64,000 nt of DNA from Parabacteroides sp. Lineage in GTDB: Bacteria; Bacteroidota; Bacteroidia; Bacteroidales; Tannerellaceae. Location of the stretch: contig JALFJR010000066.1 of assembly GCA_022775005.1 (NCBI GenBank), forward strand, positions 16,351-80,350. Direction: 5' to 3'. Under the pieces are notes generated by a model. That model did no database searches. It was not told the DNA's origin and saw only the letters and a list, made by a program, of their open reading frames with translations. Positions 1-64,000 of the stretch are shown here, piece after piece; the first letter of the stretch is position 1; every line of letters starts with the position of its first letter. A program made the translations under genes and the position numbers.

Positions 1-31
1 TATTACTATACGTTTTATATGAGAGATAAAG

Positions 32-1057
32 ATGAGTGAAACACGAAAAAAGATATTGATCACCGGAGCCAGTGGCTTCATTGGCGGTTTCCTTGTGGAG
101 GAGGCACTCCGCCGAGGGTATGAGACGTGGGCAGGCGTACGGGCCAGCAGTAGCCGGGCACACCTGCAAGATCCCCGCATCCGTTTCATTGACCTGAAGT
201 ATAACGATCCAGCGGCATTGACTGCCCAACTGGCTGAGTTCGCCCGCACGGAGGGGCCGTGGGATTACGTCCTGCACAACGCCGGGCTGACCAAGACGAC
301 CGACAAGCGCAACTTCCTACGGGTCAATTGCGAGAATACCCGAAACTTTGCCGAAGCATTGGCCGCTGCCGATTGCCATCCCAAGAAATTCCTCTTGATG
401 AGTAGCCTCAGCAGCTACGGCATCGGCGACGAGACCGGCTTCACCCCGATTCGCCTGGATGATCCACAACGTCCCAACACCGCCTATGGGCAGAGCAAGT
501 TGGCCGCTGAGCAATACATACGCAGCCAACAGCATTTCCCCTACGTTATCTTGCGCCCCACAGGGGTCTATGGCCCGGGGGAGCGAGACTATTTCTTGCA
601 GATCCAAGCCGTTCAGCAGGGCTTCGACTTCGCCGTAGGCAGCGTGCCGCAACGCATCACCTTTATTTATGTCAAGGATTTGGCGTGGGTAGCCCTCACG
701 GCCTTGGAGAAGGAGGAGATCCGCAACCGCCACTACTTCGTAGCGGATGGCGATGTCTATACCGATGCCCAATTCTCTCGGCTGATCCAAGAGCTTGTAG
801 GGAAAAAGCATGTGCTCCATGCCCGTATTCCCCTGCCGCTCGTACACCTCGCTTGCCGCTACTGCGAGACGTGGGGCAGATGGATGAAGCGGAGCGTGAC
901 GCTCAACAGCGACAAATACCTCATCCTGAAGCAGCGCAATTGGATCTGCGACATTGCTCCCTTGCAACACGACCTGGGCTTCGTACCCCGCTATAACCTG
1001 CGACGTGGATTGGAGGAGAGCATCGCCTGGTATCGCGAAAAAAGATGGCTTTCTTAA
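32..1057 (+). CDS. NAD(P)-dependent sugar epimerase/dehydratase (extended SDR)
   Basis: Predicted cytoplasmic 341-aa extended short-chain dehydrogenase/reductase acting on a nucleotide-activated sugar or similar substrate. The N-terminus carries the Rossmann glycine motif TGASGFIGG (about residues 11-19). The catalytic set is visible as SSLSSYG (serine) followed by YGQSK (Tyr-xxx-Lys) near residue 150. RPTGVYGPGE after that is typical of NAD-dependent epimerases. Length fits the family. The ATG at 32 sits about 30 bases into the window, so the promoter is not visible. The next gene starts 119 bp downstream and need not be co-transcribed. The substrate cannot be read from the sequence; dTDP/UDP-sugar epimerase and dihydroflavonol-reductase-like roles both remain possible. 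Confidence 0.85.
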   Translation: MSETRKKILITGASGFIGGFLVEEALRRGYETWAGVRASSSRAHLQDPRIRFIDLKYNDPAALTAQLAEFARTEGPWDYVLHNAGLTKTTDKRNFLRVNCENTRNFAEALAAADCHPKKFLLMSSLSSYGIGDETGFTPIRLDDPQRPNTAYGQSKLAAEQYIRSQQHFPYVILRPTGVYGPGERDYFLQIQAVQQGFDFAVGSVPQRITFIYVKDLAWVALTALEKEEIRNRHYFVADGDVYTDAQFSRLIQELVGKKHVLHARIPLPLVHLACRYCETWGRWMKRSVTLNSDKYLILKQRNWICDIAPLQHDLGFVPRYNLRRGLEESIAWYREKRWLS

Positions 1058-1176
1058 AGATTATGCGGTCTTTTTCAACAAAAAAGAAAATTATCGTTTC
1101 ATAATCGAACAAAAAGCAGTATTTTTAGAGCCGATTTTTAAACAGAAATGCTAATCAATACTCATTTAATGAAATA

Positions 1177-2718
1177 ATGAAACATTTCAACAGTAAAGCG
1201 TGCATCCTTGGCTTAGGTGTGATCATCGGCGCAGGCATCATGATCGCCACCTACAAGACCTCGGTCTATTTCTCGACCGACGAATCCTGCATGATGTGCC
1301 ATGTGCACCCGCATGTAGAGAACAGTTGGAAACTCTCTAAACATGTCAACAACGGAAGTGGCGTGAAGACGCACTGCGTGGCTTGCCACCTGCCGCCTCA
1401 AAACCAGACCTGGGAGCATTACAGCGCCAAGGCGAAATTGGGCTTAAAAGATGTTTGGGCCTACCTGACAAAAGACAGTGCCGATTTTCAATGGGACACC
1501 AAGTCGGAGTTGGAGCATGCCGTGACCTACATTCCCAACGCCTCCTGCAAGGAGTGCCATCAGAACCTCTTCCCGGAGGGTATCACCGACGATGGTGTGA
1601 CAGCGCACCTCTATTATGAGGACAACGAGGAGAAGCTGAACCTGCAGTGTATCAGTTGCCACCTCGATGCCGGACACTATAACCCCAACTATGTCCACTC
1701 CAAACTGGCCGGTGTACCCGGTGCCAACAATGCGCAAGCGGTTGATACCAGCCTCTTCTATAAAGAGCCGACGACGGTGACCAGCTTCACGGATTACGTG
1801 GAGCAGATCCCGGGAACCATGGTCGCTTTCAAGATGATCGCCGTGCCGGGTGGTAGCTTCCAAATGGGTAGTCAGAACAACGAGCCATTCCACCAAGCAG
1901 ATGAGGCCCCCCTGCACAAAGTGACACTCGACCCCTTCTTCATGGCAGAGGTGGAAGTGACCTGGGATCAATATTGGGCTTTCTACGCACAGACCATGAG
2001 TGAGGGACGTACACCGCCCGAGACAGTTTACGCCAACAACAGCAATCCCGATGTAGATGCCATTTCTGGCCCTACTCCTCCGTTTGGTTTCCCCGATCAA
2101 GGATGGGGCGGTGGCGATCGTCCGGCCATCACGATGACACACTATGCCGCAGAGACCTTTTGCCAATGGCTCTCCAAGCAAACCGGCAAGAAATATCGCC
2201 TGCCGACCGAGGCAGAATGGGAGTATGCCGCTCGTGGTGGCACGGAGACTCCCTACTTCTTTACGGGCAACCCGAAAGACTTCTCCGACCAGGGCTTCTG
2301 GCGTAAGTTCTTCGACGCAAAGACCGACAGCATCAGCAGCTACGTGATCTACGCCAAGAACAGCAAGAACAAGACAGCCGAGCCCTCAGCGGTCAAGGCG
2401 AACCCCTTCGGCTTGAAGAACATGCTGGGCAACATCATGGAGTATTGCGCCGACAAGTACAACCCGGAGGCATACAGCAAGTTGGGCGACAACGCACATA
2501 ACCCGCTGATCACCGAAGGTGAGGAATGGGTAGTGCGTGGCGGCAACTACACCTCCGACGCAGCAGACCTGCGTTGCGCGGCTCGTGGCTACACCAAGCA
2601 CGATGCCTGGTTGAAGACCGACCCACAGCAGCCGAAGAGTATCTGGTGGTATTCTGACATCCGAGGCATTGGCTTCCGTGTCGTATGCGAGCCGGATGCG
2701 GCTATCGCCACAAAGTAA
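1177..2718 (+). CDS. Membrane tetraheme cytochrome c (NapC/NirT-like) fused to a SUMF1/FGE-like domain
   Basis: A 513-aa two-part protein. Residues about 8-30 form one hydrophobic anchor. Four CxxCH heme c motifs follow at about residues 38-42 (CMMCH), 67-71 (CVACH), 124-128 (CKECH) and 158-162 (CISCH), the arrangement of NapC/NirT quinol-oxidising cytochromes. From about residue 215 to the end is a formylglycine-generating-enzyme/SUMF1-type fold, with PGGSFQMGS, LPTEAEWEYAARGG, GLKNMLGNIMEYC, VVRGGNY and GIGFRVVCE. The active-site cysteine pair of true FGE, expected just before RCAARG, is absent (NYTSDAADL there), so sulfatase activation is unlikely. The heme part should face the periplasm and pass electrons between quinol and a periplasmic partner. 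It is followed after 46 bp by two Tat-exported sugar enzymes, which suggests it is their electron partner (inference). Confidence 0.85.
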   Translation: MKHFNSKACILGLGVIIGAGIMIATYKTSVYFSTDESCMMCHVHPHVENSWKLSKHVNNGSGVKTHCVACHLPPQNQTWEHYSAKAKLGLKDVWAYLTKDSADFQWDTKSELEHAVTYIPNASCKECHQNLFPEGITDDGVTAHLYYEDNEEKLNLQCISCHLDAGHYNPNYVHSKLAGVPGANNAQAVDTSLFYKEPTTVTSFTDYVEQIPGTMVAFKMIAVPGGSFQMGSQNNEPFHQADEAPLHKVTLDPFFMAEVEVTWDQYWAFYAQTMSEGRTPPETVYANNSNPDVDAISGPTPPFGFPDQGWGGGDRPAITMTHYAAETFCQWLSKQTGKKYRLPTEAEWEYAARGGTETPYFFTGNPKDFSDQGFWRKFFDAKTDSISSYVIYAKNSKNKTAEPSAVKANPFGLKNMLGNIMEYCADKYNPEAYSKLGDNAHNPLITEGEEWVVRGGNYTSDAADLRCAARGYTKHDAWLKTDPQQPKSIWWYSDIRGIGFRVVCEPDAAIATK

Positions 2719-2764
2719 ACAACGTATTTTATAAACATATTATAGATATAAAACAGTATATATC

Positions 2765-4150
2765 ATGAAAAAAGAAAACGGAATCAGCAGACGTTCCTTC
2801 TTGAAGAGTTCTGCTTTAGCAGGTGCGCTGGGCGCAATCGGAACAGGTAGCACCATGAGTGTATTAACCAGTTGTGGTGGTGGCGAGGGTGCCGCTAACG
2901 CCAACAAGCCGTTGAAACAACCGGGCGAGTATTACATCCCCGAGTTGCCGGATCTGGCTGCTGACGGCAAAGAATTGAAAGCCGGTGTGATCGGTTGTGG
3001 TGGCCGTGGTTCAGGTGCCGCATTCAACTTCTTGAACGCTGCCAATGGCGTAACAATCACAGCCTTGGGCGATACCTTCCAAGAGCGTGTGGATGATTTG
3101 GCCAAGAAATTGAAAGATGAGAAGGGCATCGACGTGCCTGCCGACCATCGCTTCGTCGGCTTGGATGCCTATAAGCAGGTGATCGATAGCGGTGTGGATG
3201 TAGTGATCGTGGCTACTCCTCCCCTCTTCCGTCCGATCCACTTCCAATACGCAACCGAGAAGGGCAAACACTCCTTCTTGGAGAAACCGATCTGCGTAGA
3301 TCCGGTCGGCTATCGTACAATCATGGCTACTGCGAAGCAGGCACAGGCGAAGAACCTCTGCGTCGTAACTGGTACGCAACGTCACCACCAGCGTAGCTAT
3401 GTAGAGTCCTACAAGAAGGTGATGGAGGGCTTGATCGGCGAGATCACCGGCGGTATCGTTTACTGGAACCAGAGCATGCTGTGGTATCGTGAGCGTCAGG
3501 CTGGCTGGAACGACTGCGAGTATATGATCAAGGACTGGGTGAACTGGAAATGGCTCTCTGGCGACCATATCGTAGAGCAGCACGTGCATAACATCGACGT
3601 ATTCACTTGGTTCAGCGGTTTGAAACCAGTGAAGGCAGTCGGCTTCGGCTCTCGTCAGCGCCGTATCACAGGTGACCAATACGATAACTTCAGCGTAGAT
3701 TTCACGATGGAGAACGGCATCCACCTGCACAGTATGTGTCGCCAGATCGACGGTTGCGCCAACAACGTCAGCGAGTTCATCCAGGGTACGAAGGGTTCTT
3801 GGGACAGCTCTACAATGGAGATCAAGGACTTGGCAGGCAACGTGATCTGGAAATATGACAGCGAGGCAGAGAAGGCCAACTTCAAGCAGACCGATCCCTA
3901 CACGCTGGAGCACGTGAACTGGATCAACTGCATCCGTCAGGGCAAGCCGATCATGCAAGCTACGGAGACAGCCGTATCTAACATGGCGGCGATCATGGGT
4001 CGTGAGTCAGCTTACTCAGGTGCGGAGACCACTTGGGATCAGATGACCGCTTCTCAATTGGACTATACGCCGAAGGATTTGAACCTCGGCAAGATGGATA
4101 TGAGTGGATTCGTGGTTCAGGTTCCGGGTAAGCCCATTGATAAGAAATAA
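2765..4150 (+). CDS. Tat-exported Gfo/Idh/MocA family sugar oxidoreductase (lipoprotein)
   Basis: A 461-aa NAD(P)-dependent oxidoreductase of the Gfo/Idh/MocA family, predicted to act outside the cytoplasm. The N-terminus has a twin-arginine motif (SRRSFLK) and a lipobox-like VLTSCGG, so it is probably a Tat-exported, lipid-anchored enzyme. The Rossmann motif GVIGCGGRGSG lies near residue 75. The family EKP motif (FLEKPICVD) and the histidine-rich DHIVEQHVHNID follow. Exported members of this family keep their nucleotide tightly bound and need an external electron acceptor or internal recycling. The preceding tetraheme cytochrome gene (46 bp upstream) is a natural candidate. The next gene begins 5 bp after the stop, so the two are surely co-transcribed. 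Substrate unknown. Confidence 0.88.
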   Translation: MKKENGISRRSFLKSSALAGALGAIGTGSTMSVLTSCGGGEGAANANKPLKQPGEYYIPELPDLAADGKELKAGVIGCGGRGSGAAFNFLNAANGVTITALGDTFQERVDDLAKKLKDEKGIDVPADHRFVGLDAYKQVIDSGVDVVIVATPPLFRPIHFQYATEKGKHSFLEKPICVDPVGYRTIMATAKQAQAKNLCVVTGTQRHHQRSYVESYKKVMEGLIGEITGGIVYWNQSMLWYRERQAGWNDCEYMIKDWVNWKWLSGDHIVEQHVHNIDVFTWFSGLKPVKAVGFGSRQRRITGDQYDNFSVDFTMENGIHLHSMCRQIDGCANNVSEFIQGTKGSWDSSTMEIKDLAGNVIWKYDSEAEKANFKQTDPYTLEHVNWINCIRQGKPIMQATETAVSNMAAIMGRESAYSGAETTWDQMTASQLDYTPKDLNLGKMDMSGFVVQVPGKPIDKK

Positions 4151-4155
4151 GAACC

Positions 4156-5073
4156 ATGGATAGAAGAAACTTTATCAGAACAGGTATGGCGGGTGCGGCA
4201 ATCGCGATGAGCGGTTCCACCCTCGCCGCTTGTGCGTCAAAACCGACTGAAGCTGCGGCCGAGAAGCCAGGCAAAGGCTTAGAGCTGAAGCTCTCCTTGC
4301 AAGAAAACAAGGCTCCGGGCAAGACCTTGGAGGAGCAGTTCGACTACATGGAGGCAAATGGCGTTGTCGGTTTTGAGCCGGGAGGTGGCGACCTACCGCA
4401 ACGGGTAGAGAGCCTGAAGAAAATGCTGAGTGGCCGCAATATCCAGGTCAGCGCGATCTGTGCCGGCTTCAAAGGATTCATTCTTTCTACGGATCCGGCT
4501 ATCCGCAAGCAGTGCATGGACACCATGAAGGAGATCATCGCCGCTGCGGGTGAGTTAGGCTCTACCGGCGTGATCATCGTGCCAGCGTTCAACAGCCAGG
4601 TTCCGGTGTTACCGCACAACAAGGAAACCAGAGATTTCCTCTGCGAGCAGTTCAATGAGATGGGTACTTATGCCGCACAGCATGGAACGACTGTGATCTT
4701 TGAGCCGTTGAACCGCCGCGAGTGCTTCTACCTGCGCCAGGTGGCGGATGCCGCTTCACTTTGCCGAGACATCAACAATCCCGGCGTGCGTTGCATGGGC
4801 GACTTCTGGCACATGACTTGGGAGGAGACCTCCGATATGGGTGCTTTCATCTCCGCCGGCAAATACCTACAGCATGTGCATGTGGCCAGCCGTAAGAACC
4901 GTAACATTCCGGGTACGGATGGCGAGGCGGATAACTATGTAGAGGGATTCCGTGGTTTGAAGATGATTGGCTACGACAAGTATGTCAGCTTCGAGTGCGG
5001 TTGTCCCGAGGATCGTGAAGCCCCCATCACCGCCGCCTTGAAGTTGCTGCGTGAGCAATGGGAGCAGGCTTAA
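4156..5073 (+). CDS. Tat-exported sugar isomerase/epimerase-like TIM-barrel lipoprotein
   Basis: A 305-aa xylose-isomerase-like TIM-barrel protein (AP_endonuc_2 fold; hydroxypyruvate isomerase or sugar phosphate isomerase relatives). The start MDRRNFIRTG carries a twin-arginine motif, and TLAACAS is a lipobox, so it is probably a Tat-exported lipoprotein like its neighbour. Metal and catalytic residues are visible in FEPLNRRE, MGDFWHM, QHVHVAS and SFECGC. It starts 5 bp after the Gfo/Idh/MocA gene, a pairing often seen in Bacteroidetes sugar-modification operons. The likely role is isomerisation, or a lyase step on an oxidised sugar in the periplasm (inference from pairing with a dehydrogenase). 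The substrate cannot be called. Confidence 0.85.
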   Translation: MDRRNFIRTGMAGAAIAMSGSTLAACASKPTEAAAEKPGKGLELKLSLQENKAPGKTLEEQFDYMEANGVVGFEPGGGDLPQRVESLKKMLSGRNIQVSAICAGFKGFILSTDPAIRKQCMDTMKEIIAAAGELGSTGVIIVPAFNSQVPVLPHNKETRDFLCEQFNEMGTYAAQHGTTVIFEPLNRRECFYLRQVADAASLCRDINNPGVRCMGDFWHMTWEETSDMGAFISAGKYLQHVHVASRKNRNIPGTDGEADNYVEGFRGLKMIGYDKYVSFECGCPEDREAPITAALKLLREQWEQA

Positions 5074-5083
5074 CACTGTATAT

Positions 5084-5797
5084 ATGGCTATTGTTTATGC
5101 AAATATGAGATTGAGTGAGGTGGTGGAAGAGCACCCCTCACTCATTCGTGTAGTCAATCGCTTCGGGATTCGCTTGGGTTTAGGCGACAAGAGCGTGCGC
5201 ACCCTCTGCGAGGAACATGCGTTAGACACCGACTTCCTCTTGACCATACTGAACACCTATCTCAATGAAGAGTATTTCCCCGAGAAGAAGCTACAGACTT
5301 TCCATGTCTCCCAACTAATCGGCTACCTCACGAAGACCAACCAAGATTACCTGCGCAATCAACTGCCCAACATCGAGCGGCATTTAGGCTATTTCATCCA
5401 GCATAGCCCACAAGGCAATCAATCCTTGGCCCTCTTAGGTCGCTTCTTCGCCTCTTTCAAAGCAGAACTGACCGCACGTATCCGGGAAGACGAGGAACGC
5501 AGATTCCCCTATTGCCGACAGCTCATTAAGGGTAATCCGTTGCCAGAGCTATCCAGGAGCCTGCAACAGCAGACCAACCAACCAACGGATGACTCCATCG
5601 AAGCACTCTTGGCTGACTTGAAAAGCATTATGGTGAAACACTTGACCGGAGCGTTCAACGATAACCTTTGCTGTGCTGTACTGCTCGCTATCTGCAGCTT
5701 GGAGAAAGACATCAAGCAACACAACCGCATTCGCTATCGCATCCTCCAGCCGATGATCCTCTCAATGGAACAATCATGCGCCGAAACAAGAAGATAG
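5084..5797 (+). CDS. Hemerythrin-like/DUF542-type protein upstream of a LuxR regulator
   Basis: A 237-aa protein resembling the repair-of-iron-centres/hemerythrin group. The N-terminal 60 residues look like a DUF542 (ScdA_N)-type domain, and the rest is an alpha-helical bundle. The expected helix-1 histidines are not evident: the segment reads TKTNQDYLRNQLP where iron-binding members have His before YL. Diiron binding is therefore doubtful, and a sensory or regulatory role is possible. I chose ATG 5084 (MAIVYANM), 10 bases after the previous stop; an upstream in-frame ATG at 5051 lies inside the preceding gene, and ATG 5105 is an alternative. The 3' end overlaps the LuxR-type regulator by 22 bp, so the pair is translationally coupled. 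The link to the Tat sugar operon just upstream is uncertain. Confidence 0.7.
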   Translation: MAIVYANMRLSEVVEEHPSLIRVVNRFGIRLGLGDKSVRTLCEEHALDTDFLLTILNTYLNEEYFPEKKLQTFHVSQLIGYLTKTNQDYLRNQLPNIERHLGYFIQHSPQGNQSLALLGRFFASFKAELTARIREDEERRFPYCRQLIKGNPLPELSRSLQQQTNQPTDDSIEALLADLKSIMVKHLTGAFNDNLCCAVLLAICSLEKDIKQHNRIRYRILQPMILSMEQSCAETRR

Positions 5798-6345
5798 CCC
5801 TGATCCTCAAAGACACCCTGCGTAGTTGCGGCCTGCAAAGCCTGTTGGTGGACTATTTCCAGCCCGTGGAGATTTCCCCATTCCCTACGTTAGAGGCGTT
5901 GCAAGCCAATGGAATGGAGAGTTTCGACTATTACTTTACCGAGGCGGAACTATTCACCGAGGGAGCCGACTATTTCTTGCCACGCCGCAACAAGACCATC
6001 GTCGTGGTCAGTCACAGCGAGGCAACGCACAACGGCAACACCTTGCAACGCTTAGCGACCGACCTCACGCCCGAACAATTGATTGAGCAGCTGCAACAAA
6101 TCTTCGAGGCCACGCCTCAACAGGAGTTCGAGGGCAGCAAAGAGCTCTCCACTCGTGAGATCGACGTGCTGCAGCTGGTAGCGAAAGGCATCACCAACAA
6201 GGAAATTGCCGACAAGCTGAACATCAGTCTCAACACCGTCTTGACCCACCGCAAGAACATCACGACCAAGTTAGGCATCAAGACAGTCTCCGGCCTCACC
6301 TTCTACGCCATCATGAATGGCTTCCTATCCGGAGAGGAATTCTGA
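5776..6345 (+). CDS. LuxR/NarL-type transcriptional regulator
   Basis: A 189-aa DNA-binding protein. The C-terminal third is a LuxR-type helix-turn-helix: LSTREIDVLQLVAKGITNKE, then the recognition region LNISLNTVLTHRKNI. The N-terminal about 120 residues resemble a degenerate response-regulator receiver without a clear phospho-acceptor pocket. The ATG at 5776 lies inside the end of the hemerythrin-like gene (22 bp overlap), which marks a coupled sensor/regulator pair. A similar LuxR-type regulator in Porphyromonas gingivalis has been tied to hemin uptake; whether this is its orthologue was not tested. Nothing in the sequence identifies its targets. Confidence 0.85.
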   Translation: MRRNKKIALILKDTLRSCGLQSLLVDYFQPVEISPFPTLEALQANGMESFDYYFTEAELFTEGADYFLPRRNKTIVVVSHSEATHNGNTLQRLATDLTPEQLIEQLQQIFEATPQQEFEGSKELSTREIDVLQLVAKGITNKEIADKLNISLNTVLTHRKNITTKLGIKTVSGLTFYAIMNGFLSGEEF

Positions 6346-6418
6346 GGTTTCTAATCAGATAAAATTTTAAAGTAGCCTAAAAATTGGCAATTCTCTTCTT
6401 TCCCTTTCCTTTTCCTAT

Positions 6419-6426
6419 TACCTTTG
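6419..6426 (+). promoter_or_regulatory. Candidate Bacteroidales -7 box (TACCTTTG)
   Basis: TACCTTTG matches the TAnnTTTG -7 consensus used by the Bacteroidetes primary sigma factor. It sits 26 bp before the start of the small gene at 6452. I see no -33 TTTG at the usual 19-21 bp spacing. Confidence 0.4.
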
Positions 6427-6451
6427 TGAGCAAACAGGTGTTGAATCTACT

Positions 6452-6808
6452 ATGTACCGTATAGAAAAAAGGAAAGCTGTTCGTTGGATTTGTATGATCT
6501 TGTTACTGCTCATACAGTTTGATGCGTATGGATACGACGCATTGAATGCCATGACCCAAGAGACAGCCTACATCAGTCTATACGAAGAGACCATAGATGC
6601 AGACACCGAACAAACCGAATGGTCAGACTACCGCTATCGAGTGGTGAAGCAGAGGGCTGAACTGAAATTCACGGCTATTGCCCAAGGGGTAGTTGCCGCA
6701 TTCCTATCAGACAGCGTAACAAAACCCATACATGCGTTCATCCCTGCAACACCTTTAGGATCTATCGTTTCACATGTTAATTTACTCTATTGCACATTCC
6801 TGATTTAG
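6452..6808 (+). CDS. Small hypothetical exported protein
   Basis: A 118-aa reading frame that I do not recognise. The first about 27 residues look like a signal peptide or membrane anchor: basic start MYRIEKRKAVR, then WICMILLLLIQF. The remainder has no domain I can name and ends in a hydrophobic stretch (HVNLLYCTFLI). It has its own -7-like box (6419-6426) and lies alone between the LuxR regulator and the TPR gene. Codon use looks ordinary. It could be a small secreted protein or a chance frame; the promoter-like sequence and signal-like start favour the former. Confidence 0.45.
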   Translation: MYRIEKRKAVRWICMILLLLIQFDAYGYDALNAMTQETAYISLYEETIDADTEQTEWSDYRYRVVKQRAELKFTAIAQGVVAAFLSDSVTKPIHAFIPATPLGSIVSHVNLLYCTFLI

Positions 6809-6975
6809 GCCAAGCCACGGTCTAATCATTTGTGCGTGAACAACGCTTTTGAGGAATAGATCATAATCCTTTCCATCTAATTTGCATTTCGGATTTGGCA
6901 TGTTATCGGCTTGTCAAACCACGTTGCATGGAATACGTACATCATAATATTATCTAATCATAAATAAAGACAAAC

Positions 6976-7722
6976 ATGAAAAAAGTAGTCGTATTGGCAG
7001 CATGCTGCCTATTATCCATCGGAAACAGTTTTGCACAAGACGCTGACGCATTGAGAGATGCGGGTGATGCTGCGATGAAAGCAAAAGATTACCCAACAGC
7101 CGTAGCGAAATACAGCGAGTATTTGAAGCAAAACAACTATCAAGACACCGTTCGTATCTTTAATTGTGGTTTCGCCGCCAACCAAGCGAAGAATTATGCG
7201 GAGGCTGCTAAGTTTTTCGATATGGCAGTCAAGATGAACTATAACATGGACGATGCCTATGTAGGTGCAGCCATGGCCTATCGCAATCTCAACCAGACAG
7301 AGGATTTCTTGCGCACGACAGAGGCAGGCCTCAAAGCCATCCCCGCAGACAACAAAAACAAAGCCAACTTAGAGAAACTGGTTTACGCCTATTGCATCAA
7401 ACAGGGACAGGCAGCCCAGAAGAAGGGGGACTTGACTGCCGCTGAGAAGATGTACAAGGAGGTGGTCGATCTTTCCAACAAGAGTTATCAAAGCAAGGCT
7501 TACTATTGCCTGGGTGCCATGATGTATGGAAACGGAGCCAAGATACTGCAAGCCGCCACACCGATCGCCACTTCTGATCCGGAGAAATACAAAGCGGAGA
7601 AGGCTAAAGCGGATAAGGATTTCAAGGCTGCCAAGGAGTACCTCACCCAAGCCGTTGCCTTGGATCCCAACGACGAGAACTCCAAAAAGATTTTGGCTTC
7701 CATTGATGAAGTGCTGAAATAG
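6976..7722 (+). CDS. Periplasmic tetratricopeptide-repeat protein
   Basis: A 248-aa secreted TPR protein. The signal peptide is clear: MKKVVVLAACCLLSIGNSFAQD, with cleavage after SFA. Several TPR-like helix pairs follow (for example AMKAKDYPTAVAKYSEYL, NQAKNYAEAAKFFDMAV, TAAEKMYKEVVDL and AAKEYLTQAVALDPND). TPR proteins act as protein-binding scaffolds; here it should be periplasmic or attached to the inner face of the outer membrane. It is monocistronic, ends in a strong hairpin terminator and converges with the gene at 7804. No specific partner can be inferred. Confidence 0.8.
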   Translation: MKKVVVLAACCLLSIGNSFAQDADALRDAGDAAMKAKDYPTAVAKYSEYLKQNNYQDTVRIFNCGFAANQAKNYAEAAKFFDMAVKMNYNMDDAYVGAAMAYRNLNQTEDFLRTTEAGLKAIPADNKNKANLEKLVYAYCIKQGQAAQKKGDLTAAEKMYKEVVDLSNKSYQSKAYYCLGAMMYGNGAKILQAATPIATSDPEKYKAEKAKADKDFKAAKEYLTQAVALDPNDENSKKILASIDEVLK

Positions 7723-7764
7723 AAAACTTCATTTTTCAACATACAACTTGATTCCAAGGGGAAG

Positions 7765-7805
7765 GGAGGGTACGCTCCATGCACATACCCTCCTATTTTT
7801 ATTTT
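7765..7805 (+). terminator. Rho-independent terminator after the TPR gene
   Basis: A perfect 8-bp stem, GGAGGGTA (7765-7772) with TACCCTCC (7786-7793), encloses a 13-base loop. The T-rich tail TATTTTTATTTT follows. It ends the + transcript just at the stop codon of the convergent - strand gene. Confidence 0.8.
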
Positions 7806-8835
7806 ATGACAAATTTCCTGTCTCCTTCACGGCATAAATGCGACGGATGATATCGACGACCTTCAAACCCTCCAAGGCAGTGGTCGTGATGGTGGCACCC
7901 GCCTCTCCGCTCAAGGCCTCCACCACATTCCGAATCACGAAGTTATGGTTTTGCGCCGACCCTTTATAAGGACCGTAATCATTGCCCGGATTGGTCGGTG
8001 CCAAAGTAGGCATCTCATAATCTTGCACATGGCAATAGGTCACCTCGTTCATGTATTGTCCGCCGATCTTCACGCTTCCCTTCTCTGCCACGATGGTCAT
8101 GCTGCTCTCCAAGTTCTTATCCCACACCGCCGTAGAGTAGTTCAAGCAGCCCATGCCTCCTTTGGCGAATCGAAAATTGACAAAGCCGGAATCCTCGAAA
8201 GCGGTCAGCGACTGGTGGTTGAAATCAGCAAAACGGCCCTGAATATCGCAGATATCGCCAAACAGCCAATACATAATGTCAATAAAGTGCGAGAACTGCG
8301 TGAACAGCGTGCCACCATCCAACGCCGCATCGCCGTGCCAGCCACCCGGTTTGTAATAACGGGCATCGCGGTTCCAATAGCAATTCAGCTGCACCATATA
8401 GATCTGCCCCAACTTACCGGAGTCAATCAACTCCTTGATCCAGACCGAGGGAGGCGAATAGCGATTCTGCATCACGCAGAACACCTCCCGACGTTGCTTC
8501 AAGGCGGTTTGCAAGACAGCCTCCGCATCGGTGCGTGTAAGCGCCATCGGCTTCTCGATCACCACATGATGACCGGCCTCCAACGACTGGATGGCTAACG
8601 CGGCGTGCAAGCCATTGGGCACACAGATGTTGATCACATCAATCGCCAAATCAGCGGCCAAAAGAGCCTCTATCGTGTTGAAAAAAGGAACGGGATAGGC
8701 CTCAATGCCCAACTCCTCCTGCGGACGAACGTCGCACAACGCCACCAACTCAGCTCCCGCATCCCGGGTAACCATCTCTGCATGGCGCTTTCCTATATGG
8801 CCGCAACCGACTACGGCAAAACGGATTTTCTTCAT
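7804..8835 (-). CDS. Gfo/Idh/MocA oxidoreductase, nucleotide-sugar type (WlbA/WbpB-like)
   Basis: A 343-aa cytoplasmic NAD(P)-dependent dehydrogenase. The Rossmann motif VVGCGHIGKRH is at the N-terminus and the family EKP motif (VIEKPMAL) near residue 95. DGGTLFTQFSHFIDIMYWLFGD carries the family's conserved lysine/histidine region. There is no signal peptide, unlike the exported paralogue at 2765. It overlaps the upstream aminotransferase by 4 bp (ATGA). A Gfo/Idh/MocA dehydrogenase plus a DegT/DnrJ aminotransferase is the pair that makes 3-amino-uronic nucleotide sugars (WlbA/WbpB with WbpE/WlbC) for O-antigen or capsule. Assignment to that pathway is inference from the pairing. Confidence 0.85.
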   Translation of the reverse strand: MKKIRFAVVGCGHIGKRHAEMVTRDAGAELVALCDVRPQEELGIEAYPVPFFNTIEALLAADLAIDVINICVPNGLHAALAIQSLEAGHHVVIEKPMALTRTDAEAVLQTALKQRREVFCVMQNRYSPPSVWIKELIDSGKLGQIYMVQLNCYWNRDARYYKPGGWHGDAALDGGTLFTQFSHFIDIMYWLFGDICDIQGRFADFNHQSLTAFEDSGFVNFRFAKGGMGCLNYSTAVWDKNLESSMTIVAEKGSVKIGGQYMNEVTYCHVQDYEMPTLAPTNPGNDYGPYKGSAQNHNFVIRNVVEALSGEAGATITTTALEGLKVVDIIRRIYAVKETGNLS

Positions 8836-9962
8836 TTCAATGCTTTTACTGATTCAATAATCGTCTGTATCTCCTTCTCCCGCATCTCGGTATGGATCGG
8901 GAGCGAGAGCACACTTCGGCTCAACCGCTGGGCAACCGGGCACTCACCCACCACACGTGCCTTTCCCTGCATCACCACCTGCTCGGTGAGCGAGAGCGGG
9001 TAATACACCATCGAGGGGACACCTTGCGCCTTCAAAGCGGCTTGCCAAGCCTCCCGTTTATCGGCCGGCACCTGCACGGTATATTGGTGATACACATGCG
9101 TAGAATAGGGGGCACGCCAAGGGGTTTGCAATGCGGACAACGCAGCGAAAGCGGTATCATAACGGGCGGCTACCACCTGACGGGCAGCGGTAAACTCCGC
9201 TAAATGCGCCAACTTCACCCGCAACACCGCCGCTTGCAACGTGTCTAAGCGGGAGTTGCAACCTATGATCTGGTGGTGATATTTCACCTGCTGCCCATGC
9301 GTAGCCATCATGCGAGCCCGCTCCGCCAAAGCGACCTCTTTCGTAAGCAGTGCTCCGCCATCTCCATAGCAGGCCAACGGTTTGGAGGGAAAGAAAGAGG
9401 TGGTTCCTATATCACCCATCAAGCCGGCCTGTTCGACATGCCCATCCGAGAAGCGATAGGTCGCCCCAAGCGACTGGGCATTGTCTTCAATCACCCGCAG
9501 CTGATGTCGTTTTGCCCAGCACAAGATCGGCTCCATATCGGCACATTGCCCAAAGAGATGCACCACCACAATCGCCTTGGTACGTTCGCTCAACGCCGCC
9601 TCCAACTGCGTGGGATCGAGATTAAACGTACGGGGATCCACATCCACCAACACGGGGGTGAGCCCTAACAACAATGCCGCTTCGGCAGCGGCTATATAGG
9701 TAAAGGCGGGGACGATAATCTCGTCACCCGCCTTTAAATCCAAGGCCATCAATGCGATCTGCAAAGCGTCTGTCCCATTGCCACAGGTCACGACATGCGC
9801 TCCTCCCAAATAGGCAGAGAGCTCAGCGGTAAAGGCCTTCACGGCCGGGCCATTGATGAAGGAGCTCTGCTCCAGCACGGCACGCATCGCAGGGTCTATC
9901 TCCGCACGCAAGCGTTCATACTGCCTGCGCAAATCCACCATCTGGATCGCCTCTGCACCCAT
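8832..9962 (-). CDS. DegT/DnrJ/EryC1/StrS family PLP aminotransferase
   Basis: A 376-aa sugar aminotransferase. The start IQMVDLRRQYERLR is typical of the family. The glycine/threonine cofactor site reads CGNGTDALQIAL. The PLP lysine is in SFFPSKPLACYGDGG, preceded by EDNAQSLGA. Full length for the family. It starts on the last base of metG's stop (TAATG at 9962) and overlaps the downstream dehydrogenase by 4 bp, so the three form one tightly packed transcript. Likely role: amination of a keto nucleotide sugar made by the downstream Gfo/Idh/MocA enzyme (WbpE-like). The matching N-acetyltransferase is not in the window. Confidence 0.88.
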   Translation of the reverse strand: MGAEAIQMVDLRRQYERLRAEIDPAMRAVLEQSSFINGPAVKAFTAELSAYLGGAHVVTCGNGTDALQIALMALDLKAGDEIIVPAFTYIAAAEAALLLGLTPVLVDVDPRTFNLDPTQLEAALSERTKAIVVVHLFGQCADMEPILCWAKRHQLRVIEDNAQSLGATYRFSDGHVEQAGLMGDIGTTSFFPSKPLACYGDGGALLTKEVALAERARMMATHGQQVKYHHQIIGCNSRLDTLQAAVLRVKLAHLAEFTAARQVVAARYDTAFAALSALQTPWRAPYSTHVYHQYTVQVPADKREAWQAALKAQGVPSMVYYPLSLTEQVVMQGKARVVGECPVAQRLSRSVLSLPIHTEMREKEIQTIIESVKALK

Positions 9963-12022
9963 TATTTCACCTCGCTACCCGGTTTCACAGCCTTCTCCGG
10001 CGTGATCACCGCCAAACCGCCATCCCAGTTCTCCGCAGAAAGGATCATACCCTCAGAGACAATGCCCTTCAACTTACGCGGAGCCAAGTTGGCGATGAAG
10101 CAAACCTGCTTGCCGACCAACTCCTCTGGTTTGTAATGCTGGGCGATACCGGAAACGATCGTACGTTTCTCCAAGCCATCGTCGATGCGGAACTGCAACA
10201 GCTTATCCGCCTTCGGCACTTTCGTGCACTCCAAGACCGTACCCACACGAATATCCAACTTCGTGAAATCGTCGAAAGTGATGTTCTCACGGATCGGCTT
10301 CGCCTGATAGTTCGCCTCCTCGTTGGCCTTCTTCGTGTCGAGCAGCTTCTGGATCTGCGCCTCGATCACGCTATCTTCGATCTTCTCGAAGAGCAGCTCC
10401 GCCTTACCTAACTGATGGCCGGCAGGCAACAGGTCGGTCGCACCCAAGCGATCCCAACCCAACGGCTCCACATTCAGCATCTTGTTCAGCTTCTCCATGC
10501 TGAAGGGCAAGAAGGGCTCGAAGACAATCGCCAAGTTGGCCGTGATCTGCAAAGCGATGTTGAGGATCGTGCCTACACGAGCCATGTCTGTCTTCGCCAG
10601 CTTCCAAGGCTCTGTGTCAGCCAGGTACTTATTTCCGATGCGGGCCAAGTTCATCGCCTCGCGCTGTGCGTCGCGGAAGTGGAAAGTGTCGAGCAGACGC
10701 TCTACGTTGGTCTTCACATCGGCAAACTCCTGCAAGGTCTGGCGGTCGTAGTCCGTCAACTCACCCGCAGCAGGCACTTGACCTTGGAAATACTTCTGCG
10801 TCAAGACCAACGCACGGTTGACGAAGTTACCCAAGATAGCCACCAACTCATTGTTATTGCGTGCCTGGAAATCCTTCCAAGTGAAGTCATTGTCTTTGGT
10901 CTCCGGCGCATTAGCGGTCAGCACATAGCGCAACACATCCTGCTTGCCCGGCAAATCCACCAAATACTCGTGCAACCAAACCGCCCAGTTACGGGAGGTA
11001 GAGATCTTATCCCCCTCCAAGTTCAAGAACTCGTTGGCGGGCACGTTATCCGGCATGTTGTAGCCGCCATGTGCCTTCATCATCACGGGGAAGATCAAGC
11101 AGTGGAACACGATGTTGTCCTTACCAATGAAGTGAATCATGCGGGTCTCCGGATCTTGCCACCATTTCTCCCACGTGCCGAAACGCTCCGTCTGCTGGTC
11201 GCAAAGCTCCTTGGTGTTTGAGATATAGCCAATCGGCGCATCAAACCAGACGTAAAGCACCTTACCTTCCGCACCCTCAACCGGCACGGGAATACCCCAA
11301 TCCAGGTCGCGGGTCATCGCGCGCGGCTGCAGATCCATGTCTAACCAAGACTTGCACTGGCCATACACATTGGGACGCCACTCTTTATGGCCTTCGAGAA
11401 TCCACTCCCGCAACCAGCTTTGATACTGGTTCAAAGGTAAATACCAGTTCTTGGTCGGACGTTTCACGAGGCCATGCCCCGGGTTATTCTTGTTGGTCGG
11501 GTTGATCAACTCATCGGGCGAGAGCGTTGCGCCACACTTCTCGCACTGGTCGCCGTAAGCGCCCTCCGCACCGCAGCGCGGACAGGTGCCGACAATGTTA
11601 CGGTCGGTCAGGAACTCGCCCGTCTCCACGTCGCAATACTGCTCCTCCGTGATCTCCTCCAACTTGCCATCGTCATACAGCTTGCGGAAGAAGTCGGAAG
11701 CGAACTTATGGTGAATCGCACTCGTGGTGCGGCTATAGACATCAAACGTAATGCCCAATTCCTCAAACGATTTCTTGATGATGTTGTGATAGCGGTCCAC
11801 CACATCCTGCGGAGTGATTCCCTCCTTGCGGGCACGCAGCGTTACAGGCACACCGTGCTCATCTGATCCACCAATCATCAACACCTCCTCGCCCTTCAAT
11901 CGGAGGTAACGCGCATAAATATCGGCAGGCACATACACGCCGGCCAAGTGTCCGATATGAACAGGACCATTTGCGTAGGGCAACGCCGTTGTTATCAAGG
12001 TTCTTTTAAACTGTTTCTCCAT
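9962..12022 (-). CDS. metG: Methionyl-tRNA synthetase
   Basis: A 686-aa class I aminoacyl-tRNA synthetase charging tRNA-Met in the cytoplasm. The HIGH motif appears as PVHIGHLAG and the KMSKS-type motif as [14 protein letters not shown] zinc knuckle ([18 protein letters not shown]) lies between. The C-terminal about 110 residues form the EMAP/Arc1p-type tRNA-binding domain ([24 protein letters not shown]) that dimerises long-form MetRS. Length fits. Start at 12022 ([20 protein letters not shown]). It is followed with 1-base overlap by two nucleotide-sugar genes, an unusual but clearly operonic arrangement. Confidence 0.97.
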
Positions 12023-12050
12023 GCTTCACCTGTTTTCGTTTTTTAGTGGG

Positions 12051-12058
12051 CAAAGATA
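12051..12058 (-). promoter_or_regulatory. metG -7 box (TATCTTTG)
   Basis: On the - strand TATCTTTG matches the Bacteroidetes -7 consensus exactly, 29 bp upstream of the metG ATG. No convincing -33 element is seen. Confidence 0.55.
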
Positions 12059-12145
12059 AATATAATCTCTGGAAACAGGAATTATTTGTTATCATAATGA
12101 CCATAAGCTGAAAGGACAAGCACGATCACCTCATCAGCCAAGCGT

Positions 12146-12297
12146 TCATGTCATCTTATTGGTAAAGCAGATACCCTCGCCTCGCTTAATCTCGGCCAAA
12201 CCCTTACCGACTTGAGCGAAAAACTCCTTTCTACTCATCAATGTATCATCCACAGTAGCCTGTTTCCGGAATTGTGCCAAATGTGCGAAAAGCAAAA
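12146..12297 (-). pseudogene. C-terminal remnant of a small antitoxin-like gene
   Basis: The - strand frame from about 12297 to a TGA at 12146-12148 reads like the end of a real small protein: QFRKQATVDDTLMSRKEFF, then AQVGKGLAEIKRGEG. The VDDTLMSRKEFFAQVGKGL part resembles the C-terminus of small antitoxin-type proteins. No start or N-terminal domain is visible: the frame runs into the hairpin terminator and DUF6383 3' block at 12293. It looks like the tail of a gene whose front was lost when that block arrived or was rearranged. Only about 48 codons remain. Confidence 0.3.
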
Positions 12298-12339
12298 AAG
12301 CCGCCAGGCTTTTTGATATCCTGACGGCTCCTTTTTTTT
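12293..12339. terminator. Bidirectional hairpin terminator, copy 1
   Basis: AGCCGCCAGG (12299-12308) pairs with CCTGACGGCT (12320-12329), one mismatch, with A-rich and T-rich flanks on the two sides. It can stop transcription from either direction. A near-identical hairpin lies at 62138-62181, again downstream of a DUF6383 gene. Confidence 0.75.
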
Positions 12340-12405
12340 GTGACTTGCTGTTCGCCCCTCACGGGATTACTAAGCAAAAGAACTTTTTTAATTTTTTTAT
12401 AACGA

Positions 12406-12453
12406 TCCCGCTTGTTCACTTTCGCAAGCTACTTGGCATGAAGCCTCGCGGGA
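12406..12453. other. Possible structured RNA element in the DUF6383 3' region, copy 1
   Basis: The outer stem TCCCGC (12406-12411) pairs with GCGGGA (12448-12453). Inside are CTTG/CAAG (12411-12414 with 12425-12428; the first base may instead close the outer stem) and GGC-ATGAA-GCC (12435-12445). The second copy (62256-62305) has a changed but still paired outer stem (TCCCTGC/GCAGGGA), a preserved GGC/GCC hairpin with a different loop, and the shared central sequence GCTACTTGGC. Compensatory change argues for selection on structure. Function unknown. Confidence 0.45.
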
Positions 12454-12487
12454 ACTAAATTATTTATTCTGTCTTTTCTGAATATAC

Positions 12488-14617
12488 TTACTTAACCACT
12501 ACCTTCGTAGCCTCACCTTCAACAGCAACTACGACTACACCTGCCGGAGCAGCGATCGTTACGTTGTCGGAAGTTGCTACCTGGTTAGCGATCGTCTGAC
12601 CCAAGATGTTAGCTACGGTAATTACCTTACCTGCTGCACCCTGAACCGTTACTACGCCCTGGCCACCGATTACCTGAACACCAGCTGCCTCGATTGCCTC
12701 GTTAGCGGTCGGAGAAACAGTATCAGCGATGACGAACTTCATAGCCTTCGGCTCATTGTAAACCCAAGTCAATTTGTCATTGATACTGCTCAAATACTGA
12801 GTTTTACCGTTATATCCAGCAGCAATCTGACGGATTACATACAAATCATCCTCAGCGTCTGCTAATACGATTTGATACTTGAAGCGATTCAAATCACCCT
12901 TCGTACCCTTGTTGTCAGACTTCATAGCTACCTCAGTTACTTTACCCTTGATAGAGGTTGTCATTGTGTCGTTGCTCTCGCTTAAGATACCGCTCTTGAA
13001 GATAGCCTTCTTTGTATCCTCTGCCCATTCATAGTTCTTATCATAAGCTCCTGCACCTACATAGTAGTTTACAGAATCCTCCGGATTGAACAAGAAGTTG
13101 CGAGCCTTATCCTCAGCATCAAAGCCAGTAGAGATTAAGAATGAAGGAACAGCGGCATCCAAATCCGTTGCGAATACACGATAAGTCAACGGCTCATTGC
13201 TGATCACAATACCATCCTTCTCACCATCCATAGCAATGTAGTTACCCAACTCACCCTGCAAAGTTACATAAGTTGCAGTTGCAGGCAAGCTAACCGCAGG
13301 AGCATCCTGTACCAAATAAGTTTTGATCTGATTAGCGTAAGAGAGAGTCTGAATGCTGTTATTAGCCATACAACGAGTCAACTCTTTATCAATATCTGCA
13401 TACGGATTCTGCATATGCTTATTCACAGAGATAAAGGCCTTTCCATCAATTGTAATGATCTCAGAATAATCCCAGTCTGTTGAAATGATGAAGTTTCCTG
13501 CACCTGTTTTAGCACCAATTGAGTATGCGTTTGCAGAACTTGCTGCGGTTGTGCTGGTCTGCTTCTGAAGATACTTATCCGTAACGTTACCATCATCCAC
13601 CAAACGGAAGTTATACATGTAATAAGCGATAGTATCACCCTTTGTCTTATAAGCTACCTTCTCATTCTTGTCCAGATAAGCGTATGTATAAGTAGTATAT
13701 TTGGGCTTGGATGATTTCTCCAACTGCCACTGAACAGCCTCAAAAACATCATCTGTCAATTCGATCTTGTCCAAATCAGTTCCAGCAGCATTCAACTGAG
13801 GATACATTTTATTAGACGTAGGCGCATTATCACGAGCGAAAGCAATCGTTACTTGTGTGCCATCAGCTACATTCCAACCACTGATTGCCTCAGTCTCAGC
13901 AGGAATCAACTGAACAGGCATACGGTGGAATGACAACTCTGTATTACCCGTACTATTAATAATTCTCTTCTTTACATCACCATTATTCTGGATATTCAAT
14001 ATTTCAAACTTTTTATCACCCGTGTAAGCTAATGAATAATAGTCACCCCGCTCATACAGTTTCACTGTCAACGTATTACCGGATGCACGGTTTGTAAATG
14101 TTACGCCAGCATCACTAACCTTAGTAATAACAAACTGATATGCGGGAGAATTCAAATCTGCCATAGCAGAACCGGTAGCAAAATAACTGTAAGTACCTGC
14201 CTGAACCATATGATTCTCCAAGAAGAGATCGTCACCGATTTGAATGTTGTAAACTGATTTACCCTCAGCACTCAACAGCTCAGTAGCATCCTTGATATTA
14301 CTCTCAACAAATTTGAAGATATAATTCGGAGTTGTACTCTCCTCAGACACCAAATATTCATTGGAGTTATAGCTTGCATCGCTCTTCACACTCAAACGGA
14401 TTTTATTATCCTTTCTTGACTGCATATCCGATGCCTTGTCTGTTGTCTTCACATAATACAAGTGCGCCAACGAGAGAGCATAATAACCGGCATTATTAAT
14501 GTCGTTTTTCTTCACCGTGAAAACGGTATTCCAAACATTGATTGTAGAGCCACAAGGTTTATCGGAAACATCCAGGTCATTGATCTCAGAGGTTTTCACT
14601 GTCTTCATAAGGTTCAA
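12488..14617 (-). CDS. DUF6383 surface protein, C-terminal part (after an in-frame stop)
   Basis: 709 codons that continue, in the same frame, the gene beginning at 15646; one TAA at 14642-14644 separates the two parts. The first usable start here is a TTG at 14617 (or ATG three codons on), with no signal peptide, so this part alone should not be exported. The body is rich in Asn, Thr, Tyr and Lys, as in secreted beta-rich surface proteins. The last about 75 residues are the DUF6383-type domain, with GVQVIGGQGVVTVQGAAG, ITVANILGQTIANQV and the terminal KVVVK. The pattern VTVxNxLGQ resembles type IX secretion sorting domains (inference). The intact gene would encode about 1,050 residues. Repeat and hairpins follow the stop. 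Confidence 0.75.
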   Translation of the reverse strand: MNLMKTVKTSEINDLDVSDKPCGSTINVWNTVFTVKKNDINNAGYYALSLAHLYYVKTTDKASDMQSRKDNKIRLSVKSDASYNSNEYLVSEESTTPNYIFKFVESNIKDATELLSAEGKSVYNIQIGDDLFLENHMVQAGTYSYFATGSAMADLNSPAYQFVITKVSDAGVTFTNRASGNTLTVKLYERGDYYSLAYTGDKKFEILNIQNNGDVKKRIINSTGNTELSFHRMPVQLIPAETEAISGWNVADGTQVTIAFARDNAPTSNKMYPQLNAAGTDLDKIELTDDVFEAVQWQLEKSSKPKYTTYTYAYLDKNEKVAYKTKGDTIAYYMYNFRLVDDGNVTDKYLQKQTSTTAASSANAYSIGAKTGAGNFIISTDWDYSEIITIDGKAFISVNKHMQNPYADIDKELTRCMANNSIQTLSYANQIKTYLVQDAPAVSLPATATYVTLQGELGNYIAMDGEKDGIVISNEPLTYRVFATDLDAAVPSFLISTGFDAEDKARNFLFNPEDSVNYYVGAGAYDKNYEWAEDTKKAIFKSGILSESNDTMTTSIKGKVTEVAMKSDNKGTKGDLNRFKYQIVLADAEDDLYVIRQIAAGYNGKTQYLSSINDKLTWVYNEPKAMKFVIADTVSPTANEAIEAAGVQVIGGQGVVTVQGAAGKVITVANILGQTIANQVATSDNVTIAAPAGVVVVAVEGEATKVVVK

Positions 14618-14641
14618 TTCCTTACCTGCAACCGTTGTCAG

Positions 14642-15646
14642 TTAGAAACCTTCACCCTTGTTCTGGTTATCAGCCTTGTTAGACGCATTGTCTGTCGGGC
14701 TTACAGCCACAAATGTTGAATTCAACAGATAATCCAATTTATCCGCAGCATCCCATGAGTTATCATAATCATACGCTGGAGTCTCCACCGCCAAATAAGT
14801 ACCCGCTGGGAAACCAAATTTAGTATTCTCGTTAGTTACATTTACATCATTTGCCAACTTAATAGCATAAATGGCATTACCGCCATTCAAGATACTATTG
14901 TCAACAGCCTCATAGCCCTTCTTCAAATCAAAGTTGAAACCAACAGCATTGTAGAGTGAATTCAAAGCTCCATCTGATACTTCCTGATCTGTTGCCTCGT
15001 AGAGTTGAATGCACTGATTGCTAACAGTTCCTCCATAAACACCACCACCATCATAAAAAGTTAAGACTGCATTTACAGAAGTAGATTCCTCATATTTCCC
15101 TTTCAGATAAAACGTCGCATCCGTCCCACCCTCATACTTCAAATACTGATTTGAACTACTATTCAAGATAAAAGAGGTCAATCCATTTTTATAATTATCT
15201 GTATCCTCAACCTTATCCTCGAAAGCTACTGTCTCACTAGCTGCCACAGTAGTATTGGGCACTCTCAGCAGTTCTCCTGTCGCAACGTTTTTAAATGAAT
15301 AATAGTACTTAGAGCCATTACCCTCAACTGTGGATTGAGTAACTTCCCGCAAATAGTTATTCACATCAAATTGGTCAGCTGTAGAGAATTTACCATTACT
15401 GTACGCAGCGGCATCGTAATACAATTCTTTAGTATCAGGATCTATCCTCATACCTAATGCTTTATCGGCAGCATCTAAACCTGTGGTTGCCCCTTCACCC
15501 GTAGTAACATTTTGAACCAAGAAGTACTTTTTACCTTCTACCTTTTGTGCAGGAGAGGATGCCAAAGGAAGGACATCGGCCGCAAAAGCACTTGTACTTA
15601 AAGCCATCAAGGAAATGGCCATCAGTGTAGAAAACTTTTTGTTCAT
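14642..15646 (-). CDS. DUF6383 surface protein, N-terminal part (ends at a premature TAA)
   Basis: 334 aa with a strong signal peptide (MNKKFSTLMAISLMALSTSAFAAD, cut after AFA). The mature part is Asn/Thr/Tyr-rich with repeated phrases such as KYFLVQNVTTGE, YYSFKNVATGELLRVPN and YAIKLANDV, the style of large Parabacteroides surface proteins. The frame stops at TAA (14642-14644) after NKGEGF. Reading through gives LTTVAGKELN and joins without a frame change to the 12488-14617 frame. So this is one about 3.16 kb gene (12488-15646) broken by a nonsense codon, unless the stop is a sequencing error or is read through. The upstream 1.36 kb is gene-free and repeat-rich. Confidence 0.75.
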   Translation of the reverse strand: MNKKFSTLMAISLMALSTSAFAADVLPLASSPAQKVEGKKYFLVQNVTTGEGATTGLDAADKALGMRIDPDTKELYYDAAAYSNGKFSTADQFDVNNYLREVTQSTVEGNGSKYYYSFKNVATGELLRVPNTTVAASETVAFEDKVEDTDNYKNGLTSFILNSSSNQYLKYEGGTDATFYLKGKYEESTSVNAVLTFYDGGGVYGGTVSNQCIQLYEATDQEVSDGALNSLYNAVGFNFDLKKGYEAVDNSILNGGNAIYAIKLANDVNVTNENTKFGFPAGTYLAVETPAYDYDNSWDAADKLDYLLNSTFVAVSPTDNASNKADNQNKGEGF

Positions 15647-15842
15647 AATAAATAATACAATTAGAAATTAATAATATGTTATAAACAACTCGTTCTTATG
15701 CTCACATCCCTTTTCCGAGCCAATTGTTAATACTACGTTAAAAAACGGGGTAAAACTGCTCAACGAAAAGGTTCCTATTTGCGGAGCACTTTTAGGGCGC
15801 ATTTTGAACCTCTTGAAAGCCTTTTTATGCCTGCTCGTGTCT

Positions 15843-15941
15843 TGCCGGGCTCGACCCGGCATCCCATCCTATCCAAGAAGTAGAGACGTAACGTGTTACG
15901 TCTGATGGAGCGAGTATGAGATTGCGGGTCAAGCCCGCAAT
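15843..15941. repeat. Cluster of three short intergenic palindromes
   Basis: Three REP-like palindromes lie within 100 bp: TGCCGGGCTCGACCCGGCA (15843-15861), GACGTAACGTGTTACGTC (15885-15902), and a 21-bp palindrome at 15921-15941 built on GCGGGTCAAGCCCGC. The first and third are of the kind widely dispersed between genes in many bacteria. Their accidental translation gives the familiar false peptide CGLDPQS, so frames across here should not be read as genes. Confidence 0.7.
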
Positions 15942-16092
15942 GACACAGTGAATGAGCGATCTGGAAAGAATCTCGAAGGCTTCTCGAAGAAATAGCGCAC
16001 CGAATTGATGCAAAAAACAGTGGTTTTCGTTGCGCAAACCAACGCCCTTGTTCATAAAAATGGGGTAAAAAATATTTTTCTTGGAGCAATAC

Positions 16093-16122
16093 TTGTTTGT
16101 ACCGAAATTACGCATACCTTTG
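16093..16122 (+). promoter_or_regulatory. Promoter-like sequence reading into the TGTTCCAC-box tract
   Basis: TACCTTTG (16115-16122) matches the TAnnTTTG -7 consensus. TTG (16093-16095) lies 19 bp upstream, the normal -33 spacing. No protein-coding gene follows on this strand until 19666, so if active it would make a non-coding transcript through the repeat tract at 16144-16553. Confidence 0.4.
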
Positions 16123-16143
16123 CGTCAGGAAAGTAAACCTTTT

Positions 16144-16553
16144 TGTTGAGCAGTCCCGCTCAAAGCAATCATCCCAATAAGATACAAAGAACCAAGTAGT
16201 TATCATCGAATAAACAGCCGTGGAACATAATGTTCCACGCACTAATTTCTGTTAAAATCAGCGTTAAAATGGGCCTAAAATCAGTGTTCCACGGCAATTG
16301 TTCCACAGAATGCGCACCCTTTTCGTTGAGCAGTCTTTCTCTGCTCTTTGTATATTGCTAGTTATCAATAGATTACGAAGATTGTAAACGCACGTAAACC
16401 GATTGCGCACTTTATAACATTTCGTTGAGCAGTGTTCCACGAATGTTCCACGGATGTTCCACAATGTGTATCAGCGTATTAACGCTTTCAGACTGCTCAA
16501 CAAAAGTCCGTGGAACATTTTGTTCCACGCGCAACAAAAGTAATGTTCCACGG
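16144..16553. repeat. Cluster of TGTTCCAC boxes and GTTGAGCAGT boxes
   Basis: About ten copies of TGTTCCAC or its complement occur in about 330 bp. Two form near-identical 19-bp palindromes, GTGGAACATAATGTTCCAC (16220-16238) and GTGGAACATTTTGTTCCAC (16510-16528). Three are spaced exactly 11 bp apart (16433, 16444, 16455); others are at 16285, 16299 and 16544. A second motif, (C/T)GTTGAGCAGT, occurs at 16144, 16324 and 16423, inverted at 16492 and again inverted outside the tract at 15755. No reading frame here looks real. The spacing and symmetry suggest protein-binding sites or a repeat-containing RNA. Confidence 0.65.
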
Positions 16554-16624
16554 CTCGATTGCGCCATTTAATGGAGCCGTCTTTTCCCTGCTTCGTGATC
16601 CCTATATACTATAATGTTCGCGCA

Positions 16625-16760
16625 CAGAAGGAGGCGGGTTAACCATTACTAATCTTCAGCGTCGGTCATTACTAATGTCAAGGGCTCGGCATTACTATCG
16701 ACAGTAGAGACGTGCCATTGGCGCGTCTCCCGGTATTCCAGCCGTTGCACGCAACGGTTC
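16625..16760. other. Gene-free stretch with CATTACTA repeats and small palindromes
   Basis: CATTACTA recurs three times (in accattactaatc, gtcattactaatg and gcattactatcg). It is followed by palindromic pieces such as CGTTGCACGCAACG and the GACGTGCC...GGCGCGTC pair. No gene is visible. It joins the TGTTCCAC tract to the 22-bp arrays that follow. Confidence 0.4.
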
Positions 16761-16777
16761 TACTGCCAATTGGGCAG

Positions 16778-16825
16778 AAATTTTTCTCCAGTTAGGAAAA
16801 TATTTTTTGCTAACTGGGGAGATAA
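16778..16825. repeat. Two-unit T-tract repeat with an inverted CTCCAGTTAG motif
   Basis: AAATTTTTCTCCAGTTAG is followed about 22 bp later by a second T-tract (ATATTTTTTG) and then CTAACTGGGGAGA, the inverse of TCTCCAGTTAG with two extra bases. The same AATATTTTTCTCCAGTTAG motif occurs at 30649 upstream of a TPR gene, again as two units 22 bp apart. Confidence 0.5.
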
Positions 16826-16853
16826 ATATGATTGCTGATAGGCAGAAATTCTG

Positions 16854-16975
16854 TTGCCCGTAGTTTTGAAAAGTGTTGCCCGTAGTTTTGGAAAACATTG
16901 CCCGTAGTTTTTTCAGCCGTTGCCGATGGTTTTTCAAAACAATGCCCGTGATTTTTTCGAACCACGGGCAACGTT
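16854..16975. repeat. Five-unit 22-bp array, consensus TTGCCCGTAGTTTT + 8
   Basis: Units begin at 16854, 16876, 16898, 16920 and 16942, a constant 22-bp period. The first three share TTGCCCGTAGTTTT exactly and the last two are degenerate (TTGCCGATGGTTTT, ATGCCCGTGATTTT). The final unit forms a hairpin GCCCGTG...CACGGGC ending at 16975. The array lies 35 bp beyond the stop of the Rpn-like gene (17010-17906, - strand), so it may be its 3' untranslated region. It is not a CRISPR: there are no unique spacers of CRISPR length. Confidence 0.75.
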
Positions 16976-17009
16976 TTTGAGTCAGTCTATATTCGTTTCT
17001 CTGCTCTCT

Positions 17010-17906
17010 TTACAACTGGTCTATTTGCGTTTGTGTCAAGCCTGTGAACTGCATGATAACCTGTGCATTGAGACCGGCTGCTTTCATGTTTTTAGCGATT
17101 TCCATTTTACTTGCCACCATTCCTTGCTCGATACCTTCCGCCAAGCCTTCTGCACGACCTTCTGCCAAGCCTTCCAGCTTTGCCGTGTCGAGCACATCCT
17201 TCTGCACCCGGAGATTGTCCATGTGGGCGAGATAAGCCTTGCGGTCAGCATCCGACATGGTGAGGTAGAGCAGACGTTGACGAGCCTCCTTCAAACCTGG
17301 CGTACAGGTGTCGTCCTTGATGCGATTGTTCTTCAGGTAGTCTAACCATTCCTCTAACGGGGTACGAGCCACGTCGTTGAACTCGTTGACACGCACGATA
17401 TAATACTCCGGGAATACGTCTGTGGGCATAGCCATCTTGATTCCCTCCTTCTCTCGGGTGTTCACCTTCAGCAGGTCGCCCGTATGTACACCCGTAAAGA
17501 CGGTCTTGCCATGATAAAGATAGTCGCTGCCCTGCCCAAGGTCGAAATAGACGATGTTGATGGAATAGACCTTCTTTACCTCACCGTAGGTATCACCTAA
17601 ACCAATGTGTTCCGTGATGGTCTTCGACACGCCGTAAAGTATGCGACGGAGGTAATAGAGCTGCCGAGTCAACTGCACCTCCACGATGATGATGTCGCCA
17701 CGCTCGTTCTTCGCCTTTATATCGACCCGGTTAAACTTGTCGGAGGCATTCTCTTGATTGCCCTCGCTCTCCAGGATCTCGACGATCTTCACTTGCTCGC
17801 CCGTAAGGACCGTGATCAGCCCCTCCAATACGGCAAAGTTCGCCTTGTCGCGAAGCATTCGCTTCACGGCCCAGTCAAATCGTATGTATTTCTCGTTTAC
17901 CTCCAT
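17010..17906 (-). CDS. Rpn family PD-(D/E)XK nuclease/transposase-like protein
   Basis: A 298-aa member of the recombination-promoting nuclease (Rpn)/PDDEXK_2 transposase-like group. The N-terminus (YIRFDWAVKRMLRDKANFAVL) is typical. The nuclease core is visible as RVDIKAKNERGDIIIVEVQ, giving the Asp and the ExQ of a PD-(D/E)XK site. The C-terminus has the characteristic low-complexity EGLAEGRAEGLAEG stretch followed by a short helix-rich tail. Family members are mobile, numerous in Bacteroidetes genomes and cut DNA in the tested cases (RpnA of E. coli). It starts 4 bp after the stop of a DUF2807 gene, so it is read as the second gene of that transcript. Its 3' side abuts a five-unit 22-bp repeat array. 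Confidence 0.85.
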   Translation of the reverse strand: MEVNEKYIRFDWAVKRMLRDKANFAVLEGLITVLTGEQVKIVEILESEGNQENASDKFNRVDIKAKNERGDIIIVEVQLTRQLYYLRRILYGVSKTITEHIGLGDTYGEVKKVYSINIVYFDLGQGSDYLYHGKTVFTGVHTGDLLKVNTREKEGIKMAMPTDVFPEYYIVRVNEFNDVARTPLEEWLDYLKNNRIKDDTCTPGLKEARQRLLYLTMSDADRKAYLAHMDNLRVQKDVLDTAKLEGLAEGRAEGLAEGIEQGMVASKMEIAKNMKAAGLNAQVIMQFTGLTQTQIDQL

Positions 17907-17909
17907 AAC

Positions 17910-18698
17910 TTATTTCACTACCTCTTCCACTTTTCCCTTGCCGATCACACGCTGATCGACCGCTACGGGGCCTTGGTAACGGATGTTGCCCTTGCCTACG
18001 ATTTGTGCCTTGAGGTGCTGCGTCGGGGTGATCTCAGCCAAACCATTGCCCGTCACCTTGCAGTTGATCTTCGGAATCGACAGGCCGAACGCATGGATGT
18101 CTCCCTTTGTCACGATGTTAAAATCGCCCTCCTTGGCGGTTCCCTTCTTCACGGTGATGGAGCCATCGCCATCAATATCTAATTCCACCTGATCGGCTGT
18201 TACGTCGTTGACCACCATATTGGCACTGCCGGCCACCTTCAACGCCAACTTGCCCACCTTCACCGGTTGCTTAAACTGCACCAAACTATTGGCATTGGCC
18301 TTGATCGTGGTCTCGTCGCCATTCAACGCACTATTGATCATCAGGTTCGCATTGCCCGTCACCTTCGCGGATGCTAACCACTTGGAGTTGGTCTTGACAA
18401 TAAACTTGGTGAAGTGATCGACCTTCGCCCCCTTGAAGCCAACCGAAAGGGTACGATCTTTCACCTCGATATTGACATAGGGATGCAGGTTGCCGTCTAC
18501 GGTCACCTCAATGCTCGGCGTCTCATTCGACTGGACATAGTTAAAATCGATCACGCCATCCACCTTAATCTCGTTAAAATCCTCGATCTCAATCTTCTTG
18601 GTTGTTAACTTGCCATCGCCTTTCACACGATCAGCTGCCCAACCTCCGGCTGCCCAACCAAAGAGCATCACCACCAACAAAAGCGTCTTTGTTCTCAT
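17910..18698 (-). CDS. DUF2807 (head GIN domain) exported protein
   Basis: A 262-aa secreted beta-helix-like protein of the DUF2807 family. The signal peptide (MRTKTLLLVVMLFGWAAGGWAAD) has an AxA-type cleavage site. The family pattern is clear: IEDFNEIKVDGVIDFNY, then repeated short beta strands of the type KVTGNANLMI, KVAGSANMVVND and LDIDGDGSITV. Function of the family is unknown; it is probably anchored to or within the envelope. It has its own -7 box (TACTTTTG, 18731-18738). It is a paralogue of the next upstream gene (18813-19556), separated by a terminator, which suggests an old tandem duplication. Confidence 0.85.
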   Translation of the reverse strand: MRTKTLLLVVMLFGWAAGGWAADRVKGDGKLTTKKIEIEDFNEIKVDGVIDFNYVQSNETPSIEVTVDGNLHPYVNIEVKDRTLSVGFKGAKVDHFTKFIVKTNSKWLASAKVTGNANLMINSALNGDETTIKANANSLVQFKQPVKVGKLALKVAGSANMVVNDVTADQVELDIDGDGSITVKKGTAKEGDFNIVTKGDIHAFGLSIPKINCKVTGNGLAEITPTQHLKAQIVGKGNIRYQGPVAVDQRVIGKGKVEEVVK

Positions 18699-18730
18699 TG
18701 TTCAATCTATTTAGTTGATTTTGTTTTCCG

Positions 18731-18738
18731 CAAAAGTA
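18731..18738 (-). promoter_or_regulatory. -7 box (TACTTTTG) for the 17910-18698 gene
   Basis: An exact TAnnTTTG match on the - strand, 33 bp before the ATG at 18698. It lies downstream of the terminator of the previous gene, so the two DUF2807 genes have separate transcripts. Confidence 0.55.
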
Positions 18739-18743
18739 AACAT

Positions 18744-18777
18744 AAAAAGCCACCCGATATCACATCCGATGGCTTTT
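18744..18777 (-). terminator. Terminator of the 18813-19556 gene
   Basis: AAAAGCCA (18745-18752) pairs with TGGCTTTT (18770-18777), with an inner GAT/ATC pairing. On the - strand the stem ends in TTTTTAT. Confidence 0.75.
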
Positions 18778-18812
18778 CTCACTATAAAAAGCATGTCTAT
18801 ATGCGTTTTGTC

Positions 18813-19556
18813 CTATCTTTTTCTCACTTTGCCCGAGCCGATACAAGAGCTCTTGACTTTCGGATCACCTTTGTAGAAGATATCGCCACTGCCCACGATA
18901 TTGCCAGTAAGCTCACGTACAGCATAGACTTCCAGGTTTCCACTACCGGCTACGTTGCCCTCCACTTCTTCCGACTCACAGTCCTCAGCCTTCACATCGC
19001 CACTACCGGCTACGTTGTATTTTGCCTCACGCACCTTGCCTTTCAGGATCAGATTGCCACTGCCCGCGACATTGCCCTCCAGCTCATCGGCTTGCAACAT
19101 CGCGATGCGCATCGTGCCACTACCCGACAGATTCAATTCCAGCTCCTTGGTTCGCACCATTTGATCGGCCTTGAAGGAGCCGCTTCCCGCGAGATTCACC
19201 TCCTCCAATGCCTTGGAATTGCCCTTGATCTTAAAGACCGTAGGACGAAGATCTTTGGAGCGCCCCAGCATCCCCTCTGTTTTCGGGCCAACGTGCAACT
19301 CGCTACCCTTCACTTTCACCTCCAGATAGGGCAAGAGGTTCTCGTCGATCGTCACGGTCACCGAGGGAGCCGCCTCCGATTGCTCATAGGTAAACTCCGC
19401 CGAACCGACAAAGGAGATCTTGTCAAAATCCGCAAATTGATATTCCTTCGTGATCACTTTCCCATTCCCTTTGATTGTCTCCGCACGCAAGGTGCCACAC
19501 AAGGCTGCCATACAGATCAGGCAGACCAAACTCCATACTGTTCGTTTCATCATCAT
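18813..19556 (-). CDS. DUF2807 (head GIN domain) exported protein, paralogue
   Basis: A 247-aa paralogue of the neighbouring DUF2807 protein. The signal peptide is MMMKRTVWSLVCLICMAALCGTLRAE. The head-GIN pattern reads YQFADFDKISFVGSAEFTY. Short beta repeats built on V(A/S)GSG(N/D) follow: LNLSGSGTMRI, GNVAGSGNLIL, YNVAGSGDVKA, GNVAGSGNLEV and GNIVGSGDIFY. These evenly spaced repeats suggest a right-handed beta-helix. It ends in a basic SGKVRKR. It is divergent from the PNPOx-like gene at 19666. Role unknown. Confidence 0.85.
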   Translation of the reverse strand: MMMKRTVWSLVCLICMAALCGTLRAETIKGNGKVITKEYQFADFDKISFVGSAEFTYEQSEAAPSVTVTIDENLLPYLEVKVKGSELHVGPKTEGMLGRSKDLRPTVFKIKGNSKALEEVNLAGSGSFKADQMVRTKELELNLSGSGTMRIAMLQADELEGNVAGSGNLILKGKVREAKYNVAGSGDVKAEDCESEEVEGNVAGSGNLEVYAVRELTGNIVGSGDIFYKGDPKVKSSCIGSGKVRKR

Positions 19557-19631
19557 TTCTTTTTTAGTTTGTTTTCCCTATAAGACGAGTGATGCCGTGC
19601 GGAGGTTGCATCAATCCTCAGAAAAAAACAT

Positions 19632-19639
19632 TACTTTTG
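19632..19639 (+). promoter_or_regulatory. -7 box (TACTTTTG) for the PNPOx-like gene
   Basis: An exact TAnnTTTG match 26 bp before the ATG at 19666. TTG at 19606-19608 lies 23 bp upstream, slightly longer than the usual 19-21. Confidence 0.5.
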
Positions 19640-19665
19640 CGGGACAACGTAAAAAGATCCGTAGT

Positions 19666-20142
19666 ATGAAAACATTAGTACATCAAGATCAGCTATTTAT
19701 CGAAGAGGTGTTGAAAGCGGCAAAGATCTGCTTTGTCGGTATGGCCGACACCGACGGCACCCCCTACGTGATTCCCATGAACTTTGGCTATCGCGATGGC
19801 GCATTCTATCTGCACTCAGCCCAAGAGGGGCGAAGCATCTCCATCCTGAGCCGCAATCCACGGGTGTGCATCTCCGTGAGCGTGGATAACAGCTTGGTCT
19901 TCCAACATCCGGAGGTGGCTTGCAGCTACCGCATGAAGGCGAAAAGTGTCATCGCCTGGGGCAAAGTGGTTTACGAGGAGGAGGACGAACGCAAGCGGGA
20001 AGCGCTCGACATCATCATGGAGCAATATGTGGACAAAGCTTTCCGCTACAGCGATCCCGCCGTGCGCAACGTCAAGATCTGGCGAGTGGATGTAGAGGAG
20101 ATCACCTGCAAGGAGTTTGGAGCGCCGCATCGGAAACCGTAG
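19666..20142 (+). CDS. Pyridoxamine 5'-phosphate oxidase-like FMN-binding protein
   Basis: A 158-aa split-barrel flavin-binding protein. GMADTDGTPYVIPMNFGY and GAFYLHSAQEGRSISIL are the family signatures around the FMN site. KSVIAWGKVVYEEEDERKREAL and VDVEEITCKEFGAP complete the NimA/PNPOx-like fold. Such proteins are often flavin- or F420-type reductases, and some (NimA) inactivate nitroimidazoles; the exact activity here cannot be told. I chose ATG 19666 because the -7 box at 19632-19639 lies inside any longer reading. It is monocistronic and convergent with the PD40 gene. Confidence 0.82.
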   Translation: MKTLVHQDQLFIEEVLKAAKICFVGMADTDGTPYVIPMNFGYRDGAFYLHSAQEGRSISILSRNPRVCISVSVDNSLVFQHPEVACSYRMKAKSVIAWGKVVYEEEDERKREALDIIMEQYVDKAFRYSDPAVRNVKIWRVDVEEITCKEFGAPHRKP

Positions 20143-20202
20143 CATTACACTTTTCAAAGGATTTTGTGCCCTAAAAACTACACTTTTCAAATTAGGAGCG
20201 CA

Positions 20203-21675
20203 TTATTGCGCAAAGCGGACATTGATGCCGGGGTCTTCCTTCGCTATTTGGCTGAACGAGCGGATGCGATTCTTCACTTCGCCGGTGATGAACTCCGGGA
20301 TGTTGTAGGACTTCATGAGGCGAAGGTAATAGTCGGTATCGGCTTGGGGCAACAGGAAGGGTTTGGCCACCTTGCCCTCCGCATCGACATAGGCAAAGAA
20401 GGGACGGGTGTAGAGTCCATCAAGCCGACGACTACTGAACACAATCCAACGGCTGTTGCTGCTCCAAGAGTGATAGCTCTCCACATCATCGCTGTTGGCC
20501 ACGGTCAGCGGAACAGATGCTTTCGTCTGCAAATCGGCCAAATAGAGATCGGCATCCTTATGCCAAATCGAGAAATTGCCATAGCCCGAGAGCGTATAGA
20601 GCAACCAACGGCCATCGGGAGAGACCCGCGGGAAAGAGGCACTTAACCCTCCCTTACCCGCCGAGTAGAGGGTATCTACTTGGCTACTAAAGCTCCGCTG
20701 CTCAGGGTCGAAGCCAATCGAACAGAGATTGTATTTCACCTGTTTGAAATCGACCGGCATGGTTTGCGCCTCTGCCGTACAGAAATAGAGCGTGCGGCCA
20801 TCGGGCGAGAAGGTGGGGAAGGTCTCAAACGCTCCCGTCTGGCTGAGTTGCGCACAAGTCACCACCTCATGCCGCTGCACATCATAGACCACCACGTCGG
20901 AGGCCTTATCGAACACCTCAACCCTATTCTTGTCGTTGGCGTGAAAGCTCTGCTGTGTCTGATTGACCGAAAAAGCCACGAAGCGTCCGGAGGGATGCCA
21001 AGAGGGATAGACCAAGGCAGAGAGCGTCTGATCGGTCTTGGTGTTTAGTTTCTCGATCTTATCCCCTTGAATCAGATAGGTTCCCGCATGTTTATCGCGC
21101 ATGTGGAAGAGGAAGCGGTCGGGATTCTGCATACAGAAAGAATGGCAATTCATACAATTCTGATCGCTGTATTTATTCTCCATGATCGGGGTCTGCGTAT
21201 AATCGCCCAAGGCCCGTTGGTAGATACCCATCTGATTCCACAACTCATAGCCCGGCTCAATGAGGCGATAGGCGATATAGGGATCGATTGGCTCCGGTGC
21301 GATATGCAGCGAACAGGCAGGAAAAGCCAACCACTCCGCATCCTGCGCAAAAAGTTGGATCGTCAACGTTTGACCACCAGCCTCTCCAATCAGCTTCTTC
21401 CAATCAGCGGGCGGGATCGTAAACTGCCCTTTGCGCTCCTTTACCCGCACCTGTTTATCGCCTACGCTCAGCAAGGCATAGGCTGCCGTATGGGGATTCT
21501 CCAACCGGAAGTTAAGCGGAGCAATATTGGTCGGGATCGTCACCTCCGTATAATCCGGAAAGAGACGAGCCGCTTCATCCGTCGGCTGAGCGGTCGGGAT
21601 AGCTTCGTCACAAGCCATCAGGCCCATGAACCAACAATAGATCAGTCCTGTATAAAAAGAGATGCTGCGTATCAT
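20203..21675 (-). CDS. PD40/TolB-like beta-propeller lipoprotein with one CxxCH motif
   Basis: A 490-aa outer-membrane-associated lipoprotein. I start it at ATG 21675 (MIRSISFYTG), which gives a signal sequence ending in the lipobox GLMAC; the longer frame would run into the preceding gene. The second half is a WD40-like PD40 propeller with repeated signatures: PSWHPSGRFVAFSVN, PTFSPDGRTLYFCTA, PRVSPDGRWLLYTLS and HSWSSNSRWIVFSSR. Before the propeller is CMNCHSF, a single c-type heme motif set in NKYSDQNCMNCHSFCMQ. A heme-bearing propeller is unusual. It begins 8 bp after the stop of the membrane protein gene upstream and is co-transcribed with it. Confidence 0.78.
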   Translation of the reverse strand: MIRSISFYTGLIYCWFMGLMACDEAIPTAQPTDEAARLFPDYTEVTIPTNIAPLNFRLENPHTAAYALLSVGDKQVRVKERKGQFTIPPADWKKLIGEAGGQTLTIQLFAQDAEWLAFPACSLHIAPEPIDPYIAYRLIEPGYELWNQMGIYQRALGDYTQTPIMENKYSDQNCMNCHSFCMQNPDRFLFHMRDKHAGTYLIQGDKIEKLNTKTDQTLSALVYPSWHPSGRFVAFSVNQTQQSFHANDKNRVEVFDKASDVVVYDVQRHEVVTCAQLSQTGAFETFPTFSPDGRTLYFCTAEAQTMPVDFKQVKYNLCSIGFDPEQRSFSSQVDTLYSAGKGGLSASFPRVSPDGRWLLYTLSGYGNFSIWHKDADLYLADLQTKASVPLTVANSDDVESYHSWSSNSRWIVFSSRRLDGLYTRPFFAYVDAEGKVAKPFLLPQADTDYYLRLMKSYNIPEFITGEVKNRIRSFSQIAKEDPGINVRFAQ

Positions 21676-21683
21676 GATTCTAT

Positions 21684-23438
21684 CTATTTCGTCAATAAAT
21701 AATAGGCCCAATAGGTAGAGCCGAAATACCGTTGAATCAAAAGGGGCAATTGCGTATTCCCTCGATTCTGTAACACCAAGTTGCGATACTCCCCGTATCG
21801 AGCCGTGACAGCGGGGGAAACTTGGTAATAACTCCACCGTTCCGGTTGCTTCTCGGTAAGCATGATGACCGCCTCCTGAAAGCTTACCGGCAGTGTCGGC
21901 AAGGCGGGTGTGCCATAGTAGGTATCGAGCAACGCTTGAAAACCTTTTAAGTCTTTCGCCAGCAAACGCTGTACGCCCACGAACTCTATCGGCAGGGTAT
22001 GCTCAGGTTGTTGCTCCGTCCGCAACAGCAGGTCGTGCTCCAACCCATAAATCCCGGCCAAATCGCTTTCTTTCGGTAACCCCCTGCGTTTCAAACCTAA
22101 CAGAGGATCAGCCTCCACAGCGGCATCGTTGTAGAGAAACGCCCGATGCCGTTTCGCCCAATCTCGATACACAGGCATCTGCTCTAACAGACGCAGGTAT
22201 TTCTCCGCGATGGGGTAAGCCCCAAAGATCAAGTTGGTCTGCACTAAACGCATCAAGCAACGCGGACTTCCCGCCCCTATCACACTGACGTTGGCCTCGA
22301 ATGCCATCTCTTGCGAGAGCGCAACCTCGCCCAAGGTAAAATAGACATCACTCAACAGCAACGAAACCGAGAAGGTCTTGTCCCAACCTACCATCAATCC
22401 TTGCGGGCCATGCTGATTGAAAGCAAATGCCTGATCGCCCAACACACCCTTCTCAGCCAAAGCACGGTTGAGGTAGTTGAGATAGAGGTAATTCTGTATC
22501 GGTCCCTGAGAGAGACGCAACACCTCGTCCCAATCTTCTTGCCGATTCGCATAATCCAATTGTTTCAACGGATAGGCCTCCCGATGGGCATAGCGGGGAA
22601 TCGCCACATAGCAAAGCGCAGCAAAGAGCGCACCTTGCAACACCCCCTCCACGCATTGACGGCGAGCGCTCAACGCTGTTTTGGCCGGCCACAGGGCAGT
22701 CAGCAAAATCCCAAAAGGCAAGCTGATCCAAGCAAAGTAGATCTCCAGCTTGGGGGATAAGATCGGATGATAATAGGCTTGTGCCGTCCATGCGAAAGCG
22801 GCATTGCGCACCCAAGTCGTTTCTACCGCCAACCAAGCCAAGAGCGCAAAAGCTACAACAGCTAATAAATCAAATAGATAGAAAGACTTTCCTCTTCGGG
22901 CGAAGAGGTCGATCAAAAGGGCAGAGATCGCAAACAATCCGGCGACAGGTCCCATTGTGACATAAAGCGACAACACGCCAATCAACGCAGCCCCCCCTCG
23001 GATCCAAGGCCATCGCAACCCCATCCAACCCAACAAAGCCAACTCCATGCCGGCAAAAGCGACCGTTCCTTTCAACAGATAATTGAAATCGAACTGCATC
23101 AACAACAGGGAAAGCGCAGGCAACAACGCCAACAACCAAGGCTCTCGCTTCGGTTGTATCCGACGCAAAATCGCAGCGGTCAGCCAGAAAATCCCAGTCA
23201 ACAAAGCCGCAATCACCACAGGTCCCACATAGGGATAGGCAAAATATTGCGTGAGCAGCTCACCCAACAATGCAGCTACACCGCCTACCTCAGCCACCTG
23301 AGCGGCCCAATAATCAACAGCATAGCGGAACAGTTGCAACTGCTCAATGTAATAAAAATGAAAGCTATTTGTTACTTGCAAGAAAACTGCTGTCACCACA
23401 AAACAGCAGATTCCCGCCATTAGTCGTATGTATTTCAT
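21684..23438 (-). CDS. Polytopic membrane protein with C-terminal helical repeats (DUF6057-like)
   Basis: About 584 aa. The first half has roughly nine to eleven hydrophobic segments (for example LMAGICCFVVTAVFL and PYVGPVVIAALLTGIFWL). The second half is soluble and helical, with TPR-like stretches (LYLNYLNRALAEKGVLGD and YFTLGEVALSQEMAFEAN). I recall the DUF6057 family for this architecture next to PD40 lipoproteins, but I cannot confirm it. ATG 23438 (MKYIRLMAG) gives a cleaner start than ATG 23462. The downstream PD40 heme lipoprotein begins 8 bp after it, so the two probably act together in the envelope. No enzymatic motif is visible. Confidence 0.68.
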   Translation of the reverse strand: MKYIRLMAGICCFVVTAVFLQVTNSFHFYYIEQLQLFRYAVDYWAAQVAEVGGVAALLGELLTQYFAYPYVGPVVIAALLTGIFWLTAAILRRIQPKREPWLLALLPALSLLLMQFDFNYLLKGTVAFAGMELALLGWMGLRWPWIRGGAALIGVLSLYVTMGPVAGLFAISALLIDLFARRGKSFYLFDLLAVVAFALLAWLAVETTWVRNAAFAWTAQAYYHPILSPKLEIYFAWISLPFGILLTALWPAKTALSARRQCVEGVLQGALFAALCYVAIPRYAHREAYPLKQLDYANRQEDWDEVLRLSQGPIQNYLYLNYLNRALAEKGVLGDQAFAFNQHGPQGLMVGWDKTFSVSLLLSDVYFTLGEVALSQEMAFEANVSVIGAGSPRCLMRLVQTNLIFGAYPIAEKYLRLLEQMPVYRDWAKRHRAFLYNDAAVEADPLLGLKRRGLPKESDLAGIYGLEHDLLLRTEQQPEHTLPIEFVGVQRLLAKDLKGFQALLDTYYGTPALPTLPVSFQEAVIMLTEKQPERWSYYQVSPAVTARYGEYRNLVLQNRGNTQLPLLIQRYFGSTYWAYYLLTK

Positions 23439-23522
23439 GTCATTATGTGCGCTGTATTCCATCCTTCGCCGGGCAAATGTACAGAAAAGGCAGGATATTC
23501 TTCCTATAGAAAGCCGCTTTTC

Positions 23523-24725
23523 TTAGGAGATCAGCAAATAGGCCCGATAGTGCGTCTTTGGATTGACCGGGCAAAGCGACAAATAGCCTTTCACAATCCG
23601 CCCCGCCTCCACGCACAAAGGGTGCGCCTCTTGCGCCTCCTGATGCAACCGATAAGCTTCCCCCTCTTCCTTTTGATACGTGATTTGGAAAAGTCCCGAC
23701 ACTTGATCTGCCAACAGACGTTGTGTCAGTTTCAATGCGACCAATCCCATGGTACGACGCATATTGATCTCCACACAAGGATGCCAAGCGTAGGCCCCTG
23801 CTTCAGTCCGATAGATCAACATATCCACACCAATATATCCCTGGTAATAGGGCGCATACAGTTCTTTCAGACAGCGTACAAGCGTCTGTTTTACTTGCTC
23901 AAAAAGGGATTCCTCCACATAGGTAAAGAGCGTTTGCCGCAACCGCTTTTCTGAGGCTAACCGATTGCCGGTATAGGCCCCTCGCTCCGCTGTCTCAAAA
24001 AGCGAAAGCCCCTCATACCTTACCTCTCCTGTTTCCTCAACCAGAAATTCCATCGCAAAATCAAGCACCTTATCCAATCCACGCTCTACACTGATTTCGC
24101 CCTGCCTGCGCAGCGCACCCTGCACCCAAGCCGTTTCCTTCTCACCCAAACGATCCGCACACCACAGCAATCCCCTACCGGAAGAGGAGAAGGGCGTTTT
24201 CAACACATAGGGTCCTTTCCCCATAGCCATACAATCATTTACCTCCGCCAAAGAGGAACAAAAGGTCGGCACTTGCGGCCACTCCACCGCAGGCAAGAAT
24301 CTGCGTAACCGACTCAGACAGATAGCCGCTGTTTGTCGACCCGTCAATCGACGATAATCCGTTTTCCATGCTGTTCCTTTCACTTCTCCGGCTACCTGCT
24401 GAGCCAATTGCGCCATCCGGTAAAGGCTATCAGGAGATAAACCCCAAGGTTGTGCCTGCCAAACCGTTCCAATCGTCAGCTGTCGCATCAAGGCCTCCGT
24501 CGTCATGGCTCGGCCAAAAGGTTGTATCGCAGCCGAAGGTAGGTGGGCTACCATAGGCGTTGCATTCTCTTCGCACCACACCAAGTCGCCCGGCTCCGCA
24601 TACCACATAGGCAAGGTCGCCAAGTTGCGCCGCATCAGCTGCACATTGACTGGAGGCGTATAGCGCACCTGCCCAGAAAGGACCGCCGCTTCATAGCCCG
24701 GATTAAATAAATGAATCGCACGCAT
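23523..24725 (-). CDS. ATP-grasp-like protein of unknown function
   Basis: A 400-aa cytoplasmic protein with ATP-grasp features in the right order. KGPYVLKTPFSSSGRGLLW looks like the nucleotide-binding lysine/glycine loop. LDFAMEFLVEETGEVRYEGLSLF is a typical central strand pair. GYIGVDMLIY and WHPCVEINMRRTMG carry the metal-binding Asp and the Glu-x-Asn pair at the C-terminal end. ATP-grasp enzymes join a carboxylate to an amine or thiol. The start MRAIHLFNPGYEAAVL is distinctive and not one I can assign to a named family. It lies just downstream of the DUF349 terminator and starts at 24725. Confidence 0.65.
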   Translation of the reverse strand: MRAIHLFNPGYEAAVLSGQVRYTPPVNVQLMRRNLATLPMWYAEPGDLVWCEENATPMVAHLPSAAIQPFGRAMTTEALMRQLTIGTVWQAQPWGLSPDSLYRMAQLAQQVAGEVKGTAWKTDYRRLTGRQTAAICLSRLRRFLPAVEWPQVPTFCSSLAEVNDCMAMGKGPYVLKTPFSSSGRGLLWCADRLGEKETAWVQGALRRQGEISVERGLDKVLDFAMEFLVEETGEVRYEGLSLFETAERGAYTGNRLASEKRLRQTLFTYVEESLFEQVKQTLVRCLKELYAPYYQGYIGVDMLIYRTEAGAYAWHPCVEINMRRTMGLVALKLTQRLLADQVSGLFQITYQKEEGEAYRLHQEAQEAHPLCVEAGRIVKGYLSLCPVNPKTHYRAYLLIS

Positions 24726-24736
24726 ATTTCTAACAG

Positions 24737-24771
24737 AAAAGCCGTCTTCTACTCAGAAGAAAACGGCTTTT
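24737..24771 (-). terminator. Terminator between the DUF349 gene and the ATP-grasp-like gene
   Basis: AAAAGCCGT (24737-24745) pairs with ACGGCTTTT (24763-24771), with an inner CTTCT/AGAAG stem. It follows the DUF349 stop codon by about 35 bp. Confidence 0.75.
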
Positions 24772-24805
24772 CAAACATCTGTTCTTATGTTTACCCGTGT
24801 GCTAT

Positions 24806-26662
24806 TTATTCCAAATTCTCATCGATCGCATCAATTTTCTTCACGATCAATGCCATATCTGATTTCAAGTTCTCAATCTTACGCTCCAATTCTTTCAGCA
24901 AACCGCCTCCGCCTTTAGAGGAGATACTCAAGAAACCGATATTGTTCTCGTAAGTCTGCAACTCGCTTTTCATGCGCTCATACTGACGCAGCAATTTATC
25001 ACGCTCGCTGAACAGACGATTCTTGCCCTTCTCGCCACCGCTCATTCCTGTCAAGTTGTTACGGAATGCCTGCATCTTCCGGTCGTTCTGATCCACCTTT
25101 AAGCGATCAAACTGTTTATCCAAGGCCTCACGATAAGCCTTTTGCACCTTATCCTTATCACGCAAGGGGACAAAACCGATTTGATTCCACTCAGCCATAT
25201 AGCCCTTCAACTGCGCAATGGCCTCGTTCGGTTCCAAGCGCTCGTCTAATTGCTTGATCTGTTCGATCAATGCCTTCTTCGCTGCCAAGTTGCTCTCCTC
25301 TGCCGCTTTCTGCGGAGCCAGATTCTTTTTCTTCTGGTCAAAGAAGTAATCGCAAGCCGCATTGAACCGTTTCCAAAGCGCATCGATACGTTTCCGATTC
25401 GTCGGGCCACCCGTAGCCTTCCACTCTTTCTGCAAAGCGATCAGCTTATCGCTGGTAGCCTTCCAATCCGTACTATCTTTCAATGCCTCAGCCTGTTCAC
25501 ACAAAGCACGCTTTGCTTCAAAGTGTTTCTGAGCCTCAGCCTTGAACGCTTTAAAGAAGTTGCCTTTCCGCTCAAAGAAATCATCACACACCTTGCGGAA
25601 ACGATCGAAAATCTTTTGGTTATGTTTCTTTGGCGCATAGCCAATCGTTCTCCATTTCTCCTGAACCGCAATCACCTCCTTGCTTTTCTCATCCCAGTCC
25701 TTAACCGTCTTCAAAGCGGAGTAATCTATGGCCTCCATCTCCTCGCAGATCGCAGTCTTTGCCTGTAAGTTAGCCACCTCGGCCTCTTTCATTTTCTCGA
25801 AATGAGCCTGATGACGCTTATTGACTACGATAGAAGCCGCCTTGAAACGAGCCCACAACTCCTCGCGCAGCTCCTTCGCTACTGGTCCGGTCTCTCGCCA
25901 CTGTTGATGCATTTTCTGCAACTGATGGAATGCAGAGAGCACATCGGGTTCCGTAGCCAATTTCTCCACCGCTTCGCATAGAGCTGTCTTCAACTCCAGA
26001 TTCTTTTTGAAGTCATATTCACGGAACTGGTTATTTATCTTGATCAAATCATAGAAATGCTCTGAATAGGTTTGGTAACTACGCCACAGTTCATTGGCGT
26101 ACTCCTGGGGAACCAATTTAATCTCTTTCCAACGCTGCTGGATATCCTTGAATGCAACATAAAGCTTATTGAAATCCTCTTGACTCTCCGAGAGTGCTTT
26201 CAGCTGATCGAGCAACTGAAGCTTCAATGCGTAATTCGCAGCTTTAACACGCTCCTCTTCTGCCAAGACTGCGGCTCTTTTCTCTTTATATACGGTTAGC
26301 AAAGCTTTGACCTTCCCCTCTGTCTCATCTTCGGGTGCGACAAAATCAGCCTCTTCTCCTCCATCGGCAACAAAAGCCTTCTTTTGTTCCTCCACCTCAT
26401 TATGACGAAGTTTATAGTAAGCCTGCTTGAGCGCTTCCACCTCACCACGTATGCCCTCCTCGTAGGAGTCAACCAATGCAGCGAGTTTTTCTACCATCTC
26501 TTCTTTGGATAAATTACTTACGTCCATAAGGTTGACCGCCTCCTCAGTTACGTCAGTAACAACGTCTGTGGCAGTCTCCATCTCCGGCGTTTCCACCGGG
26601 CTCTTCGTCTCTTCTACTTTGACCTCATCTTGCGACAAATTGGTCTCTTGCGTGTCCTTCAT
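24806..26662 (-). CDS. DUF349 repeat protein, coiled-coil
   Basis: A 618-aa, strongly charged, almost wholly alpha-helical cytoplasmic protein. After an acidic N-terminal tail come about five DUF349-type repeats, each marked by a (R/K)W(K/R)(E/A) core: QQRWKEIKLVPQEY, HQQWRETGPVAKEL, QEKWRTIGYAPKKH, QKEWKATGGPTNRK and MAEWNQIGFVPLRD. The C-terminus is a coiled coil that includes GFLSISSKGGGGLLKELERKIE. Similar proteins occur throughout Bacteroidetes without a firm function. The terminator at 24737 closes its transcript. It is not obviously linked to the decarboxylase operon, which ends in its own terminator. Confidence 0.85.
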   Translation of the reverse strand: MKDTQETNLSQDEVKVEETKSPVETPEMETATDVVTDVTEEAVNLMDVSNLSKEEMVEKLAALVDSYEEGIRGEVEALKQAYYKLRHNEVEEQKKAFVADGGEEADFVAPEDETEGKVKALLTVYKEKRAAVLAEEERVKAANYALKLQLLDQLKALSESQEDFNKLYVAFKDIQQRWKEIKLVPQEYANELWRSYQTYSEHFYDLIKINNQFREYDFKKNLELKTALCEAVEKLATEPDVLSAFHQLQKMHQQWRETGPVAKELREELWARFKAASIVVNKRHQAHFEKMKEAEVANLQAKTAICEEMEAIDYSALKTVKDWDEKSKEVIAVQEKWRTIGYAPKKHNQKIFDRFRKVCDDFFERKGNFFKAFKAEAQKHFEAKRALCEQAEALKDSTDWKATSDKLIALQKEWKATGGPTNRKRIDALWKRFNAACDYFFDQKKKNLAPQKAAEESNLAAKKALIEQIKQLDERLEPNEAIAQLKGYMAEWNQIGFVPLRDKDKVQKAYREALDKQFDRLKVDQNDRKMQAFRNNLTGMSGGEKGKNRLFSERDKLLRQYERMKSELQTYENNIGFLSISSKGGGGLLKELERKIENLKSDMALIVKKIDAIDENLE

Positions 26663-26853
26663 ACAAAATTTCTTTTTAGGAAAGAATTATTTCCCGATTA
26701 TGTCACAAAATAAGCTAAATAATTTGGTATTCCCAGCATCTAAACCCCACTTTTTTACCTATAGGCCCCAAGAATCATCATTTATTTGCTTTACATCTCT
26801 CCTAAGCAACTGCAGCAGCTTGGAGAATCAGACACGATAGGCATCAGGAGAAT

Positions 26854-26895
26854 AAAAAAGTGAGGAGTCAGGATAATCTCCCCACTCCTCACTTT
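26854..26895 (-). terminator. Terminator of the sodium-pump decarboxylase operon
   Basis: AAAGTGAGGAGT (26857-26868) pairs perfectly with ACTCCTCACTTT (26884-26895). The - strand tail is TTTTTTATT. It lies 30-70 bp beyond the stop of the beta subunit. Confidence 0.85.
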
Positions 26896-26925
26896 CTCGT
26901 TCTAATTCCCAACTTATACGTTCAC

Positions 26926-28161
26926 TCACCCCAGGAATGAGATCAACACACCGGCTGCTACCGCCGAGCCAATCACACCTGAGATGTTGCTTGCCATACA
27001 ATATTGCAGCACGTGGTTCTTAGGATCATACTGCAAAGCAATCTCGTTGGCCACACGAGAAGCCATCGGCACCGCGCTCAAACCAGTCGCACCGATTAAC
27101 GGATTGATCTTCTTGTTGGTGAAAAGATTGAATATCTTCACGAAACAAATGCCACCCGCAATGGAAAGCGCAAACGCCAAAAAGCCTCCAATCACAATAC
27201 CAATTGTCGTTAAATTCAAGAAGGCCTCAGCTGTCATCGTCGCACCGACCGACAAACCCAAGAAGATCGTTGCCGCATTCATGATGCTATTGGACGCAGC
27301 ATCAAACAGGCGAGAGGTGTTGGTTCCAACCTCCTTCACCAAGTTACCGAACATCAACATACCAATCAAGGGAACAGCACTCGGCACAAACAGAGCCACC
27401 ACCGTCGTCACCACAATCGGGAAGATAATCTTTAAGACGGTCAAGTTCTTAATCTCATTCTTAGAGGGGAATTTCTTCTCCTGCTCCTTCATGTTGATAC
27501 AAAGCTCTTTCTTGGAGCACAACGCTTTCACCACCAATGGAATGATCACGGGCACCAAAGCCATGTACGAGTAAGCCGCAATCGCGATCGGTCCCAACAA
27601 ATGAGGAGCCAGCTTAATGGTCGTAAAGATTGCCGTCGGGCCATCCGCACCACCAATGATACCCAAGGAGGCTGCCTCTTTCGGGGTGAAGCCCATCAAG
27701 ATAGCCACCAGCAAGACGGTGAAGATACCCAACTGAGCCGCCGCACCAAAGATAGAGAGCCGCAGGTTGCGCAACATAGGACCAAAATCGGTCAACGCAC
27801 CGACACCCATAAAGATGACAGGGGGCAAAAAGCCAGTCTTAATCAACATATAATAGATGAAATTCATCAAGCCCAACTCATGCGCAATGTCGTGCAACGG
27901 TATCTCCCAGACATTCTTCATCACCCCATGCACGTTGATGAAACCATTCTCATCCGCTTGGATCACGCCCATATCACCGCCGGGGAAATTAGCCAGCAGC
28001 ACACCAAAGGCGATCGGGATAAGCAACAACGGCTCATATTGCTTCTTGATACCCAAATAGAGCAACAAGAAAGCAATCGCATACATGACCAAGAACTGCG
28101 GTTCAGCAATGATATTGCTGAACGCAGTCATCTCGTATAGATTCTGAAATATCTCCTTCAT
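26926..28161 (-). CDS. oadB: Sodium ion-translocating decarboxylase, beta subunit (OadB/MmdB family)
   Basis: A 411-aa multi-spanning inner-membrane protein, the Na+ channel and carboxybiotin decarboxylase part of the pump. The family hallmarks are present: LPPVIFMGVGALTDFGPML, LGIIGGADGPTAIFTT (the GGADGPT motif of the Na+ path), FPIVVTTVVALFVPSAVPLIGMLMFGNL, and the C-terminal ASNISGVIGSAVAAGVLISFL. It starts on the last base of the alpha-subunit stop (TAATG at 28161). It uses the free energy of decarboxylation to move Na+ out of the cell. Whether the substrate is oxaloacetate or another acid depends on the alpha subunit. Confidence 0.93.
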   Translation of the reverse strand: MKEIFQNLYEMTAFSNIIAEPQFLVMYAIAFLLLYLGIKKQYEPLLLIPIAFGVLLANFPGGDMGVIQADENGFINVHGVMKNVWEIPLHDIAHELGLMNFIYYMLIKTGFLPPVIFMGVGALTDFGPMLRNLRLSIFGAAAQLGIFTVLLVAILMGFTPKEAASLGIIGGADGPTAIFTTIKLAPHLLGPIAIAAYSYMALVPVIIPLVVKALCSKKELCINMKEQEKKFPSKNEIKNLTVLKIIFPIVVTTVVALFVPSAVPLIGMLMFGNLVKEVGTNTSRLFDAASNSIMNAATIFLGLSVGATMTAEAFLNLTTIGIVIGGFLAFALSIAGGICFVKIFNLFTNKKINPLIGATGLSAVPMASRVANEIALQYDPKNHVLQYCMASNISGVIGSAVAAGVLISFLG

Positions 28162-30089
28162 TATTGAATCGTCATTAATACGTCATCCTCTGACACCGCA
28201 TCACCCGAATGGAAGCAGATGGCCGTGATCTTTCCAGAGAACTCCGCACGCACGGCATTGTAGGTCTTCATGGCCTCCACGTAGCAAAGCACATCGCCCT
28301 CCTTGACCTCATCACCTACCTTCACAGGAGTGTCGGATGCATTCTTAATCATATAGAACTTACCCTCCAACGGAGAAAGCACCTCTTTGCCCTCACCCGC
28401 AGCAGGGGCAGCAGCCGGTGCCACAGGAGCAGCAGCTGGAGTGGCTGCCGGAGTAGCTGGTGCAACCGGTGCTGCACCAGCGGTATCACCAAACGCCACA
28501 GTCACCCGATAAGCCTGACCATTCACATCCACCGTCATCACCTGAGGGGTAGTCGGCATAGTCAATGTCACAGGACCTGCGGGCGCAGCCGGAGCAGCAG
28601 CCACTTGCGGTTTACCCGCATTGGCCTTCTCAGCCTTGCGTTTAGCCACATCCGCCTTGAACTCCACCTTCGCCTTACCTGAACGATAAGCCTCATACTG
28701 AGCCGGGTGCATTGCGTATTCGAAGAGTTCCTCCTCATCCTCGCCCACTTCCCATTGCTTCTCGTTCATCAACTTACGATACTTGTCCAAAGAGTCAGGA
28801 TAATTGTCTTGCGGATTGCCCTCGAAGAACTTACGACCCTCGGCCTTCGCCTTCTCCACGATCTCAGGAGCCAACGGACCCGGCAAGCGACCGGCCTTGC
28901 CCAAGATCATGTCCCAAATATCGTCGGCAATCATGCTCCAACGAGCCTTGCCCTTCTCCATCTGCATCACGTTCATCAAAGCCAAGTTCTTCACATACTG
29001 ACTGAACGGTGTCACCAATGGAGGATAACCGACACGCGGCCATACGTAAGCCACCTCGTTGAACAACTTGATCAACAGCTGATCTTGCGACATCAACGGA
29101 CGGTTATTCTTGATGTTATTCTTATTGATCGTCTCCAAGTTCTTCTCCAAGTCAGCCATCAAGCTACCCATCATACCGCCAGGAAGACCCGGACCGATCA
29201 GCAACGAGTTCATCAAACGGTTCTTCGGGCTGATGTAAAGACCCAAGAAATCGTCCATAAACTCCTGAATCAAGGCACGTACCTTCATGTAGGCCTCCAT
29301 GTTGATCTCCGGCACTTGGAACCCGGCATCTTTCAACATAGCTTGAACCGTCAAGAGATCCGCATGGCCCGTACCCCAAGAGAGCGGCTCCATACCAACA
29401 TCCACATAATCGCAACCAGCCTCACATACCTCTAAGATCGAAGCCACATTGAAACCGGGACCTGCGTGGCTATGATATTGAACCGGAATCTCCGGATATT
29501 TTTCCTTGATGTTGGCCACGATGCGGCCCAAAGTATGCGGGCGACCGATACCAGCCATATCCTTGATACAGATTTCATCCGCACCTAACTCGATCAACTC
29601 ATACGCCATCTTCGTATAATACTCCACCGTATGTACCGGAGAGTGCGTGATACACAACGAACACTGAGAAATCATACCAGCCTCCTTGGCATACTGAATA
29701 GAGGGAGCGATGTTGCGAACGTCGTTCAAACCACAGAACGTACGAGCGATATCCGTACCTTGCGCTTTCTTTACCTTATAGAAAAGGCGACGTACATCAT
29801 CAGGCACCGGGCTCATACGCAGACCGTTCAAAGCACGATCCAACATGTGTGTCTGAATACCAGCCTCATGGAATGGCTTTGTCCACTCACGAACTGCTTT
29901 ATTTGGATTCTCGCCGAATAATAAATTCACTTGCTCAAAACCTCCGCCATTGGTCTCTACACGGGCGAAACAGCCCATCTCAATAATAGCCGGAGCCACA
30001 CGGGTAAGTTGATCTACGGTCGGGACATATTTACCGGCAGATTGCCACATGTCACGAAAGACCAAACTAAACTTGATTGCTTTCTTCAT
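28161..30089 (-). CDS. oadA: Biotin-dependent decarboxylase/carboxyltransferase alpha subunit (OadA/PycB-like)
   Basis: 642 aa. Residues about 1-300 form the HMGL/pyruvate-carboxyltransferase barrel, with the metal/lysine motif EICIKDMAGIGRP and YHSHAGPGFN. A helical PYC_OADA domain follows, then an Ala/Pro-rich hinge (APAAPAGP and PAATPAAAPVAP) and a C-terminal biotinyl domain with EAMKT, the biotinylated lysine. The first metal motif reads FRDMWQSAGK where well-studied relatives have RDAHQS, a His-to-Trp change. It transfers the carboxyl from oxaloacetate (or a related acid) to biotin for the beta subunit. It sits 17 bp after the gamma-subunit gene. Pyruvate carboxylase B is an alternative name, but the gamma/beta neighbours fix a sodium-pump role. 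Confidence 0.9.
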   Translation of the reverse strand: MKKAIKFSLVFRDMWQSAGKYVPTVDQLTRVAPAIIEMGCFARVETNGGGFEQVNLLFGENPNKAVREWTKPFHEAGIQTHMLDRALNGLRMSPVPDDVRRLFYKVKKAQGTDIARTFCGLNDVRNIAPSIQYAKEAGMISQCSLCITHSPVHTVEYYTKMAYELIELGADEICIKDMAGIGRPHTLGRIVANIKEKYPEIPVQYHSHAGPGFNVASILEVCEAGCDYVDVGMEPLSWGTGHADLLTVQAMLKDAGFQVPEINMEAYMKVRALIQEFMDDFLGLYISPKNRLMNSLLIGPGLPGGMMGSLMADLEKNLETINKNNIKNNRPLMSQDQLLIKLFNEVAYVWPRVGYPPLVTPFSQYVKNLALMNVMQMEKGKARWSMIADDIWDMILGKAGRLPGPLAPEIVEKAKAEGRKFFEGNPQDNYPDSLDKYRKLMNEKQWEVGEDEEELFEYAMHPAQYEAYRSGKAKVEFKADVAKRKAEKANAGKPQVAAAPAAPAGPVTLTMPTTPQVMTVDVNGQAYRVTVAFGDTAGAAPVAPATPAATPAAAPVAPAAAPAAGEGKEVLSPLEGKFYMIKNASDTPVKVGDEVKEGDVLCYVEAMKTYNAVRAEFSGKITAICFHSGDAVSEDDVLMTIQ

Positions 30090-30106
30090 GATAAATGTAT
30101 GCTATA

Positions 30107-30394
30107 TTATATTTTTTCAATTTTCACTACTTTACCTTGGCCTGCAGTCAATACACTGACCGCTGAAACAATGGCTGCCGTTTCAGGCCCGCCCATCACG
30201 GGTGCAGAAGCTACCACAGGAGCCGCCACTCTCGCTCGACTGGGAGCCGCTTTTTTCGCAACCACCTCTTCCGGGGCATACTTGTTGACCAAAAGGATAA
30301 GACCCTTCCCTAAATTAATCACTATCAAAAGGATCGCAAAAACGGTCATCATACCGACCGCCATCAATAAAAGTCCTGTTTCTATATTCTCCAT
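30107..30394 (-). CDS. oadG: Sodium pump decarboxylase, gamma subunit (OadG family)
   Basis: A 95-aa small membrane protein. One N-terminal transmembrane helix (LLLMAVGMMTVFAILLIVINLGKGLI) is followed by an Ala/Pro/Val-rich soluble tail, as in OadG. It anchors the alpha subunit to the membrane complex. First gene of the operon gamma-alpha-beta, starting 75 bp from a TAATTTTG -7 box. Confidence 0.85.
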   Translation of the reverse strand: MENIETGLLLMAVGMMTVFAILLIVINLGKGLILLVNKYAPEEVVAKKAAPSRARVAAPVVASAPVMGGPETAAIVSAVSVLTAGQGKVVKIEKI

Positions 30395-30468
30395 ATCTCT
30401 ATCTGTGGTTACCTCTTATATGGCAAGAAAAGCCGCTGAGAAACTTCTCCCCCAAGTAAAAACAGTTG

Positions 30469-30476
30469 CAAAATTA
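30469..30476 (-). promoter_or_regulatory. -7 box (TAATTTTG) for the decarboxylase operon
   Basis: An exact TAnnTTTG match on the - strand, 75 bp before the oadG start. No clear -33 partner. Confidence 0.4.
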
Positions 30477-30648
30477 GCAAATAGTCGCAGATTGCCACAG
30501 GCATTTTCATTAAAAAATGAAAACAAATAAGTTAGCAAACGGATAAAACTACGCTTCGTAAGCAAACAGCCCGTTATACTTTCATACTGTTTCCTCCCGA
30601 CGTAGCAAAGTTTACATCGCTACCAAAGCGCATTTCGCCCATTGGAGA

Positions 30649-30692
30649 AATATTTTTCTCCAGTTAGCGCAATATTTTTCTTCAGTTGGCAA
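30649..30692 (+). repeat. Two-unit 22-bp T-tract repeat upstream of a TPR gene
   Basis: AATATTTTTCTCCAGTTAG starts at 30649 and AATATTTTTCTTCAGTTGG at 30671, exactly 22 bp apart. A more diverged copy may precede them (ATTTCGCCCATTGG near 30632). The same motif occurs near 16778. The second unit ends 10 bp before a -7-like TACCTTCG (30702-30709), so it could be an upstream promoter element. The rest of the 30395-30735 spacer holds only the oad promoter. Confidence 0.55.
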
Positions 30693-30735
30693 AAAATAGC
30701 GTACCTTCGCACGCAAAAACAAAATAAGTCAAAAC

Positions 30736-31707
30736 ATGGGAAACTTTTTCACATCGTTGTTCTCCTCATCCAACAACAAAGAGAACACAGAAGAGACAAC
30801 GCAAGCTAAAAACGAAGAAAAGAATTTCGACATCTTAAAATACGATGGTGTACGTGCACATCAAATGGGGAAATTAGGCTATGCCATTAAGTGCTATACG
30901 GAAGCTCTCGCAATAAAGTCTGATCCCGAGACGATGAACTTTCTCGTTACAGCCTATACTGCAAAAGGCGAAATCGCAAAAGCAGAGCAAGTGGTCAATC
31001 AGTTGGTCGATTTAGATCCAACCAGCGCTGAATATCGCCTCGCGCGCGTACATATATTATTTATGTGCGGTAAAGAGGCCGATGCCGTCACCGATTGCGA
31101 TGCCATCATTGCCCAAGATCCCAACAACGCATTAGCCTATTTCCTGCGTGGAAAAGCAAAGCAGATGCTCGGCGGACGCCTGAATGCCGTTACCGACCTG
31201 ACCAAAGCCATCACTCTCCAACCCAATTTCGGCAGCGCCTTCCTCCTGAGAGCCGAGCTGCTACTCGTCATGGGACAAGGGAAAGAGGCATTGGATGATA
31301 TGAATCAAGCCGTTACATTGATGCCGGAAGAAGAGATCGCCTATTTACTTCGCGGACGCATCTACGGCATGAGCCATCAATGGGAAGCTGCCCAAGCTGA
31401 TTTTGAGCAAGTATTGGCACTCAATCCCTTCAACGAAGAGGCGCAACTGCGCATTGGCCAGTTGATGACCGAACAGGGTAAGTTGGACGAGGCTATCGCC
31501 TATTTTGACGAATTGATCGCAGACGAGCCCAACTTTAGCAAAGCCTATGGCGAACGTGGACGAGTGCGCAATCTCAAAGGAGACAAGCAGGGCGCTTTAG
31601 AGGACCTGAAGAAGGCTATCGAATTAAATCCGAATGGTGAGGAAGCGCAACGCATGAACGGGCAACACACTAATTTCAATAATTTATACCAAGGCGGCAT
31701 TTACTGA
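30736..31707 (+). CDS. Tetratricopeptide-repeat protein (cytoplasmic)
   Basis: 323 aa with no signal peptide. It is a run of TPR units from about residue 35 to the end. Examples are AHQMGKLGYAIKCYTEALAI, AYFLRGKAKQMLGGRLNAV, AYLLRGRIYGMSHQWEAAQ, AQLRIGQLMTEQGKLDEAI and AYGERGRVRNLKGDKQGAL, each followed by a DP/NP turn. The start MGNFFTSLFSSSNNKENTEET is a short disordered leader. Protein-interaction scaffold; partner unknown. It precedes rpmH by 122 bp and has its own -7-like box. Confidence 0.88.
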   Translation: MGNFFTSLFSSSNNKENTEETTQAKNEEKNFDILKYDGVRAHQMGKLGYAIKCYTEALAIKSDPETMNFLVTAYTAKGEIAKAEQVVNQLVDLDPTSAEYRLARVHILFMCGKEADAVTDCDAIIAQDPNNALAYFLRGKAKQMLGGRLNAVTDLTKAITLQPNFGSAFLLRAELLLVMGQGKEALDDMNQAVTLMPEEEIAYLLRGRIYGMSHQWEAAQADFEQVLALNPFNEEAQLRIGQLMTEQGKLDEAIAYFDELIADEPNFSKAYGERGRVRNLKGDKQGALEDLKKAIELNPNGEEAQRMNGQHTNFNNLYQGGIY

Positions 31708-31754
31708 TCCGAATGATGAAATCAAAGCTGACAAACGAAAAAATCTCGCTTCCT

Positions 31755-31785
31755 TTTGTTTATTACAAAAAAGGGGCTATCTTTG
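31755..31785 (+). promoter_or_regulatory. rpmH promoter (TTTG-N19-TATCTTTG)
   Basis: TTTG (31755-31758), 19 bp, then TATCTTTG (31778-31785) is a complete match to the Bacteroidetes primary-sigma promoter. It lies 44 bp before the rpmH ATG. Confidence 0.8.
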
Positions 31786-31829
31786 CAGCCCGAATCAGTA
31801 TGCGAATAATATAAAAATAGAATAGTAAA

Positions 31830-31982
31830 ATGAAGAGAACATTCCAACCTCACAACAGAAAGAGAAAGAACAAGCATGGCTTCCGTTCAAGAATGGCTAC
31901 CGCTAATGGCCGTAGAGTATTAGCAGCTCGTCGTGCGAAGGGCAGAGCTAAATTGACAGTATCTGACGAGTACAACGGATAA
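31830..31982 (+). CDS. rpmH: Ribosomal protein L34
   Basis: A 50-aa protein that matches L34 from end to end: [38 protein letters not shown] and LTVSDEYNG. It is the smallest large-subunit protein, with the usual basic content. It has a textbook promoter 44 bp upstream. Confidence 0.97.
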
Positions 31983-32118
31983 TCGCTCGTTCAAAAGATT
32001 TACTTGGAAAGTAAAGGTTTTTGTGAAGAAAGCCTTTACTTTCTTTGTTTTTAGGCCCCTCTTTTCCCCTTTCGACCTTAAATAGCGTTATTTCGCTATG
32101 TGATTGGTGTTTTTTTGC

Positions 32119-32126
32119 TACTTTTG
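32119..32126 (+). promoter_or_regulatory. -7 box (TACTTTTG) for the PASTA-rluD-ddl operon
   Basis: An exact TAnnTTTG match 27 bp before ATG 32153. It argues for that start rather than the longer in-frame reading. Confidence 0.5.
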
Positions 32127-32152
32127 GGACCGTCAACGAATATATAAGTGAA

Positions 32153-32779
32153 ATGAGTAACTTTATAACGAGACTGATCAAGCATCCCTTCATCATCAGC
32201 TTGGTGCTGATGATTGTTGCAACATGTGGTATTTTCTATGGCGTGCTGTCATGGCTGGACACCTACACACGGCATAATCAAGCTATTGTTGTTCCCGATG
32301 TCAAAGGGATGAAATTGGAGGATGCCATCCCCTTCTTGGAGAATAATCATTTACGCTATAACGTCATCGATTCAGTTTTTTCCAAAGATGTCGCACCGGG
32401 AGCGATTGTGGAGATTGTACCCTCTGTGGGTTCAAAAGTGAAAGAGGGACGCATCCTCTTCGTCACTATCAATGCTTTAACCTCCCAAATGGCAATGATT
32501 CCAGATATCGAGGATCAATCATTCAGACAAGCATATGCGCTATTGAGAGCACGTGGGTTCAACTCGGTAGAAATTGAGTATGTGGCAGGGGAATACAAAG
32601 ACTTAGCCGTATCGGTTGAGCATGACGGACGCACACTGACCAAAGGAGAGCTCATTCCACTCACTTCACCTTTGGTTCTGAAAGTAAGCAGTGGTGATCC
32701 AAATTTCTCACCGGATTCCTTGGCATTAGACAGCATCCCCGTCGAGCAGCTGAATAGCGACATTGAAAAGTGGTTTTAA
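32153..32779 (+). CDS. Membrane-anchored PASTA-domain protein
   Basis: A 208-aa protein. A transmembrane helix (FIISLVLMIVATCGIFYGVLSWL) near the N-terminus is followed by two to three PASTA domains on the outside: VVPDVKGMKLEDAIPFLENN, GAIVEIVPSVGSKVKEG, and MIPDIEDQSFRQAYALLRARG. PASTA domains bind peptidoglycan precursors or muropeptides in other bacteria. The stop overlaps an upstream in-frame ATG (32763) of the rluD frame. The block PASTA protein-rluD-ddl-acyltransferase is read as one operon, linking cell-wall synthesis genes. Confidence 0.85.
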   Translation: MSNFITRLIKHPFIISLVLMIVATCGIFYGVLSWLDTYTRHNQAIVVPDVKGMKLEDAIPFLENNHLRYNVIDSVFSKDVAPGAIVEIVPSVGSKVKEGRILFVTINALTSQMAMIPDIEDQSFRQAYALLRARGFNSVEIEYVAGEYKDLAVSVEHDGRTLTKGELIPLTSPLVLKVSSGDPNFSPDSLALDSIPVEQLNSDIEKWF

Positions 32780-32783
32780 GGTG

Positions 32784-33869
32784 ATGGATGAATATTTCTA
32801 CGATAAGGATGATGAGCAATTAGAGGATGATCTGTTGCTGGAAGAGGAAGATGGCGAGACATCGGCCAACCCGATGTATGAGCATTTTCGTTTCGTTGCC
32901 GACAAAGGACAATCCTTACTCCGTGTTGATAAATTCCTGGTAGATCGTATGATGAGCGCCACACGCAACCGAATCCAATTGGCTGCTGAGGCTGGTTGCA
33001 TCTTGGTGAATGGCAATCCGGTAAAGAGCAACTACCGAGTGAAGCCGTTAGATGTAGTTACGATCGTAATGGATCGCCCACGCCGAGAATTAGAGATCAT
33101 CCCCGAAGAGATTCCATTAAATATAGTCTATGAAGATAATGACCTGTTAGTGGTGAACAAACCCGCTGGCATGGTCGTACACCCGGGTCACGGGAATTAT
33201 ACAGGTACCTTGGTGAATGCCTTAGCCTATTATTTAAAAGATGATCCGCTTTATGATCCCTCCGACCCTCGTTTGGGATTGGTGCATCGCATTGATAAGG
33301 ACACGTCTGGACTTTTGGTGGTAGCGAAACGTCCCGAAGCAAAGAGCCACCTTAGCTTACAATTCTTCCATAAGACAACAAAGCGCAAATACCGGGCATT
33401 GGTATGGGGCATCGTGCGAGAGGATGAAGGACGCATCGAGGGAAACATTGGGCGTGACCCAAAGGACCGGATGCTAATGCGGGTTTTCCCAGAGGGCGAT
33501 CAAGGTAAAACAGCGGTCACCCATTACAGTGTGTTAGAACGACTTGGCTATGTAACCTTAGTGGAATGCCGTTTGGAAACCGGACGCACCCATCAGATTC
33601 GTGTACACATGAAACATATTGGCCATACGCTTTTCAATGATGAGCGCTACGGTGGCCATGAAATATTGAAAGGAACAACGTTTACTAAGTATAAGCAGTT
33701 TGTGCAAAATTGTTTCGCCATCTGCCCGCGGCAGGCCCTACATGCCAAGACATTGGGTTTCATACATCCAACGACAGGCGAAGAGTTGTTTTTCGATTCG
33801 GAAATCCCGACAGATATGCAACAACTCATCGACAAATGGCGAAACTATGCAAACACTAAAGAAGGATGA
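32784..33869 (+). CDS. rluD: RluD-type 23S rRNA pseudouridine synthase
   Basis: A 361-aa RluA-family enzyme. After an acidic tail, an S4 RNA-binding domain (LLRVDKFLVDRMMSATRNRIQ) precedes the catalytic domain. The active-site motif HRIDKDTSGLLVVAKRP carries the nucleophilic Asp, and GRTHQIRVHMKHIGHTLFND follows. It converts uridines of large-subunit rRNA (helix 69 in RluD) to pseudouridine. Start at ATG 32784 (MDEYFYDKDDE), 4 bp after the previous stop; an earlier ATG at 32763 would overlap it. The stop overlaps ddl (ATGA). Confidence 0.92.
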   Translation: MDEYFYDKDDEQLEDDLLLEEEDGETSANPMYEHFRFVADKGQSLLRVDKFLVDRMMSATRNRIQLAAEAGCILVNGNPVKSNYRVKPLDVVTIVMDRPRRELEIIPEEIPLNIVYEDNDLLVVNKPAGMVVHPGHGNYTGTLVNALAYYLKDDPLYDPSDPRLGLVHRIDKDTSGLLVVAKRPEAKSHLSLQFFHKTTKRKYRALVWGIVREDEGRIEGNIGRDPKDRMLMRVFPEGDQGKTAVTHYSVLERLGYVTLVECRLETGRTHQIRVHMKHIGHTLFNDERYGGHEILKGTTFTKYKQFVQNCFAICPRQALHAKTLGFIHPTTGEELFFDSEIPTDMQQLIDKWRNYANTKEG

Positions 33870-34864
33870 AGATGAAAAAGAATATCGCTATCGTAGCTGG
33901 AGGATACTCTTCGGAGTATGTCGTCTCTTTAAGGAGTGCACAAGGAATACACTCCTTCATCAACAAGGAGCGGTATAATCTCTATATCGTATTGGTTACC
34001 CATGAGGAATGGAAAGTGCAACTTCCAGATGAAAGCTGGACACCCATTGACAAGAATGATTTCAGTTTCACGGAAGGAGGAGAAAAGAAACATTTCGACT
34101 TTTGTTACATCACGATTCATGGCACACCCGGAGAGGACGGACGTCTTCAAGGCTATTTCGATATGATCGGGATGCCCTACTCCTCATGCAGCATGATGGT
34201 TAGCGCATTGACATTCAATAAATACATCTGCAATCAATATTTACGTCATTTTGGTGTCCATGTCGCCGACTCTATTCACCTGTTCCAGGGAGATCAAATC
34301 ACTGACGAGGAGGTAATCGCTCGCTTAGGGCTACCGATTTTCGTAAAACCCAACGATGGAGGAAGCAGCTTTGGCGTTACAAAGGTAAAGATAAAAGAAG
34401 CTATCCAACCCGCCATCGAGAAAGCATTTAGCGAAGGTAGAGAGGTCGTATTGGAACGCTTCATTGCCGGCACCGAGGTAACATGCGGATGCTATAAAAC
34501 GACCCATAAAGAGGTTGTTTTTCCTCTGACTGAAGTGGTCACGTCCAATGAGTTTTTCGACTACGACGCAAAATATAATGGTCAGGTGGACGAGATCACC
34601 CCGGCCCGTCTCTCAGAAGAGCTGACAAAGAAAATCCAACAGGAAACGTCGAGAATTTATGATATATTAGGGGCTAAAGGCATTATACGCATTGATTACA
34701 TCATTACGGCAGAAGGAACACCCATGCTGTTGGAAATCAATACGACCCCAGGTATGACCGCAACCAGCTTCATTCCTCAGCAAGTCAGAGCTGCAGGATT
34801 AGCGATTGAGGAAGTCATGACTGATATCATCGAAGACGAACTTAACAACAAGAAAACTAAATGA
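33866..34864 (+). CDS. ddl: D-alanine--D-alanine ligase
   Basis: A 332-aa ATP-grasp ligase that makes D-Ala-D-Ala for peptidoglycan. Family signatures: IAIVAGGYSSEYVVSLRSA at the N-terminus, HGTPGEDGRLQGYFDMIGMPY, VKPNDGGSSFGVTKVK, and the C-terminal metal site EINTTPGMTATSFIPQQ. Full length. It begins inside the rluD stop (ATGA); ATG 33872 is an equally good start. Co-transcribed with the PASTA and pseudouridine synthase genes. Confidence 0.95.
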   Translation: MKMKKNIAIVAGGYSSEYVVSLRSAQGIHSFINKERYNLYIVLVTHEEWKVQLPDESWTPIDKNDFSFTEGGEKKHFDFCYITIHGTPGEDGRLQGYFDMIGMPYSSCSMMVSALTFNKYICNQYLRHFGVHVADSIHLFQGDQITDEEVIARLGLPIFVKPNDGGSSFGVTKVKIKEAIQPAIEKAFSEGREVVLERFIAGTEVTCGCYKTTHKEVVFPLTEVVTSNEFFDYDAKYNGQVDEITPARLSEELTKKIQQETSRIYDILGAKGIIRIDYIITAEGTPMLLEINTTPGMTATSFIPQQVRAAGLAIEEVMTDIIEDELNNKKTK

Positions 34865-34870
34865 TAAGAT

Positions 34871-36034
34871 ATGGATACAGCAACCATTTCCCCTAATTTC
34901 GACGACATTCGTCCGTTAAACAACGACGAAGTTAAGGATGCGATCGAGAGTTTGATTGCTAACAAGGACTTTGAGCGCGCTTTGCGTTACATTAAGCCGC
35001 AGTTGGATTGGGCGGAATTCTCGGCAGCCATGCGAGCCTGTAAGACGAAAGAGGAGTTCAAATCAACATTAGCCTACGATGCAGTAATGACCGTAGCGAA
35101 AGCAACAACTTTTTCGTTGACCATCTCCGGACGCAGCCGCTTACCTAAGGACAAGGCGGCCTGCACCTTTATCTCCAACCACCGTGACATCGCACTGGAT
35201 GCCTCATTCTTAAATGTCATGCTTTATGATGTGGGTTACGGTATGACACAGGTAGCGATAGGCGATAACCTGCTGATTCGCTCATGGATTGAGACCGTAG
35301 TACGCCTCAACAACAGCTTCATCGTGAAGCGAAACATCCCCGTTCGTCAGATCTTAGAGGCCAGCCAACGGCTTTCGGCCTATATCCATCATACGATTCG
35401 CGATACAAAAGAGTCTGTTTGGATCGCTCAGCGAGAGGGACGTGCGAAAGACAGCAACGATCGCACACAAAGTAGTGTCTTGAAAATGTTAGCCATCGGA
35501 GGTAGTCATGAAAATCTGATTGAAAACCTCATGGAGTTGAACATTGTTCCGGTTGCCATCTCTTATGAGTATGATCCATGCGACTATCTGAAAGCAAAGG
35601 AGTTCCAGCAGAAACGAGATAACCCTGATTTTGTGAAATCGCAAAGGGATGATCTCCTAAGCATGGAAACGGGTATCCTGTGCAACAAGGGGCGCGTACA
35701 CTTTACGCTCACGCAACCTATCAACGAATTACTGGCGCAGGTTGACCGTAGCTTAGACAAGAATGGATTGGTCACTGCCGCAGCAAACATTATTGATCGG
35801 GAAATTTATAAGAATTATCGTTTTTATCCTTGTAACTATGTTGCATATGATCTGCTGATGGGAACTCGCCGTTTCCAAGATCATTACGGTGTAACGGATA
35901 AAAAACATTTTGAGGAGTATCTGCAAGGCCAGATCGAGAAAGTAGATCTTGAGAACAAGGACGAGACGTTCATCCGGACAAAGATCCTGGAGATGTATGC
36001 CAATCCACTCAAGAATCACCTCACTACACTGTAA
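34871..36034 (+). CDS. PlsC-like phospholipid/glycerol acyltransferase
   Basis: A 387-aa acyltransferase. The catalytic NHxxxxD motif is present as FISNHRDIALDASF, followed by block II (VRLNNSFIVKRNIP) and block III (WIAQREGRAKDSND). It is longer than PlsC and without clear membrane segments, so it may act on the membrane surface on glycerophospholipid or lipid A-type substrates. It starts 6 bp after ddl and closes the operon. The specific acyl acceptor cannot be read from the sequence. Confidence 0.85.
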   Translation: MDTATISPNFDDIRPLNNDEVKDAIESLIANKDFERALRYIKPQLDWAEFSAAMRACKTKEEFKSTLAYDAVMTVAKATTFSLTISGRSRLPKDKAACTFISNHRDIALDASFLNVMLYDVGYGMTQVAIGDNLLIRSWIETVVRLNNSFIVKRNIPVRQILEASQRLSAYIHHTIRDTKESVWIAQREGRAKDSNDRTQSSVLKMLAIGGSHENLIENLMELNIVPVAISYEYDPCDYLKAKEFQQKRDNPDFVKSQRDDLLSMETGILCNKGRVHFTLTQPINELLAQVDRSLDKNGLVTAAANIIDREIYKNYRFYPCNYVAYDLLMGTRRFQDHYGVTDKKHFEEYLQGQIEKVDLENKDETFIRTKILEMYANPLKNHLTTL

Positions 36035-36103
36035 ACAGGGAAAAAAAGATTTTCATGCCCGACGTTTCTATCCACAAAGAGACGCCGGACTTTTTAGTGC
36101 TAT

Positions 36104-36141
36104 AAAAAAAGGCAGGCGAGAATATCACTACTCAGCCTGCC
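36104..36141 (-). terminator. Terminator of asd
   Basis: A perfect 7-bp stem, GGCAGGC (36111-36117) with GCCTGCC (36135-36141), is followed on the - strand by TTTTTTT (36110-36104). It lies between the convergent acyltransferase and asd genes. Confidence 0.8.
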
Positions 36142-36178
36142 CAACAACTTAATATAAAAAAGGGGAAATATAAAGTGC

Positions 36179-37189
36179 TTATTTAATGTTGCCCACCTTT
36201 AACAGATACTCGGCGATCTGCACGGCATTCAGGGCCGCACCCTTCTTGATCTGATCGCTGACTGTCCAGAAGGTCAAGCCATTCGGATTGCTTAAATCCT
36301 TACGGATACGACCCACATACACAGGATCGTGATCGGCTACGAACAACGGCATCGGATAAACCTTGTTTGCGGGATCATCCTGCAACACAACTCCCTCCTC
36401 CTTGGCAAACGCCTCACGAGCCTCCTCTACGCTGATCGGACGCTCTGTCTCAACCCAGGTAGATTCGCTATGCGCACGCATAACCGGCACACGAACACAC
36501 ATCGCACTTACCTCGATGTCAGAGTGCATGATTTTACGGGTCTCGTTATACATCTTCATCTCCTCTTTGGTATAACCATTATCCTGGAATACATCAACAT
36601 GAGGGATTACGTTGTATGCCAATTGGAATGCGAACTTCTCTACGGTAGGTTGCTCACCCTTCAAGAGTTGCTCATATTGTTTCACCAACTCAGCCATTGC
36701 GGTTGCTCCCGCACCACTGGCCGCTTGATAAGTTGATACGTGTACACGCTTAATATGTGACAATTTCTCAATAGCATTCAAAGCAACAACCATCTGGATG
36801 GTTGTACAGTTTGGATTAGCGATCACACCACGCGGACGATTGAGCGCATCCTCCGGATTCACCTCGGGAACCACCAAAGGTACATCTGCATCCATGCGGA
36901 AAGCACTGGAGTTGTCAATCATCACTGTGCCATGCTTTGTAATCGTCTTCTCAAATTCCTTGGATGTACCAGCCCCAGCTGAAACAAAAGCGACATCAAT
37001 ACCCTTGAAATCATCGTTGTGCTTTAATTCTTTGACGGTATATTGCTTATCACGAAACGTATATACACGTCCGGCACTACGAGATGAGCCAAAAAGTACC
37101 AGCTCATCGATGGGGAAATTCCGCTGGTCGAGTACACGCAGGAACTCCTGTCCTACGGCTCCACTTACACCAACAATTGCTACATTCAT
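36179..37189 (-). CDS. asd: Aspartate-semialdehyde dehydrogenase
   Basis: A 336-aa NADPH-dependent enzyme of the Lys/Thr/Met and diaminopimelate pathways, giving aspartate semialdehyde from aspartyl phosphate. [20 protein letters not shown] is the NADP-binding start. [16 protein letters not shown] contains the catalytic Cys. [13 protein letters not shown] and the [12 protein letters not shown] segment are also conserved. I start at ATG 37189 rather than the GTG three codons upstream. The terminator at 36104 follows. Confidence 0.95.
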
Positions 37190-37227
37190 TTTGAGCACTG
37201 ATTTAATATGATTTAAAAATTTAGTTA

Positions 37228-37235
37228 TAACTTTG
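37228..37235 (+). promoter_or_regulatory. -7 box (TAACTTTG) toward the lamin-tail gene
   Basis: An exact TAnnTTTG match on the + strand, about 100 bp before 37335. It sits in the asd/LTD divergent spacer. Confidence 0.35.
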
Positions 37236-37304
37236 CTGCCGCTATGGGTTACTGATTTCAGTCGATTAGCCGCCCTTTTGTGACAGTTGTTTGTTAATCG
37301 GGTG

Positions 37305-37312
37305 CAAATATA
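37305..37312 (-). promoter_or_regulatory. -7 box (TATATTTG) toward asd
   Basis: An exact TAnnTTTG match on the - strand, about 115 bp before the asd ATG. With the opposing box at 37228 it suggests overlapping divergent promoters. Confidence 0.35.
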
Positions 37313-37334
37313 GATAATTTATTACTAAAACACA

Positions 37335-39323
37335 ATGACTATGAAACAATTATTCCTATTTCTGTGTTTACACATCTTTACATGCTTATACGCACAGTCT
37401 CAGTCTGACATTATTATTAACGAGGTAATGGCCAATCCCAAGGGATTGATTTTGCTTCCAGAAACCGAATATATCGAATTGCACAACACCACAAAACAGG
37501 CCATTTCATTAACCGGCTGGTGGCTTGTCTATGGTCAAACCCAAGTGAAACTAAGCGAATTGGCTCTTCCTGCAGAAGGCTATGTCGTTCTCTTCCGATC
37601 AAACAGAACGATTCAAGTGGAAACAAACGGATTGCAAATGCCTTTGGAGAAATTTCCATATCAATTAAATAATGACGGCAAATTACTGCAGCTGTATGAT
37701 GCTGATTGGGCATTACACGATGAGGTCTATTACCCCAAAGCACTGGCAGCAGTCTCTTGGGAACGTTGCGGAAATGAATGGATCAGCTGCACCGATGAAC
37801 GGGGAGGGACCCCAGGAGGAATCAACAGTTGTGGAACATCCGGCAACGAAACACCTGAGGAGCCCTTAGAACCGGAAGAGCCTACGACACCCGAGCTCCC
37901 GGAAACGCCGATCACCCCGGAAGAGCCCGAGAATGAACCTACGCCAACCTATACAGCAGGTTGTATCTGGATCAACGAGGTCATGGCCGATCCGAATGGA
38001 TTGGTGGCATTGCCTCAAACCGAGTATGTGGAACTGTATAACCGAAGCGATCAGCGCATCAATCTGGAAAACTGGCAATTTATATATGGTGATAAACCGA
38101 CCCTCTTGACTGACTATGAGCTACCCGCTCAAGGATACGTAGTGCTCTATCGTTCCGGCAGAGAGATAAAGGTAGATGCGCAAGGAGGAGCATTGCCATT
38201 AGCGAAATTCCCCTCTGCCTTGCTCAATACGGGGAAAGAGCTCTCGTTGATAGATCCCATAGGACAGGTAATAGATCAGATTACGTATGAAAAGGCCAAG
38301 GCTGGTATCGCTTGGGAACGATCTACAACGGGTTTTTACCTCTCTACCGATCCTCGAGGTGGAACACCTGGAGAAGCTAATTCTGCCCAAACAACCACCT
38401 CTCCAGACGAGCCGACTGAACCGGAAACACCCAATGAGCCAGAAACGCCAGACAAACCCGAAACTTCGACCGACCCAGAAACACCAAACAATGTATCACT
38501 GGTGCAACCTGGTGAAATCATATTGAATGAGTTGCTACCAGCACCTTATTCAGACGGTAGCGAATATATTGAGCTTTACAACCGTTCACAACAAACGCTA
38601 TTTCTTACAGGACTTGCCTTGGCAACTCGCAAGACGGACGGAAGTTTAAGCACGCTCTACCCGCTATCTTCCATAACAACACCCTTAGAACCTGGTGGAT
38701 ATGCACTGCTGAGCAAACTGTTGAGTGGCGTGGAAGCCTTCTATCTCATCTCCTCACCCCAAGCGCTGCATGAGGTGAAGCTACCGGTATTGGCAAACAA
38801 CGGATCGACAGTCGTCCTGCTCCGCTTGGCCGATCGCACAGTCATTGATGAGGTCAGCTATTCCCCGAAATGGCACGACAGCGCTATCAAGGATTCGAAG
38901 GGGGTAGCATTAGAACGTATAGATCCAGATAAACCAACCCAAGATGCGACCAACTGGCACTCCGCTGCCGAATCAGCTGGCTACGGCACACCGGGGTACC
39001 GGAACTCGCAACAACTCCTGCCATCCAGCACACAAAATGGCTTTGAACGTCCCTATTGGTCGGAAAGTGAACGCAGCTATATATTGCGTTATCAGTTGGC
39101 TGATGCCGGCTATCATTGTCGCATTTGGGTATTCGATACGATGGGAAGACGCATCGCCGAGATCGCCAATCTCACCATCTTAGGCACAGAAGGCCTATTG
39201 CGTTGGGATGGTTTGGGACACGATGGCAGTCGCCCCAAACCGGGCATCTACATCTTTTACGCGGAGCTATTCCTGCCCAATGGCACGACACATACCCAAC
39301 GGGAGGTTTTCTTAATCCACTAA
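37335..39323 (+). CDS. Secreted triple lamin-tail-domain (LTD) protein
   Basis: 662 aa. A signal peptide (MKQLFLFLCLHIFTCLYAQS) is followed by three lamin-tail domains marked by IINEVMANPKG, WINEVMADPNG and ILNELLPAPYSDG, each with a YIELYNRS-type strand. Pro/Glu/Thr-rich linkers join them (EEPLEPEEPTTPE and PTEPETPNEPETPDKPE). The C-terminus (LLRWDGLGHDGSRPKPGIYIF) looks like the FlgD/type IX gliding-associated end domain. Such proteins are displayed on the Bacteroidetes surface, and LTDs may bind DNA, polysaccharide or calcium. The first and second LTDs are strikingly alike (PQTEYVELYN / PETEYIELHN), indicating internal duplication. ATG 37341 is an alternative start. Confidence 0.85.
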   Translation: MTMKQLFLFLCLHIFTCLYAQSQSDIIINEVMANPKGLILLPETEYIELHNTTKQAISLTGWWLVYGQTQVKLSELALPAEGYVVLFRSNRTIQVETNGLQMPLEKFPYQLNNDGKLLQLYDADWALHDEVYYPKALAAVSWERCGNEWISCTDERGGTPGGINSCGTSGNETPEEPLEPEEPTTPELPETPITPEEPENEPTPTYTAGCIWINEVMADPNGLVALPQTEYVELYNRSDQRINLENWQFIYGDKPTLLTDYELPAQGYVVLYRSGREIKVDAQGGALPLAKFPSALLNTGKELSLIDPIGQVIDQITYEKAKAGIAWERSTTGFYLSTDPRGGTPGEANSAQTTTSPDEPTEPETPNEPETPDKPETSTDPETPNNVSLVQPGEIILNELLPAPYSDGSEYIELYNRSQQTLFLTGLALATRKTDGSLSTLYPLSSITTPLEPGGYALLSKLLSGVEAFYLISSPQALHEVKLPVLANNGSTVVLLRLADRTVIDEVSYSPKWHDSAIKDSKGVALERIDPDKPTQDATNWHSAAESAGYGTPGYRNSQQLLPSSTQNGFERPYWSESERSYILRYQLADAGYHCRIWVFDTMGRRIAEIANLTILGTEGLLRWDGLGHDGSRPKPGIYIFYAELFLPNGTTHTQREVFLIH

Positions 39324-39328
39324 TCAAA

Positions 39329-40456
39329 CTACTGATAAACTGCTTGGTACCAATCTAATTGTTGGTACCAGCTGTTTAAATCCGCCAACTCCGCTTGTGG
39401 AACGTAGATAGACAGGCCACTAAAGCGGTTGATAGGCAAGTAGGTGCCAAAAGCGTAGGCATAAGCGCTCTTGGGTGTAGTCGCTTTATAGATGACTGCC
39501 CGCTCCAAGCAAGACTGAAACTCCGCATATTGTGCGTCGGTAGCCAGCTGGCGCACATAATCCGCACAATCATACAGCGCATGGACATTACCCGTCAGAT
39601 ACTCCATGATCTGCAACTCCTGTACAGGAACAGCGAAAAGTTCCTCCTCACGCTTCCCTTGGAAAATCGCTCGGCAAGCGGTCGCTAAATCACCTAATTC
39701 CGCCGTTTTGGTAACGGAAATCGTGCCGTAGGAGGATTGATAATAGGTATAGAACTGCTTCGCCATATCCACTACGTTAGCCTCAGGCATAAACATATCT
39801 TGCATAAAGAACTGATAGGGGAATCCATCGGCCAATACCTCCGTGGGAGAAGCGATTAGGTAATCTATGCAATGCCGTAGGGCGTAAGCCACCTCCAAAG
39901 AGGCCATGTAGCAAGCATCAAACAGGAGGAAATCGAAATGATAGTCGGACAAAGCCGCAGTCAAGTCATCTACACGCATGGCATGATTCCCGGTATCGGT
40001 GCCAAATGAGCGTAAGTAATTCTTATAATCAAAAGGTAGCCATGCAGTGCCATGGCTCCAGAGCACCAAGCCATACTGATCGGAAGGGTAGGCTTCGGTC
40101 ACTTGTCGCAGCACTTGACGCAATCGCTCTGCCGTAGCGGAAGCATGATCGATCACATATTCCTCGATCACCTCTCGACGTACGCTGTCTCCCTCCTGCA
40201 CCAAGCGAAGCAACTGCGGGGATTGTCCCTTTCTATCTGCATATATCAATAGATTACCATCGCACATGTCCATACCCGGCAATCCCTCCTCCATGGCTGC
40301 GATGTCTCCCTCTACACTGCTGCTGAGGTTATTGTCAGCAGCGAAATAGACCAGCACCGTACGCCCAGCCACAGGAGTCACCTGTGGCTCCTCCTTCTCG
40401 CAAGCGCAAAGCAACAAGAGAACAATCACCCAAAACCAATGTCCTACACCTTTCAT
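39329..40456 (-). CDS. Clostripain-like (C11) cysteine peptidase lipoprotein
   Basis: A 375-aa lipoprotein. The signal ends in the lipobox LLLLCAC. The C11 catalytic pair is visible: His in YGLVLWSHGTAW and Cys in FLLFDACYMASLEVAY. TVLVYFAADNNLSSS is the typical opening strand. C11 peptidases are caspase-like and cut after basic residues; in the gut Bacteroidales some activate by self-cleavage. Start at ATG 40456 (the codon before is GTG). It is 10 bp downstream of the GH10-like gene and probably co-transcribed with it. Confidence 0.85.
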   Translation of the reverse strand: MKGVGHWFWVIVLLLLCACEKEEPQVTPVAGRTVLVYFAADNNLSSSVEGDIAAMEEGLPGMDMCDGNLLIYADRKGQSPQLLRLVQEGDSVRREVIEEYVIDHASATAERLRQVLRQVTEAYPSDQYGLVLWSHGTAWLPFDYKNYLRSFGTDTGNHAMRVDDLTAALSDYHFDFLLFDACYMASLEVAYALRHCIDYLIASPTEVLADGFPYQFFMQDMFMPEANVVDMAKQFYTYYQSSYGTISVTKTAELGDLATACRAIFQGKREEELFAVPVQELQIMEYLTGNVHALYDCADYVRQLATDAQYAEFQSCLERAVIYKATTPKSAYAYAFGTYLPINRFSGLSIYVPQAELADLNSWYQQLDWYQAVYQ

Positions 40457-40466
40457 CACCTATTCC

Positions 40467-41996
40467 TTAAAGTTTCACCTTCTTTGCTTTACCTTCGCTC
40501 TCATTGTGAAAGCGATCCACCGCCGTCACCACATAGCGATACTTCACCTGCCCATGATCATAGGGCAAGCTATACCAGGTGTTGCGTGTGATTGAGACAA
40601 TCTTTGCCGGATTGCTCAAGTCAACGGGCTCATCCATACGGAAACGGTAAATCACGAAATAGTTGGCCAATTCCGGATTCGTAGGACTCTGTTTGGCTTT
40701 CCAATGGAGCAGGAAACCATCCGCTGTCCACTCGGTCTTCAGCCCCTTCACCTTCTCAGGTGCCCGATCATGTTGATGGGTATAAGCCGGGATCAAGGCC
40801 GGATAGCGGTGATAGTGTTGTTTCAAGCTATCCGCTACACCCTTATTGTTCCAAAGAATCTCGTTTGCCGGCCAAAAACAGTTACCTAACACATGAGGCA
40901 GAGCCCGCTCATACCGCATCTTGCGGGTCAGTTGATCCGCTTTCATCGTGCGATCCACATCCTGCCCAATATACAAATGGCCGCCGTTGGCATTTTTATC
41001 CCACCATTTAATTAAAGTAATGTAATCCGCTGCCGAATGGCCAATCTCCCAATAGATCTGCGGAATGTTATAATCGATCCAACCCTGTTTGACCCAATAC
41101 AGCACATCGGCATAGAGATCATCATAATTCTGCAAGCCGTTGGTATCGCTGCCTGATCCATCCGGTGTACTCTTCTTGTTACGATAGATACCAAACGGAC
41201 TGATACCAAAACGCACCCAAGGCTTGGTGAGCAAAATCGTCCGACGCAACTCACTGATCAACGTGTTCACATTCTGACGACGCCAGTTACCTTTGGTTGC
41301 CTCCGTATATCCCTTCGGCACACCATACTTGCGGAAGCTATTCTCATCGGGGAAGGGGGCTCCAGCTGCTGGATAGGGATAGAAATAGTCGTCCATGTGG
41401 ATCGCATCCACATCGTAACGGGAGACAATATCTTTGACCACCCGACAAATGAACTGACGACACTCCGGTAATCCGGGATCGAACAGGATCTGCTTGTTAT
41501 AGGTCACGAACCATTCCGGATGACGATGGTAGATATGCGTAGCTGCAAAACGGGTATTGCCTGCCGTGCTCGCCCGATAGGGATTCAGCCAAGCATGAAA
41601 CTCCATGTTCCGCTTGTGACACTCCTCGATCAGGAAAGCCATCGGATCAAAATTGCCCTCGGGAGCCAATCCCTGCTCACCCGTGAAGAAACGGCTCCAC
41701 GGCTCAATATCTGATTTATAGAAAGCATCGGCCTCCGGACGCACCTGAAAGATAATGGCATTAATGCCACACGCCTGTAAGGTATTCAGTTTACGAATGA
41801 AATCTTTCCTCATCTGTGCCGGTGTCATGGATTTATACTCCCCTTGGAAAGCGGTCTGTATCCAGGCTCCGCGGAACTCCCTCTTGGCCTCCTTGCCCTG
41901 CTGCGCTACGGGTTGAGACTGCCTGCGTAAAGTCGAACAGGAGGTGATTGTCAAACAAAAAATCGCTATGAGTAAGCGATATAAGGTTGATTGCAT
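40467..41996 (-). CDS. GH10-like (DUF187/GHL10) glycoside hydrolase lipoprotein
   Basis: A 509-aa exported protein with a lipobox (TITSCS). FRGAWIQTAFQGEY opens the GHL10 family barrel. AIIFQVRPEADAFYKSDIEPWS, HAWLNPYRAS, DAIHMDDYFYPYP and VRFGISPFGIYRNK are its conserved blocks, with the acidic MDDYF near the active centre. The C-terminal about 100 residues form a fibronectin-like domain. Members are thought to act on peptidoglycan or other cell-wall glycans, though activity is shown for few. Followed by a C11 peptidase gene after 10 bp. Confidence 0.87.
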   Translation of the reverse strand: MQSTLYRLLIAIFCLTITSCSTLRRQSQPVAQQGKEAKREFRGAWIQTAFQGEYKSMTPAQMRKDFIRKLNTLQACGINAIIFQVRPEADAFYKSDIEPWSRFFTGEQGLAPEGNFDPMAFLIEECHKRNMEFHAWLNPYRASTAGNTRFAATHIYHRHPEWFVTYNKQILFDPGLPECRQFICRVVKDIVSRYDVDAIHMDDYFYPYPAAGAPFPDENSFRKYGVPKGYTEATKGNWRRQNVNTLISELRRTILLTKPWVRFGISPFGIYRNKKSTPDGSGSDTNGLQNYDDLYADVLYWVKQGWIDYNIPQIYWEIGHSAADYITLIKWWDKNANGGHLYIGQDVDRTMKADQLTRKMRYERALPHVLGNCFWPANEILWNNKGVADSLKQHYHRYPALIPAYTHQHDRAPEKVKGLKTEWTADGFLLHWKAKQSPTNPELANYFVIYRFRMDEPVDLSNPAKIVSITRNTWYSLPYDHGQVKYRYVVTAVDRFHNESEGKAKKVKL

Positions 41997-42095
41997 AGTG
42001 ATATATTCTTGTTATTTCGATTAAATTTCCAACAAAAGTAGCGCATTCTGCTAAATAACGAAATAATTAGGCTACGTTTTATGGCGGTTAATGGC

Positions 42096-42103
42096 TATCT
42101 TTG
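42096..42103 (+). promoter_or_regulatory. uvrA -7 box (TATCTTTG)
   Basis: An exact TAnnTTTG match 53 bp before ATG 42156. A start at 42081 would put the promoter inside the gene, so 42156 is the better start. Confidence 0.55.
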
Positions 42104-42155
42104 CTGCCCAAGCAGCGATGACAGGCTGCAGGTACGAAAAAAAGCAACAGATAGC

Positions 42156-44939
42156 ATGGCTGAGAAAGATACGATTTTCATCAAGGGCGCACGCGTCAAC
42201 AATTTAAAGCATATAGATGTAGAGATTCCTCGCAATAAGTTTGTAGTCATCACCGGATTGTCGGGCAGCGGTAAGTCCTCCTTGGCATTCGATACCCTCT
42301 ATGCCGAAGGGCAACGACGCTACGTGGAGAGTCTTTCGGCTTACGCCCGTCAGTTCTTAGGACGCATGAGCAAACCAGAATGTGACTATATCAAAGGTTT
42401 GCCGCCTGCTATCGCTATCGAGCAACGGGTGAACACCCGCAACCCTCGCTCCACCGTAGGCACCTCCACCGAGATTTACGAATACCTGCGCCTGCTCTTC
42501 GCACGCATCGGAAAGACCATCTCGCCCCGCTCAGGCACGGAGGTCAAGAAACATCAAGTCAATGATGTGGTCAAAGCGGTGATGCGCTATCCCGAAGGTA
42601 CCCGTTTTGCCATCTTCGCCCCGGTGATCCTACCGGAAGAGCGCTCCATGAAGGAACAGTTGGAGATCTTGCGGAAAGAGGGCTACGCCCGCTTGTGGGT
42701 GAATGGCTTGGTTTACCGCATCTCTGAGGTATTGGCGAGCGAGGAGCTGCTCTCCTACCCGATTGAGTTGATGGTCGATCGCCTGACGGTGGCCGCCGAT
42801 CAAGCATTCCGCAGCCGTTTGGCCGATTCCGTAGAGACCGCCTTTTTTGAGGGACAGGGCTATTGTTCGTTGCGCTTCTTCTTGGAGGAGAAGGTGGAGA
42901 CACTGGAGTTCTCCAAGAAATTCGAAGCGGACGGACTCACCTTCATCGAGCCAACCGACATGATGTTCAGCTTCAACAATCCCTTAGGAGCCTGTCCAGT
43001 GTGCGAGGGATTCGGCAAGATCCTGGGCATTGATGAGCATTTAGTCGTGCCTGATACAAGCCTCTCGGTCTATGAGGGAGCGGTCGTTTGCTGGAAAGGC
43101 GAGGTGATGAGCGAATGGTTGCAGGCTTTCATCCATGACAGCGAACGCTACCACTTCCCGATCCATCGCCCCTATTACGAGCTAACCCAGGCAGAGAAGG
43201 ATCTGCTTTGGCATGGCGCACCGGGGCTGCATGGTATCGACGACTTCTTCAAGTTCGTGGAGGAGAACCTCTATAAGATACAATACCGCGTGATGCAGGC
43301 CCGCTATCGCGGGAAGACCACCTGCCCGGCTTGCCATGGCAGTCGCTTGAAGCCGGAGGCACTTTATGTGCAGGTAGGCGGCAAGAACATCGCGGAGCTG
43401 GTCGCTCTACCGGTCAGCGAGGCCAAGCGCTTCTTTGATGACCTGACCTTGGACGAGACAGATGCAGCCATCGCCAAACGGTTGCTCACGGAGATCAAGA
43501 GCCGTCTGCAATTCCTGTTGGATGTAGGCTTGGGTTATCTCACCTTAGACCGCCTCTCCTCCACCCTTTCTGGTGGTGAGAGTCAACGCATCAATCTGGC
43601 TACTTCATTGGGCAGCAGCTTGGTGGGCAGTCTCTATATCTTGGACGAGCCCAGCATCGGCCTCCATTCTCGTGACACCGATCGCTTGATTCATGTGCTG
43701 CGACAGCTACAGGCTTTGGGCAACACGGTCGTGGTCGTGGAGCATGACGAGGAGATCATCCGAGCAGCGGATTACATCATCGACATAGGTCCAAAGGCGG
43801 GTCGTTTGGGTGGCGAAGTAGTCTATCAAGGTGATGTCAACCACCTGCGTCTGTGCAGCGACAGCTATACCGTGCGCTACCTGACGGGCGAGGAGCGGAT
43901 CGAACTGCCTGCTTATCGCCGTCCGTGGAACAACTTCATCGAGGTGAAGGGAGCCCGGATGAACAACCTGAAAGGAATCGACGTCAAGTTCCCGTTGAAC
44001 GTGATGACGGTAGTGACCGGTGTCAGCGGTTCGGGAAAGAGCTCGTTGGTACGAGGCATTTTCTACGAAGGTGTAAAACGGCTGTTGGATGACGCAGCAC
44101 GGCTATCCGTTGAGTGCAGCGGCATCGAGGGAGACTTGAAAATGATCACCGGCGTGGAATATGTCGATCAGAACTCCATCGGAAAGAGTTCCCGCTCCAA
44201 CCCGGTGACCTACATTGGTGCCTACGACGAAATCCGCAAGCTATTCGCCGAGCAAGCACTCGCTAAGCAGATGGGCTACAACGCCGCCTATTTCTCGTTC
44301 AACAAGGAGGGTGGCCGTTGCGAGGAGTGCAAGGGAGAGGGAAAGATCACGGTTGAGATGCAGTTCATGGCCGACATCACCTTGGAGTGCGAGGCCTGCC
44401 ACGGCAAGCGGTTCAAGCAGGAGGTGTTGGATGTGGAATACCGTGGCAAAAACATCTACGACCTGTTGGAGATGACCGTCAACCAAGCCATTGAGTTCTT
44501 CGCCGAAGGAAAGGACAGCCAAGCCAAGAAAATCATCAAACGCTTGCAACCCCTGCAAGATGTTGGCTTAGGCTATATCAAATTAGGACAAACCTCCTCT
44601 ACGCTCTCCGGCGGAGAGAACCAGCGAGTGAAATTGGCCTACTATTTAGGACAGGAGAAGCAACAGCCTACGCTGTTCATTTTCGATGAGCCGACCACCG
44701 GCCTGCATTTCCACGACATCAAGACGCTGTTGAAAGCCTTCAATGCCCTGCTTGACAAGGGACATTCCATCGTGATCGTAGAGCATAACTTGGATGTGAT
44801 TAAATGTGCGGATTATGTGATCAACTTAGGTCCGGAGGGTGGTAAAGCCGGCGGGCAGTTAGTGTGTGCCGGAACACCGGAGGAGGTCGCCGCCTGCGAG
44901 ACCTCCTATACCGGTCATTTCCTGAAAGAGAAACTCTGA
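42156..44939 (+). CDS. uvrA: Excinuclease ABC subunit A (UvrA)
   Basis: A 927-aa damage-recognition ATPase of nucleotide-excision repair. Two ABC modules: GLSGSGKSSLAFD with LSGGESQRINLA, and GVSGSGKSSLVRG with LSGGENQRVKLA. The second-half zinc module is complete (CEECKGEGKI...CEACHGKRF). In the first half, the CPVCEGFG and CPACHGSRL halves are present. But the partner CxxC expected just before FSFNNP (reads FIEPTDMM), and the CPxH near residue 120 (reads SPRSGTEV), are missing, so the two first-half zinc sites look degenerate. Start at ATG 42156, supported by a -7 box at 42096. It could be the main UvrA or a second, UvrA2-like copy; the genome outside this window would decide. Confidence 0.93.
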   Translation: MAEKDTIFIKGARVNNLKHIDVEIPRNKFVVITGLSGSGKSSLAFDTLYAEGQRRYVESLSAYARQFLGRMSKPECDYIKGLPPAIAIEQRVNTRNPRSTVGTSTEIYEYLRLLFARIGKTISPRSGTEVKKHQVNDVVKAVMRYPEGTRFAIFAPVILPEERSMKEQLEILRKEGYARLWVNGLVYRISEVLASEELLSYPIELMVDRLTVAADQAFRSRLADSVETAFFEGQGYCSLRFFLEEKVETLEFSKKFEADGLTFIEPTDMMFSFNNPLGACPVCEGFGKILGIDEHLVVPDTSLSVYEGAVVCWKGEVMSEWLQAFIHDSERYHFPIHRPYYELTQAEKDLLWHGAPGLHGIDDFFKFVEENLYKIQYRVMQARYRGKTTCPACHGSRLKPEALYVQVGGKNIAELVALPVSEAKRFFDDLTLDETDAAIAKRLLTEIKSRLQFLLDVGLGYLTLDRLSSTLSGGESQRINLATSLGSSLVGSLYILDEPSIGLHSRDTDRLIHVLRQLQALGNTVVVVEHDEEIIRAADYIIDIGPKAGRLGGEVVYQGDVNHLRLCSDSYTVRYLTGEERIELPAYRRPWNNFIEVKGARMNNLKGIDVKFPLNVMTVVTGVSGSGKSSLVRGIFYEGVKRLLDDAARLSVECSGIEGDLKMITGVEYVDQNSIGKSSRSNPVTYIGAYDEIRKLFAEQALAKQMGYNAAYFSFNKEGGRCEECKGEGKITVEMQFMADITLECEACHGKRFKQEVLDVEYRGKNIYDLLEMTVNQAIEFFAEGKDSQAKKIIKRLQPLQDVGLGYIKLGQTSSTLSGGENQRVKLAYYLGQEKQQPTLFIFDEPTTGLHFHDIKTLLKAFNALLDKGHSIVIVEHNLDVIKCADYVINLGPEGGKAGGQLVCAGTPEEVAACETSYTGHFLKEKL

Positions 44940-44940
44940 C

Positions 44941-46092
44941 TTATTGCTGTACAGAGAACTTATAGATACACTCGCTCTTATAGGTCTCACCCGGGCGAAC
45001 CACTACGCTGGGGAAGTTCGGCTGATTGGGAGAGTCGGGATAGTGCTGTGTCTCCAAACAGAGCGCACCGCGCACGGGATACACCACGCCTAACTTACCC
45101 TTGTCGCCATCCTTGGCCATCATGTTACCTGCATAGAACTGGATACCCGGCTCGTTGGTATAGACCTCCATCACGATACCGCTTGTCGGAGAAACCACCT
45201 TGGCAGCCACCTTCGTGATGTCGCCACCGTTGTTCAACACCCAGTTGTGGTCGTAACCACCGCCGTAAACCAACTGCTGATAGGGATTGTCGATGTCATC
45301 ACCCACAGTCACCAACTGACGCAGATCCATCGGAGTGCCCTCCACCGGCTCAAACACGCCCGTCGGGATCAAGGTCTCATCTACAGCCGTAAAGGTATCG
45401 GCATCAATCATGATCTGGTGATCAACGATCTGAGAGCCCGGCACACCGGAAAGGTTGAAATAGCTGTGGTTCGTTAAGTTCACCACGGTAGCCTTGTCGG
45501 TCGTAGCCTCATAACGGATGTCAACCGCATTATCGTTCGTCAACTGATAAGTCACCTTCACGGAGAGGTTGCCGGGGAAACCTGCCTCGCCGTCCGGAGA
45601 GAGATAGGTCAGCTCCAGCGTCTGGTTGTCGATCTGCTTCGCATCCCAAACCACGGCGTGATAACCCTTCGGACCGCCATGCAAGCAGTGACCGTTGTTG
45701 TTCTGCGGCAAGTTATACTCCGCTCCATCCAACGTAAACTTCGCATTTGCGATACGGTTGCCATAGCGACCGATCAATCCACCGTAGTTGTTGTCCGGAT
45801 TGGCCACATACTGGTCGATGTTGTCATAGCCCAGCACCACATCCGTCAGTTTGCCGTTCTTATCCGGCACCATCACAGACACCAAGCGGCCACCCCAATT
45901 CGTCACGCAGGCCTCAGCCCCTTGCTGGTTGGTCAATACATACAAAGCGGTCGGTTTACCATCGACCTCTGATACAAATTTCGCTTGCTCCAAACCGGAG
46001 AGCGTCTTCTGCGGGGCAGCCTCCTTTTTCTCTGCGCCACCGCACGCTGCCAAAAGACAGAGCGTCAAGGCAGCCATACAAAATTTCTTCAT
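44941..46092 (-). CDS. galM: Galactose mutarotase (aldose 1-epimerase), exported lipoprotein
   Basis: A 383-aa enzyme that interconverts sugar anomers. Lipobox LLAACGG after MKKFCMAALTLC gives a lipid-anchored, extracytoplasmic form. The family core is present: YGNRIANAKFTLDGAEYNLPQN, then NGHCLHGGPKGYHAVVWD with the catalytic HGG. NLTNHSYFNLSG contributes a second active-site histidine, and LCLETQHYPDSPNQPNFPS completes the C-terminal block. It converges with uvrA (the stops are 1 bp apart) and probably serves polysaccharide or lactose use outside the cytoplasm. Confidence 0.92.
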   Translation of the reverse strand: MKKFCMAALTLCLLAACGGAEKKEAAPQKTLSGLEQAKFVSEVDGKPTALYVLTNQQGAEACVTNWGGRLVSVMVPDKNGKLTDVVLGYDNIDQYVANPDNNYGGLIGRYGNRIANAKFTLDGAEYNLPQNNNGHCLHGGPKGYHAVVWDAKQIDNQTLELTYLSPDGEAGFPGNLSVKVTYQLTNDNAVDIRYEATTDKATVVNLTNHSYFNLSGVPGSQIVDHQIMIDADTFTAVDETLIPTGVFEPVEGTPMDLRQLVTVGDDIDNPYQQLVYGGGYDHNWVLNNGGDITKVAAKVVSPTSGIVMEVYTNEPGIQFYAGNMMAKDGDKGKLGVVYPVRGALCLETQHYPDSPNQPNFPSVVVRPGETYKSECIYKFSVQQ

Positions 46093-46233
46093 CGTCCTTA
46101 TTGATTTAATGATTGAAATATGAGTTTATTCGGTCGCGAAGATACACAAAAACGAGACACGCTACCTTAGGAAAAGCGACTCCCCTTTCGGTTTTCTCTC
46201 TCGAAAAGGGACAAACGTATCGGCAGATTCCGA

Positions 46234-46494
46234 CCAAAAGATGGGCAACAAAACTTCGTGAAGTAGGCACAGAAACTTTCTGATACACGGACAGAAACTG
46301 TGAGAACTGCCCACCTAAACTTCAATTCATGGTTTGGATTTTGTAATCCAAAGCTTGGATTATACAAACCAAAGCTTGAACTATACAATCCAAACCTTAG
46401 ATTTGAGTTTTACTCGGCAATTCGACAAGTTTATGTCGGGGATCTACTAAGTTTTGGTGCCGACATCGCCAAGTTTTACTGGGCAATCTTTTGG
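46234..46494. repeat. 261-bp element: terminal inverted repeats with 22-21-22 bp mirrored arrays
   Basis: The left end (46234-46256) and right end (46471-46494) are imperfect inverted repeats sharing CCAAAAGAT and AAAACTT. Inside, AAACTT recurs every 22 bp at 46251, 46273, 46295 (AAACTG) and 46317. A central array with a 21-bp period follows (TTGGAT at 46334, 46355, TTGAAC 46376, TTAGAT 46397; CCAAA at 46348, 46369, 46390). The first central unit is a perfect palindrome, TTTGGATT-TTGT-AATCCAAA. The complementary AAGTTT then recurs every 22 bp at 46405 (GAGTTT), 46427, 46449 and 46471. The whole lies 34 bp before the -7-like box of the AAA/PD-(D/E)XK gene. The 46093-46233 stretch before it holds no gene. 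Confidence 0.75.
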
Positions 46495-46527
46495 GGAAAT
46501 ATGGGGAACGGCGGGCACTACCTCCGA

Positions 46528-46549
46528 AATAGTTCGTATCTTCGCCGTC
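46528..46549 (+). promoter_or_regulatory. -7-like box in a 22-bp sequence shared with the thyA promoter
   Basis: A 22-bp sequence containing TATCTTCG (46537-46544, one base off TAnnTTTG) is identical to 51293-51314 upstream of thyA. It sits 26 bp before the ATG at 46575. Confidence 0.5.
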
Positions 46550-46574
46550 GGAAATCCATTAACGAGTGAGCGAT

Positions 46575-48167
46575 ATGAAATACCCCATTGGCATGCAGAG
46601 TTTCGACCAAATCCGGGAAGAAGGATTTGTCTATGTGGATAAGACCGACATGGTCTATCAGTTGGCGACACAGGGAAAGATCTATTTCCTCAGCCGCCCC
46701 CGGCGGTTTGGCAAGAGCCTCTTGATCTCTACTTTGGAGAACTACTTCTTGGGCCGCAAGGAGCTCTTTCAAGGGCTTGCCATCGACCGGTTAGAGCAGG
46801 AATGGCTGACTTATCCCGTGTTTCATGTCGATTTCAACGGCAAGGTATTCACCTCGCCCACAGAACTCGCTCAAACGCTGGAAACAATCGTGGCCACAGG
46901 AGAGGACAAATATGGTAAGAGTCCGCATGCCACTACGTTGGGCGACCGACTGGCCTACGTGTTCGAGCAGGCACATGCACAGACCGGTCGGCGAGTCGTG
47001 ATGCTGGTGGATGAATATGATAAGCCGCTGTTGGATGTGCTGGGCACCCACATTCCCTCCCCTGTCGTAGAAGGCGAGATCCAGACTTTGGAGGACTACA
47101 ACCGGGAGCTACTCAAAGGATTCTACAGTGTGTTTAAACTGGCCGATAAACACCTGCGCTTCGTGCTCCTGACGGGTGTCACCAAGTTCTCGCAGATCAG
47201 TGTCTTCAGCGGGTTCAACCAACCGGCGGATATTAGCATGGATAATCGCTATGAGGCATTGTGCGGTATAACAGAAAAGGAGTTATACTCTGTTTTTGCA
47301 GAACCGATCCGTAAATTGGCTGCAACCTATAAGGTAGATGAGACCGAAATGAAGCAAATGCTGAAACAGCATTACGATGGCTATCATTTCAGCGATAACC
47401 TCTTGGATATCTACAATCCTTTCAGTCTGCTGAATTGCTTCTCCAGCTGCTCCATGCGAGACTTCTGGTTCGCCTCCGGCACGCCCACCTATTTGGTACA
47501 CCTGCTAAAGCATTTCAAACAGAATATCAATGAGCTGATCAAAGACTACCACTTCCCCGAGGAGTTCATCGACTACAAAGCGGACGTGGAGCAGCCACTG
47601 CCGATGATCTTCCAAAGTGGCTACCTCACCATCAAGGAGGCAGATCCTCTCACCGGAAGCTACCTGCTGGATTTCCCCAACAAGGAGGTACAGCGGGGAT
47701 TCGTCACACTGATCGCTTCCAGCTACCTCGATACTCGCACGCACAGCCTCTCTAACTGGATGCTCCGATCGATCCGTCAGCTGCAACAGGGCAAGATCCA
47801 GGAGTTCGGCGAGGCCTTGACCGCTTTCTTGGCGGACATTCCTTACGCCATGCGCCGCAAGGATTCTGAACGGGAGCGAGAACGTTATTTCCAATATACC
47901 TTCTTCCTATTGCTCCGGATGCTCAGTTGCTTCACCGTCTATATCGAGAAGGAACAGAGCCAAGGTCGTGTGGATTGCATCGTCAAGGTGCTCGACTACG
48001 TCTATATCTTCGAGTTCAAGTTGGACGGCTCTGCTCAGGAGGCCTTGCGACAGATCGAAGAGAAGGGCTATGCCCGCCCCTACGCCGCCGATCCCCGCAA
48101 GCTCTTCCGCATTGGCGTAAACTTCTCCTCCGAGACAGGGACAATCAGTGAGTTTGAGGTGGAGTGA
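46575..48167 (+). CDS. AAA-ATPase-like protein with C-terminal PD-(D/E)XK domain
   Basis: A 530-aa member of the AAA-ATPase_like/PDDEXK_9 (DUF1703) families that are strongly expanded in Bacteroidales. GMQSFDQIREEGFVYVDKTD is the hallmark start. The Walker A-like loop is SRPRRFGKSLLISTL; the acidic Walker B-type strand is VVMLVDEYDKPLLD; the sensor region LRFVLLTGVTKFSQIS follows. The nuclease part is at the end: GRVDCIVKVLDYVYIFEFKLDGSA, giving Asp and ExK. I chose ATG 46575 over the upstream GTG 46566. Function unproven; a role in DNA processing or mobility is inferred. A remarkable repeat element lies just upstream. Confidence 0.88.
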   Translation: MKYPIGMQSFDQIREEGFVYVDKTDMVYQLATQGKIYFLSRPRRFGKSLLISTLENYFLGRKELFQGLAIDRLEQEWLTYPVFHVDFNGKVFTSPTELAQTLETIVATGEDKYGKSPHATTLGDRLAYVFEQAHAQTGRRVVMLVDEYDKPLLDVLGTHIPSPVVEGEIQTLEDYNRELLKGFYSVFKLADKHLRFVLLTGVTKFSQISVFSGFNQPADISMDNRYEALCGITEKELYSVFAEPIRKLAATYKVDETEMKQMLKQHYDGYHFSDNLLDIYNPFSLLNCFSSCSMRDFWFASGTPTYLVHLLKHFKQNINELIKDYHFPEEFIDYKADVEQPLPMIFQSGYLTIKEADPLTGSYLLDFPNKEVQRGFVTLIASSYLDTRTHSLSNWMLRSIRQLQQGKIQEFGEALTAFLADIPYAMRRKDSERERERYFQYTFFLLLRMLSCFTVYIEKEQSQGRVDCIVKVLDYVYIFEFKLDGSAQEALRQIEEKGYARPYAADPRKLFRIGVNFSSETGTISEFEVE

Positions 48168-48168
48168 T

Positions 48169-50439
48169 TTACTCCACACTCATCTTGAAGCTGTCCTTCT
48201 CCTCATCCCGTAGCTGCTTCTTGTTACGCTGCTTGAAAGTTACCTTGTTCTGGAAATAGTAGGAAAGGCCGACCATCGGTGTCCAGTGGCGATCCTTAAA
48301 GTCGGTCTTCACGTAGCTGCTATATGTGCCGTCTTGCGTCCAGGACTCTGCACCCGCCATGTTGTCACGCAAAGAAAAAGTAAGCGACCAACCTTTGGGC
48401 AGGCTCCATCCTAAAGTGGCATCCGTCATTGCTGCCGAACGCTGATGGGTGGTCTGCGTGTAGAGGTCACTTGTGTAGTTGATCATCGCATTTAGGTAAA
48501 GCCGCTTGTAGGAGAGATAGAGGTTGCTGCTCACGCCCCAGGCGTTACCGCCAAAGGCCATGTCGGGAATGATGCTCCGCTGGAAGAAGGGCGTGACATT
48601 GATATTGCCATATTGCCCCAGGTTGATCCGTCCCGTCAGAGAGAAACGCCACGTCTCGGCATGACCCAAATTGTGGTAGGTGCGATGATAGACATCGCCC
48701 TCCACGAAGCCGATCGGTAGAATGCGATCTTCGATATAGGTGTAGGTGATACCGGGTTGCAGATAGACCGCCTTGCCATTCCAAGCAAAAGAGAGGGTCG
48801 CTCGGTTGCTCACCTCTGGCAGCAAGTAGGGATTGCCCTCAGTGACATAGAGGCTGTCGGTCGAAGTGTTCAGCGGATTCAAGGCATTCAGTTCGGGTGA
48901 GGTACGCTGACGATTAAGTGCCAAACGGAACGTGCCAGAGGGGGAGACTTTGTAAGCCAAGTTGACAGCTGGCAAGAAATTGACATAGCTCTTCCGGGCA
49001 TCCGAGGCGTTGCGGGTCACGATGTCCAACCCCACAGAGAGGGTATAGCTGAAGGGGCGTTTCGCCAAGCTACGCATATCGGCATAAAGGTATTCTCGTC
49101 CCTCCTTATAATTGAAGCGGGTCACGTCAGCAATCCTCGCCTGCTGGTAGTAAGCGTTCAAACCCACGTTGAACACCAATCTCTCCGGCAAGGCAAAATC
49201 ATAATTACCCTCCAAGCGAAACACCTGCCGTCGGTTTTCCATCCGGATCTCGTTGCGGTAGCCATCCTGCTCGCCTCGCCGCTCCTCTCGCCATCCCTCA
49301 GGAGAAGTGTTATAATGGTTCGCCCGGGCGGTCAGTTCCAAGTGACGACTGGGAGTGAAGGTGTGACGATACTGCGCATTGTAGCTGCCCATGAAATAAT
49401 TGCTGTGCAGATAATTAGAGGCGGTGTAGGTGCGCTCGCCCAGCTGGTCGGTCAGCGTGCCCTGATCGTCGGTGTAGTTCTCCGCAGGATTGGCATTGAA
49501 GGTCACGGAATAGATCAGCTGATCCTTTTCCGTGGCGAGCCAGTCGCCACCGGCATTCAGGTTCAGATTGGTGGCATTGTAGCGGCGTGTGCCTGTGAAT
49601 TGGCGGAGCAGGTTTCCGCTGTCGCTCCATCCCTCTCGCTCGCCGTCATCGTGGTGGAAGTAGAAGAGCTGCCCATTCAGATAAAAGGAGAGATTGGCCT
49701 TCTCCGCCTGGTAGTTGCCACCATAGATACCGAACTTGCCGTTGGGGATCTGTCTGCCCCAGACATTGACCGTCTGCGCTAACTGTGGGCTGCGCTTCAC
49801 CCGGAAGTTGATCACCGAGGTCACCCCTTCCTCCGCCAAGTAGCGGCTGGAAGCGTTCTCGATCACCTCCACGCCCTCGATCATGCGGGGGTCGATAGAG
49901 GCCTCTGCCCCCGTACGACGCACCCCGTTGATCAGGATGATCGGCGTGGAGCCATCCACCATCTTGATCGATCGCTCGGTCTCGTTCACGCTGAGCAACG
50001 GTACTTCTCGCAACGCTTGATAGACATTGTGCGCCTCCGCTTTCAGTTTCTCCGAGATATGGAAGGTGGATCCCGCCGCCCCGGTCTGGACAAGCGCCCG
50101 CTGATCAGCCCGCACAGTCACCTCGTCGAGCGCATAACTCTCCTCTTGCAGGCGGATCGTCTCCAACTTGCGGTCGGCATCGAGCCGCAACGAACGCTCC
50201 TCCATCTTATAACCGATCGCCGTGAGACGTAATAGATAGGTAGCTTGCGGTAGTCCCTCCAAGGCGAAACGCCCTTTCGCATCGCTCATACCTCCGGCAG
50301 CCAACGTGTCTTCACACAACAGCAAGACCGTTGCCCCCACCACCGGCTGCTCCGCTTGATCGAGCACCACACCCGTCAGCCCAACCCGCTTCTGGGCAGC
50401 AAGGGCCACAACCATAAACAATCCAAATAGTAGCATCAT
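48169..50439 (-). CDS. Outer-membrane beta-barrel protein with CarboxypepD-like plug region
   Basis: A 756-aa TonB-receptor-like protein (OMP_b-brl_2 type). After a signal peptide (MMLLFGLFMVVALAAQKRVG) comes a carboxypeptidase-regulatory-like repeat (LTGVVLDQAEQPVVGATVLL). A plug-like domain (LKAEAHNVYQALREVPLLS and MVDGSTPIILINGVRR) follows. The rest is an amphipathic barrel with regularly spaced aromatic strands and a C-terminus rich in MVGLSYYFQNKVTF. It should bind a ligand at the surface; no SusD-like partner is adjacent. It is convergent with the AAA/PD-(D/E)XK gene (stops 1-2 bp apart) and divergent from a truncated two-component pair that may once have controlled it. Confidence 0.85.
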   Translation of the reverse strand: MMLLFGLFMVVALAAQKRVGLTGVVLDQAEQPVVGATVLLLCEDTLAAGGMSDAKGRFALEGLPQATYLLRLTAIGYKMEERSLRLDADRKLETIRLQEESYALDEVTVRADQRALVQTGAAGSTFHISEKLKAEAHNVYQALREVPLLSVNETERSIKMVDGSTPIILINGVRRTGAEASIDPRMIEGVEVIENASSRYLAEEGVTSVINFRVKRSPQLAQTVNVWGRQIPNGKFGIYGGNYQAEKANLSFYLNGQLFYFHHDDGEREGWSDSGNLLRQFTGTRRYNATNLNLNAGGDWLATEKDQLIYSVTFNANPAENYTDDQGTLTDQLGERTYTASNYLHSNYFMGSYNAQYRHTFTPSRHLELTARANHYNTSPEGWREERRGEQDGYRNEIRMENRRQVFRLEGNYDFALPERLVFNVGLNAYYQQARIADVTRFNYKEGREYLYADMRSLAKRPFSYTLSVGLDIVTRNASDARKSYVNFLPAVNLAYKVSPSGTFRLALNRQRTSPELNALNPLNTSTDSLYVTEGNPYLLPEVSNRATLSFAWNGKAVYLQPGITYTYIEDRILPIGFVEGDVYHRTYHNLGHAETWRFSLTGRINLGQYGNINVTPFFQRSIIPDMAFGGNAWGVSSNLYLSYKRLYLNAMINYTSDLYTQTTHQRSAAMTDATLGWSLPKGWSLTFSLRDNMAGAESWTQDGTYSSYVKTDFKDRHWTPMVGLSYYFQNKVTFKQRNKKQLRDEEKDSFKMSVE

Positions 50440-50478
50440 CGAGATGCGGAACTCTCTTTTTGGCGTCCACTCAATTAC

Positions 50479-50787
50479 ATGCGTTTAGCCATCCTGCTCT
50501 CAGGCTTGATGATCCTCGGGACGATTGTCCTATTAGTCGGTTTGCTGCGCCGCATCCGTCAATCCAGCCAGCAATTGGCCGAGCGGGAGACAGTTATCCA
50601 CACCGCCATCCATGACCTAAAAGCCCCCTTGAACATCGCCTACTCCACGCTTGATCTAATCATGCTGACCGAACAACAACAGGAACGCCTCCAACAGTTA
50701 GAAACCGGGAAAAGACAGATCCGACTTTTGGTAGAGGTGATTGAGTCTATGCTCTCCTTGCTCAAGCGACCGTTTACTCTTGCTTGA
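50479..50787 (+). pseudogene. Sensor histidine kinase remnant (TM + HisKA only)
   Basis: A 102-aa frame with one membrane helix (AILLSGLMILGTIVLLVGLL), a short linker and a dimerisation/phospho-acceptor helix in which AIHDLKAPLNIAYSTLDLI holds the His. The frame ends at TGA (50785) immediately after SMLSLLKRPF, before any ATP-binding (HATPase) domain. Immediately downstream, in another frame, is the back part of a response regulator. The pair looks like a two-component system joined by an internal deletion at about 50755-50775. Confidence 0.7.
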
Positions 50788-51289
50788 CCTGGAGTTAGGT
50801 GCACGCAACGCGGCTGACCTGCTCCCTTTCATTCACTCGAAATATCCGGAATTGCATTTGATCGTTGCCTCCTCGCATAGCGATGGGGCAGAGATCGCCA
50901 AATGTTACGATGCGGGCATTCAAGCCTATATCAAGAAGCCCTACGACATCCGTGAATTGGATTGCATCATGCGCCGCTTACCGGTAAGAGATGAACCGTC
51001 TTTTGCTCAAGTGCCCGAAGAGGCATACTACCTGCGTGCACACGTCTTGTATCGGGGCGATCATGAAATCCAAAGATTGCCGGATGTGGAGTACCGAATC
51101 CTGCGACAATTGATCGCACAACGAGGGGCAGTCGTTACCAAAGAGGAACTTTGTCAATCCATCTGGGGAGAGCCCAACTTGGATGATCGGTTGAACACCG
51201 CCATATCCAGATTGCGCAAGCTCCTGCCAGCGGATTGCCCGTGGGTGTTAGAAAATCAAAAACGGGTCGGCTATTCCGTGCGCATGTAG
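50741..51289 (+). pseudogene. Response regulator remnant (truncated receiver + winged-helix domain)
   Basis: This frame begins mid-receiver: RLLLLDLELGARNAADLLPF is the beta-3 strand with the phospho-acceptor Asp. LHLIVASSHSDG and IQAYIKKPYD (with the conserved Lys) complete the receiver, and an OmpR-type winged helix follows (YRILRQLIAQRGAVVTKEEL and LDDRLNTAISRLRKLLP). The first about 50 residues of the receiver are missing, and the only starts are a TTG within the kinase remnant. The DNA-binding half is intact and could still be made. Confidence 0.7.
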
Positions 51290-51292
51290 GAG

Positions 51293-51314
51293 AATAGTTC
51301 GTATCTTCGCCGTC
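51293..51314 (+). promoter_or_regulatory. thyA -7-like box in the duplicated 22-bp promoter sequence
   Basis: TATCTTCG (51302-51309) lies 19 bp before the thyA ATG. The surrounding 22 bp are identical to 46528-46549. Confidence 0.5.
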
Positions 51315-51327
51315 AAAATAGAACAAC

Positions 51328-52122
51328 ATGAAACAATATTTGGACCTGCTTGACAGGGTACTCCACGAAGGAGTACATAAAGAAGACCGGACAGGCACCG
51401 GTACGATCAGCGTGTTTGGACACCAGATGCGCTTCAATTTAGAGGAGGGTTTCCCGCTTCTCACCACCAAGAAACTGCATCTCAAGTCAATCATCTACGA
51501 GTTGCTTTGGTTCCTCAAAGGGGACACGAACGTGCAATACTTGCAAGAGCACGGGGTGCGCATTTGGAATGAATGGGCCGATGCCAATGGCGACTTGGGA
51601 CATATCTACGGCTATCAATGGCGCTCTTGGCCTGATTACGACGGCGGGGCGATCGACCAGATCACCGAGGCGGTGGAGACGATCAAGCACAACCCAGACT
51701 CGCGACGCATCATTGTCAGTGCCTGGAATGTGGCGGATCTGAATAAGATGAACCTGCCTCCGTGTCATGCCTTTTTCCAGTTCTACGTGGCCAATGGCCG
51801 ACTAAGTTTGCAGCTCTATCAGCGTAGTGCCGACATCTTCCTCGGCGTACCGTTCAACATTGCTTCCTACGCCCTGTTGCTCCAGATGATGGCGCAGGTG
51901 ACCGGCTTGAAAGCGGGCGATTTCGTACATACCTTGGGCGACGCACACATCTACAACAACCATTTGGAGCAGGTTAAGCTGCAACTGACCCGTGATCCCC
52001 GTCCGCTGCCGCACATGACGTTGAACCCGGAGGTAAAAAGTATCTTCGACTTTCAGTATGAGGATTTCCAATTGACAGACTATAATCCGCATCCACACAT
52101 CAAAGGGGAGGTATCGGTATGA
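51328..52122 (+). CDS. thyA: Thymidylate synthase
   Basis: A 264-aa enzyme making dTMP from dUMP with methylene-tetrahydrofolate. It is the same length as E. coli ThyA. The catalytic Cys is in [48 protein letters not shown] and [13 protein letters not shown] are the dUMP and folate-binding blocks. It overlaps folA by 4 bp (ATGA), the standard thyA-folA pair. Confidence 0.97.
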
Positions 52123-52616
52123 ATATAGCTATCATTGTCGCCATCGCCGAGGGCAATGCCATTGGCAAGGATCAAGAGTTGCTCTGCCACATGCCAGCCG
52201 ACTTAAAACGGTTCAAGGCATTGACCACGGGACATACCATCATCATGGGGCGCAAGACCTTCGAGTCGCTACCGCACGCACTGCCGAATCGCCGGAATAT
52301 GGTCTTGTCTTCCCAGCCCAATGCCAATTTCCCCGGCTGTGAGGTCTGCGCTTCGCTTCCCGAGGCCTTAGCGCTATGCGCAGGCGAGGAGGAGGTGTTC
52401 ATCATCGGAGGTGGACAGGTCTATCAACAGGCCCTTGCCCTCTCCGATAGCTTGTATATCACCCGCATCCACCACGCTTTCCCCGACGCTACCACCTTCT
52501 TCCCGGAGCTGGATGCCGCACAGTGGGAGGAGATAGAGCGAGAGGCACATCCAGCCGATGAGAAGAATCCCTATCCCTATACCTACGTCAATTACCGCAG
52601 GAAAAGGAATTCTTAA
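52119..52616 (+). CDS. folA: Dihydrofolate reductase
   Basis: A 165-aa NADPH-dependent enzyme regenerating tetrahydrofolate used by the adjacent Thy[21 protein letters not shown] is the N-terminal strand and loop. [29 protein letters not shown] carries the substrate and cofactor motifs. [16 protein letters not shown] is the NADPH-binding glycine region. Translationally coupled to thyA. Confidence 0.96.
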
Positions 52617-52697
52617 CGGCACCTTTACACTTTTTTGTGCACGCATTGTATCTATGCGAATAGGTAAATGTGTTGCACAACTAAAAAGAGAATCATT

Positions 52698-55600
52698 ATG
52701 AAGTTAAGCGCAGTGATTATTTCTGTATGCATGCTTTGCGGACTCTCCGCAATCGTCGCCTATAGCTGGCCATCCGCTCCCCGAAAGCAGGCAATGGAGC
52801 AGCAGGAAGCAGCCAAGCTAATTAAAGCGTGGATGACCCGTTCCAAAGAGGCATTGGAGGTGGATACCGACCGATTCCCGGAGCTGTTGAAACAGGCGGA
52901 GGAGATGTCCGCAACGAACAACGATCCGGCCACTACCGCCCTGCTACATTCCATGATTGCAGAGATGTATCAGCACTATTACAACCAACAGCGTTGGCGC
53001 ATCGATCAGCGTACCCCATTAACGGGTTATGTACCTACCGACATGCAAGAATGGAGCCGTAACCTCTTCGAGGAGAAGATCAAAGAGGAGTTGAATGCCT
53101 CTTTGCAACCCGCAGACACCTTGCAGTCCACCCCGACACGCCACTATCAAGCGTTGCTGACCTTGGGAGATGATTCGCCTACACTGCGCCCTACCCTTTT
53201 TGAATTCTTGGCCTATCGAGCCTTGGAAATCCAGCCCTCAACAACCATTTATAACGCATTAATCGCTTTTCAAAATCAGCAGCATCACACGCAAGCGGCA
53301 TTACTAACCGAGTTGGATCAGTTGCGCTTCTTGCGAGAGAAGGGGGAATGCTCTTTGGCAGAACAGCAAGCCGCTTTAGAGGCACTCTATCGGGAGCAAA
53401 AGTCGTTGCCTCATGCGGCAGAGATTGTGATCGCCCTGTATGAAGTGTTGCAGGAACAGACCTATCGCCTCGCACCAGAGGCACAAGATAGCTTGCGCAG
53501 TGAACAGGTTCGTCTTTGCCGAGAGGGTATCCAACAGTATAAGGACTATCCTCGTACGGCCATCTTACGCAATTATTTAGCCGAATTAGAGCGAAGTACG
53601 CTTCAAGTGACAACCGATCCGACCACCTATCCGGGCAAAGAGGCAGTACTACAACTCTCTTATAAGCATATCGAACGGCTGACCGTGCACCTCTACGAGA
53701 GCAAACGCACGCCGGTGGAGGTAGCGGCACAATCCTATTCCTCCGCTACGGACAACCGCACCTTGGGACGTTTGGTGCAGACCGAGACCTTCGATCTGCG
53801 CTGTCCGAACAGTTATACCCAACTCGACACCCTTTTGCGCATCCGTATCGCCACACCCGGGCTTTACGAGTGCCGAGTAACTGCCCAAGGAGGTCTGAGT
53901 ACGACCCTCCCGATCCATGTCAGCCGATTGATCGCCCACCATCGAGATCTGCCGACCAAGCAACGAGAAGTGTGGGTAACGGATTGGGAAACAGGAAAGC
54001 CGGTGCCCCATGCGGAGGTAGTCTATTATGGCGGACAACGCCATCAGCTGCAACGCAAAGGTAGCTTGACGACCGATGCACAGGGATTGGCCCTGCTGCC
54101 AGCAGATAAGAACCTGTTAGCCATACAAGCGATCCTGCCCAACGATACAAAAGGACGCATCGTTCCTTTATATCCAATCTATACCTCCCGGTCATCCGTA
54201 CAGCCGACTACTCGATTAACACTTTTTACAGACCGAGGTCTTTATCGTCCGGGGCAGACACTCTATTTCAAAGGTATTGCCTACACCGATGATTGGGAGA
54301 ACGCCCATACGATCGAAGGTGAAGGGGTCCCTGTCATCCTCTATGACGCCAATCACCAAGAGGTAGCCAAACAGCGGTTCACGACCAATGCTTTTGGCTC
54401 GTTCCACGGTTCGTTCACTTTGCCGCAGCAGGGATTGAGTGGCACCTATCAGTTGGTGGCTGGCAAACATACCTATACTTTCCGGGTAGAGGAATACAAA
54501 CGACCTACCTTCCATGCGGATATTCAGCCATTACAAGAAGAGGTAGCGTTTGGCGACACGGTGACGCTGACCGGACAGGCCCAGAGCTTCGCCGGTGTGC
54601 GATTGACAGAAGGCCAAGTAACCTGGCGCATCTTGCGTCGTCCCTTCTGGGGATGGCGAGGGACGGAAGGAGAGAGCCAAGTGGCAGAGGGTACTACCTC
54701 GCTAAATGCCGAAGGACGTTTCCAAATGCGTTTCTGCCCGACTAAACGTCAGCAAGCCCCCTTTTGGAGCAGCTGTGAACGCTACGAGCTTCAGGCTATT
54801 GTGACCGATAGCAAAGGAGAGTCGCAAGAGACCACCTATGCCTTCAGTGTAGGCGAAAGTAGCTTGGTCTTGCTGCCTCAGTTATCAGAGCAGGTGGAGA
54901 AGGAGCAGGCTAAGATCAGCATCGCTATTCGTACGTTGAATGGAGAGAGCTATGCAGGTACCGGCCGTTACCAACTTAAAGCCCTTCAAGTCATGGATCC
55001 GACAGCCGAAACAATCACTTTCCAAGAGGGAGAGACAGTCTTATCTGGCACCTTCACCGGCGATCAACCTTTAGAGACCTCGCTTTTGGCCCAATTGCCT
55101 TCAGGACGTTATCGCCTTTGCGCCGAAGCAACCGATCGCCAAAGACGCACGAGCCGAAACCAAAGCGATTTCACGCTGTACAGCCGGACGGACAAACGCC
55201 CGCCCTACTTCCTGCATACTTGGTTACTCAAGACAAAAACAGAATGTCTGCCGGGAGAAAATGCGGAACTTGTTTTCGGTACTTCTGACGCTCCTTCCTA
55301 TCTATTATATGAATGGTTCCAAGCGGATCAACGCATCCATCAAGAGCTGATCAAGCTCAATCAAGAGAACCGCACCTTCCGCATCCCGTTCAAAGCGGAT
55401 TATGGAGAGGGGTTGATGGTCTCCTTCACCCTGGTGCACCAAGGGAAGCTCTATGTTGAGCAGGTACCCATCACCCGTCGTATGCCCAATCGACAGTTGA
55501 CCATCAAACCAATCACTTTCCGAGATCACCTGCAACCGGGTAGCCAAGAGCATTGGCGTTTCCGGCTGACGGATGCCGACTCCTTGACCGTAGAGGCCGA

Positions 55601-58280
55601 AGCGTTAGCCAGCCTCTATGATGCCTCTTTGGATCAGATTTTACCGTTTGCATGGAGCCGATTACCCATACAGGTACCACGAGTCAAGGCGCCCCGCTTC
55701 ACAACTACGGTACACCGCTACAGTGATTATACCCAACAGGAGATCCGCTATGCAGAGGTACCCACCTATGCCTATGACGCACTAAACTGGTTCGGGTTAT
55801 TGGAGGCCACTTGGGCAAACGGTCCTCGCAATGGACTCTTCCGCTTGGGCAACGCACGGATGATGAAATCGGCTGCTGCGGCACCGGCTATGGCCGATGG
55901 CTTAATGGAGACAGAAGAGATGGCCGTGGCTGAGGATCAAATAGAAGCGGATGTAGCAACCGGAGAGCCTACACATACTTTACGGACAGACTTTGCAGAG
56001 ACGGCTTTCTTCTATCCGGCGTTGCAAACCGACTCCCTCGGTGATCTGTGGATTGATTTTACCCTGCCGGACAGCCATACAACGTGGAAGCTCCAGTTGC
56101 TCAGCCATACGAAAACGCTGCAACAGCAGCTGTTCACGCAAGAGATCGTCAGCAGTAAGCCATTGATGGTGACGCCAAACCTGCCTCGCTTCGTGCGTAA
56201 AGGAGACCAGGTGACCCTCAGCGCACAGATCGCCAATCAATCGAACGCACCCATAGAGGGACGTGCGGCCATTGAGCTGTTCGATCCGGCGACCAATCAA
56301 CCGGTGATTTGCCTGAGCAAGGCGCAACATCCCTTCCTGCTGCAACCCGACAGTGTGCAGACGGTCAGCTGGCACTTCACGGTGCCCTCAGCGACAAACC
56401 TGTTAGGGGTACGCATCGTAGCGGATAGCGAGATCGCCACAGATGGCGAACAGCATCTGCTTCCCATCCTCAGCGATCAATTGTTGCTCACCGAGAGTCA
56501 ACCCATCTATCTGTTGGATAGCGGCGAACAGCAACTGCCAATACCCGGTTTCCGCAAGGGACAAACGCCCTACCGGTTGACCTTGGAGTTGACCGCTAAT
56601 CCAATTTGGTATGCGGTGCAGGCACTCTCCACTATGGAGGTAACAGCATCTGCTAACTGCTTCGACCAGGTGGCCAGCTATTATACGCACACCTTGGCGA
56701 CGCTGTTGGTGCAGAGTCATCCCATGATTCGGCAACTCATTACCCAATGGCAAGCAGAAGGAGGCAATGTGGAGACCTTGCATGCTGCGTTGAATCGCAA
56801 TGCCGAGTTGAAGAACATCCTGTTGGAAGAGACACCTTGGGTGATGGAGGCACAAGACGAGGCTGTACGCAAACAGCGGCTGAGCCTACTGTTTGACCTG
56901 AACCGGGCTAACAACCAACGTCAGTTGGCGATGCGCCAATTGCAGAAGCTGCAAAACGAGAATGGCGGCTTCAGTTGGTTCGAAGGTTTCCCGGCCAGTC
57001 GAGACATCACCGTAGCGGTGTTGGAATTCTTGGCACAGCTGACGCAACTCAATGCTGTCGAATACAACCAAACAGAGCGAGAGATGATTATCCAGGCCCT
57101 GCGCTATTTGGATCAACAAATCGAACAGGATTATGAATGGCTTCGTCGTCATAATACGCAATGGAGCAAAGCCTTGCCAACGAGCAGACAGATTGACTAC
57201 CTCTATGTACGCAGCCTCTATCGGGATGTGCCGGAGATGGGTAACGCCCTGGAGGCATCCAAGTTCTTCACCCGACAGGCCTTCGCTAACTGGAAAAAGT
57301 ATGGACTGCTCCACAAGGCGGAGATCGTCCTTTTAGCTCATCGCAACGGCGAAACCGCCCGCACGACAGAGATCCTGAATTGGCTGAAGAAAACGGCCTC
57401 TGCTTCCAAAGAAAAGGGCATGTATTGGGCCAATAACCGTAGGGAAACCATGGGCTTCGTATCGCCTATCTGGACACATTGCCGGTTGATGGAGCTATTC
57501 CAAACTGTGGAGCCAGACGTGCAGCAGATGAATCAGCTGAAGCAATGGCTACTCAACCAAAAACGGGTACAGGATTGGGAGAGTACACCGGCCACGCTCA
57601 ACGCCGTGCACATGCTTTTGTTGACCGGCTCCGACTGGCTCGGCACCACCAACCGCTGTGTGGCCATTTGGGGAGACCAACAGTATGACACCGCAGCGGG
57701 AGAGACCGCCACGGGCTATCTGAAAACCAACCTGCCGTTGCAAGCCACCCAACAACCCCCATCAGCGCTGGCCTTACGCAAAGAGGGAGAGGCTCCGGCT
57801 TGGGGTGCGCTCTATACGCAATACTTCCAGTCGATGGATCAGGTAGAAGCAAAAGGCCAAGGACTGCAGGTCGAGCGCAAACTGTTTGTCGAGACTTTAG
57901 AGCAGGGTTCTAAACAACTCCGTCCGCTCACCGAGGAACAACCGTTACAGGTAGGCGACAAGGTCATCGTGCGATTGGTCATCCGGAGTGATCAAGATTA
58001 CCAATATGTCTGCCTCAAAGATACCCGTGCCGGTTGCATGGAACCAACGCAAACCCGTTCTGGTTACGTTTGGAGAGAGGGCATCGGCTATTACCACGTG
58101 GCGAAAGATGCGTCCGAGCAATTCTTTTTCGAGCAGCTGCCACAAGGCACATACGTGGTAGAATACGGAGCCTATGTCACTCGCTCAGGCGATTACGCAG
58201 GTGGAGTCAGCTCGTTGCAATGCCTCTATGCGCCGGAATTTGTCGCCCATTCAGCCGATCAACGGATAAAGGTGAACTAA
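52698..58280 (+). CDS. Giant alpha-2-macroglobulin family protein
   Basis: An 1860-aa envelope protein from ATG 52698 (MKLSAVIISVCMLCGLSAIV), which is a signal or anchor sequence. MG-type beta domains run through the first two thirds: LTLFTDRGLYRPGQTLYFKG and TYTFRVEEYKRPTFHADI are the usual MG signatures. The bait region and alpha-2-macroglobulin core follow (TAFFYPALQTDSLGDLWIDFTLPDS). The thioester site is at residue 1321 but reads CFDQ (in ASANCFDQVASYY), not the usual CxEQ. An alpha-toroid helical domain (FSWFEGFPASRDITVAVLEFL) and a C-terminal receptor-like domain (QGTYVVEYGAYV) complete it. Bacterial members are thought to trap foreign proteases in the periplasm. No penicillin-binding protein gene is adjacent. 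Confidence 0.92.
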   Translation: MKLSAVIISVCMLCGLSAIVAYSWPSAPRKQAMEQQEAAKLIKAWMTRSKEALEVDTDRFPELLKQAEEMSATNNDPATTALLHSMIAEMYQHYYNQQRWRIDQRTPLTGYVPTDMQEWSRNLFEEKIKEELNASLQPADTLQSTPTRHYQALLTLGDDSPTLRPTLFEFLAYRALEIQPSTTIYNALIAFQNQQHHTQAALLTELDQLRFLREKGECSLAEQQAALEALYREQKSLPHAAEIVIALYEVLQEQTYRLAPEAQDSLRSEQVRLCREGIQQYKDYPRTAILRNYLAELERSTLQVTTDPTTYPGKEAVLQLSYKHIERLTVHLYESKRTPVEVAAQSYSSATDNRTLGRLVQTETFDLRCPNSYTQLDTLLRIRIATPGLYECRVTAQGGLSTTLPIHVSRLIAHHRDLPTKQREVWVTDWETGKPVPHAEVVYYGGQRHQLQRKGSLTTDAQGLALLPADKNLLAIQAILPNDTKGRIVPLYPIYTSRSSVQPTTRLTLFTDRGLYRPGQTLYFKGIAYTDDWENAHTIEGEGVPVILYDANHQEVAKQRFTTNAFGSFHGSFTLPQQGLSGTYQLVAGKHTYTFRVEEYKRPTFHADIQPLQEEVAFGDTVTLTGQAQSFAGVRLTEGQVTWRILRRPFWGWRGTEGESQVAEGTTSLNAEGRFQMRFCPTKRQQAPFWSSCERYELQAIVTDSKGESQETTYAFSVGESSLVLLPQLSEQVEKEQAKISIAIRTLNGESYAGTGRYQLKALQVMDPTAETITFQEGETVLSGTFTGDQPLETSLLAQLPSGRYRLCAEATDRQRRTSRNQSDFTLYSRTDKRPPYFLHTWLLKTKTECLPGENAELVFGTSDAPSYLLYEWFQADQRIHQELIKLNQENRTFRIPFKADYGEGLMVSFTLVHQGKLYVEQVPITRRMPNRQLTIKPITFRDHLQPGSQEHWRFRLTDADSLTVEAEALASLYDASLDQILPFAWSRLPIQVPRVKAPRFTTTVHRYSDYTQQEIRYAEVPTYAYDALNWFGLLEATWANGPRNGLFRLGNARMMKSAAAAPAMADGLMETEEMAVAEDQIEADVATGEPTHTLRTDFAETAFFYPALQTDSLGDLWIDFTLPDSHTTWKLQLLSHTKTLQQQLFTQEIVSSKPLMVTPNLPRFVRKGDQVTLSAQIANQSNAPIEGRAAIELFDPATNQPVICLSKAQHPFLLQPDSVQTVSWHFTVPSATNLLGVRIVADSEIATDGEQHLLPILSDQLLLTESQPIYLLDSGEQQLPIPGFRKGQTPYRLTLELTANPIWYAVQALSTMEVTASANCFDQVASYYTHTLATLLVQSHPMIRQLITQWQAEGGNVETLHAALNRNAELKNILLEETPWVMEAQDEAVRKQRLSLLFDLNRANNQRQLAMRQLQKLQNENGGFSWFEGFPASRDITVAVLEFLAQLTQLNAVEYNQTEREMIIQALRYLDQQIEQDYEWLRRHNTQWSKALPTSRQIDYLYVRSLYRDVPEMGNALEASKFFTRQAFANWKKYGLLHKAEIVLLAHRNGETARTTEILNWLKKTASASKEKGMYWANNRRETMGFVSPIWTHCRLMELFQTVEPDVQQMNQLKQWLLNQKRVQDWESTPATLNAVHMLLLTGSDWLGTTNRCVAIWGDQQYDTAAGETATGYLKTNLPLQATQQPPSALALRKEGEAPAWGALYTQYFQSMDQVEAKGQGLQVERKLFVETLEQGSKQLRPLTEEQPLQVGDKVIVRLVIRSDQDYQYVCLKDTRAGCMEPTQTRSGYVWREGIGYYHVAKDASEQFFFEQLPQGTYVVEYGAYVTRSGDYAGGVSSLQCLYAPEFVAHSADQRIKVN

Positions 58281-58309
58281 AGAATGCATGCAGCTTACCG
58301 ATTGTTTTG

Positions 58310-58317
58310 TACTTTTG
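58310..58317 (+). promoter_or_regulatory. -7 box (TACTTTTG) for the DNA methyltransferase
   Basis: An exact TAnnTTTG match 28 bp before ATG 58346. It shows that the methyltransferase starts at 58346 and not at the longer in-frame reading inside the macroglobulin gene. Confidence 0.55.
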
Positions 58318-58345
58318 CAACTTCATAACAAGCAATTTGTCGCAA

Positions 58346-59692
58346 ATGAAGCAAGACACAGCGAATGCTACATACAATACCTATGCCGATCTGATCCGTG
58401 AGGCGGAGCTACCCGCCTTCCCGCAGGAGTCAGCCGAGGGAGTACGCCCTTTGACGATGCTCTCCCTGTTCTCTGGCTGTGGCGGGATGGATCTGGGCTT
58501 TGAGGGCGGCTTCATCTGCCACCAGCAATCGGTAGGCGCACATTCTCCCTGGATCGAACGCCCCATCAACGACCAATGGGTATTGCTCAAGCGAAACCGC
58601 TTCCGTACGGTATTCGCCAACGATATCCTGAAAGAGGCCTTTGTCGCTTGGCGTAACTACATGGCTCGCTTTCACTACGCCCCCTCCATCTACCATCAAG
58701 AGAGCATTGTCGATTTGGTGAAGGCGCATCAGCAAGGAGCAAAAGTCTTTCCAGAGGAGGTCGATATCGTCACCGGAGGCTTTCCTTGCCAAGACTTCAG
58801 CGTGGCGGGAAAGCGCATGGGCTTCAAGTCCGACAAGGCGCACGATGGGAAGAAACGCGACGAGGAGATTCCCACTGAGGAGAGCCGCGGCAAACTCTAC
58901 TATTGGATGAAGCAGGTGATCGACATCACAAAGCCCAAGATCTTCATCGCCGAGAATGTAAAGGGCTTGGTCAGCTTAGGCGACGTGCGCCACATCATCC
59001 AGCAAGATTTCGCACAAGCGGCGGATGATGGCTACATCGTATTGCCGCCACAGGTGCTTCACGCAGGCAACTATGGCGTACCGGAAACCCGTGAGCGTGT
59101 GATCTTCATCGGGATTCGCCGCAACGCATTGACCGCAGAGGCCAGGGCAAACTTGGAACAGGAGATCATCCCAGCTGCCTATAACCCCTACCCTGCTCCT
59201 ACCCACCATTTCACACCGGAGACCGATGTGACGTTATTGCCTCCGGTTACCTGCCGAGCCATCTTCGAAGGACTAAAAGAGCCGGAAGAGAGTCTTGATC
59301 TCTCGCAACGCCGCTACTCCAAGGCCCGCTATTTAGGTGCCCATTGGCAGGGACAAATCGAGATCCATTTGGATGGTCTCGCCCCTACCATCCGCTCCGA
59401 GCACCATGGCAACATCGAATATCGCCGCCTCTCGAAGGAACATGGAGGTCTTCTCGAAGAGGAATTAGCCAAAGGATGGGTAGAGCGAAGGCTCACCCCG
59501 CGGGAGTGCGCCTTAATCCAGACCTTCCCGCCCGACTATCCTTTCGTGGCCTACAAAGTCGACTGCAAACGCTTTCAGCTCAATCCTTCGGGCGCTTATC
59601 GAGTGATAGGCAACGCCGTCCCACCCCTGTTAGCCTATAACATAGCGAGAAGAATCCAAGAATTGTGGGCATGCTATTTCGAGTGCAAGTAA
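58346..59692 (+). CDS. Solitary DNA (cytosine-5) methyltransferase
   Basis: A 448-aa C5-cytosine methyltransferase. The ordered motifs are present: I, MLSLFSGCGGMDLGFEGG; IV, GGFPCQDFSVAGKR with the catalytic PCQ; VI, IFIAENVKGLV; VIII, YGVPETRERVIFIGIRR; IX and X, RRLTPRECALIQTFPPDY and YRVIGNAVPPLLAYNIAR. An extra segment with FRTVFANDILKEAFVAWRNYM lies between motifs I and IV. It uses AdoMet to methylate cytosine in a specific DNA site; the site cannot be read from sequence. No restriction endonuclease, specificity subunit or mismatch-repair vsr gene is next to it, so it appears to act alone. Start fixed by the -7 box at 58310. Confidence 0.92.
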   Translation: MKQDTANATYNTYADLIREAELPAFPQESAEGVRPLTMLSLFSGCGGMDLGFEGGFICHQQSVGAHSPWIERPINDQWVLLKRNRFRTVFANDILKEAFVAWRNYMARFHYAPSIYHQESIVDLVKAHQQGAKVFPEEVDIVTGGFPCQDFSVAGKRMGFKSDKAHDGKKRDEEIPTEESRGKLYYWMKQVIDITKPKIFIAENVKGLVSLGDVRHIIQQDFAQAADDGYIVLPPQVLHAGNYGVPETRERVIFIGIRRNALTAEARANLEQEIIPAAYNPYPAPTHHFTPETDVTLLPPVTCRAIFEGLKEPEESLDLSQRRYSKARYLGAHWQGQIEIHLDGLAPTIRSEHHGNIEYRRLSKEHGGLLEEELAKGWVERRLTPRECALIQTFPPDYPFVAYKVDCKRFQLNPSGAYRVIGNAVPPLLAYNIARRIQELWACYFECK

Positions 59693-59717
59693 AAGCTTGC
59701 GGATAAATCATAGGCAT

Positions 59718-59752
59718 AAAAAAACGGGTGATTCCCTGAAGGAGTCACCCGG
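59718..59752. terminator. Terminator of rpsO (also usable from the + strand)
   Basis: CGGGTGATTCC (59725-59735) pairs with GGAGTCACCCG (59741-59751), with one mismatch in the inner part. The - strand tail is TTTTTTT. It separates the convergent methyltransferase and rpsO genes. Confidence 0.8.
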
Positions 59753-59777
59753 CTTTTGGTTATACTTGGATAATGTT

Positions 59778-60047
59778 TTACTTTCTGATACCCAACTCTT
59801 GGATAATCGAACGGTAACGCTCGATATCTACACGGATCAAATAATCCAACATACGGCGACGCTTACCTACCAACATCTTCAAGGCTCTCTCTGTTGCGAA
59901 GTCCTTGTGATTCTTCTTCAAGTGCTCAGTCAAGTGAGCGATACGGAAGGTGAACAACGCAATCTGGCTCTCAGGTGAACCGGTGTTGGTTGCTGAGTTA
60001 CCATACTTCTCGAATAATTCTTTTTTCTTTGCTGAATCCAAATACAT
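59778..60047 (-). CDS. rpsO: Ribosomal protein S15
   Basis: An 89-aa small-subunit protein with the full S15 pattern: LFEKYGNSATNTGSPESQIA, LTEHLKKNHKDF, and LLVGKRRRMLDYL-type ending (KMLVGKRRRMLDYLIRVDIE). It binds 16S rRNA helices 20-22. Full length, starting at 60047. Confidence 0.97.
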   Translation of the reverse strand: MYLDSAKKKELFEKYGNSATNTGSPESQIALFTFRIAHLTEHLKKNHKDFATERALKMLVGKRRRMLDYLIRVDIERYRSIIQELGIRK

Positions 60048-60227
60048 GATTCTTGTTACTTTAATAAATGAATACTATGTTATCTAAGCGGCTGCAAAGG
60101 TAGCTATTCCTTTTGGATTGACCATATTTTTACTCGCATTTTTCTGTGTTTCGTGCCGTTTTAACGTCCTTGTATCCCCTTTTTTCTAACTTTATTTGTA
60201 ATTTCGCGCCCAATAAATTAGTCTTAG

Positions 60228-62027
60228 ATGCAGAAGATAAGAAACATCGCGATTATCGCGCACGTTGACCACGGCAAAACGACGCTCGTGGATAAGATGT
60301 TATTAGCCGGTAAACTTTTCCGCGAGGGACAAGCGGAGCCCGACCAGTTCTTGGACAACAATGACCTGGAGCGGGAGCGAGGGATCACGATCCTGGCGAA
60401 GAATGTGTCCATTAATTACAAAGGGTATAAGATCAATATTATCGACACTCCGGGGCACGCCGATTTCGGAGGCGAGGTGGAGCGTGTCTTAAACATGGCT
60501 GACGGCTGCTTGCTGTTGGTGGATGCGTTCGAGGGGCCGATGCCGCAAACTCGTTTCGTATTGCAAAAGGCGATTCAGATCGGTTTGAAGCCGATCGTGG
60601 TGATCAATAAGGTGGATAAGCCGAACTGTCGTCCTTCAGAAGTGCAGGAGATGGTCTTCGACTTGATGTTCAGCTTGGACGCTACGGAAGAGCAGCTTGA
60701 TTTCCCGACCATCTATGGTTCCGCTAAACAGGGCTGGATGTCTGAGGATTGGCAAAAGCCGACGACCGACATTACCGCCTTGCTTGATGCTATTATCCAG
60801 TATATCCCCGAGCCGCAAGTGCTGGAGGGAGCTTCGCAGATGTTGATTACTTCATTGGATTATTCGAAATATGTAGGCCGTATCGCTGTGGGCCGTGTGC
60901 ACCGTGGCGAGTTGCGCGAGGGACAGGACATCATGCTCTGCAAGCGCGATGGCTCGATGGTGAAATCAAAGATCAAGGAGTTGGACGTGTTCGAGGGCTT
61001 GGGACGCACGAAAGTCGAGTCTGTCAAGTCCGGCGATATTTGTGCGGTGATCGGTGTGGAAGGCTTTGAGATTGGCGAGACCATCGCCGATGCCAATGAG
61101 CCGGAGGCCTTGCCGACAATCGCCATCGACGAGCCGACCATGTCTATGCTCTTTACCATCAATAACTCCCCCTTCTTTGGCAAGGATGGTAAGTATGTGA
61201 CCTCCCGTCACATCCATGACCGCCTGATGAAGGAGTTAGACAAGAACTTGGCATTGCGCGTTCTCCCGACCGAATCAGCTGATTCTTGGTTAGTTTATGG
61301 CCGTGGTGTGTTGCACTTGTCTGTCTTGATTGAGACCATGCGCCGTGAGGGTTATGAGTTGCAGGTCGGTCAGCCACAGGTGATCATCAAAGAGATCAAC
61401 GGAGAGAAGTGTGAGCCGATCGAGCAGTTGACGGTCAACCTGCCGGAGGAGTGCTCCAGCCGTATTATTGATATGGTGACCCGCCGTAAGGGCGAGATGA
61501 CCATGATGGAGAGCAAGAACGGCCGTATGCACTTGGAGTTCAACATCCCCTCTCGGGGTATCATCGGTTTGAACAACGCAGTCTTGACAGCTTCCGCAGG
61601 AGAGGCGATCATGGCGCACCGTTTCTTGGAGTATCAACCTTGGAAGGGAGAGATCGAGCGCCGTGTGAATGGTTCGATCATCGCGATGGAGACAGGTCAG
61701 GCCTTTGCATACGCTTTGAATAACTTGCAGTCTCGCGGTCGTTTCTTCATCGCTCCGGGCGAGGAAGTCTATGCGGGTCAGGTCGTTGGCGAGCACACCA
61801 AAGACAATGACTTGGTGGTGAACGTAACGAAATCAAAGAAGCTGACCAATATGCGTGCTTCCGGATCGGACGAGAAGGTCTCTTTGGCTCCTCCCGTAGT
61901 CTTCAGCTTGGAGGATGCGTTGGAGTACATCAAGGGCGATGAGTATGTAGAGATCACGCCCAACAGCATGCGTATGCGTAAGATCATCTTGGATGAGTTG
62001 GAGCGCAAGCGTCAAGCGAGAAACTAA
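60228..62027 (+). CDS. typA: Translational GTPase TypA/BipA
   Basis: A 599-aa ribosome-binding GTPase needed for large-subunit assembly and growth at low temperature or under stress in other bacteria. G1 is [16 protein letters not shown], then [10 protein letters not shown] (G2 region), DTPGHADF (G3) and NKVDKP (G4). Domains II and III and the TypA-specific C-terminus ([35 protein letters not shown]) are complete. It is divergent from rpsO and is followed by a strong terminator. Confidence 0.97.
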
Positions 62028-62057
62028 CGGAAGCCTGTTGCTTCCATCCCATAAGTG

Positions 62058-62092
62058 GAGCGGTACTCAAATCGTGAGCACCGCTCTTTTTT
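62058..62092 (+). terminator. Terminator of typA
   Basis: GAGCGGT (62058-62064) pairs with ACCGCTC (62080-62086), extended by an inner CTCA/TGAG stem, and is followed by TTTTTT (62087-62092). Confidence 0.88.
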
Positions 62093-62137
62093 ATGCATTC
62101 GAAACGCCGCACGGCGTATCGTTGGCGAAATAGACAC

Positions 62138-62181
62138 AAAAAAAGCCGCCAGGCTTTTTATATCCTGACGGCTCCTTTTTT
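62138..62181. terminator. Bidirectional hairpin terminator, copy 2
   Basis: AGCCGCCAGG (62144-62153) with CCTGACGGCT (62164-62173), A-rich upstream and T-rich downstream. It is the same hairpin as at 12293-12339. Confidence 0.75.
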
Positions 62182-62255
62182 GTGACTGCCTTTCGTCTCT
62201 CACGAGATTACTCCGCAATAAGAACTTTTGTTATTAACATATTACTAATTCTATT

Positions 62256-62305
62256 TCCCTGCTTGTTCACCCTCACAGGCTACTTGGCTCAACGCCGCGC
62301 AGGGA
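62256..62305. other. Possible structured RNA element in the DUF6383 3' region, copy 2
   Basis: The outer stem TCCCTGC (62256-62262) pairs with GCAGGGA (62299-62305). The inner GCTTG/CAGGC and GGC-TCAAC-GCC hairpins correspond to those at 12406-12453. The central GCTACTTGGC is shared with copy 1 with a one-base shift. Confidence 0.45.
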
Positions 62306-62340
62306 GATTATTTATTATGAATAAAATTCGTTTGTTCTTT

Positions 62341-62757
62341 TTACTTAACCACTACCTTCGTAGCCTCGCCTTCAACAGCAACTACGACTACACCTGCCGG
62401 AGCAGTGATCGTTACGTTGTCGGAAGCAGCTACCTGGTTAGCGATCGTCTGACCCAAGATGTTGGCTACCGTAATCACCTTACCAGCAGCACCCTGTACA
62501 GTCACAGCGCCCTGGCCACCGATTACCTGAACACCTGTTGCCTCGATTGCCTCGTTAGCAGTCGGAGCCTCTTCAGTTTCAGCCAATACGAATACTTCAG
62601 CCTCAGAAGCCTCCTTTGTTACAACCGGAATACCGTTGTGGAACTTCACATAACCCTTAGTTGAACCCATCAACTCTCCAACGTTTTCTGCTCTACCTTC
62701 CAATACATCATTTGCGTCTGCAACGTCAGCTTTATAAGCAGTTTCACTAGTGTCCAC
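62341..62757 (-). pseudogene. DUF6383 surface protein, 5' truncated by an IS element
   Basis: Only the last 138 codons remain. The frame begins at the IS boundary with VDTSETAYKADVADANDVL (no ATG, no signal peptide). It contains EFHN-like surface-protein sequence (GYVKFHNGIPVV) and ends with the DUF6383-type domain: GVQVIGGQGAVTVQGAAG, ITVANILGQTIANQV, KVVVK. The upstream portion must lie beyond the IS4-family element, outside the window, or be lost. The 3' block is a close relative of that at 12288-12731. Confidence 0.8.
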
Positions 62758-63929
62758 TAAATAAATTTAAGACTTAATTCTCTTACAGTTTGTAACTTCT
62801 CGGCAGGTTCGCTTTTGCCGAGCAAATCTACGAGAGGGGTTCTGTCCAACAATGAGACAGATAAAATTCTTAACAAATCATACATTTCCATATTCAATTT
62901 CATTTTTCGTTCAACAATCGCAACCAAGCAATATGCAATGATTGCACTATACAATTGTATCTTTACAGCATTTTCGGTTGTGCCATAGAATTCCTTGACA
63001 TGAAGATGTTGCTTCATCCATTTGAAGAACAACTCTACCCTCCAACGATATTTGTAAGCCAATGCAATATCCTCTGCAGAGAGGATGGAGTTATTGGTAT
63101 AAAACACAAAGGTTCTGTTTCCCTCCTTATCATAAAAGGTGATTCTTCTCATTGGGGAAGAGTATTGCTTTCGTGTTTTATATCCACTAAACTGTATCGT
63201 TTGATCAGCCATCACTCCCGTTATAGGGTTGTTATATTGTTTGTCTTCAATCACTGTATATGACATACGACGTTTCTCACGAACAACAAAGAACGCCTTT
63301 ATCGTATTGATGATGGTGAGTTGCTCCGTGTCCATATATGCTCTATCAAATATGTATAAAGCATCAGGCTCATAAGGTATCTCGTTCATTACCTTGGAAT
63401 CATGTAAATCCGCATTGGTTATAAGAAAGAATGATGGTATGTCTGTCTTTACATCATATAAGGTATGCATCTTTACACCACCTTTGTCATGATGAAGTTT
63501 ACTCCACCAAAACACATTTAGGCAAAGTGAGATGGTTGTTGAGTCAAAAGCATAGACATTACCTTCATAGAAGAAGTCTTTGTCAACTAATCCTATGCGT
63601 AAGTCTCTTGCGGTCTTGACCATATGATACGCCATGTCTTCAAATATTTTAGCCTCTCTTTGCTCATTAGCTTTGGAAAGATTACTTCTGGTAACAGATG
63701 TGCCAAATCCAAGCCTGTTGAACTTAGTCTTATGCGCATTGAGCGTAGCTATCAAGTCTCGAAGACTCTCTCGATGGGTCAACTGAGCGAATATCATCAC
63801 TAGCAAATGATTCCAACAAGTGAACTTCTTAACATATTTGTTTCCTTGATATTTTTTTACGAACCAATCGAACTGGTTTTTGGGAAGGAAATCACATATT
63901 TGACTGAATATATACTTACCTTGATTCAT
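62757..63929 (-). CDS. IS4-family transposase (DUF4372-type N-terminus)
   Basis: A 390-aa DDE transposase. The N-terminal DUF4372-like part begins GKYIFSQICDFLPKNQFDWF with CWNHLLVMIFAQLTHRESLRDL. The DDE signatures are YAFDSTTISLCL (first Asp), YIFDRAYMD (second Asp) and YKYRWRVELFFKWMKQHL (YREK-like motif with the Glu). It is intact, so the element may still be mobile. It starts at ATG 63929, 35 bp downstream of a TATCTTTG -7 box (63964-63971). The stop codon abuts the DUF6383 remnant. Confidence 0.92.
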   Translation of the reverse strand: MNQGKYIFSQICDFLPKNQFDWFVKKYQGNKYVKKFTCWNHLLVMIFAQLTHRESLRDLIATLNAHKTKFNRLGFGTSVTRSNLSKANEQREAKIFEDMAYHMVKTARDLRIGLVDKDFFYEGNVYAFDSTTISLCLNVFWWSKLHHDKGGVKMHTLYDVKTDIPSFFLITNADLHDSKVMNEIPYEPDALYIFDRAYMDTEQLTIINTIKAFFVVREKRRMSYTVIEDKQYNNPITGVMADQTIQFSGYKTRKQYSSPMRRITFYDKEGNRTFVFYTNNSILSAEDIALAYKYRWRVELFFKWMKQHLHVKEFYGTTENAVKIQLYSAIIAYCLVAIVERKMKLNMEMYDLLRILSVSLLDRTPLVDLLGKSEPAEKLQTVRELSLKFI

Positions 63930-63963
63930 GAGTCTAAACTAACTTACAGATTGTAATTTTCTG

Positions 63964-63971
63964 CAAAGATA
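63964..63971 (-). promoter_or_regulatory. -7 box (TATCTTTG) of the transposase gene
   Basis: An exact TAnnTTTG match on the - strand, 35 bp before the transposase ATG. Confidence 0.5.
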
Positions 63972-64000
63972 GTCATTTCTAACCCATAGAGTCATTTTTT

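Follow-up and report, generated by a model that had tools for sequence, protein, structure and literature searches.

A dispersed intergenic mirror repeat of Bacteroidales with a recurring layout, a putative DNA scaffold for protein binding in register

What maintains a non-coding element whose two halves mirror each other and whose units recur every 21 or 22 bp? Such an element lies on contig C105 of a Parabacteroides genome (G000; 3.1 Mb in 109 contigs), within the stretch of 64,000 nucleotides that we analysed and refer to as the window. A sequence-only reading of the window had proposed that it is a recognition or control element for the AAA-ATPase_like/PD-(D/E)XK protein encoded beside it, or a non-autonomous mobile element moved by that protein. 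The features discussed here are collected in Table 1.

Table 1. Coordinates of the mirrored element, its parts and associated features (window positions unless a stretch is named).
Feature	Position	Strand	Remarks
Whole mirrored element	46234..46494	.	261 bp; mirror axis 46363.5
Left extension, around TATCGGCAGATTCC	46210..46233	.	partly common to C22, C45, C60 and C20 copies (alignment, by eye)
Left arm, 4 x 22-bp units on AAACTT	46251..46333	+	anchors 46251, 46273, 46295 (one mismatch), 46317
Centre, palindromic units TTGGATT..AATCCAA, period 21	46334..46403	.	
Right arm, inverted units on AAGTTT	46405..46476	-	anchors 46405 (one mismatch), 46427, 46449, 46471
Right end, AAGATTGCCCANNNAAACTT on minus strand	46471..46490	-	identical in four copies; a fifth differs by one base
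GTATCTTCGC	46536..46545	+	stretch common to C22 and C45 copies; probably the -7 region of the next gene's promoter
AAA-ATPase_like + PDDEXK_9 gene	46575..48167	+	neighbour, outside the element; accompanies it at C22 too
Inverted 22-bp arrays flanking the 12.2-kb block in G028	L135 ~6420-6551; L269 ~6581-6758		

The mirrored periodic element in the window is real. Its claimed periods of 22 bp in the left arm, 21 bp in the centre and 22 bp in the right arm were confirmed against 2000 dinucleotide-preserving shuffles, for which the best lag between 15 and 30 was taken in each of three parts whose borders had been chosen after the element had been seen. The left arm gave lag 22 at 53% identity (0/2000 shuffles) and the centre lag 21 at 75% identity (0/2000), with weaker support for the right arm at lag 22 and 44% identity (20/2000). 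Tandem Repeats Finder reported 46334-46403 with period 21, 3.3 copies and 77% matches. Around the axis at 46363.5, 84 positions pair with their mirror partners, compared with a shuffle mean of 44 (0/2000). Six of the eight anchors named in the sequence-only reading are perfect, while those at 46295 (AAACTG) and 46405 (GAGTTT) are one base off. The palindrome described there as perfect is so in its 7-bp arms but not in its middle four bases (TTGGATT-TTGT-AATCCAA), and the centre half-sites at 46334, 46355 and 46376 stand, with a weaker one (TTAGATT) at 46397. The two ends form imperfect inverted repeats (46234-46253 and 46475-46494; 20 nt, 75% complementary). The right end is common to five copies of the element; the left end varies between copies and its border is not sharp. 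Across 56 units the information is concentrated in AAACTT, the anchor, at 0.8 to 1.7 bits, and none of the remaining 16 positions exceeds 0.7 bits. The only ORFs that overlap the element in the window are of 60-89 aa.

BLAST placed the element at seven loci in G000, all of them intergenic: C105 itself, C22 (94%), C45 (82%) and C60 (73%), together with partial copies at C20 (83%), C98 (75%) and C3 (80-81%). At C105, C22 and C45 the outer anchors are exactly 226 bp apart, and these three loci match the geometry with zero mismatches. The fixed geometry is not absolute in this genome, given that C60 and C98 have an outer span of 225 bp through 1-bp changes, C20 has 21-bp steps in one arm and the C3 copy lacks the centre.

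We then considered the proposed link to the AAA-ATPase_like gene. The element ends 80 bp upstream of such a gene in the window, and the 94% copy lies upstream of a paralogue, as would be expected of a recognition or control element for the encoded protein. However, an AAA-ATPase_like/PDDEXK_9 gene stands beside two of the seven G000 copies (C105 and C22) and the other five lie elsewhere; moreover, C105 and C22 are one duplicated unit of element plus gene, with homology that begins about 45 bp to the left of the element and extends close to the stop codon of the gene. Viewed from the gene, eight members above the family cut-off were found in G000, six of them without the element. One of the paralogues, on contig C2 (L037), has a promoter and start nearly identical to those of the C22 gene with the element absent, which indicates that the gene does not need the element. 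A genus-wide search returned 188 matches to the gene in 23 of 31 genomes, from which 29 loci were examined together with the eight of G000; two of these 37 had no readable ORF and the remaining 35 were used, an upper count because at a few loci the start was doubtful or the upstream sequence shorter than 500 bp. Arrays of period 10-60 were present upstream at 4 of the 35, two of these four being the mirrored element, and none was present downstream. In G117, a second genome, described below, that carries a distant relative of the element, no AAA-ATPase_like gene was detected by Pfam among the 23 nearest-neighbour ORFs of 12 copies (a family was found for 12 of the 23). Copies were thus found mainly away from such genes; with G000, the genus sample and G117 all against it, we rejected the link and give it scarcely any credence. 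The mirrored element is not the AAA protein's own site, while the more general idea of a mobile or control element is supported by the data that follow. A different 22-bp array, with ACGTACGTG and a sequence unlike the mirrored element, lies upstream of an AAA-ATPase_like gene in G017 (L287).

A distant family with the same layout was recovered by its anchors. Scanning genome contigs for three AAACTT at 22-bp spacing gave at least 114 stretches, and among the 80 listed 40 were from Bacteroidales (one assigned only as Bacteroidia), a count not normalised for the genomes sampled. An arm profile detected both arms in L204 and L247, both from the uncultured Bacteroidales bacterium isolate SI.B26.metabat-bins.71 (G117), and this genome holds 24 matches at 15 places that represent a distant relative of the G000 element. 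Thirteen copies were placed in register, leaving out L403 (two centre units) and L410 (disturbed centre border). In all 13 the centre units follow exact 21-bp steps, and in 25 of the 26 arms the distances of the anchors (with at most one mismatch to AAACTT or ATACTT) from the centre are 29, 51 and 73 bp. The 26th arm, on the right side of L411, is shifted by a fifth centre unit, and in three of the 26 arms the middle anchor is absent, which leaves two. The outer span is 226 bp in 12 of the 13 copies, as it is at C105, C22 and C45, and L411 is longer by one whole 21-bp unit; the earlier suggestion that spacing rather than sequence is kept was therefore borne out. These copies differ by 36% on average and by 50% at most. 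When the 226 bp around the centre of the 13 copies were aligned with MAFFT, there were zero gaps apart from the 21-bp unit gained by L411, although cutting the copies to an equal 226 bp favours a gap-free alignment and it is the anchor positions that provide independent support. Given an indel:substitution ratio of 0.072, the copies, which differ by at least 281 substitutions, should have gained about 20 indels; the ratio is a rough value, since it comes from another genome pair (54 local intergenic alignments of G000 with G028). In a Bacteroidaceae stretch (L186, ~7100-7361), 22-bp AAACTT arms are followed by a GGAAATATATTTCC-like 21-bp centre, and the arm profile matched one arm at E 9e-5; by eye, this is perhaps a third family of the same layout.

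Arrays with units of similar length are frequent nearby, as would suit an ordinary minisatellite grown by slippage and mirrored through a chance inversion. Stretches selected because of the element or AAA genes in them contain 24 arrays in G000 (349 kb), of which 17 have units of 21-22 or 41-44 bp, and 20 arrays in G028 (378 kb), of which 10 do; once the element's own copies (seven in G000) are set aside, the proportions are 10 of 17 and 9 of 19. Slippage alters copy number freely, however, whereas the span and the number of arm units are almost constant here and the mirror is in register, and we consider this origin highly improbable. Long arrays of period 41-42, about four helical turns, were seen in both sister genomes (L037 1861-2099; L138 10357-10678; L264 14705-14941).

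The constraint on the units could act on RNA or on DNA. The centre is palindromic in each family with different letters, namely TTGGATT..AATCCAA in G000 and AAACTAAAGTTTAGTTT and AAACTACGNCGTAGTTT in G117. For the 37 distinct G117 units (L403 and L410 left out), 2 of 20000 permutations reached the observed symmetry, part of which reflects the presence of two subfamilies. Complementarity between the arms was 0.69 within a copy versus 0.71 between copies in G000, and 0.73 within versus 0.57 between copies for the middle unit in G117 (0/5000). Because the two families differ in this respect, the forces acting on them may differ. Units within one G117 copy resemble each other, and in this family the pattern points to putative homogenisation inside a copy. 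If the element were transcribed as a long hairpin, working as an RNA element, attenuator or insulator, the co-variation of G117 arms within copies and the strong predicted folding (z = -7.5 as RNA and -8.5 as DNA, 0/200 shuffles each) would be accounted for, but any inverted repeat folds, and the G000 arms show no co-variation. One symmetric column pair of the G117 centre contains A-T, G-T, G-C and A-C side by side, and the occurrence of A-C beside G-T argues against pairing within one RNA strand, though two other column pairs do co-vary, largely between the two subfamilies. Rfam returned no family at gathering score; below it there were six matches (best E 0.0005), to models of eukaryotic miRNAs and IRESs, which fall on the palindromic centre. 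A reading as RNA structure is weakened by the G000 arms, by the Rfam result and by this column pair, and we regard the hairpin as quite improbable. We instead read the sites as ones that would be recognised as double-stranded DNA in a fixed register.

The position of the element among genes was examined for the 19 copies with two readable neighbours (12 from G117 and 7 from G000), a set without L402 (no right neighbour), L403 and L410 in which the neighbours of L394 rest on doubtful reading frames. Eleven of these copies lie between divergent genes, 7 between tandem genes and 1 between convergent genes. By comparison, 27 of 99 intergenic regions of at least 200 bp in the G000 and G028 stretches are divergent (p = 0.011). 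Relative to family B, another array described next, of which 25 places were used (8 divergent, 10 tandem, 7 convergent), the difference was not significant (p = 0.08), and the preference for divergent promoters is modest. Family B, at 16852-16963 of the window, is a second array of 22-bp units (TTGCCCRTNGTTTTNNAAAACR), some five of them direct and followed by an inverted one and a T-run. It has 74 matching pieces in G000, and its last two units resemble an intrinsic terminator. It adjoins a PD-(D/E)XK family transposase gene (PDDEXK_2, 17010-17906), near which there are further palindromic repeats (TGTTCCACG) at 16200-16560.

A site controlling transcription of the adjacent genes, in the form of an operator array for a regulator, would explain why 18 of the 19 copies are upstream of at least one gene and why 11 are between divergent ones. 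It would less readily explain the neighbours themselves, which have no common function where examined. In G000 a family was assigned to 8 of 14 neighbours, and the neighbours comprise AAA-ATPase_like/PDDEXK_9, alpha/beta hydrolase, an HU-like SPOR protein, ThiF, HAD hydrolase, HU-HIG and PTPS; in G117 the 12 of 23 ORFs with a family include HlyD, uridine kinase, Clp, rubrerythrin, RlmN, fimbrillin, LplA and others. The sister species G028, moreover, has both C45 genes without the element. We consider such a control site unlikely.

The element family looks rare and patchy. In a search of 393 Bacteroidales genomes the AAACTT geometry occurred with fewer than 3 mismatches solely in G000. Another 11 genomes matched at 13 places with exactly 3 mismatches, which we took as chance since they are rarer than those of the backward control (23 places in 22 genomes). 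Neither G028 nor G117 appears in the matches listed. The evidence thus rests on two lineages. Neither the 50,697 phage records nor the 72,556 plasmid records contained a match, and for the 80 listed of 86 viral stretches with the triple anchor the arm profile gave nothing better than E 0.001; a phage or plasmid origin, having no matching record, was set aside. When 117 relatives were searched with the element sequence, four matched, G000 included: G028 has one full orthologous copy and one arm-only piece, and G016 and G017 match over 37 bp of the centre. Six of the nine first-look candidates were scored when G028 was searched for more copies, and diverged ones may therefore have escaped notice there. 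At ~1500-1600 of L103 (G017) and L104 (G016) there are palindromes of period ~21 with a skeleton, GTGG..TATA..CCAC, that by eye is like the element's centre.

Except for C22, the comparable places in G028 are without the element. C45 corresponds to a clean empty site with both neighbour genes present, where no target-site duplication was visible by eye (one site, with flanks ~85% identical). At C60, C20 and C3 the two flanks are not adjacent in G028, for C98 only one flank was found there, and at C105 the block 46145-51292 is missing. Gene order is therefore broken at 5 of 7 element loci (counting C98 with its one flank), compared with 11 of 57 other intergenic regions (p = 0.009), where the background is approximate because the G028 stretches were picked from element flanks and the p-values assume independent loci. 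Of those 57, 46 were continuous, 2 broken and 9 had one flank only, the last two classes giving the 11; a further 35 were excluded, 33 because neither of their flanks could be mapped and 2 because they lay close to the end of a stretch. Both broken regions are far ends of the blocks moved at C60 and C3, and without them the background is 9 of 55 (p = 0.005). The 12.2-kb block that adjoins the C60 copy sits elsewhere in G028, flanked by inverted copies of another 22-bp array. Recombination between element copies was tried as the cause of the breaks and rejected: the partner-flank stretches in G028 match no direct flank of another copy, and a simple exchange among the seven copies is thus not supported.

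Several of these observations would also be produced by a MITE-like transposon relic without host function, whose arms would be transposase sites and whose geometry would reflect the needs of transposition alone. Such a relic would be multi-copy, intergenic and near-palindromic, missing at comparable places of the sister species and associated with gene-order breaks (5/7 vs 11/57, p = 0.009), and it would fit the right end common to five copies and the joint duplication of element and gene. Ends of the Tn7/Mu type likewise carry several transposase sites of ~22 bp. Nevertheless, C45, the sole clean empty site, has no target-site duplication, the left end is poorly delimited, and indels would be expected, yet none is seen in 13 G117 copies 36% apart besides one whole unit. 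Nor did a search of G000 with the right-end pattern (up to 3 mismatches) yield an extra copy that could mark an autonomous partner, the five best matches being element copies and the next, with 2 mismatches, lying inside a family B array; as the assembly is in 109 contigs, such a partner could be missing from it. A relic of this kind is possible, though we think it rather improbable.

The reading that we prefer, and to which we give an even chance, is that this dispersed intergenic mirror repeat is a DNA scaffold on which a putative protein binds in register. The element is dispersed and probably mobile, and would present a geometry-fixed platform to a putative symmetric protein complex. Such a protein would bind in register along the 22-bp arms, which approach the row of 21-bp palindromes from either side; as both periods correspond to about two helical turns, it would form a symmetric multimer on about one face of the helix. 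The element would spread as a non-autonomous mobile unit and would act on nearby promoters or on local DNA topology. Sequence analysis identified no DNA-binding protein for it. A more tentative proposal, which we think could be true but would not expect to be, is that the element belongs to a class defined by geometry and not by sequence (mirrored 22-bp arms, four 21-bp palindromes and a 226-bp outer span, with up to half of the letters replaceable and the spacing exact throughout). It would be the landing platform of a candidate Bacteroidales nucleoprotein machine, symmetric in build, by which DNA between divergent promoters would be wrapped or bridged and sites of chromosome rearrangement marked. 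Bacterial repeat families are usually recognised by sequence; two Bacteroidales families with a base-exact common layout and many differing letters would imply a partner protein that reads spacing and symmetry. That protein, if found, would explain a layer of Bacteroidales intergenic DNA, and a part in chromosome rearrangement can be tested directly through the association with gene-order breaks.

Several known systems resemble the element in part. The BIME/REP sequences of enterobacteria are palindromic units scattered between genes in opposite orientations; they have roles in protein binding and are mobilised by RAYT transposases. The mirrored element shares this type of layout, although we know of no fixed 226-bp geometry for BIME/REP. 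The ends of Tn7 and Mu each carry their several ~22-bp transposase sites in opposite orientation; unlike them, the mirrored element has no transposase gene, no TGT..ACA termini and no target-site duplication at C45. It resembles MITEs in its size (~261 bp), its non-coding nature and its seven places in G000, and differs from them in that no target-site duplication was seen at C45, the one site examined, and no autonomous relative with the same ends was found in the G000 assembly. No title or abstract describing the element was found in the literature, with subscription journals mostly outside the scope of the search.

Closest in kind among published relatives are the minisatellite-bearing MITEs of Porphyromonas gingivalis named BrickBuilt (PMC4596501). 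These are intergenic and non-coding, with 19 copies in one genome, 23-nt tandem units, inverted ends, strain-variable presence and predicted long stem-loops; they have leader and tail segments and IS5-type ends (GAGACC-type), and their unit number ranges from 1 to 22.8, expanding and contracting between strains (PMC4596501). The same source mentions the 41-nt repeats of MITE464/PgRS and the 22-nt repeats of W83, whose unit lengths are like those of arrays found here, and in the sections consulted no mirrored architecture is described for them (PMC4596501). BrickBuilt and the mirrored element have in common that they are Bacteroidales, intergenic, non-coding and multi-copy, with tandem units, predicted long stem-loops and, less clearly in the mirrored element, inverted ends (PMC4596501). 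The mirrored element, in contrast, is built of 22-bp and 21-bp units, with a centre that is palindromic and a right end that differs, its ends reading CCAAAAGAT.. where PMC4596501 gives others. Judged against what that source describes, it is the nearly fixed unit numbers and the mirrored unit order that set the element apart from MITEs of the BrickBuilt type (PMC4596501).
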